In this document: piece by piece, positions 1 through 25,836 of the stretch | Layout of the letters: each line of letters starts with the position of its first letter | How positions within the stretch are numbered: position 1 is the stretch's first letter | IMG/VR virus record: IMGVR_UViG_3300031539_000278 | Coordinates: 1-25,836 of that record | Origin: a virus | Reading direction: 5' to 3' (one strand) | Length of the DNA stretch: 25,836 bases | Translations under genes and position numbers: made by a program | The notes under the pieces: generated by a model | The model's input: only the letters and a program-made list of their open reading frames with translations | What the model was told of the DNA's origin: nothing | Databases searched by the model: none

Positions 1-186
1 TTTTCCCTCGCCCGTGGACGCTCCTACGTAACTCAGGGGCCTCGGCATTTTATCGAGGTGTGTGCGGAGCTTTATGGGTCCGTTGAAAACGACGTCCAAG
101 ATTTCTTCATCTCGTCCAACAAACTCACGGGGGATGAGCTGGTAGAAATCCCCGCTGGTAGAGAGCTGGTTTATTACAGTGTCTGA
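1..186 (+). CDS. C-terminal end of a tail protein (Mu gp43-like / DNA circularisation type), partial
   Basis: An open frame runs in from the left edge and stops at TGA 184-186, giving the last 61 residues of a larger protein. The visible tail contains the segments YVTQGPRHFIEV, LYGSVENDVQDF and GDELVEIPAGRELVYY. The pattern 'small structure unit, asparagine, Leu-x-Gly-Asp-Glu-Leu, Ile-Pro-x-Gly-Arg' resembles the LysM/tail-protein-X-like end of Mu gp43-type (DNA circularisation N) proteins, which normally lie immediately before the gp44/D-like hub gene, as here. The family call therefore rests partly on position. The stop overlaps the GTG of the next gene by 8 bp, showing that it belongs to the same operon. 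The N-terminus lies outside the window. Confidence 0.55.
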   Translation, partial: FSLARGRSYVTQGPRHFIEVCAELYGSVENDVQDFFISSNKLTGDELVEIPAGRELVYYSV

Positions 187-1222
187 GTCTATTTCCATAT
201 CGGTCGATGGGAAGCGTTTTGACACGTGGTCCACGGCTCAAATCGCCAGGGCGATCGATAGTATCGACACGGTCCAGGTTTCTCGACCGTTCGACCCTAC
301 GGACCCCTCGCAGCGGGAAACCTTCAAGCCGCTCGGGTACCAGAGCACGGTCGTATCGGTTGGTGGGGAGACCATCGTGACAGGGACCACGGTCCCCGTC
401 GTACCCGAGTTGACCGACTCGTCCAACATGGTAGCCCTTGGGATCTATTCGACCCCTGGCGTCCTTTCGGAATGCCCGCCGGACCAAGCCAGCTACCCCT
501 TGGAGATGAAGGGGCTGACGTTGCACGAGATAGCAAAGCGCTTGTGTGATCCGTTTGGGATCCGTGTCAAAGCGGTCGGGGTTGCCCCAGGGAAGCCCTT
601 TGAAAAGGCGAAAATAGGGACGGGCGAAATCCTCCCTTCGTTGGCTGAATTAGCCAAGGCCAAAGGCCAGCTGATTACCAGCTCCAAAAACGGGGACCTC
701 GTTTTTCAGGCGGCGAAGACCGACGGATCGACGGTTGCCCGCTTGTCCTGGGGACTACCCCCGATGATGGGGATCCGTCCATCAATCAAGCCCCGTGAGT
801 ATTTTTCGAAGGTGACAGGCGTCAAACCAATCCGCCCGAAGTCGAAAAAGACAGAAATTTTTACGGTTCATACCCCCCACATTGGGAACGTGTTTCGACC
901 TTTTATCTACGACGTCAAGGACAACTTGGAGCTTGACATTCAGACAAATGTGCAATCGAAGGTTTCCAGGATGATCGGGAACGTCGTCTCCTACGACATC
1001 GAGGTTGCCACGTGGCGCGACAAGAACGGGAGACTGTGGGAGCCCAACACCTTTGTGGAGGTATACGCCCCCGGGGTGATGATCTATCGGAAATTTATTT
1101 TTCTGATTCGGTCCGTAGTTCTGACTCAAAATAAAGACAGCGAAAAGGCAGCTCTTCAAGTGGTTCTCCCCGGCTCATTTACGGCCAGCGAGAAGATCGG
1201 AAAATACCCATGGGACGAATAG
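179..1222 (+). CDS. Baseplate hub protein, Mu gp44 / P2 gpD (late control D) type
   Basis: This gene encodes 347 residues from a GTG start overlapping the upstream stop. The family forms the trimeric hub on which the tail spike sits and through which the tape measure and DNA pass. What supports the call is the early beta-rich region with the ISISVDGKRFDTW start, the segment LTLHEIAKRLCDPFGI typical of the D-like domain (about residues 113-128), a further domain with KPREYFSKVTGVKP near residue 205, and a C-terminal beta domain with GRLWEPNTFVEVYAPG. Length and position (after a gp43-like and before a gp45/V-like gene) match Mu gp44. The last 13 bp overlap the next gene. No unusual residues are evident. 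The assignment is by family pattern and order, since hub proteins are divergent in sequence. Confidence 0.85.
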   Translation: MSESISISVDGKRFDTWSTAQIARAIDSIDTVQVSRPFDPTDPSQRETFKPLGYQSTVVSVGGETIVTGTTVPVVPELTDSSNMVALGIYSTPGVLSECPPDQASYPLEMKGLTLHEIAKRLCDPFGIRVKAVGVAPGKPFEKAKIGTGEILPSLAELAKAKGQLITSSKNGDLVFQAAKTDGSTVARLSWGLPPMMGIRPSIKPREYFSKVTGVKPIRPKSKKTEIFTVHTPHIGNVFRPFIYDVKDNLELDIQTNVQSKVSRMIGNVVSYDIEVATWRDKNGRLWEPNTFVEVYAPGVMIYRKFIFLIRSVVLTQNKDSEKAALQVVLPGSFTASEKIGKYPWDE

Positions 1223-1596
1223 TGCGCGTTGTAAAAACGGCGGTAGTCGACGGGGTCCGAATCATTACGGTTGATCCGGGCAACGAGTCTTTCGACGATG
1301 CCGAATTGTACCTACCCCCGGGCGAAGACTCAATGCCGCAGGTGGGCGATCTGGTAGTGGTGGTCAGTGCGGTGTTGAACGGGGGCCCAATCGTAGTGGG
1401 GACATTGGACGAGAGCACGCCGGACGGGGTAGAGGGGAAAAAGCGCATTTATTCCCGTGGTTCTTCGGGGACCCCCAAAGCTTGGGTGACTCTGAATGTT
1501 GACGGGTCTATCGAGATTTCAAACGGGTCCGGAACTTTCACGATGGCGACCAGTGGGAAAGTCACTATCAACGGGAATCTTGAGGTTCTGCCGTGA
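1210..1596 (+). CDS. Baseplate spike / assembly protein, Mu gp45 / P2 gpV type
   Basis: This 128-residue protein should form the trimeric membrane-piercing spike below the hub. The N-terminal half (about residues 1-75) has the OB-fold-like pattern of these spikes, with MPQVGDLVVVVSAVLNGGPIVVGTL. The C-terminal half has short repetitive beta strands ending GSIEISNGSGTFTMATSGKVTINGNLEV, consistent with the beta-helix needle of gp45-like proteins; shown in pieces, the key strands are SIEISNG, TFTMATSG and KVTINGN. ATG 1210 lies 13 bp inside the upstream gene. The neighbours (hub before, PAAR-like tip, gp46, gp47 and gp48 after) are the standard Mu-like baseplate order. The needle ends without an obvious HxH metal site, and the following PAAR-like protein may supply the tip. 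Confidence 0.85.
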   Translation: MGRIVRVVKTAVVDGVRIITVDPGNESFDDAELYLPPGEDSMPQVGDLVVVVSAVLNGGPIVVGTLDESTPDGVEGKKRIYSRGSSGTPKAWVTLNVDGSIEISNGSGTFTMATSGKVTINGNLEVLP

Positions 1597-1982
1597 GTTT
1601 GAAACCCATCATGAACACCGCCGGTCGCCTCGGCCATTCAGTGGGGAGCACGATCACTGGCGGGATATTTGTCCCCGTCTCCGCTCCCTCCGCGACAGTG
1701 CTTGCCGGGGGCTCTCAAGTCTACCGAGGGCCGCTTGCGTTTAACTTTACAGGAGGTTCGGGGCCTGGGTTCGTACCCGGTTCTGTCCTGTCGATACCGG
1801 GGAACACAATACCTCCGACTGCAACCTCGGTCTTAGTCGATGGCCTCTCCCCGATGCGAGCGGGAGATAAATTAGATTCGATGTTTTGCACGGGTACTTT
1901 GGCCTCCGGTGGCGGGATAGGGACGATTGAGGGCCCGGTGGGAGTCGTGGACGCAGGTCAATCGAAAGTGAGCGCTCAATGA
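1593..1982 (+). CDS. PAAR-like spike-tip protein
   Basis: This 129-residue protein starts at GTG 1593, which overlaps the preceding stop. It is rich in glycine, serine, threonine and valine. It holds a PAAR-like pattern: an early PIMNTAGRLGHSVGSTITGG segment, then VLVDGLSPMRAGDKLDS (about residues 81-97), the 'xGxPxxRxGDxx' signature of PAAR-type tips, then a glycine-rich GTLASGGGIGTIEGP stretch and a V-x-AGQSKVS end. PAAR proteins form a small cone that sharpens the phage or type VI secretion spike. Position directly after the gp45/V-like spike supports that role. One Cys is visible (MFCTG), but the metal-binding residues of classical PAAR proteins are not obvious, so this is a PAAR-like call and not a canonical PAAR. 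Confidence 0.65.
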   Translation: MSLKPIMNTAGRLGHSVGSTITGGIFVPVSAPSATVLAGGSQVYRGPLAFNFTGGSGPGFVPGSVLSIPGNTIPPTATSVLVDGLSPMRAGDKLDSMFCTGTLASGGGIGTIEGPVGVVDAGQSKVSAQ

Positions 1983-2365
1983 GTGATGTACTTATGACAT
2001 TGGACGAAAACGGGGGGAACATCGTTATCGACGGTCGCAAGAGTGCGGGGGGCCCTTACTCGGGAGAGGTCCGGTTGACGGACGGTCCCGAGACGGATTT
2101 CCTACACGCTCTCTTTGGGGGCCAGCAAGACCCAGAATGGTGGGGCAACCTAATTGGTGACGTGAGTTACAAAAGCAGGACACAAGACCTTGTGCGGACC
2201 CTTCCTCTGACCTCTGGCAATCTCATCCGAGTGCAAGCGGCAGCTGGGAAGGACTTGGAGGATGCAGGGTATGCCGATTTCGGAGACGTCGAAATAACGA
2301 TCCCCCAGCCCAACCGGATCAACATTCAGATCGGGGACGTAAGAATAGAAAGGGATTGGGTATGA
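1979..2365 (+). CDS. Baseplate protein, Mu gp46-like
   Basis: This is a 128-residue protein starting in an ATGA overlap with the previous gene. Visible family features are an early MTLDENGGNIVIDG segment, TDGPETDFLHALFGGQQDPEWWGN with the characteristic paired tryptophans (about residues 37-60), and a later KSRTQDLVRTLPLT helix and VEITIPQPNRINIQI strand. Mu gp46-type proteins are small baseplate wedge components that lie between the spike and the gp47/J-like protein, as here. Its stop codon overlaps the ATG of the gp47-like gene (ATGA at 2362-2365). There is no sign of truncation. Confidence 0.8.
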   Translation: MSDVLMTLDENGGNIVIDGRKSAGGPYSGEVRLTDGPETDFLHALFGGQQDPEWWGNLIGDVSYKSRTQDLVRTLPLTSGNLIRVQAAAGKDLEDAGYADFGDVEITIPQPNRINIQIGDVRIERDWV

Positions 2366-3543
2366 GCGCAACGATCCCAACGACCGCAGCTATTGAATCC
2401 GGGATAGTCGGCGAGTTTGAATCCAAGTTTGGCATCACCGTCCCGATTTCGAATAAATCCTTTTTGCGCGTCCTGTCCCGAGTGTTGGCGGGTCTGATAA
2501 CGACCCTCTACAAATACGGCGGCGCCCTCGTCCTGAACATGTTTGTCAAGTACGCCTCGTACGAGGAGACGACGATCAACGGGAAAAAGATAGTGCCGCT
2601 GATAGAGTGGGGACGTGCGTATGGCGAGCCAGACCCAACGGCGGCCACGCGCGCCTCCTACTATGTACTGGTGACAGTCACGACGCAGACCGGGACTCTG
2701 GCGAACAACACTCAACTTCGGAATACCTCCTCGGGCGTCATTTACCTGACGGTTGGTGCCGTGGCCCTTGACGCCGCGACGAAGTCCGTACTCGTCCGAG
2801 CGAACGGGGATCCGGACGGGAACAGCGGCAAGGGCATCCAGGGGAATTTGACGGTAGGAGACGAACTTGAGTTTGTAAGCCCCACTGAAAACGTTTCGCG
2901 AATTGCGACGGTCACCTCGGAGGTAGACCACGCGGTAGACGGGGAAACCGAGGCGGAGTACAGGGCCCGGGTCTACAACCGGTCGCGCAAGCGCAAGCAG
3001 GGCGGGGCCGCGGTAGACTACGAGTTTTGGGCGAAAACAGTTGACGGGATTACGTCCGTGTACCCGTACAAGGGGGACCCGGGGATCGTCCAGGTTTATG
3101 TGGCCGCGGCGGCCGAGACAAACGGCATACCTACAGCCTCCCAGTTGACGGCGGTCGAGGTGGCTATCGAACTTGACGACGGGGGGCTTGCCTCGCGTAG
3201 GCCAATCAGTTCTTTTGTCGTGGTCAACCCCATTTACCGCACTGCATTCACGGCCGTTGTTAATGGCTTGACCGTTACGGATGATCAGGCCGACGTAGAA
3301 GACCAGATTGAAACGGCGATTGAAGCGTATTTCGCCAGCCGTGAGCCCTACGTCCATGGGCTTACCCTCGACTCTCGGAAGGACCGGATTACAGCGACAG
3401 CAGTGGCCAGCGCGGCGCAGGATGTCGTGGACGCATACAACGGGATAATTTCTAGCGTGACCGTGGCTGAGGGCGGCGATTCTATAATAGTTCGAGCGCT
3501 CGGGATGGGCGAGAAAGCAAGTGTAAGTGTTTCGTTCACTTAA
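2362..3543 (+). CDS. Baseplate wedge protein, Mu gp47 / P2 gpJ (Baseplate_J) type
   Basis: This gene encodes 393 residues. I chose ATG 2362 over an in-frame TTG at 2356 because it forms an ATGA overlap with the upstream stop and has an AAAGGGA ribosome site just before it. Baseplate J-like features are visible: the KMFVKYA-type helical start, an SSGVIYLTVGAVALDAATKSVLVRA strand region (beta domain), TSEVDHAVDGETEAEYRAR (the hallmark 'G.D.E.DE.YR.R' helix, about residues 190-208), RKQGGAAVDYEFWA, and GDPGIVQVYV. In the family this protein forms the wedge arms that trigger sheath contraction. The gene overlaps the next by 17 bp. Length is close to the usual 350-400 residues. Confidence 0.9.
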   Translation: MSATIPTTAAIESGIVGEFESKFGITVPISNKSFLRVLSRVLAGLITTLYKYGGALVLNMFVKYASYEETTINGKKIVPLIEWGRAYGEPDPTAATRASYYVLVTVTTQTGTLANNTQLRNTSSGVIYLTVGAVALDAATKSVLVRANGDPDGNSGKGIQGNLTVGDELEFVSPTENVSRIATVTSEVDHAVDGETEAEYRARVYNRSRKRKQGGAAVDYEFWAKTVDGITSVYPYKGDPGIVQVYVAAAAETNGIPTASQLTAVEVAIELDDGGLASRRPISSFVVVNPIYRTAFTAVVNGLTVTDDQADVEDQIETAIEAYFASREPYVHGLTLDSRKDRITATAVASAAQDVVDAYNGIISSVTVAEGGDSIIVRALGMGEKASVSVSFT

Positions 3544-4375
3544 AGCGCTCCTACCTAGGACCCCGTTGTGGGACATCACGAACGCGAAGCCGTTGCGTTA
3601 TCTGTTCGAGGCGATCGGTACGAGCTTTGACCCAGTGCGGACCTATTTCGACCTGCTTTGGCTCGATGCTTTCCCCACTTACACCCGGCAGATGAACGCC
3701 TGGGACGCGGTCCAGGGCGTGAAACGCACGGGGTTCACCGACGCGGAGAAAATAACGAGGATGGCCGGGTGGCTGCAGATGCAGGGCGGCCAGTCTCCTC
3801 GCTACATCCAAGACGTTCTGCAGGCGTCTGGTTACCCTGTCTATGTCCACGATTGGTGGTCGGACACTGTCCCGACGGCGCGGAACCCGCGTACGACACT
3901 AGTCGGTATTCAGCTCGGTTGCGACGATTTAGAGATGGAGTGCGGAGAGCCCTTGGCGGAGTGTGGGGCGTTCAAGAGCGCTACCGGGTACGCTCTTGTC
4001 AACAAGCTTTATATCGCGCGCCCCGCTTACGTGACCGGGTGCGACGAAACCCTGATGGAATGTGGGGAGGCGACCGCGGAATGCGGGAACTACGACGGCC
4101 TAGAGTTTTATCGAATCGAGTACGAGGTACCCGAGGACCCTGACCTCTGGCCATACTTTATGTACGTTGGCGGCGCGACGTTCGGCGACCAAGTCTTTAT
4201 CCCACTTGAGAAAAAAGAAGATTTCGAAGATCTACTTTTGAGTATTTGTCCCGAGCACTTATGGCTCGGGCTTTTGGTGACTTATGTTTCGGGATACATC
4301 TACGAGGATGCGTCTCTTGAATACCTGTACGAGGACGCACTCGGAACGGGTACCCGACTCTACGAGGTTCAATAA
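3527..4375 (+). CDS. Baseplate/tail protein, Mu gp48-like (DUF2313 type) with Cys-rich heptad repeats
   Basis: This gene encodes 282 residues from GTG 3527. The N-terminal part (about residues 1-110) fits the gp48/YmfQ (DUF2313) family: a PLRYLFEAIGTSFDPVRTYF helix, RTGFTDAEKITRMAGWL and a helix preceding SGYPVYVHDWW. Proteins of this family cap the wedge assembly and link it to the fibres. The middle is unusual: two 17-residue copies, about residues 131-147 and 171-187, each with three cysteines in C-x6-C-x6-C spacing and an M-E-C-G-E core. The C-terminus repeats a YEDA motif (YIYEDASLEYLYEDALG) and ends LYEVQ. The following gene starts inside the stop codon (TAATG). The family call comes from the N-terminal pattern and gene order. 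Confidence 0.75.
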   Translation: MFRSLKALLPRTPLWDITNAKPLRYLFEAIGTSFDPVRTYFDLLWLDAFPTYTRQMNAWDAVQGVKRTGFTDAEKITRMAGWLQMQGGQSPRYIQDVLQASGYPVYVHDWWSDTVPTARNPRTTLVGIQLGCDDLEMECGEPLAECGAFKSATGYALVNKLYIARPAYVTGCDETLMECGEATAECGNYDGLEFYRIEYEVPEDPDLWPYFMYVGGATFGDQVFIPLEKKEDFEDLLLSICPEHLWLGLLVTYVSGYIYEDASLEYLYEDALGTGTRLYEVQ

Positions 4376-5106
4376 TGGCTACAGACAAAGCGCATAGCGA
4401 GGTAGTGGTAGGGTCCAGACACGCCCCACACAATTTATCCTACCCAAACGCGGCCTCCAGGGAGGCGGGGATAAACGAGGGCAGTTTGATCACGTTGACC
4501 GCTGCGAATCTCTGGCAATACGCCAAGCAGGACGATGACAATTCGACCTGGATGCTCACCTCTTATTCCCCTATAGTTTGGAAGGCCATGGGCAGCGGGG
4601 ACCGCTTTGATTACTACACAGTGGGAATGGGGGTGGATGGCGCTTCGGCCCCCGATGCCGAAGAGCTGTTTATCCAGGGAGATGCCACGGTTCAAGGGCG
4701 GCGCTTTGACGTGGGAGAATCGATAGTAATTGAGGTCCCGTTCCCCCTGGACCTGAAGGTTTCGTCCGGCATACATTTCCAGGTTTGGGGGCTGGTGTCC
4801 GCATCAACTCCCCCGGCCGGGCTGGAAGCAATATCGTTCGCAATGGCTGGATACGCGCGGGGCATGGGGGACTCATTGTTGGGGTCCTACGGGAGTGAGG
4901 TAACCTCGGATATTATTGACCTAGTGGTTGAAGGGGTAGCCACTCAATATGATTTATATCGGACTCCTTGGAGTGCTGCGGCCACTATCCCAGGGCTAGC
5001 CAAGGGCACTCTGGGTCACTTAGAGATCGAAAGAAAAACGATAACCAACGACTACGCGGAGTCAATCGCAGTGACCCATGTAGCGCTAAAGTATGAGGTG
5101 GAATGA
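4375..5106 (+). CDS. Tail fibre adaptor-type protein with shared N-terminal module
   Basis: This 243-residue protein starts at ATG 4375 in a TAATG overlap, with GAGG seven bases upstream. Residues about 14-66 (RHAPHNLSYPNAASREAG ... SLITLTAANLWQYAKQDDDNSTW) closely match the start of the 1416-residue fibre encoded at 6588. A copied attachment module is therefore visible at the protein level. The remaining 175 residues are predicted beta-rich, with alternating hydrophobic strands such as SIVIEVPFPLDL and SGIHFQVWGLVS, and no cysteine. I do not recognise a catalytic motif. By position between the wedge gene and fibre genes, it is probably a structural adaptor or short fibre. The stop overlaps the next ATG (ATGA). 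Confidence 0.6.
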   Translation: MATDKAHSEVVVGSRHAPHNLSYPNAASREAGINEGSLITLTAANLWQYAKQDDDNSTWMLTSYSPIVWKAMGSGDRFDYYTVGMGVDGASAPDAEELFIQGDATVQGRRFDVGESIVIEVPFPLDLKVSSGIHFQVWGLVSASTPPAGLEAISFAMAGYARGMGDSLLGSYGSEVTSDIIDLVVEGVATQYDLYRTPWSAAATIPGLAKGTLGHLEIERKTITNDYAESIAVTHVALKYEVE

Positions 5107-6173
5107 TGGCACAGCGAGTGATCGACTCTTGTGATTTTTACGGTGATAGCGTGGGCATGAGGCAGGAGGGGTGGAGTATTTCCGTGGTAAAAGAGGCAGA
5201 TATTACAGCGGGGGCGGGGTATGGTAGGTTTCCCGGTCATGGAGGGATCGCCCTGGGCGACCTGTCCGATGGTGATTTATGGGCATCCCGTAATTTTCAG
5301 ACGTCCGGGTCTGTCGTTCATATATCGTATTCCGAGAAGATAGCTTCCTTTGGGGACACTACCCAGAACTTTTTTGAATTTTACAATAACAGTACAGACC
5401 TAGTTCTGCGGATCAAATGCGGAACGGACGGTGCCTTGTACGTATACAACAGTGCTGGGGCCTTAGTGCACACTACTTCCGCGGATGTCATAAAGATCGA
5501 ACAGTGGCAACATATAAAGCTGTCTGTACGGTCTCACGCGAGCGCAGGTACCGCCGACCTGATAATTGACAATGTGACAATTTTCAACCTAACGGGACTC
5601 GATACATCTGTTTCGTCGATAGATATTACCAAGTTTAGAATATATGGCTTTGAGGGGTACAGCGCATGCCAACTGGGGAATTGGTTTGACGATTTCCTTG
5701 TCTGTGATGACGCTGGGTCGGCTCCCTTCAACGCTCAACTGGCGACTGATTTTGTGATTGATACGCTACTTCCGACTTCAGACATAACCGAGGACTTTAC
5801 CTCGGTTGGAGCTACATCCGGGTACGAGTGTCTTGATGACCCGCTAACGGCAAACGATGATGCGAATACGACATACGTTCATAGCCAAACGCCTGCTGAC
5901 ATCAGTCTCCACGGGTTCGAGAATTTGACAGTAACCCCCGCCACTATCTATGGGGTGGCCATGGCGACTGTTTGGCAGTTGGTTGGGGCAGGGGCCAGGA
6001 CGGCAGCCCACATTTGGAAGCCAGCCGGTACTACCTACACAGACACGGCGGTGACGCCCCTGACGTCGTATTCTACTCAGTATGATCTGAGACCCTTGAA
6101 TCCCGAGGGCGGCGCCGCCTGGGAAAAAGCGGACGTAGACGCTCTAACCGCCGGCATTACCGTGGTGGCCTAG
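5103..6173 (+). CDS. Lectin-like (LamG / concanavalin-type jelly-roll) tail protein
   Basis: This is a 356-residue structural protein. Residues about 1-205 have the layout of a LamG/concanavalin-A-like jelly roll: an initial CDFYGDSVGM segment, VVHISYSEKIASFGD, FFEFYNNSTDLVLRIK, GALYVYNSAGALVHTTS, EQWQHIKLSVRSH, ADLIIDNVTIFNLTG and a closing NWFDDFLVCDDAG, the typical last strand. Residues about 206-356 form a second domain with VIDTLLPTSD, an NDDANTTYVHS segment and PLTSYSTQYDLRP, a combination seen in phage tail proteins that follow a jelly roll. The domain likely binds sugars or stabilises the fibre assembly, but no ligand is visible in the sequence. It overlaps both neighbours (ATGA before, 1 bp after), so it is translated with the fibre genes. 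Confidence 0.65.
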   Translation: MMAQRVIDSCDFYGDSVGMRQEGWSISVVKEADITAGAGYGRFPGHGGIALGDLSDGDLWASRNFQTSGSVVHISYSEKIASFGDTTQNFFEFYNNSTDLVLRIKCGTDGALYVYNSAGALVHTTSADVIKIEQWQHIKLSVRSHASAGTADLIIDNVTIFNLTGLDTSVSSIDITKFRIYGFEGYSACQLGNWFDDFLVCDDAGSAPFNAQLATDFVIDTLLPTSDITEDFTSVGATSGYECLDDPLTANDDANTTYVHSQTPADISLHGFENLTVTPATIYGVAMATVWQLVGAGARTAAHIWKPAGTTYTDTAVTPLTSYSTQYDLRPLNPEGGAAWEKADVDALTAGITVVA

Positions 6174-6583
6174 TGGCACTCCCGGATCTATATGCCACTC
6201 GTGAGGCGGTGGTTGTTGTCTCGGACGCTGACCCCGTGGTCCACGCCACCCGCGAGGCAGTGATCGTCGTCTCGGACGCTGACCCCGTGGTCCACGCCAC
6301 CCGCCAGGCCGTCCTGGTGATCCGGTCCCTAGCGCTTGACGATGCGGTACTTCACGCCACTCGCGAGGCGGTGATCGTCGTCTCGGACGCTGACCCCGTG
6401 GTCCACGCCACCCGCCAGGCCGTCCTGGTGATCCGGTCAATAGAGGTAAGGCTCAAAAAGGCCTACGCCAAGCGAAGTGGCCGTAACTGGTTCAAAAACA
6501 AACTCGCGGAAAATGTAATTGACGACAATACCCTAGATCTCGTGGTGGATGATCTCACGGGAGAATACGTCGTGGAGGGATAA
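6173..6583 (+). CDS. Small tandem-repeat tail protein
   Basis: This 136-residue protein starts at GTG 6173, sharing one base with the previous stop. Residues 1-90 are made of five near-copies of a 17-20 residue unit of the form x-ATR-E/Q-AV-x-V followed by SDADPVV or a variant. Three units carry SDADPVV and two carry LVIRS. The repeat is also conserved at the DNA level (see the separate repeat entry). The last 45 residues are different, charged and helical (KKAYAKRSGRNWFKNKL), ending DLTGEYVVEG. Similar 'xQAVVxVL' repeat proteins occur beside lectin-like tail proteins in other phages, so a structural connector is a reasonable inference, but no function is established. A GGAGG motif near its end serves the next gene. 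Confidence 0.6.
   Translation: MALPDLYATREAVVVVSDADPVVHATREAVIVVSDADPVVHATRQAVLVIRSLALDDAVLHATREAVIVVSDADPVVHATRQAVLVIRSIEVRLKKAYAKRSGRNWFKNKLAENVIDDNTLDLVVDDLTGEYVVEG
6242..6438 (+). repeat. 86-bp direct repeat, 111-bp period, inside the tandem-repeat gene
   Basis: Bases 6242-6327 and 6353-6438 are almost identical; only two differences were seen by eye (C/T at 6251/6362 and A/G at 6259/6370). The period of 111 bp is exactly 37 codons, so the duplication keeps the reading frame. A shorter partial copy (from about 6217, GTCTCGGACGCTGACCCCGT) precedes the first full unit. The near-identity points to a recent in-frame duplication. Confidence 0.9.
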
Positions 6584-6587
6584 AAAA

Positions 6588-9500
6588 ATGACGATACCGC
6601 ATTCACTCTTACAACACGGGGCTCGGCATGCCCCTTCTAATCTCTCGTACGCGGACGCGGCGAACCGGATAGCCGGAACAAACGAGTTGTCGTCTATTAC
6701 ACTGACCTCGGCCAATATAGGGCAGTACGCGGATCAGAGGGACGATGACAGCGTCTGGAAATTGACTGGAGTCGGACCCATTACTTGGCTGGCTGTCAGT
6801 GGTGGTGGTGGTGGTAGTGGAGACGTATCAAAGGTCGGGACTCCTGTCGATAACCAAGTCGGAGTCTGGACGGGAGACGGGACTATCGAGGGGACCACCG
6901 GGTTGACATATGACGGAACCAATCTCGGAATTACCGGAAATATCGTACTATCTGGCACAGTCGATGGGATTGACATCGCGACGGATGTTGCGGCCAACAC
7001 CTCCGCACGGCATGCCCGGTCTCACGCCATCACTTCTACATCAGATCATACTGCTGGGAATTGGAAAGTAATCCACACAAATGGATCTGGTCAGGTGATC
7101 GAACTACCGTTGGAGGCAGAGGGAAAAGTGCTGACCTGCCATGGTGTGGCAGCGGCACCTACTTTCGAAACCCCCGCTGTAGGAAAATCTGAGAGCACCT
7201 ATGACGAGACCCAAAGTGCTGGCATCATGGCTGGGGGCGCGGTCACTGACAATCTCGATGGCACGGTTGATATCGCGGTGCTGGATGTGATCCTCAAAAC
7301 TACAGCCTCACCCACCGGGGTCAATGCGATTTTCTCCGCAGAGAACGGTAACCAGATCGCAGCCGAAACAGGTTTGACGTTCACTGACGGGACGATAAAT
7401 TATATCCTGATAAACTACAACGCTGGTTCACCAACGGTTACCTCGTCGGTGACCGATACGTCCAACGGGTACAACATCATTAAACACTCCTGTGTATTCC
7501 GAGAGGGGACCACGCTGGACATTCTCCGCTGCGGACACCGAGTTGAGGATCTTGGGCACAGAGTAGATCTACACCACACATTAGAGTCACCATTACATTT
7601 TGTTTCTGGGGGTACGGTCACTGCGACTGGCACGCGAAATATTGCGATTAGCGCGGGTTTAATGTACTACGGGCTCAATGACCTCACGTCCGATGCGATT
7701 GACACGTCCGTAGCAGACACGTTCGAATACTACTATTACAACGGATCAGCTTGGGTAGAGTCAAGCCAGACCCAAATAGATAATTTACAGTACAACGACA
7801 CTTCATCAGGGCTGGCAACTCTATCTAATTCGCAATACGGGGTGCATTGGGTATACAAGGGTAGCAATGGTAGTACTTACGTGCTCTACGGGCAGGGTAG
7901 CTACACGCTATCGGAGGCTCAAACGTTATCGCCGCCTTCTACTTTGCCAGTTCACGTATTGAATTTTGGGTCTATCAGAGCGAAAATAATCATAGCGAAA
8001 AGTGCATCGGCTTTTACTGAGATCGACATGCTGAACGAACAGCAGTTTATCGGTTCCACCCCCGCAAACCACAACGATCTGGGAGGGATTCAGGGCGGCG
8101 CTGCCGCCAATTATTATCACGTTCTACAGGCAAATTTGACACCAGCAAATGCGGCACTGATTACGGGAGTGCAGGCGGCTGGCACGGGTTCGTCGGATGC
8201 GTTTGCACTGGCTGATCACATCCATCAAATACAGCACAGCATATCAGACAATGCTCTGGTTACTATGGACGAAACAGCTAATAACGGGGAGTATGCACAG
8301 TTCACGACGTCGGGCCTAAAGGGTCGGACCGTCGCTGAGTTGAGGTCTGATTTGAACCTGCCGACTGGCGCGAACAAACTGAATGCGACGGCGGCACCTA
8401 CGGCCAACGACGACTCAGCGGATACAAGCGGCAATGGGGTTTTCTCAGTAGGGTCGTTATGGATCGACGTAACAGGCGATGAGGCGTATCGATGTGTAGA
8501 TGCTACGCCAACGACGGCGGTTTGGGTAAAAACCACGCTTGACACAGGGGAGTTAGCGACAATCGCGGTCACGGGTGCAACGGGAGATTTGATCGGAACC
8601 ATCACTGGGAGCCAAATATCCTCTAATACTGTCGCCTATGCAAATATACAACAAGTAAGTGCAACGGATCGGCTGCTTGGAAGAGATTCTGCTGGTGCGG
8701 GAAATATCGAGGAAATCACCCCCACCGCGCTTCGGACAATGATTGGTGTGGCGGATGGGGCGGACGTGACTGGTAGCAACGCCCCGCAGGCGCACAAGGA
8801 CAGTCACGATCCAGAAGACGGGTCGGATGCCGTGGATACCGCAGCGGCGGCAGAAATCGCCGGGGTTCAGGCGGCGGCGGTGGGAACGTCTCACTCACTA
8901 GCCCGTGCGGACCACGCACACCAAATCCAGCACGGAATCACGGACAACCATCTTGTCACGGTGGACGGGTCGATTGTCTCCGGCGATTTCGCCAAATTTA
9001 CTGCCGATGGCCTCGAAGGCCGAAGCGTTGCTGAGATGCAGTCGGACCTTGGGATTGGTGGGGGAGCGGTTGATTCGGTCTTTTCCCGAACTGGCGCTGT
9101 GGTTGCGACAGCGTCCGACTATGACATTACTCAAATTGATTTTTCAGCCACAGCAAGGATTGCTGGCCGTGTAACGGCTGGAGCTGGACTCGCCGAGGAA
9201 CTGACCAAGGCGCAGGTATTGTCGTTTCTTAACGTCGAAGACGGTGCGGACGTAACGGATTCTAGCAACGTTGCTACGGCAGGTGCGATAATGAAGTCCC
9301 TGGTCACGACCAAGGGGGACATAATCGCTGCCACGGATAGTGCCACTCCAGCACGTCTGGGCGTTGGCACGAACGACTACGTTCTCACTGCGGACTCGGC
9401 CCAGGCTACGGGGATGAAGTGGGCGGCGGCGGAAGGTGGCGGGTCCTTGGAAGACGCCTACGATGCGGAGCCAGGGGTACAGAGAGTGGTCACCGTAGAT

Positions 9501-10838
9501 GACGAGGACTTCTCTTTGATCCTGGACCCAGCAACGGGGGAAATACGGGCCTTTAAAGTTTCCGCACCCGTCGAGGCGTATTCTGGGGTATGGACAGCCA
9601 GGGCCGCGTCGGAAGCGAATGGTTGGCAAGCTGTAACGTATGGGAACGGACTGTTTGTTGCGGTGTCATCCGATGGCACGAACCGGGTGATGACTTCGCC
9701 GGACGGAATAACCTGGACAGCCAGGGCCGCGTCGGAAGCGAATGCTTGGCGCTCGGTAACGTACGGGAACGGACTGTTTGTTGCAGTTGCATCCTCTGGC
9801 ACAAATAGGGTGATGACTTCGCCGGACGGAATAACCTGGACAGCCAGGGCCGCGTCGGAAGCGAATGGTTGGTACGAGGTAACATATGGGAACGGACTGT
9901 TTGTTGCGGTGTCATACGATGGCACGAACCGGGTGATGACTTCGCCGGACGGAATAACCTGGACAGCCAGGGCCGCGTCGGAAGCGAATACCTGGCGCGC
10001 GGTAACGTACGGGAACGGACTGTTTGTTGCGGTGTCATACGATGGCACGAACCGGGTGATGACTTCGCCGGACGGAATAACCTGGACAGCCAGGGCCGCG
10101 TCGGAAGCGAATACCTGGCGCGCGGTAACGTACGGGAACGGACTGTTTGTTGCGGTGTCATCCGATGGCACGAGCCGGGTGATGACTTCGCCCTACGTCG
10201 GGCCCAGCTACTGTATGTTCTCCAACGATAACGGGGCGGGGGTGGCACTGTCAGCTTCCCTGGTATCTGCGCAGATCGGCACCACTGAAGGTTTCGGGAT
10301 CGCGGGCACTCTGGCTGTAGATTCCAACGCGGCCAACACGGTTTCTATTTTGGAACTTGAGAACACGGCTGGCTCTATTAACGTCTTCCGAACGGACGAG
10401 ACCCCAGAATCTTCGGTCACGGCGGGGATCGCGTCGCTGGCGCTGGACGGCACGGGCGGCGTTGGATACATCAAAAAGACGGGCACAGGAAATACTGGGT
10501 GGTTGCCATTAACAACAGGGACTAGAAATATAAAGAACATCACAGTCGTCTCCACCTCGACGGCCAATGTCGCGGCAACGGATGAAATCATCCACGTCAC
10601 CAGAACGACGGCGGGCGTATGCACTCTCACTGTCCCCAGCGCACTTCTTGCCGCTTCGGCCAACGAGGGGATGGTTTTCACGGTGAAGGACGCGGGCTTT
10701 AACGCTTCCACATACACAATCACGATAGCAACCCAGGGGACGGAGACAATCGACGGGTCGACGAGCGACTACACAATCGAAACGGACGGGGCGGCGGTAA
10801 GATTTCAGATTTCCAGTGGCAACTTGGTAACGATATAG
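6588..10838 (+). CDS. Large tail fibre / receptor-binding protein with beta-propeller repeats
   Basis: This gene encodes 1416 residues. I chose ATG 6588 over an upstream in-frame ATG at 6549 because GGAGGGA lies just before it and because the N-terminus then aligns with the protein at 4375. Domains in order: shared attachment module (about residues 1-66), a GGGGGS-type linker near 75, a long beta-rich shaft, two copies of a module with the D-H-x-H-Q-I-Q-H motif (His 544/546 and 776/778), a fibre-type VFSRTGAVVATASDYD segment near 830, five 41-residue repeats (1002-1206) with Asp-box motifs (S-P-D-G-I-T-W), and a 210-residue C-terminal beta domain. It should project from the baseplate and bind the host surface. 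No intramolecular chaperone motif was recognised. Size and repeats make misassembly across the repeats possible. Confidence 0.8.
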   Translation: MTIPHSLLQHGARHAPSNLSYADAANRIAGTNELSSITLTSANIGQYADQRDDDSVWKLTGVGPITWLAVSGGGGGSGDVSKVGTPVDNQVGVWTGDGTIEGTTGLTYDGTNLGITGNIVLSGTVDGIDIATDVAANTSARHARSHAITSTSDHTAGNWKVIHTNGSGQVIELPLEAEGKVLTCHGVAAAPTFETPAVGKSESTYDETQSAGIMAGGAVTDNLDGTVDIAVLDVILKTTASPTGVNAIFSAENGNQIAAETGLTFTDGTINYILINYNAGSPTVTSSVTDTSNGYNIIKHSCVFREGTTLDILRCGHRVEDLGHRVDLHHTLESPLHFVSGGTVTATGTRNIAISAGLMYYGLNDLTSDAIDTSVADTFEYYYYNGSAWVESSQTQIDNLQYNDTSSGLATLSNSQYGVHWVYKGSNGSTYVLYGQGSYTLSEAQTLSPPSTLPVHVLNFGSIRAKIIIAKSASAFTEIDMLNEQQFIGSTPANHNDLGGIQGGAAANYYHVLQANLTPANAALITGVQAAGTGSSDAFALADHIHQIQHSISDNALVTMDETANNGEYAQFTTSGLKGRTVAELRSDLNLPTGANKLNATAAPTANDDSADTSGNGVFSVGSLWIDVTGDEAYRCVDATPTTAVWVKTTLDTGELATIAVTGATGDLIGTITGSQISSNTVAYANIQQVSATDRLLGRDSAGAGNIEEITPTALRTMIGVADGADVTGSNAPQAHKDSHDPEDGSDAVDTAAAAEIAGVQAAAVGTSHSLARADHAHQIQHGITDNHLVTVDGSIVSGDFAKFTADGLEGRSVAEMQSDLGIGGGAVDSVFSRTGAVVATASDYDITQIDFSATARIAGRVTAGAGLAEELTKAQVLSFLNVEDGADVTDSSNVATAGAIMKSLVTTKGDIIAATDSATPARLGVGTNDYVLTADSAQATGMKWAAAEGGGSLEDAYDAEPGVQRVVTVDDEDFSLILDPATGEIRAFKVSAPVEAYSGVWTARAASEANGWQAVTYGNGLFVAVSSDGTNRVMTSPDGITWTARAASEANAWRSVTYGNGLFVAVASSGTNRVMTSPDGITWTARAASEANGWYEVTYGNGLFVAVSYDGTNRVMTSPDGITWTARAASEANTWRAVTYGNGLFVAVSYDGTNRVMTSPDGITWTARAASEANTWRAVTYGNGLFVAVSSDGTSRVMTSPYVGPSYCMFSNDNGAGVALSASLVSAQIGTTEGFGIAGTLAVDSNAANTVSILELENTAGSINVFRTDETPESSVTAGIASLALDGTGGVGYIKKTGTGNTGWLPLTTGTRNIKNITVVSTSTANVAATDEIIHVTRTTAGVCTLTVPSALLAASANEGMVFTVKDAGFNASTYTITIATQGTETIDGSTSDYTIETDGAAVRFQISSGNLVTI
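9591..10205 (+). repeat. Five 123-bp tandem repeats coding beta-propeller blades
   Basis: Units begin at 9591, 9714, 9837, 9960 and 10083, each 123 bp (41 codons), and most bases are identical. The protein unit starts W-T-A-R-A-A-S-E-A-N, carries TYGNGLFVAV and ends MTSPDGIT, so the junction makes an Asp-box (S-P-D-G-I-T-W), the signature of BNR/sialidase-type propeller blades. The last unit loses the DGIT end. Differences cluster in two spots: the codons around W (GWQA, AWRS, GWYE, TWRA, TWRA) and the loop before DGTN (SS, AS, SY, SY, SS). Confidence 0.95.
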
Positions 10839-10847
10839 GAGGTTGAT

Positions 10848-11234
10848 ATGGGATTCAAACGGAACACAAAAGACAAATACGGCAACGACCAACCCGAGCA
10901 GTACGTTCGGGTTGCGGCAATAACGGTGGACTACCGATCCAAGCGTGTGGCCGTAGAACTGGAGCACTACTCCAGCGTCCAGGCCAGGGTGGAGAACCGC
11001 CCAGGCATCAACTCTACCCAAATATTCATGGGCGATGACTTTGAAGAAAAGTTCGGAGAAGAAAAATTGAAGCCGAAGGACAAAAGTCTCGCCATTGCCG
11101 TCTACAACGCAGTGGTGGAGAGGTATGAGGCGGATGGGGAGATCATCATCAACGTAGAGGACCCGGAACCAGACCCAGACCCAGACCCGGAACCCGTCGT
11201 AAAAAACCTTAGTCGAAGCAGCAAACGTAGATAG
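10848..11234 (+). CDS. Small hypothetical tail-region protein with acidic Pro-rich tail
   Basis: This is a 128-residue protein with a strong AGGAGG ribosome site that overlaps the stop codon of the fibre gene, giving a spacing of about five bases to ATG 10848. The first 95 residues are mixed alpha/beta and charged, with EYVRVAAITVDYRSKRVAVELEHY-like strands (seen as VRVAAITVDY and VAVELEHYSS) and a helix around AIAVYNAVVERYEA. It then runs into an acidic proline-rich stretch, PEPDPDPDPEP (about residues 106-116), and a basic end, SRSSKRR. I do not recognise the family. Its position between the main fibre and the collar protein suggests a fibre-associated or assembly role, which is inference only. 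No cysteine or signal peptide is present. Confidence 0.7.
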   Translation: MGFKRNTKDKYGNDQPEQYVRVAAITVDYRSKRVAVELEHYSSVQARVENRPGINSTQIFMGDDFEEKFGEEKLKPKDKSLAIAVYNAVVERYEADGEIIINVEDPEPDPDPDPEPVVKNLSRSSKRR

Positions 11235-11255
11235 GCAGGACGAAAGAAGGCTAAA

Positions 11256-12059
11256 ATGAAAAATCTGTACACAGCATTTCCCGGACGGTCCACGGCCCCC
11301 GGTGCGGGGTACCCCTACGGGTCGGCGAAAAACGTCGTAACAGCGGGAGACGGGACGGGCACCCCCTGGACCAAGAGTATTGTTGACGACATCTATGGGT
11401 TTTTCTCCCGAGGTATGGCGCTCGCGGGCCTCACCCCGACCAACAACAGCGACACCTCCCTGGCTTCGCAGATACATGATTCCCTCCGGCTGACTTGTGG
11501 CTACCCGGGCATGGTGGTCATGCACCACATGACGACCATCCCGACGGGTATCCGATTGCTAAACCTGGAGGGACAAGGGGTCCTAGTTTCTGCCTACCCC
11601 GCCCTGGCCGCCGCTTGTTATGTGGGCGACCCAAACAATCCCGCAGCGGGGGCGTACTACAAAGCGGACGACGCGCTGGGGGCGGTCCGAAATACCGCCG
11701 GGGTATATTTGATCCTCCCAGATTTCCGGGGCCGCTTCGCAAGAGGTGAGGACATAGGGGCCACCGTAGACCCTGATGGCGCGAGCCGCTTGCTGGGGGA
11801 TGGGCAGGCGGACGCCTTACAAAAGCACAACCATGTTATTCTCGGGCCTGGAGCCTTTAAAACTGACTCCCATGGGGACCCCGCTGGAGCATACAACGTG
11901 CCCCTTTCCGTGGGGGCATCCTCAGCTACCCTCGAAGCAAGTGCGGTACAAGTGGGCGAATCCATCAGTGGTAGCTATTCATCGATAACCGGCGTTGGCC
12001 GTGTGAGCACCGAAACCCGCCCCTCAAATGTTCAGGTCCAGTTTGCCGTGTGGTATTGA
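11256..12059 (+). CDS. Phage tail collar domain protein (short tail fibre type)
   Basis: This is a 267-residue protein starting at ATG 11256 after an AGAAGG site. The family signature is clear in the second half: LPDFRGRFARGEDIGATVDP (about residues 155-174), a DGASRLLGDGQADALQKHNH segment with an H-N-H motif, and the C-terminal TETRPSNVQVQFAVWY. These match the tail collar domain of short tail fibres such as T4 gp12-like and related phage proteins, where HxH pairs can hold metal in the trimer. The N-terminal part has FPGRSTAPGAG and GTPWTKSIVDDIYGFF, a common lead-in for such fibres. The gene ends next to the small membrane protein. A role in host attachment next to the main fibre is expected. 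Confidence 0.85.
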   Translation: MKNLYTAFPGRSTAPGAGYPYGSAKNVVTAGDGTGTPWTKSIVDDIYGFFSRGMALAGLTPTNNSDTSLASQIHDSLRLTCGYPGMVVMHHMTTIPTGIRLLNLEGQGVLVSAYPALAAACYVGDPNNPAAGAYYKADDALGAVRNTAGVYLILPDFRGRFARGEDIGATVDPDGASRLLGDGQADALQKHNHVILGPGAFKTDSHGDPAGAYNVPLSVGASSATLEASAVQVGESISGSYSSITGVGRVSTETRPSNVQVQFAVWY

Positions 12060-12061
12060 CA

Positions 12062-12277
12062 ATGACAGACGATACAATAACAAGGCTCTTCGACGAGATT
12101 GACAAGCTGAAAACGTTGATCGGCTCTCAGGGAACGGACATCGCTGTGATTAAAGTGCGACTCGATGCGATGCGATCGACGAGCTCTCTTGCCGGGGTCC
12201 CAATAAAGGACCTCGTCAAATTTGTGACGCTCATCCTCGCGGGGTTTGGAGTGGGGCAGGGGGTGACCCTTCTTTAG
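12062..12277 (+). CDS. Small one-pass membrane protein, XhlA-like candidate
   Basis: This 71-residue protein is read from ATG 12062. An in-frame GTG at 12050 exists but lies deeper inside the collar gene. The first half (DDTITRLFDEIDKLKTLIG ... IKVRLDAMRS) has coiled-coil-like spacing. A single hydrophobic segment, LVKFVTLILAGFGVGQGVTLL, ends the protein at about residues 51-71. 'Coiled coil then C-terminal membrane helix' is the layout of XhlA/holin-associated proteins that cooperate in lysis, so it could be the holin or a partner, but nothing in the sequence proves it. It is the last gene of the tail operon, and its stop codon interlocks with that of the opposing gene. A membrane tether for the tail is an alternative. 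Confidence 0.6.
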   Translation: MTDDTITRLFDEIDKLKTLIGSQGTDIAVIKVRLDAMRSTSSLAGVPIKDLVKFVTLILAGFGVGQGVTLL

Positions 12278-12597
12278 AGCAGTTGCGCCAGGAAATACCC
12301 GGCCCCTAGGCTCACCGTATGTATCAAAGCGGCTATGACGAAGACCCCTAGTTTCCTCCTCTTTTGGTTTCTCCGCGCCGCGTGGTGCTCAAATCCAAAG
12401 TTAGTGGTGTACCCGTGGCACATGGCAAAACGGATTAGATCGCCTACCCTCACGTTGTTGTAATCCGCGCGGATGATCAGCCTCGTGGCTCTTGTACCGA
12501 TCAGCTTTTCAACCTTTTCGTAGGGTACCCCGGTCGCGGTCCGCATCCTGTAAATGGTTTCAGCCAGCTGCTTCATTATGGCAATATCAACGTTCAT
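12274..12597 (-). CDS. Putative HTH protein with C-terminal membrane anchor
   Basis: This is a 107-residue protein, the last gene of the leftward operon, starting in an ATGA overlap with the 48-residue protein upstream. Residues about 10-62 (IYRMRTATGVPYEKVEKLIG ... NNVRVGDLIRFAMCHGY) fit the helix pattern of XRE/Cro-type HTH domains: a two-helix core followed by 'L-I-x-x-A-x-x-x-G-Y' as the last helix. Residues 72-82 are basic (ARRNQKRRK). Residues 84-106 form one membrane helix (GVFVIAALIHTVSLGAGYFL), so the N-terminal domain should face the cytoplasm. Its stop codon overlaps that of the opposite gene by 4 bp. It could be a membrane-tied regulator or, if the HTH reading is wrong, a holin-type protein. 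The HTH call is by pattern only. Confidence 0.55.
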   Translation of the reverse strand: MNVDIAIMKQLAETIYRMRTATGVPYEKVEKLIGTRATRLIIRADYNNVRVGDLIRFAMCHGYTTNFGFEHHAARRNQKRRKLGVFVIAALIHTVSLGAGYFLAQLL

Positions 12598-12740
12598 GTC
12601 CTACTGGGTCCCCCCTTTTTCCCCTGTATCCGTTCCTTCAGGATACGCGCTTCCTGCTCTCGTTTTTCCCTCCTAGCCCGGGCGATAGCGGGGATCCCGA
12701 GGGTAAACACTGTTCCTAGAATTTTCAGCAACCATCCCAT
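12594..12740 (-). CDS. 48-residue membrane protein with basic coiled tail
   Basis: This short ORF has a very strong ribosome site (GAGGAGG, six bases before ATG 12740) and ends in an ATGA overlap with the next gene; both support translation. It reads MGWLLKILGTVFTLGIPAI at the start, a membrane helix, then a charged helix (ARARREKREQEARILKERIQ) and a polar end (GGPSRT). It overlaps the end of the helicase gene by 16 bp. Single-helix proteins of this layout next to lysis genes are often holin or spanin-like, and the basic cytoplasmic tail fits holins. There is no lipobox, so it is not an outer-membrane spanin. Function remains unassigned. Confidence 0.65.
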   Translation of the reverse strand: MGWLLKILGTVFTLGIPAIARARREKREQEARILKERIQGKKGGPSRT

Positions 12741-14098
12741 TGATTCCTCCTCTTTTGATAGCTCCTAAGAGCGTTTAACAAAGCCCGTTGGCTGTTGTCC
12801 TTTGATTTCATCCGGTCACGAATCGCCTCGTCTACCGTATCGGCGGCGAGGACGTGGTGTACGCGCACGTTGCCCTCGACCCCCTGTCGATAGATCCGGC
12901 GGACCATTTGCAAATAATCCTCCAAGTTATCCGTCAACCCGTACCAAATCAAATCGTGGCCTCCCCCCTGGAGGTTGAGCCCGTGCGCCATCGATTGAGG
13001 GTGTCCCAACAAAATAGGTACCTCCCCCCGGTTCCACTTCGCGGCGATTTCATCACTCTTTTTCGCCGAGACGCCCGACCCGATGACCTCGGCCGACGGG
13101 TACTCCTTAAGCAGCACGTCCAGGTCTTGTCGGTAGTGGTAGGCGATTAGTACGGGTTTCCCCTGCAGCTCATCAACCAGGTCTCGCACGGCGTCCAGTT
13201 TGGCACTGTGGAGGGCTTTCGAGTCTCCCTCTACATACACGGCCCCGTTGGCCACTTGGCGGCACTTGCCATATGCCACGGCCTTGCTGGGCAGTAACAG
13301 GCCGACCCCCTCGATTTCGGCGAATAAGTCCCGCTCTAGTTCCTGGTACGTTTTCCGCGCCACCGGCGGGAGATCCACGAGTACTTCGTGCTCGATTAGG
13401 TCGGGCAGGTCCAGATAGTCCCCCACGTCGAGACGTATCACTAGGGGCTCAATTAGTTTTTTGATGGTATTCGCCGCCCATGGGTGCGGGACCCACTCAT
13501 GGAATCCCCTGTGGGATGCCGGGGTTCCAAAACGCGCCTTGAATCGGGTGATATTTTTCCCCAGGGCTTCTCCTCCGTCGAGAAGATAAATCTGGGAGTA
13601 CAGGTCTAGAACGCTTTTGGGGGAAGGGGTTCCCGTCAACTCAATTACCCGCGTGAATTTCCCGTGCTTCTTGATGGCCTTGAACCGCTTTGAAGACGGG
13701 TTTTTAAATTTGCTAGACTCGTCGATTATCAGGGTATCGAAGCGGGACAAGAGCTCGGGGTTTTCCAGGAGCCAGAAAATATTCTCGCAGTTCAAGAGGT
13801 AGAGGTCCGCCTCCGAAGCGGCGCGGGTTTCCTTGTTCGGGCCGTGCAAGAGCACACATTTTAGATGGCGGAAGTTGTCCCACTTTTTTATCTCGTTTGG
13901 CCAAACGGAGTAACACACGCGCAGCGGGGCGATTACCAGAGCCCTTGTTATGTACCCCTCCCGCCACCACAGCCGGTCGAGGTAATCGAGGGTTGCGGCG
14001 GTCTTCCCGAGGCCGGGGTCCGCGAAAATCCCCGCGCTGTCTTGAGACAAGGCGAAATCGCAGATCGCCCGCTGGTAGTCGTGGGGCTTATAGATCAT
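12725..14098 (-). CDS. SNF2-type superfamily 2 DNA helicase
   Basis: This protein is 457 residues from ATG 14098; a longer in-frame start at 14143 would overlap the nuclease gene by 56 bp. The chosen start gives the common MIYKPHDYQ opening. Helicase motifs seen: Q/I region YQRAI, Walker A ADPGLGKTAAT (29-33), motif II LIIDESSKFKN (near 124), motif III ELTGTPSPKS, motif V SMAHGLNLQGGGHDLIWY and motif VI QMVRRIYRQG. SNF2-type helicases of phages remodel DNA during replication or recombination. The pairing VRR-NUC then SNF2 helicase is a known phage replication module, so the two probably act together. It follows the nuclease with an 11-bp overlap (translational coupling). There is no sign of a broken motif. 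Confidence 0.93.
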   Translation of the reverse strand: MIYKPHDYQRAICDFALSQDSAGIFADPGLGKTAATLDYLDRLWWREGYITRALVIAPLRVCYSVWPNEIKKWDNFRHLKCVLLHGPNKETRAASEADLYLLNCENIFWLLENPELLSRFDTLIIDESSKFKNPSSKRFKAIKKHGKFTRVIELTGTPSPKSVLDLYSQIYLLDGGEALGKNITRFKARFGTPASHRGFHEWVPHPWAANTIKKLIEPLVIRLDVGDYLDLPDLIEHEVLVDLPPVARKTYQELERDLFAEIEGVGLLLPSKAVAYGKCRQVANGAVYVEGDSKALHSAKLDAVRDLVDELQGKPVLIAYHYRQDLDVLLKEYPSAEVIGSGVSAKKSDEIAAKWNRGEVPILLGHPQSMAHGLNLQGGGHDLIWYGLTDNLEDYLQMVRRIYRQGVEGNVRVHHVLAADTVDEAIRDRMKSKDNSQRALLNALRSYQKRRNQWDGC

Positions 14099-14384
14099 CG
14101 GAGGGATCGAGTATATCGCAGGTTGTGGCCCACAGGATCGCATCTAACACGTTGTTTTGTACCGAGGCATGCGCTCCCCTTGCTCTCAACTCTTTGATTT
14201 TGGCCGCTTGCCCTGGGCGGACGCGCCCCCCGGGGCGTTTGAATTCAATAAAGGCTACGGTACCCTTTTTGGAAACCGCCATTCGGTCGGGCCAGTGGGT
14301 CACCTCCAATTTGACAACATCCCAGCCCCAAGCCCTTAACCGTTTGACAGTCTCCCTCTCAATGGGGTTCTCTAACTGGCCCAC
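14088..14384 (-). CDS. VRR-NUC domain nuclease
   Basis: The chosen GTG 14384 gives 98 residues, with AAAGGA about eight bases upstream. A GTG at 14435 would give 115 residues. The VRR-NUC fold is recognised from ENPIERETVKRLRAWGWDVVKLE, WPDRMAVSKKGTVAFIEFKRPGG and QAAKIKELRARGA. The active-site residues of this PD-(D/E)xK family are visible as the P-D-R aspartate, the E-F-K pair and the Gln of the RPGQA segment. The family cleaves DNA at structures such as flaps and junctions, and here it most likely works with the adjoining SNF2 helicase. It overlaps the small MerR-like gene by 13 bp and the helicase by 11 bp. Length is normal for a stand-alone VRR-NUC protein. Confidence 0.9.
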   Translation of the reverse strand: MGQLENPIERETVKRLRAWGWDVVKLEVTHWPDRMAVSKKGTVAFIEFKRPGGRVRPGQAAKIKELRARGAHASVQNNVLDAILWATTCDILDPSDDL

Positions 14385-14566
14385 GTTCGGATCCTTTCGA
14401 CTTCTTCCCGGGTCAGATACCAACGGGTTCCCCACTTTTTAACGGCCTTTGTTTTCCCGCGGTGTATCCACTCCCGGATCGTCGGGACGGGGATGCCCAG
14501 GGACTCCGAAGCCTCTCGCAAGGTCACCTCGTCCGGCGCTCCCTTGGCTATCGCTCGACTTCCCAT
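14372..14566 (-). CDS. Small MerR/excisionase-type HTH protein
   Basis: The 64-residue reading starts at ATG 14566, which shares a base with the stop codon of the preceding transglycosylase (TAATG) and has GGGGCGAGG upstream. A longer frame reaching 14821 lies entirely inside the transglycosylase gene and is unlikely. The HTH pattern is VTLREASESLGIPVPTIREW followed by IHRGKTKAVKKWGTRWYLTREEVERI, the 'helix-turn-helix plus wing' layout of excisionase/MerR-like small DNA-binding proteins. Typical roles are excisionase, recombination directionality factor or transcriptional regulator. No integrase is visible in this window, so regulation or DNA architecture is the more cautious view. Confidence 0.75.
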   Translation of the reverse strand: MGSRAIAKGAPDEVTLREASESLGIPVPTIREWIHRGKTKAVKKWGTRWYLTREEVERIRTWAS

Positions 14567-15306
14567 TACCTCGCCCCTTTGGCATAAACGGCCCTCGCTT
14601 CGTAGTATTCCTCCGCCCTTCGGGTCGCGGCTTTGCGGGCTCCCCCGCATCGGCCAGTTAGATAGTACCCGAGGGCGGACGTGGTGCTCTTGGGACAGGC
14701 GACCAACGCCTCTTTGAGCTTGCGCACCCCGGCGTTTATTTGACCCTGGACTGTGACGAGGGATTTCTTTGGGTATCGACTGCTGGGCATGACCTGCATT
14801 ACTCCCATTTCTCCACCCCAACCGAGTATACCAGGGGTTAATGAGGATTCGGTTACCGCGACAGTGATCACAAGCATGGGGTTCATACCCGCCGAAAGTG
14901 CTTCGTCAACCATTATCGGGACCATGGCCAGCGCATCGTCAAGGCGCACTTTGTAATTCCCAGCCCCCGATATTTGGGCAAGATAATCAAAAACGAAATC
15001 CTGTAAAATCCGGATCCACTTTTCCCGGTACGATACCGCCTCCTCTTCCTTTGGGGTGTAGGGGGCAACGGCCGGGGCTTCTTCCGCGCTGGCGTCGATG
15101 GGCCCGGCATCGGGGGTGCCCATGTCCTCTTGGGTCGGGGGTGTCTCCCCCTGGTCTGGGCCAACAAACATGTAAGCTGCGGCGAGAGAAGCCACCACCA
15201 CCATGGCGATCGCGGTTCTCTTTATAACTACTTCCAATTTTCTATCCCTTCGCAATGGGGGCGGGGGTGTCCCGGCCCTCGGTTTTCCACTGATTTTAAA
15301 ACCCAC
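14566..15306 (-). CDS. Membrane-anchored lytic transglycosylase (SLT type)
   Basis: This gene encodes 246 residues from GTG 15306, overlapping the amidase gene by 11 bp. A TTG at 15237 (about residue 24) with AAGGGAT seven bases before it is a good alternative, and would place the membrane helix at the very start. A hydrophobic, Ala/Val-rich helix (AIAMVVVASLAAAYMFVG, about residues 32-49) is followed by an acidic Pro-rich linker (50-90). The SLT domain then starts around 125. The catalytic Glu is E153 in VAVTESSLTPGI, with the usual GVMQVMP motif at 168-174 and a C-terminal LGYYLTGRCGG segment. The family cuts the glycan chain with anhydro-MurNAc formation. The helix looks like a signal-anchor (possibly SAR) domain. 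Role: host lysis, or local wall opening at entry. Confidence 0.85.
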   Translation of the reverse strand: MGFKISGKPRAGTPPPPLRRDRKLEVVIKRTAIAMVVVASLAAAYMFVGPDQGETPPTQEDMGTPDAGPIDASAEEAPAVAPYTPKEEEAVSYREKWIRILQDFVFDYLAQISGAGNYKVRLDDALAMVPIMVDEALSAGMNPMLVITVAVTESSLTPGILGWGGEMGVMQVMPSSRYPKKSLVTVQGQINAGVRKLKEALVACPKSTTSALGYYLTGRCGGARKAATRRAEEYYEARAVYAKGAR

Positions 15307-15904
15307 CGTCCCTCAGAGCGAGGATCCAAGACTGCATCCAGATCACGTATTGCTCTGAGCTGTACACCATCCGGTGAAAATCGAACGAGGAGGTCATAAA
15401 CCCCAATTCGACCAAGATCGCGGGAGCTTTCGTGGCCTCTAGGATCCCCAGTCTCCTCTGACTCGTTCGGGGGACCGGGTCAGATATGCTCGTGTACTTT
15501 CCATCGAAGATCTTCAGGAAGGCTGCCGCTGCTCTGTACGCTTTTCTCGGTTTGGACCGCGCAACGAGGGCGCGGGGTCCATAAACAGAGTCCTCCCACC
15601 CCCCGTCGCCGAAGGCGTTGGCGTGAACGCTGACCACTAGGTCGGGCTGGGGGTCAAGGTCGTTTATCCTTCTTACCCTCGCTCCTATCGGCTTGTCATA
15701 GTTGTACTCATCGTAAATGACCTCAATTCCGGGGATACATAAATAGGAGGCAGCTCGGTCACACACCCACCGATTAAACACCCCCTCGTATATCCTGCAC
15801 CCGGTGTGCATAATAGGGGACCGCTTGCCCGGGGTAACGTAGCGCCCGTCAATTAATCCGCCGTGACCGGCATCTAAAAATACGACGAAAGGTTTCTTTT
15901 TCAT
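15296..15904 (-). CDS. N-acetylmuramoyl-L-alanine amidase (Amidase_3)
   Basis: Starting at ATG 15904, with GAGGAG directly upstream, the protein has 202 residues; longer frames extend into the polymerase gene. Zinc and catalytic residues of the Amidase_3 family are all visible: H14 in VFLDAGHGG, E40 in RIYEGVFN, H94 in VVSVHANAFG and the catalytic E166 in AILVELGFMTS. The family cuts the amide bond between MurNAc and L-alanine. There is no signal peptide or wall-binding domain, so export would need a holin or pairing with the anchored transglycosylase behind it. It lies 10 bp after the DNA polymerase stop, so it shares that transcript. Placement inside the replication operon is unusual. Confidence 0.93.
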   Translation of the reverse strand: MKKKPFVVFLDAGHGGLIDGRYVTPGKRSPIMHTGCRIYEGVFNRWVCDRAASYLCIPGIEVIYDEYNYDKPIGARVRRINDLDPQPDLVVSVHANAFGDGGWEDSVYGPRALVARSKPRKAYRAAAAFLKIFDGKYTSISDPVPRTSQRRLGILEATKAPAILVELGFMTSSFDFHRMVYSSEQYVIWMQSWILALRDGGF

Positions 15905-15914
15905 TTTCTCCTCG

Positions 15915-17912
15915 TTACTTCCCATAATACTTGGATTCCCATCCCTCCGCGACCAACGGCATCCCCAGCGCCCAGGGGGGCAGGGTGGCCAAGGCCCCCT
16001 CGAATTCTTGGACACTGCCGAACCCTAGCGGGACGTGGGCGAGGGCCTCGTCGTGTACCGTCAAAATGCACTGGTAACCCTCCCGCTCGGCCGCGACCAT
16101 GCCGGAATACATGAGATCGGCGGATAGTCCTTGAATCAAATTCTCCATCCACTTCCCTCCATATCCCGAATCTTGAATCCACTTTTTCGAGACGGGGTGG
16201 ACCGTCCAAAAGCCCACGGCCTCCCGTTCAAAGCGGTTCAGTATGATCTTCGGATCGCAATAGCGCAGGTCTCTACCCGACGGAAGACGCATGCAGAGCC
16301 AGCGGCCCTCGACGCGGAAGGAAACGCCCTTGTACTTCGTCTTGACTTCCCGGCCCGTCTTCACCGCTTTGATTGCGGCGTCGTTCAAGGCGTACCAGGC
16401 TTTCGGAATCTTGGTGTAGGTATCGCGGTACGTGTTTTTGACCATCTCAGAGAATTCTTTCGATACCTCAATCCCATAGGCGAGACAACGGGTCCGGAAC
16501 GTCACCGCACCCATTTGATACCCGAGGGCGAGGATCGCTTGTTTCCCGAGATTTCTTTGAAACTTTGTTACCTCTGAATAGGGGGCCTTGAAGATCTGCG
16601 CGGCCATTACTTTGTAGAGGTCAAGCCCCTGTCTATAGGATTCGAGGACGCCCTCTTCCCCAACCAACCAGAACGTCCCTCGGGCTTCGATCGCCGAGTA
16701 ATCCGCGCAATAGATCAAATGCCCGGGCTCGGCCTCTATCAAAGACCGCATCGAGGAGACCATCGCGTTGGTAGGTGTGCCATACATAAGGCGCAGAAAC
16801 TCAACATCTCCCTCGTCTATCGCGGGCAGGACATCGCGTTCAATGTCCACGCGCTCGAATAGGGGACGCACTACGTTGTGCAACTGGACGCCTCGGCACG
16901 TCCAACGACCCGTGTGGGCGCCGTGGTCTATGTGCTCGTCGTGTAGACGCCCGTCCCCTGTTGCCTTGGCGACGATCCCCTTGGCCTTGGTAACGCTGGC
17001 CTTGCCGTGCTCTAAGCGAATGCAGATTAACTCTGCGGCCCGTGGGTGTATTAAGGACAGGTCCAGTTTTTCGAGTATTTCTTTCCCCATCGATGGGAGG
17101 TTTAAGCCGAGTCGTGCAAGTTCTTTTTGTATCCGCGCGGATTGGGAGGGGCGGGCAACGCGGCCATCCGTCAACTCAATCAACCGCGCGGTAGCAGGTT
17201 CTTTCTCGGCATCTATCAACTCGATTATTTTTGCCGCTCGCTCAGAATTTACGGGCACCCCCCTTTGGTTGAGTGTGGCGGTATAGACCCAGTGTTTACG
17301 ACCGCTCGGAGTCAACTTGGGCATCGCGTGGTAAAGGTCCCTCATGGCCACCACGTCCACCTCGCAGTACTCGGTCAGGCGCTTTATTTTAGAGGCGTCG
17401 AAATCCCATTTTTTCCCCTTTCCCTTCGTCAGCCATTCGGTGCGGGGTTTGCACATGGACCGCATGAGTGCGCCGCCGTCAACGTCCTTTGGGACTGGTA
17501 GCCCCAGGGCTTCTACGGCCCACCCAAGACCCATGGGGAGACCTGCGGCACTGGCAGCGGCCTGGGTATCGTACCAGGCGGTGAGGGGTAGCTCGGGCCA
17601 CCCGAAACGGGGTGTCATGATGTTTTTCCAGATCGCTATCTCAAACGAGGCGTTGTGAGCTACATATTCGCGGGCAACCGGGGGCGGTTTGCGCAGGGCT
17701 TCGAAATCTAGATCCTCGTCGTACTCCCCTGGGTGCTTCAAGTTGAACTTGGGGACTACTAACCGCGCGTGCCTAGAAGCCATGCGGGTCTCATCGCCGT
17801 AGGCAACGCACAGAACGTGTGTGCTCGGGTGCTTTGAGTACACGGTCTGACCAACCACTTTTAGGTCGGCCTCAGACCGCGTCTCGAAATCTATGTATAT
17901 TCTTTCTAGCAT
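15915..17912 (-). CDS. polA-like: Family A DNA polymerase with 3'-5' exonuclease
   Basis: This protein has 665 residues from ATG 17912, with GGGAGGT eight bases upstream. The exonuclease domain is intact: IDFETRS (Asp8/Glu10), AHNASFE (87-91) and EYCEVDVVAMRDLY (Asp186/Asp192). Then come TGRWTCRGVQLHN, motif A YCADYSAIEARG (Asp404), motif B RNLGKQAILALGYQMG (Arg453, Lys457, Tyr465) and motif C LTVHDEALAHV (His620, Asp621, Glu622). It is a replicative phage polymerase of the type found with DUF2800 and DUF2815 genes, as here. No 5' nuclease domain is present. The start codon and ribosome site lie in one arm of a perfect inverted repeat (see the regulatory entry), unlike the other genes in this operon. 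Confidence 0.97.
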   Translation of the reverse strand: MLERIYIDFETRSEADLKVVGQTVYSKHPSTHVLCVAYGDETRMASRHARLVVPKFNLKHPGEYDEDLDFEALRKPPPVAREYVAHNASFEIAIWKNIMTPRFGWPELPLTAWYDTQAAASAAGLPMGLGWAVEALGLPVPKDVDGGALMRSMCKPRTEWLTKGKGKKWDFDASKIKRLTEYCEVDVVAMRDLYHAMPKLTPSGRKHWVYTATLNQRGVPVNSERAAKIIELIDAEKEPATARLIELTDGRVARPSQSARIQKELARLGLNLPSMGKEILEKLDLSLIHPRAAELICIRLEHGKASVTKAKGIVAKATGDGRLHDEHIDHGAHTGRWTCRGVQLHNVVRPLFERVDIERDVLPAIDEGDVEFLRLMYGTPTNAMVSSMRSLIEAEPGHLIYCADYSAIEARGTFWLVGEEGVLESYRQGLDLYKVMAAQIFKAPYSEVTKFQRNLGKQAILALGYQMGAVTFRTRCLAYGIEVSKEFSEMVKNTYRDTYTKIPKAWYALNDAAIKAVKTGREVKTKYKGVSFRVEGRWLCMRLPSGRDLRYCDPKIILNRFEREAVGFWTVHPVSKKWIQDSGYGGKWMENLIQGLSADLMYSGMVAAEREGYQCILTVHDEALAHVPLGFGSVQEFEGALATLPPWALGMPLVAEGWESKYYGK

Positions 17913-17989
17913 GGCTTTTACCTCCCGCCGACTTCGCCTAACCGGGGAGAGGGTCCAAGTTGGCAGCGGTCGGCGGGAGGTAAAAGCCA
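17912..17989 (-). promoter_or_regulatory. Perfect 21-bp inverted repeat sequestering the polymerase ribosome binding site
   Basis: Bases 17912-17932 and 17969-17989 are exact reverse complements, with a 36-base loop between. In the leftward RNA, the 3' arm contains the GGGAGG ribosome site (rc of 17921-17926) and ends at the A of the polymerase ATG; the 5' arm contains ACCUCCC, like the ribosomal anti-SD. The structure should hide the ribosome site. T4 DNA polymerase, known to repress its own translation by binding a hairpin around its ribosome site, is a functional analogue (established knowledge). Autoregulation here is inference. A role as a DNA palindrome in replication is also possible. 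Confidence 0.85.
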
Positions 17990-18007
17990 GGGACCCCGCG
18001 GGGTCCC
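17990..18007 (-). terminator. GC-rich palindrome, attenuator/terminator-like
   Basis: GGGACCCCGCGGGGTCCC is a perfect 18-base palindrome just before the polymerase hairpin. In the leftward RNA it would fold into a 7-8 bp GC stem followed by UGGCUUUUACC. The U run is short and interrupted, so strong intrinsic termination is doubtful. It lies 13 bases beyond the stop of the 65-residue protein. It may be an attenuator or a transcription pause ahead of the polymerase switch. Confidence 0.5.
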
Positions 18008-18020
18008 GAGCTACAAACTT

Positions 18021-18218
18021 TTAATCGAGTCCCTTCTCCCGGGCAATGCTTGCCGAGATTATTAGGTCGCCCGTGGTCCCCTTCTTGTACACTTCCGAAT
18101 CCTCGGATACATGAGACAGCGGGATCCAGATCTCTTCTTCGAGTATATCCGCTGTCACCAGGATAGACTTACTCGTGGATGCGATGCACTCGGCGTCCGA
18201 TATTGTTACCCACTCCAC
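18021..18218 (-). CDS. 65-residue small protein before the polymerase gene
   Basis: This is a small acidic protein read from GTG 18218, two bases after the stop of the DUF2815 gene (TAG 18221-18223). It starts MEWVTISDAECIASTSKSIL, has a beta-rich middle (ILEEEIWIPLSHVSEDSEV) and ends GDLIISASIAREKGLD. Small proteins at this position, ending 'I/V-x-A/E-EKGL', are found in other phages with the DUF2815-polA module and have no clear function; I base that on pattern resemblance only. The weak ribosome site suggests coupling to the upstream gene. It is the last gene before the palindrome and hairpin region. Function unknown. Confidence 0.7.
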   Translation of the reverse strand: MEWVTISDAECIASTSKSILVTADILEEEIWIPLSHVSEDSEVYKKGTTGDLIISASIAREKGLD

Positions 18219-18220
18219 GA

Positions 18221-18823
18221 CTAAAATCCGAGGTCGTCGGCGTCCGAACCGAAATCATCGGCTACGCTCGTCGAGTCGTCGAAATCATCGGCGGCGTCGG
18301 ACTTGGAGGCGCCCCCAAAAGGCTCATCGTCTCGCAATTTCTGGACGTTTTGGAGGAGGAAGGTTACCCCTTTGGCCCTTGTCCCGTCATACGCAAAGGG
18401 GATCACCGAAGCGCGGCACCAGCACCCGGCGTAGATGTCCCCGCTCTCCTCAGTAATTGGACGTCGAGACAGGTCCACGACTTGAGGGGGCGGGTCGATT
18501 TTCGACTTCGCCTTCACGACCCAGTATCCGCGCGCACGGTTTGGAACTATTTTTCCATCGATCTCTTTGTCCTCAAAATCTTCTTCATCGTCCCCATCGC
18601 GGAAAGGGCTGCGAAATTTCTTCGGCGTCCCATCCGGGAATTTTTCTTTCGTCACACGGGAAGCGCCCGCTTTCATCGCTTTTAGGTCTGATCCCTCTTT
18701 GGGTAAGAGCATTGTGAGCTCATACGCGCCTTCCCCCTCCTCCCCGACGAATTTCTTCCGCTCGTACAGCGAGGGGAAACTGAGTCGAAAGGCTGGGGTT
18801 ATCACTAAATTAGGGTTACTCAT
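18221..18823 (-). CDS. DUF2815 family ssDNA-binding-type protein
   Basis: This gene encodes 200 residues with a strong AGGAGGA site seven bases before ATG 18823 and an 8-bp overlap with the nuclease gene. The start (LVITPAFRLSFPSLYERKKF) and the central GYWVVKAKSKIDPPPQVVD and GDIYAGCWCRASVIPFAYD segments are the family pattern of DUF2815, phage proteins of the OB-fold ssDNA-binding type. The last 35 residues are highly acidic (DDFDDSTSVADDFGSDADDL) and end in Gly-Phe, like the acidic C-terminal tips of bacterial SSB and T7 gp2.5 that recruit partner enzymes. It should coat single-stranded DNA for the polymerase, primase-helicase and nuclease encoded around it. Confidence 0.88.
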   Translation of the reverse strand: MSNPNLVITPAFRLSFPSLYERKKFVGEEGEGAYELTMLLPKEGSDLKAMKAGASRVTKEKFPDGTPKKFRSPFRDGDDEEDFEDKEIDGKIVPNRARGYWVVKAKSKIDPPPQVVDLSRRPITEESGDIYAGCWCRASVIPFAYDGTRAKGVTFLLQNVQKLRDDEPFGGASKSDAADDFDDSTSVADDFGSDADDLGF

Positions 18824-20063
18824 GGAAATCCTCCTGCGCGGTCGATTTCTTCGCCGCGTCTCGTTTGTCTGATTCGGGGACTAGGGCCAGACCTTTGTAG
18901 GGCCTGTGGGTTCGTTTATCTACCATTTGGGGGTTATGCCCTGCGGATTTCATCGCTGTTTTAAGGCGTCCAGGGGGGAGTAACAAGGATTCGAAAGCGA
19001 TCTTTTTCATACCGCCCCGGGCGAAGTACCTCTCGGCGGCTCCCTTGTCCTCCCAAGTCGCGTTTCCGTACGATTCCACGAGCTTCCAGCCGTCGACATC
19101 CTGCCCGTTTTCTAGGGCACTTCGAACGGTGGCAGCACAGGCCTTGAAATACTCTTCGACCCCCCATTTGCAACGCAGCATGTCGGCCGCTTTGTCAGTC
19201 GTGGTGTCCAGGGGGTCCGCCTCGGCTGCGAATTCGATGGCGTACTCGATCGCAGGGCATACGTCGGGGCGGGCGCCGGGGCACCAGTGGCAGTGCTCAC
19301 CCGGTACGTGCTGTGCTTCCCCCTCCTCGATTGCTTTGTGCGCTTTCATGACGCCACCCCTGGCATACGTCAGGTCAACGATAGACGGTTCCCAGACCTT
19401 CGGGCACTCGCCACGTCCACGGGGCTGGAAAATATGGATCGTCCGGCTCTCGGGCTGAACCGGGGGGCCCAGGGTGTCGAGAGCACCCATCAGGTAGATC
19501 ATGGCCTGGGTGTTCTCCACCGCTTTGACCTCGATCCCTTGACCATACTTTAAGTCGATGACGTGGATCACGTTGGGCCCGAAGACGATCGCGTCCGCCG
19601 TGCCCTCCACGGGCAGCCCGTGCATCGCAACTTTTGTCTCGACGTAGAGACTTTGGGGGCACTCCCCCAACGGGTCCGCCTCGTCAACGAGGGCCATCAC
19701 ATAATCGACGTACGCCGACACGTGTCCGACCATTTCCTCGGTTATCTGGATGTCCCCTATCCGCTCGGACTCCTCGGGGTCCTCTTCATCATACCAATAT
19801 TCACGGGGGACCGCTTGACTGATAAGGAGACCCCCAGATTCCGCCAGGGGCACTAAAAACCCGGCTGGCACGGTTACGAGAATTCCCGCAGCCACCTCTA
19901 GGCTCACTGCGGCCAAAGCGTGAGCGGCGGATCCTTCAATCGCGGGTTCTCCTGCGGGTTCCTCGGGCAGTGTAGCGGCGAATACGGCGGACCCCGGGCA
20001 GTTCATCCACCGGCTAGAGGCGCTTGGGCGCAAGAGAAATTCTACGTTTTTAGGCAAAAGCAT
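18816..20063 (-). CDS. DUF2800 RecB-like nuclease with Fe-S type cysteines
   Basis: ATG 20063 (AGAGG upstream) gives 415 residues; a TTG at 20084 is less likely. The PD-(D/E)xK nuclease motifs are visible: H48 in EGSAAHALA, D157 in EGTADAIVF, D170-x-K172 in VIDLKYG and Q186/Y190 in QAMIYL. Four cysteines are placed as in Fe-S nucleases of the Cas4/AddB type: C22 near the N-terminus (MNCPGS) and C258, C261, C269 in HCHWCPGARPDVCPA. That spacing suggests a 4Fe-4S cluster. DUF2800 proteins are common phage replication-recombination genes beside DUF2815, as here. Likely role: processing DNA ends for recombination-dependent replication. It overlaps both neighbours, so it is part of the same transcript. 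Confidence 0.9.
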   Translation of the reverse strand: MLLPKNVEFLLRPSASSRWMNCPGSAVFAATLPEEPAGEPAIEGSAAHALAAVSLEVAAGILVTVPAGFLVPLAESGGLLISQAVPREYWYDEEDPEESERIGDIQITEEMVGHVSAYVDYVMALVDEADPLGECPQSLYVETKVAMHGLPVEGTADAIVFGPNVIHVIDLKYGQGIEVKAVENTQAMIYLMGALDTLGPPVQPESRTIHIFQPRGRGECPKVWEPSIVDLTYARGGVMKAHKAIEEGEAQHVPGEHCHWCPGARPDVCPAIEYAIEFAAEADPLDTTTDKAADMLRCKWGVEEYFKACAATVRSALENGQDVDGWKLVESYGNATWEDKGAAERYFARGGMKKIAFESLLLPPGRLKTAMKSAGHNPQMVDKRTHRPYKGLALVPESDKRDAAKKSTAQEDFHE

Positions 20064-20598
20064 TTTCGGCCTCTGCGAACTCAAGCAGTTTTTCGAGGAA
20101 ACCGGCGTTTAGGCTCTCGTTGAGCTCCGTGGCGGTCTTCACCCCAACGCCCTTCAGCGCCTGGGCTATCACGCCCGCCGTCCCGTTGCGGTCAAGGGTT
20201 GAGTGCTTCTTAAGGACGGCGGCAGCCTCCCTAACCTCGGCGTATGTCGCTGGTTCTGTCTTTGCCAAAACGCCCCTTACAAACTCAGAGAGGGGATTTT
20301 CGGTGTCGGCGTCGGTATCGGGTTTTGCTTCGGCCTTGGTCTCCGGGTCAGCTTTTGGCTCCGGTTTCGGGTCAGCTTTTGGCTCCGGTTTCGGGTCAGC
20401 TTTTGGCTCCGGTTTCGGGTCAGCTTTTGGCTCCGGTTTGGGTTCGGCCTTCGGGCGGCGTCCGGGCTCGGGGCCAACTCCCGTAATGGGCTTCCGGCTG
20501 TCGTCGTACAGCATTTCAACGACGGCGGCGACGGCATGTAGGGCGGGGGCGTCCAAAGCCCCTAGGCACCCGGTGTCAAGTTCCAGTTTGATTATCAT
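20050..20598 (-). CDS. Two-domain protein joined by a Lys-Pro-Glu repeat linker
   Basis: This protein has 182 residues and starts at ATG 20598 with GAGGG six bases upstream. The N-terminal part (about residues 1-35) has MIIKLELDTGCLGALDAP and a helix to VVEMLYDD. Residues about 47-98 are a repetitive Pro/Lys/Glu/Asp-rich stretch, KADPKPEP in four copies, which should be an extended linker. The C-terminal part (about 100-182) is helical, with ATYAEVREAAAVLKKHSTL, VIAQALKGVGVKTATEL and GFLEKLLEFAEAENAFA. That end resembles helical domains found at the end of phage recombination-module proteins, but I do not assign it. It is the first gene after the internal promoter and overlaps the nuclease gene by 14 bp. 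A scaffold for replication proteins is possible, unproven. Confidence 0.65.
   Translation of the reverse strand: MIIKLELDTGCLGALDAPALHAVAAVVEMLYDDSRKPITGVGPEPGRRPKAEPKPEPKADPKPEPKADPKPEPKADPKPEPKADPETKAEAKPDTDADTENPLSEFVRGVLAKTEPATYAEVREAAAVLKKHSTLDRNGTAGVIAQALKGVGVKTATELNESLNAGFLEKLLEFAEAENAFA
20345..20440 (-). repeat. Four 24-bp tandem repeats coding the KPEP linker
   Basis: Four consecutive 24-bp units (GGGTCAGCTTTTGGCTCCGG plus TTTC on the + strand) start at 20345, 20369, 20393 and 20417; the last differs at its final base. They code eight-residue units of K-A-D-P-K-P-E-P type. Slippage could change the copy number in steps of eight residues without a frameshift. Confidence 0.95.
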
Positions 20599-20650
20599 GT
20601 TTTTCCCTCTTCTGTGTTGCCGGGGTTTCCAGCGGTTTTTTGTCCTGAGT

Positions 20651-20679
20651 TAAATACAACGCTTATTCGAGGTTGTCAA
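20651..20679 (-). promoter_or_regulatory. Internal sigma70-like promoter for the replication genes
   Basis: On the - strand a perfect -35 box TTGACA (rc of 20674-20679) is followed after 17 bases by TATTTA (rc of 20651-20656), with A-rich sequence upstream. The -10 match is moderate. It lies 52 bases before the ATG of the linker protein and would give the nuclease, DUF2815, polymerase and lysis genes their own transcript start. The -35 overlaps the stop codon of the 29-residue ORF. Confidence 0.5.
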
Positions 20680-20765
20680 GCTTCTTTTGGTTCTTTTGTC
20701 TCTTTGCTGTTTAATACCTCGTTTCGCATTATCGCCGCGCCGTGGTCCTTTATTAAGTTTTTCAT
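20676..20765 (-). CDS. 29-residue small ORF
   Basis: A small ORF starts at ATG 20765 with GGAGAGG seven bases before it and an ATGA overlap with the stop of the previous gene. It reads MKNLIKDHGAAIMRNEVLNS and ends with a charged segment (KETKEPKEA). The ribosome site and overlap support translation. It lies just before the internal promoter. Function unknown; it could also be a leader peptide or a relic. Confidence 0.45.
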   Translation of the reverse strand: MKNLIKDHGAAIMRNEVLNSKETKEPKEA

Positions 20766-20971
20766 TGCCACCTCTCCAATTTTGTTAACAGCGGGCACTT
20801 GTACCCCGTTTCAATCGGCATCTTCCCAAACGCACGATACCCCCTCAAAACGTCGGCTTTGGTGCGGGCGCTGTACTCAACCCAATACCGAGTTTGGCCG
20901 GGCAACCGCGGGGTCGTCACGTCCGACGGGGGCAGCTTTAACCAGCGACCGTCTAAGATGGCGTTAATCAC
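20762..20971 (-). CDS. 69-residue hypothetical protein
   Basis: This small basic protein is read from GTG 20971, 8 bp inside the preceding gene. It starts INAILDGRWLKLPPSDV, contains a short beta-type segment, GQTRYWVEYSARTKADVL, and ends GYKCPLLTKLERWQ with a single Cys. It is rich in aromatic and basic residues. I do not recognise its family. A weak ribosome site before GTG suggests coupling to the zinc-binding gene ahead of it. The stop overlaps the ATG of the 29-residue ORF. Confidence 0.6.
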   Translation of the reverse strand: MINAILDGRWLKLPPSDVTTPRLPGQTRYWVEYSARTKADVLRGYRAFGKMPIETGYKCPLLTKLERWQ

Positions 20972-21245
20972 TTTTTGATACCCAGTTGGTCGGACGAACT
21001 GTGCAATGGGAGCAATGAGGGGACTGCGGGCTATTGGTGTAGTATCTACAAGACAGGCATTGCTCTAGGGTCTGTAGTCGCGGGACCTCGCTCTGTTGTG
21101 ACCGCAGGAGCCCAACACTCACACAATCAAAGCGCCCATCGGACGCTACGATAACCGCGACAGGGGTGGACTCCCCCGCGCAAGGTGGCAGGATTTTGAC
21201 GAGTTCCCCGTGCATGTCTAGATAACTGACTTTCATCTTTTCCAT
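20964..21245 (-). CDS. 93-residue zinc-ribbon-type hypothetical protein
   Basis: ATG 21245 is preceded by GAGGAGAT, a clear ribosome site; a second ATG four codons later is possible. The start (MEKMKVSYLDMHGELVKI) and the middle (VAVIVASDGRFDCVSVGL) are beta-like. The last third holds a CxxC pair (C63, C66) and a second CxxC (C78, C81) flanked by His77 and His80, the spacing of a small zinc ribbon or knuckle. It is most likely a DNA- or protein-binding accessory protein. No family is recognised. It overlaps the following small gene by 8 bp. Confidence 0.65.
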   Translation of the reverse strand: MEKMKVSYLDMHGELVKILPPCAGESTPVAVIVASDGRFDCVSVGLLRSQQSEVPRLQTLEQCLSCRYYTNSPQSPHCSHCTVRPTNWVSKSD

Positions 21246-21254
21246 GTCATCTCC

Positions 21255-21506
21255 TCATTCCCCTCTCTTGGCATGACTAAAATTGGCTAAATAATTGATT
21301 GGAACCATAGTCTCCACCCACCCATCAAGGGCTGCCGAGGGTAAAGCCGAGCCAGACACGGTGGTATAGCTCACCCAAAATTGCCCCGGCCCCCCTCCCT
21401 TCGTTACCCACATTGTCTCGACATCATCGATCTCTCGGAAAGCAGCGATAGCCGCGCTGTGCACGTCGGAAAGATGTTTTCTTTGTTCTGGGCTCGGACT
21501 CAACAT
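21255..21506 (-). CDS. 83-residue hypothetical protein
   Basis: This is an 83-residue protein from ATG 21506 with GGAGAT upstream, which also forms the end of the preceding gene (TAA then CATG). It starts MLSPSPEQRKHLSDVHSAAI, a helix, continues AFREIDDVETMWVTKGGGPG and FWVSYTTVSGSALPS, and ends PINYLANFSHAKRGE. The layout suggests a helix followed by a small beta sheet. I recognise no motif or family. It sits in the run of short genes between the Nmad1-like gene and the zinc-ribbon gene. Confidence 0.6.
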   Translation of the reverse strand: MLSPSPEQRKHLSDVHSAAIAAFREIDDVETMWVTKGGGPGQFWVSYTTVSGSALPSAALDGWVETMVPINYLANFSHAKRGE

Positions 21507-21507
21507 G

Positions 21508-21780
21508 TTATCTCCGCATTCCCCGGGCCACCCGCAAAAGGATGAGGTACCCGATCAAGTCAAACTCGGTATCCTCAGTTCCAAAATCCCCGCCTCGTGC
21601 AAGCCTGGACAGTTTGTCGTCTATTCGAACATATATCTGTTCGATAGGGTCCGCCTTGCTGAAAATCCGCACCGGGTCCAGCGCGGAGTCGCCATACGCC
21701 TCGTTTTTCGCCAAAAGCATTTCTTGCACAGCCGCGATTTCTTCGATGATTAATTTTCTCGATTGTCCTACGTTTCCCAT
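21508..21780 (-). CDS. Nmad1 / DUF1599-like small protein
   Basis: ATG 21780 follows a very strong GGAGGAGAGGG ribosome site. The 90 residues contain the pattern of the nucleotide-modification-associated domain 1 family (DUF1599): EMLLAKNEAYGDSALDPVRI (about residues 19-38), DPIEQIYVRIDDKLSRLARG and a closing DTEFDLIGYLILLRVARG. It is an all-helical fold; the family is found in phage genomes near DNA-modification and replication genes, but its own reaction is not defined. Nothing else in this window looks like a base-modification enzyme, so the association is by family only. It comes directly after the primase-helicase in the operon. Confidence 0.75.
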   Translation of the reverse strand: MGNVGQSRKLIIEEIAAVQEMLLAKNEAYGDSALDPVRIFSKADPIEQIYVRIDDKLSRLARGGDFGTEDTEFDLIGYLILLRVARGMRR

Positions 21781-21797
21781 GCTATTCCCTCTCCTCC

Positions 21798-24293
21798 TTA
21801 GTATTCAACGGCTGATTCTTTCAACCGGATACCCTTTAGTACACTGACCCCGTTTGCGACCTTGTGGGCGCGGTAGCCCATCTGCATCAAAGCGACCTCA
21901 AAACGTCCCAAGCTCAACGAGTACTTGACCCCGCCGAAATCCTTGCACCACAAGCGGTAGTCCTCAAACACTTCGGAAGTCCGAGTCACGAATTCCTCCC
22001 CGCTGTCCGTGCGGGCGTGGACGTAATCAACCGTCGGGTTGGCCAGTCGCAACCAGTCCCTCTTGGCTTCCTCACACTCCTGGGGTACGTCAAACCGACC
22101 GCGAACCCTCAACCGCGCATATCCCTCAAGAGCCCGGTTCAAGACGCCGGGCAGCTCGTTTTCCAATATCTGATATTTCAGATTCAGATCTGACTCGTCC
22201 TCCTTGAATTTACGACGGAACGGGATAATGAAGGTCTTCCGAAGCATACCCCAACTCAGATCCCGGACCTTGGGCCACCCGTTGATACAAATTACCGGGG
22301 TGGCGCAGGACGTAAAATTGTAAGCGTTTTTTATCTTCGGGTTGGCTTCCATCAGCTTGGCTTCAGACAGTTTCTTCAAAGCGGACTCGGGCAGCAACGT
22401 GGTGGTCTCGGAGTCGTCATCGAGCACGAGGAGTTTACCCACCAACGAGGCCACCGCGTGGTTATTGCGCCCCGTGTCCGCGAAGTCCGCAACGGCCCTG
22501 GGCAAGACGGCATTGCCAAGCAGGGCGCCAAGGACCGCAGTCACCAACGACTTCCCGTTTGACCCGTCCCCATAGAACATCCACCACGCCGGGATATTTT
22601 TGCGCGGTTGGATAGTGTACCCGGCAAACTCCCACCAATGGCGGACCACGGCTGCGGGGTCTGCGTTGTCCCGAAAAATGTTCGTTAAAGTCTGGTCCAT
22701 TATTGGACACGTGGCCGCCGCGTCGTATTCAGTGTCCAAAACAGACATCAGGTACGATTTGGGGTTGTGTTTCTTCACCGCGGGCGGCCCGCCGTTGGCC
22801 CCAATCCAGACCTCCGCACTGCGGGTGTTGACGACGGCCGGCGGCGTCGGATTGGCCAGCCCCAGGACGTCCGTTAACTGAGTACAACGGGCGCTTAGGA
22901 CCCGACCAGCGGTAGACAGGGCGCTGCTGGGTCGAAATTCTAGGCCCTCGGCCTTCAAGACCTCCCCGGCCTCCAGTAAACGGCGGTCAATCACGTTCGG
23001 CGGGACCTCCGCCCAATGGGTGCCACAGAACCCATAGAAAATCTGGTTCTGGGCGTGCAATAAATAAGCCCCCTTCTCCCAGAACATTTCAAGGGCTTTT
23101 TCCGCAACCTCGATTCCATAATCCGTCAACTCATCGTCGCCACTTTTGTCACGTTTGGCGCGGGCCTTCGCCAGCTGCTCAATGCGAGCATAGATTTTGT
23201 CAAGCCCTTTGAGAGACACGCCGATTGACCTCTTTATCGCCACGCGGATCCGCTCCCAATCGCCGAGGGAGAAACGGCGATGAGCCTCACCCACCAGGGC
23301 GTCCAGGTCTACAGTGGGGGGCGCGGGGTCTACCCTTTCGTGTATCCAATCCGTCACCAGGTCCGTTCGGGGCTTGACCGTTGGCGCGTCGGGTATCGTG
23401 GGAATCGGTACCCCGTCGAAATCCTCGGCCGCGCTTGTCCGGACCGCTGCAGTTCCCCCCGCGCCTTTCGCCGCTTGGGCCAGCGATGCCACCGTGATCC
23501 CGCCCGCGGTCGCCTCGAAGCTGTCCCATTTCTGGGCGCACACGTCCCCCGCGTCCGAGTAGGCAGGATCCGAGGTGGACCAGGCGGACCACAGCGCCAG
23601 ACCCTCTCCACTTCCCCCGGTCCCCGCGTGCACCGCCATCCCGATTTCCAGCCATTCGCTGTAGTCGCTCTTTGTCGTCGGGTCGACCTGGGATAGTAGG
23701 CCCTCGACCTCCGAAAATGGGCGGACCCCCGACCCTCCCCTCGACCCTTGGGTCGTTGGGGCGGGGTGAGGGCTCGCCTTGATCATTGAGCACAACCAGG
23801 GGGGCATCTCCATCCCGGGGGCGCTGGGGTCCGTCAGTAGGTCCCAAGCGTACTCCCGCCCCGTGTCGGGATGCACGGACCCCGCAATCACGACGTATTG
23901 CCCGTGGTGCCGGAAATCGAGGGGGGCGTATTCGAGAGGGTTGTGTACGGATTGGCCCTCGGGTAGCTGCAAATAAAAATGGAGACCTCGGTCTTCCCCG
24001 CCGGTCAACACGAGGGGGGCTTCATCGATGCCGGGCCAGTCTTTTCTCAGTTTTTCCAGGGCGTCAAGGGCCCATACCCCCGCCGCTGAACACTTGCGGG
24101 GGTCGACGTCGAGTACCACGTCGCAAGGGCCCATCGTCCACCCGAGGTTACATCCACTTTTGACAGCGTGTCTTACGTTCTCAGTGAGGTATTCCCGGGT
24201 TCTCCAGTTGGTGGAGTCTCGGGGCACTTTTCCCCGCAACGGTATCAACCGCCGGGCCCTCTCTAGGTAGGGCTGGTAGTCTGGGCCACCCAT
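21798..24293 (-). CDS. Bifunctional prim-pol / SF3 (D5-type) primase-helicase
   Basis: This is an 831-residue fusion. Residues about 10-165 are an archaeo-eukaryotic prim-pol domain: V-L-D-V-D-P with catalytic D62/D64, GLHFYLQL with H105, and GQYVVIAGSVHPDTG. Residues about 195-275 are a primase C-terminal helical domain (YSEWLEIGMAVHAGTG ... CAQKWDSF). The middle carries the D5-type N-terminal region. The SF3 helicase has Walker A GDGSNGKS (575-582), Walker B LLVLDDDSE (621-629), the CATPVICINGWPKVRD motif (663-678) and an Arg-rich RKTFIIPFRRKF. It makes primers and unwinds the fork for the polymerase. Its ATG follows the preceding stop directly (TAA ATG) without a clear ribosome site, so coupling is likely. 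Length matches phage/plasmid prim-pol helicases. Confidence 0.95.
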   Translation of the reverse strand: MGGPDYQPYLERARRLIPLRGKVPRDSTNWRTREYLTENVRHAVKSGCNLGWTMGPCDVVLDVDPRKCSAAGVWALDALEKLRKDWPGIDEAPLVLTGGEDRGLHFYLQLPEGQSVHNPLEYAPLDFRHHGQYVVIAGSVHPDTGREYAWDLLTDPSAPGMEMPPWLCSMIKASPHPAPTTQGSRGGSGVRPFSEVEGLLSQVDPTTKSDYSEWLEIGMAVHAGTGGSGEGLALWSAWSTSDPAYSDAGDVCAQKWDSFEATAGGITVASLAQAAKGAGGTAAVRTSAAEDFDGVPIPTIPDAPTVKPRTDLVTDWIHERVDPAPPTVDLDALVGEAHRRFSLGDWERIRVAIKRSIGVSLKGLDKIYARIEQLAKARAKRDKSGDDELTDYGIEVAEKALEMFWEKGAYLLHAQNQIFYGFCGTHWAEVPPNVIDRRLLEAGEVLKAEGLEFRPSSALSTAGRVLSARCTQLTDVLGLANPTPPAVVNTRSAEVWIGANGGPPAVKKHNPKSYLMSVLDTEYDAAATCPIMDQTLTNIFRDNADPAAVVRHWWEFAGYTIQPRKNIPAWWMFYGDGSNGKSLVTAVLGALLGNAVLPRAVADFADTGRNNHAVASLVGKLLVLDDDSETTTLLPESALKKLSEAKLMEANPKIKNAYNFTSCATPVICINGWPKVRDLSWGMLRKTFIIPFRRKFKEDESDLNLKYQILENELPGVLNRALEGYARLRVRGRFDVPQECEEAKRDWLRLANPTVDYVHARTDSGEEFVTRTSEVFEDYRLWCKDFGGVKYSLSLGRFEVALMQMGYRAHKVANGVSVLKGIRLKESAVEY

Positions 24294-24680
24294 TTAATTG
24301 GCCGTTTTGGGGTCTGGCCGAACTAACGACGTATTGAGAGCCGCGGAAAATTGGTACAATCTGGATTTATAATACTCGGCGGTACCGTGGTATTTGAGGG
24401 CGCGGGCTATCGCCTCCCCAAAAGTAGGTCCCCTCAAGGCCCGGTCCCAATACGATGCGGGGGTTTCAGGCCTCCATTCTCCGGGGGCGGGTATGTGACC
24501 GGGTAGCAGGTTTGAAATCGTGGCACGGATCAACAGGGCCCCATACAGGGGGACTCGTCCCCTGTTGTGCCAGTCTCGGATATTTTGGGCGCTCACCCCT
24601 AGGACAGTGGCCAGGCCAACCTGTGATCCGGCAACCGCGATCAGAAAATCTAGGTTCTTTCGGGTCTCTTCAGTCGTCAT
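24294..24680 (-). CDS. Cro/YdaS-like HTH regulator
   Basis: ATG 24680 gives 128 residues with GGTGAT five bases upstream; ATG 24692, four codons earlier, has no ribosome site. The HTH is around residues 18-42: AGSQVGLATVLGVSAQNIRDW followed by HNRGRVP, the layout of YdaS/Cro-type phage regulators. A C-terminal part of about 80 residues (PAPGEWRPETPASYWDRALR ... AEYYKSRLYQFSAALN) is of unknown role and longer than a plain Cro. It sits second in the operon, near the divergent promoter region, and is thus a natural candidate to act on those promoters. It overlaps the zinc-ribbon gene by 11 bp. Confidence 0.75.
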   Translation of the reverse strand: MTTEETRKNLDFLIAVAGSQVGLATVLGVSAQNIRDWHNRGRVPLYGALLIRATISNLLPGHIPAPGEWRPETPASYWDRALRGPTFGEAIARALKYHGTAEYYKSRLYQFSAALNTSLVRPDPKTAN

Positions 24681-25071
24681 TTTTATCACCATCGGAAATA
24701 GCGGTTGCCAGGATTTCAGCGTTGCACGCCAGCGCGGCTGGCAGGGGTATTTTGCACGCCGAGCAAAAGAACCTTCGCGGCCCGTCCGTTACGAGCTGAC
24801 TCCCCAAGCGATCGCAGTTGGGGCATCGCGGCCATCTCTCAGGCGCTTCTGTCCCCCCTGGCCCGGGAGTTTCCGCTTTTTCTTCGGCCCCAGGTTTGGG
24901 GGTGAAAGACAGTCCCCCACACGCTCTATGCGGTTCTGGGTACTCCTCCCAGTAGTGGCCCTCTGGGTAGGTAGCAGGGTCGAGGCGACAAACAGGAAAG
25001 GGGGCAAAACTTCCAGGGTTCTTCTTTTTGTACGCGAAATGGGTACATTCTCGACAGTCTATTTTATCCAC
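24670..25071 (-). CDS. Protein with two Cys zinc-binding clusters, first gene of the replication operon
   Basis: The GTG start at 25071 is supported by GAGAGGG seven bases upstream. The 133 residues contain two zinc-binding patterns: an N-terminal one with C6-x2-C9, C28 and C51 (DCRECTHF, PVCRLD, RACGG), and a C-terminal ribbon with CPNC (83-86) and CSAC (103-106). A Pro/Glu-rich linker (about residues 58-78) separates them. Two zinc units joined by a linker suggest a DNA- or protein-binding accessory. Phages commonly place such proteins near replication initiation genes, but no function is assigned here. It is the first gene after the leftward promoter. The GDGDKNDD end is acidic. Confidence 0.75.
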   Translation of the reverse strand: MDKIDCRECTHFAYKKKNPGSFAPFPVCRLDPATYPEGHYWEEYPEPHRACGGLSFTPKPGAEEKAETPGPGGTEAPERWPRCPNCDRLGSQLVTDGPRRFFCSACKIPLPAALACNAEILATAISDGDKNDD

Positions 25072-25114
25072 GATTTTCCCTCTCTTTAGATCGGTGTGCG
25101 TTGTCTATCTCTTG

Positions 25115-25143
25115 CTTTTACCAGACAGTCGGGGCGGAGTCAA
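25115..25143 (-). promoter_or_regulatory. Leftward promoter of the replication operon (candidate)
   Basis: On the - strand TTGACT (rc of 25138-25143) and TAAAAG (rc of 25115-25120) are separated by 17 bases, with TGG in front of the -10 forming an extended -10. This lies 44 bases before the first gene's GTG. The -10 is a moderate match, so this is a candidate. Confidence 0.45.
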
Positions 25144-25225
25144 CTTTCAAATACCGTTTTTCAGCGCACCCTAGTTAATGATATAGAGGGGGAAAAACTA
25201 TTTTTATTTTATTTTGTAAAAAGAC

Positions 25226-25254
25226 TTGACAGGGGGTCCGAAACCCACTATATA
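25226..25254 (+). promoter_or_regulatory. Rightward sigma70-like promoter with A/T-rich upstream element
   Basis: TTGACA (25226-25231), a 17-base spacer and TATATA (25249-25254) form a near-consensus sigma70 promoter. The 32 bases before it (25193-25225) are almost all A and T, like an UP element. The expected RNA start is near 25261. It points to the small gene at 25295 and lies divergent to the leftward promoter about 85 bases away. Confidence 0.75.
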
Positions 25255-25294
25255 TAGAGTTATGGACACCACAACAAACACAGAAAAGGGCAAC

Positions 25295-25543
25295 ATGGAC
25301 AACGAAAAACGCTACGACAATCTGTACAACGAGGGTAACGCCGGCGGATACAACCCCTACCGCAACGTAGACAGCAAAGGATCAGCGTTTGATAAATGGG
25401 ACCGCGTTGACAACCGAATGTCAAAAATCGTGCGCATCCTTAATGGTATCAGTTCGGACCCCTCTGACGACGCCCGCCGGAACAGACTCGAAGACGAATT
25501 GGCAGAACTCGAAATATTGGCCAAAGAAATTTGCCCCTGGTAA
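25295..25543 (+). CDS. Small helical early protein
   Basis: ATG 25295 has AAAGGG six bases upstream. ATG 25262 is in frame but lies almost at the predicted RNA start, and a TTG at 25226 lies inside the promoter, so both are less likely. The 82 residues start MDNEKRYDNLYNEGNAGG, then carry SAFDKWDRVDNRMSKIVRIL, a helix, and a second helix rich in Glu/Leu (DELAELEILAKEICPW). The 'AFDK-x-DR-x-DNR-x-SK-I' pattern faintly echoes the R-I-D-D-K-L-S-R segment of Nmad1-like proteins, but I do not claim homology. It is the first gene of the rightward transcript, so likely expressed early. Function unknown. Confidence 0.7.
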   Translation: MDNEKRYDNLYNEGNAGGYNPYRNVDSKGSAFDKWDRVDNRMSKIVRILNGISSDPSDDARRNRLEDELAELEILAKEICPW

Positions 25544-25554
25544 TCACGGGCTAG

Positions 25555-25581
25555 GGGACGGGGGCAATCAAGCCCCATCCC
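25555..25581 (+). other. Intergenic stem-loop
   Basis: GGGGC (25561-25565) pairs with GCCCC (25572-25576) around a six-base loop, and GGGA (25555-25558) with TCCC (25578-25581). It lies between two genes on the rightward transcript. No run of T follows it, so it is not a standard terminator; an RNA stability or processing hairpin is possible. Confidence 0.35.
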
Positions 25582-25601
25582 GAACAAGAGAGGGAAAGAA
25601 A

Positions 25602-25836
25602 ATGTCAAAAATCAAAGCAGTTTTAGTTGAAGACGCAGAATGTATCGGTTCCGGCAGCGACCGTTGGAAACGGATAAATGGATTGACGAAATCTGTGATT
25701 TCCAAAATCGAGGGGGCGAGGCAAATTCACGGCGACCTCGAAATACTGGTCTACTCACACACCGAATACCTGGGACAAAAATATAAACTAGCTGTCAACC
25801 AGGGTGACTACGGTTGGCAACACCAACAAATCAACG
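25602..25836 (+). CDS. Small hypothetical protein, partial at window end
   Basis: ATG 25602 follows GAGAGGG, eight bases upstream. The frame stays open to the right edge, giving at least 78 residues, beginning MSKIKAVLVEDAECIGSG. The visible part is mixed alpha/beta with KSVISKIEGARQIHGDLEIL, VYSHTEYLGQKYKLAVNQ and several aromatic and His residues near the cut. I recognise no family. It belongs to the same rightward transcript as the 82-residue gene. The C-terminus is outside the window. Confidence 0.65.
   Translation, partial: MSKIKAVLVEDAECIGSGSDRWKRINGLTKSVISKIEGARQIHGDLEILVYSHTEYLGQKYKLAVNQGDYGWQHQQIN

What the first reader, a model, noticed from the sequence alone, without database searches (positions are those of the whole stretch)
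17912..17989. Polymerase gene appears to be controlled by a perfect 21-bp RNA hairpin that hides its ribosome site
The two arms (17912-17932 and 17969-17989) are exact reverse complements. In the transcript of the polymerase gene the inner arm holds the GGGAGG site and the first base of ATG, and the outer arm holds ACCUCCC, an internal anti-SD. A stem this long and perfect would nearly block initiation unless opened by a protein, helicase action, co-transcriptional timing or RNA cleavage. The T4 polymerase autoregulatory hairpin is a known functional parallel, but this stem is much longer. No other gene in the operon has such a structure.
Basis: partly seen in the sequence, partly recalled or inferred. 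Interest (0 to 1): 0.78.

Follow-up and report, generated by a model that had tools for sequence, protein, structure and literature searches.

The report
Hairpin hiding a phage polymerase's ribosome site
Just before its DNA polymerase gene, an uncultured phage carries an unusually long, perfect RNA hairpin that should block ribosomes from starting the polymerase unless something opens or cuts it; similar but weaker switches are known in other phages, and no close relative was found to test this one.

Summary
Arms 17912-17932 and 17969-17989 pair 21/21 with a 36-nt loop; about 8e-7 such repeats are expected in the window. On the minus-strand transcript the inner arm holds GGGAGG and the A of the family-A polymerase ATG. 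A perfect 18-nt palindrome (17990-18007), the only one above 14 nt in the window, abuts the hairpin with no spacer. A 7/8 closing helix may bury the first codons. The polymerase frame is open back to the TAA of the preceding 65-aa ORF. The start is the least accessible of 872 phage starts scored (opening cost 33.5 kcal/mol; typical 8).

Sequestration of the ribosome site is well supported as a structure. Its function is inferred. The best reading is a cis-acting off-switch on full-length operon RNA, relieved when the outer arm is removed, most plausibly by RNase III-type cleavage. A T4 gene 43-type operator is a poor parallel; T4 e/soc/49/I-TevI and adhE/lambda cIII are closer. The nearest polymerase found is only 41% identical and no relative scored has a comparable hairpin, so covariation is untestable. 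Perfect arms also fit a recent inverted duplication. This is a new, extreme variant of a known kind.

The parts
17912..17932 (-). Inner (3') arm GTCGGCGGGAGGTAAAAGCCA: contains the SD GGGAGG and the A of the polymerase ATG
17969..17989 (-). Outer (5') arm TGGCTTTTACCTCCCGCCGAC, contains anti-SD ACCUCCC
17933..17968 (-). 36-nt loop with predicted small internal helices; no sigma70-type promoter found in it
17990..18007 (-). Perfect 18-nt palindrome GGGACCCCGCGGGGTCCC (7-bp hairpin, weak T tail TGGCTTTTAC), directly abutting the 21-bp hairpin; could be a weak terminator or attenuator
18010..18017 (-). 5' strand of the possible closing helix (UUUgUAGC), 7/8 complementary to 17903-17910
   Evidence: 2.5% chance between random 16-mers
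17903..17910 (-). 3' strand of the possible closing helix (GCUAgAAA), codons 1-4 of the polymerase
15915..17912 (-). DNA polymerase family A with 3'-5' exonuclease motif, 665 aa
   Evidence: start supported by M1 and the DFETRS position conserved in relatives
18021..18218 (-). 65-aa ORF upstream (PHROG 8389, weak, E 2e-5), in the same frame as the polymerase; its TAA is 36 sense codons before the ATG
18221..18823 (-). ssDNA-binding protein (Enc34/gp2.5-like) upstream in the operon
18816..20063 (-). PD-(D/E)XK / DUF2800 exonuclease upstream in the operon

Best explanation
The 21-bp hairpin is a cis-acting off-switch for polymerase translation on the polycistronic replication mRNA (exonuclease - SSB - 65-aa ORF - polymerase). 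Shown: both arms lie in the leader of the polymerase on the same strand, the SD and the first base of AUG lie inside a perfect stem, and opening the start region costs about 33 kcal/mol by calculation. Inferred: RNA transcribed through the operon yields almost no polymerase until the outer arm is removed from the duplex. The most likely way is cleavage of the long dsRNA stem by a host RNase III-type enzyme, as in adhE and lambda cIII. This would let abundant SSB and scarce polymerase be made from one transcript. The adjoining 18-nt palindrome may add partial attenuation.
For: Exact 21/21 arms, about 8e-7 expected. RNA fold z -7.3. Opening energy 33.5 kcal/mol, the largest of 872 predicted starts in this operon and in related phage loci, where the median is about 8. 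The SD is captured as soon as it is transcribed. The only palindrome of 16 nt or more in the window abuts the hairpin with no spacer, which suggests a built element. No sequence within 1.5 kb upstream or 1 kb downstream could compete for either arm with 8 nt or more. Hairpins of 10 bp or more are commoner in gaps before polymerase than before other genes in related phages: 6 of 32 clusters against 8 of 182 gaps, p 0.009, not significant after matching gap length. RNase III is known to free occluded RBSs (PMC5371410).
Against: There is no expression or cleavage data, and the host is unknown. No homologous hairpin was found, so there is no covariation; the 41% relative lacks it. Perfect arms with no G-U pair or mismatch suit a recent inverted duplication as well as RNA-level selection. 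Position is weak evidence: in a 108-nt gap, about 10 of the 32 possible placements of a 78-nt repeat would put the SD inside an arm. RNase III could cut within GGGAGG and destroy the SD instead of freeing it.
Confidence: 0.5

Rival explanations
1. Promoter gating, as in T4 e/soc/I-TevI. Read-through RNA carries both arms and is silent; a transcript starting inside the loop or outer arm lacks the outer arm and is translated.
For: Geometry like T4 e and I-TevI, where both arms form only on upstream-initiated RNA (PMC3014915, PMC2988022).
Against: No sigma70-like promoter in the G+C-rich loop or outer arm. No motif of the region recurs convincingly in other intergenic gaps of the phage. The known cases are mostly late genes. 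An unknown sigma or phage promoter is not excluded.
Confidence: 0.15
2. A recent inverted duplication (template switch) with no evolved function, which merely lowers polymerase expression or is passing through the population.
For: Arms perfect over 21 bp with no wobble or mismatch. Absent from all relatives compared. About 10 of 32 placements within the gap would hit the SD by chance (arithmetic from the coordinates).
Against: The hairpin abuts the only other exceptional palindrome of the window with no spacer. Blocking an essential replication gene should be selected against.
Confidence: 0.2
3. Intergenic terminator, attenuator or mRNA-end protector between SSB and polymerase that happens to overlap the RBS; it acts by lowering downstream RNA, not translation.
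For: Other phages of the group have 10-15 bp hairpins in the gap before polymerase, usually after SSB. The 18-nt palindrome plus TGGCTTTTAC is among the most G+C-rich stems in the terminator-like scan.
Against: The 21-bp stem has no T tract after it. The palindrome's T tract is weak, and the number of such sites equals chance (20 found, 18 expected). Most of the hairpins of relatives near the start end before the SD.
Confidence: 0.1
4. Translational operator opened or held by a phage protein, e.g. polymerase or SSB autoregulation.
For: Polymerase and SSB of T4 autoregulate translation (PMC3014915).
Against: The T4 gene 43 operator is a short hairpin about 40 nt upstream. A stem this stable is already closed without protein, so a repressor is not needed. 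No homologous element in relatives.
Confidence: 0.05

Closest known systems
T4 e, soc, 49 and I-TevI translation-initiation hairpins (PMC3014915, PMC2988022)
   Same: SD and/or AUG sequestered by an upstream strand present only on long polycistronic RNA
   Different: Here the stem is a perfect 21 bp, the gene is a replicative polymerase, and no promoter was found between the arms
RNase III-activated occluded RBSs: E. coli adhE, lambda cIII (PMC5371410)
   Same: RBS hidden in a dsRNA stem of a size suited to RNase III
   Different: Cleavage not shown here; the SD is in the middle of the stem, so a cut might destroy it
T4/RB69 gene 43 translational operator (PMC3014915)
   Same: RNA hairpin in the leader of a phage DNA polymerase gene
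   Different: T4: 18-base hairpin about 40 nt upstream, protein-bound, SD outside the hairpin, alpha-like polymerase. Here: family A polymerase and the SD inside the stem
Insertion-sequence fold-back inhibition (IS10/IS50, own knowledge)
   Same: Read-through RNA folds and hides the SD
   Different: No transposase and no other copy of the repeat here

Membership tests
SD-sequestering hairpin (T4 e/soc/49/I-TevI kind) | SD and/or AUG in a stable stem with an upstream strand | tested here: met
SD-sequestering hairpin (T4 e/soc/49/I-TevI kind) | Promoter located so that its transcript lacks the upstream strand | tested here: inconclusive
   No sigma70-like site, no recurring motif; other promoter types not covered
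SD-sequestering hairpin (T4 e/soc/49/I-TevI kind) | Measured repression of translation by the stem | not testable with these tools
   Needs reporter fusions
RNase III-activated RBS (adhE, lambda cIII) | Double-stranded RNA of sufficient length (paper used a minimum target size of 22 nt) | tested here: inconclusive
   21 bp perfect, extended by loop helices and a neighbouring hairpin in the prediction; threshold from PMC5371410
RNase III-activated RBS (adhE, lambda cIII) | Cleavage increases translation | not testable with these tools
   Needs rnc+ / rnc- comparison
T4 gene 43 operator | Short hairpin about 40 nt upstream, SD outside it, conserved loop, bound by polymerase | tested here: not met
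   Geometry differs: stem spans -77..0 and includes the SD; binding not tested
Intrinsic terminator | G+C stem followed at once by a T tract | tested here: not met
   21-bp stem is followed by TGCTAG; the abutting palindrome has only TGGCTTTTAC
Any Rfam family | Gathering-score match | tested here: not met
   0 matches in the window

The most novel reading that the evidence does not exclude
A composite RNA switch (closing helix, 18-nt palindrome hairpin and 21-bp SD-hiding hairpin in a three-way junction) that keeps a replicative DNA polymerase fully off on the operon RNA until a specific nuclease, helicase or leaky read-through of the in-frame TAA opens it, coupling replication onset to a host or phage activity.
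Probability: 0.15. Interest if true: 0.7.

Novelty: new variant of a known kind. Interest (0 to 1): 0.4.

Why it matters
If functional, it would be an extreme case of RNA-structure control on an essential replication gene. The known phage cases cited guard mainly late or homing-endonuclease genes. It gives a clean test of how a cell opens a computed 33 kcal/mol barrier at a start site, and how a phage sets SSB and polymerase levels from one operon.

Tried and rejected
Covariation: no close relative in phages, plasmids or IMG/VR, nor by polymerase in genome contigs; relatives cannot be drawn for a virus record. Rfam: none. Recoding of the upstream TAA: rejected, TAA ends 9 of 12 genes checked. 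Alternative polymerase start: no ATG/GTG/TTG in the open upstream frame, and M1 and DFETRS align with relatives. Replication origin: no GC-skew turn at 17.9 kb; skew follows the gene-orientation switch near 12.4 kb, and the site is G+C-rich. Mobile repeat: no other copy. Competing pairing elsewhere in the mRNA: none of 8 nt or more. N-runs in L120 gave false long repeats and were ignored. The hairpin enrichment before polymerase weakens when gap length is matched and is only suggestive. Polymerase starts of relatives are on average only about 1.1 kcal/mol harder to open than other starts at equal G+C (p 0.012, relatedness not corrected), so no strong general trend.

Full report
Observation. 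The two arms 17912-17932 and 17969-17989 are exact reverse complements (21/21) separated by 36 nt. By base composition about 8e-7 such repeats are expected in the window. In 1.17 Mb of related phage and prophage loci I found only two genuine perfect repeats of 16 bp or more with a loop of 80 or less (L036, 25 bp inside a CDS; L099, 23 bp intergenic); hits made of N runs in L120 are artefacts. Neither was flagged as overlapping a start.

Setting. The window is a 25.8-kb virus record from IMG/VR. The minus strand carries a replication cluster: primase (21798-24293), exonuclease (18816-20063), Enc34-like ssDNA-binding protein (18221-18823), a 65-aa ORF (18021-18218) and a family-A DNA polymerase (15915-17912). 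The polymerase start at 17912 is well supported: M1 and the DFETRS exonuclease motif align with relatives, and no other common start codon exists in the open frame upstream.

Additional anatomy. An 18-nt perfect palindrome, GGGACCCCGCGGGGTCCC (17990-18007), abuts the outer arm without a spacer. It is the only palindrome of 16 nt or more in the window; 0.17 of 18 nt or more are expected. The fold also closes a short helix between 18010-18017 and 17903-17910 (7 of 8 pairs; about 2.5% by chance for random 16-mers), giving a predicted three-way junction that buries the start. The polymerase frame is open through the hairpin to the TAA of the 65-aa ORF. Read-through is conceivable but unsupported.

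Accessibility. Freeing -18..+6 of the polymerase start costs 33.5 kcal/mol, the highest of 872 predicted starts in this operon and related loci (median about 8); other scored starts on this strand cost 2-15. As a minus-strand transcript grows, the stem closes on the SD as soon as it is made, so racing ribosomes gain little. No part of the neighbouring mRNA can compete for either arm with 8 nt or more.

Relatives. The best polymerase match is 41% identical (L009). Among the 85 homologs compared, perfect repeats near the start reach at most 12 bp and none covers the SD like this. Several relatives have 10-15 bp hairpins in the gap before polymerase, usually after SSB; those near the start mostly end before the SD. 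The enrichment is p 0.009 for stems of 10 bp or more after clustering, but not significant with gap length matched. The window may thus be an extreme form of a looser theme, or an independent event.

Mechanism. Sequestration is well supported as a structure; regulation is inferred. Because the stem is closed on its own, a repressor is unnecessary and an opener is needed. I favour processing of the long duplex by an RNase III-type enzyme: RBSs occluded until RNase III cuts are documented for adhE and lambda cIII (PMC5371410). The T4 e/soc/49/I-TevI arrangement uses an internal promoter instead (PMC3014915, PMC2988022). I found none here, but only sigma70-like sites could be scanned.

Caution. 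Perfect arms without wobble pairs are also what a recent template-switch duplication gives. In a 108-nt gap, about 10 of 32 placements of a 78-nt repeat would cover the SD. Function therefore needs experiment.

Verdict. A real and exceptional structure, of a known functional kind, unproven, in a phage without close relatives in the collections searched.

Noticed in passing
window 18021-18023: The polymerase frame is open for 36 codons upstream of its ATG to the TAA of the 65-aa ORF, so the two ORFs are in one frame separated by a single stop.
   Followed up: partly
window 9591-10205: About five 123-nt tandem repeats (88-93% alike) inside the 1429-aa ORF 6549-10838.
   Followed up: no
window 20303-20454: 24-nt repeats in ORF 20050-20598.
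   Followed up: no
window 6191-6443: Repeats of 51 and 111 nt spacing inside ORF 6173-6583.
   Followed up: no
window 20599-20963 (minus strand): Promoter-like TTGACA-17-TATTTA upstream of ORF 20050-20598; possible promoter of the replication operon. Seen by eye, not by the scan.
   Followed up: no
L111 3994: Polymerase SD of a prophage-like locus in Arenibaculum predicted paired with its own early codons (9 bp; opening cost 22 kcal/mol): a possible independent case of polymerase SD sequestration.
   Followed up: partly
L099 960-1080; L036 991-1050; L127 3500-3610: Other long inverted repeats in related loci: 23 bp intergenic, 25 bp inside a CDS, and a set of GTCAAAATAA repeats.
   Followed up: no
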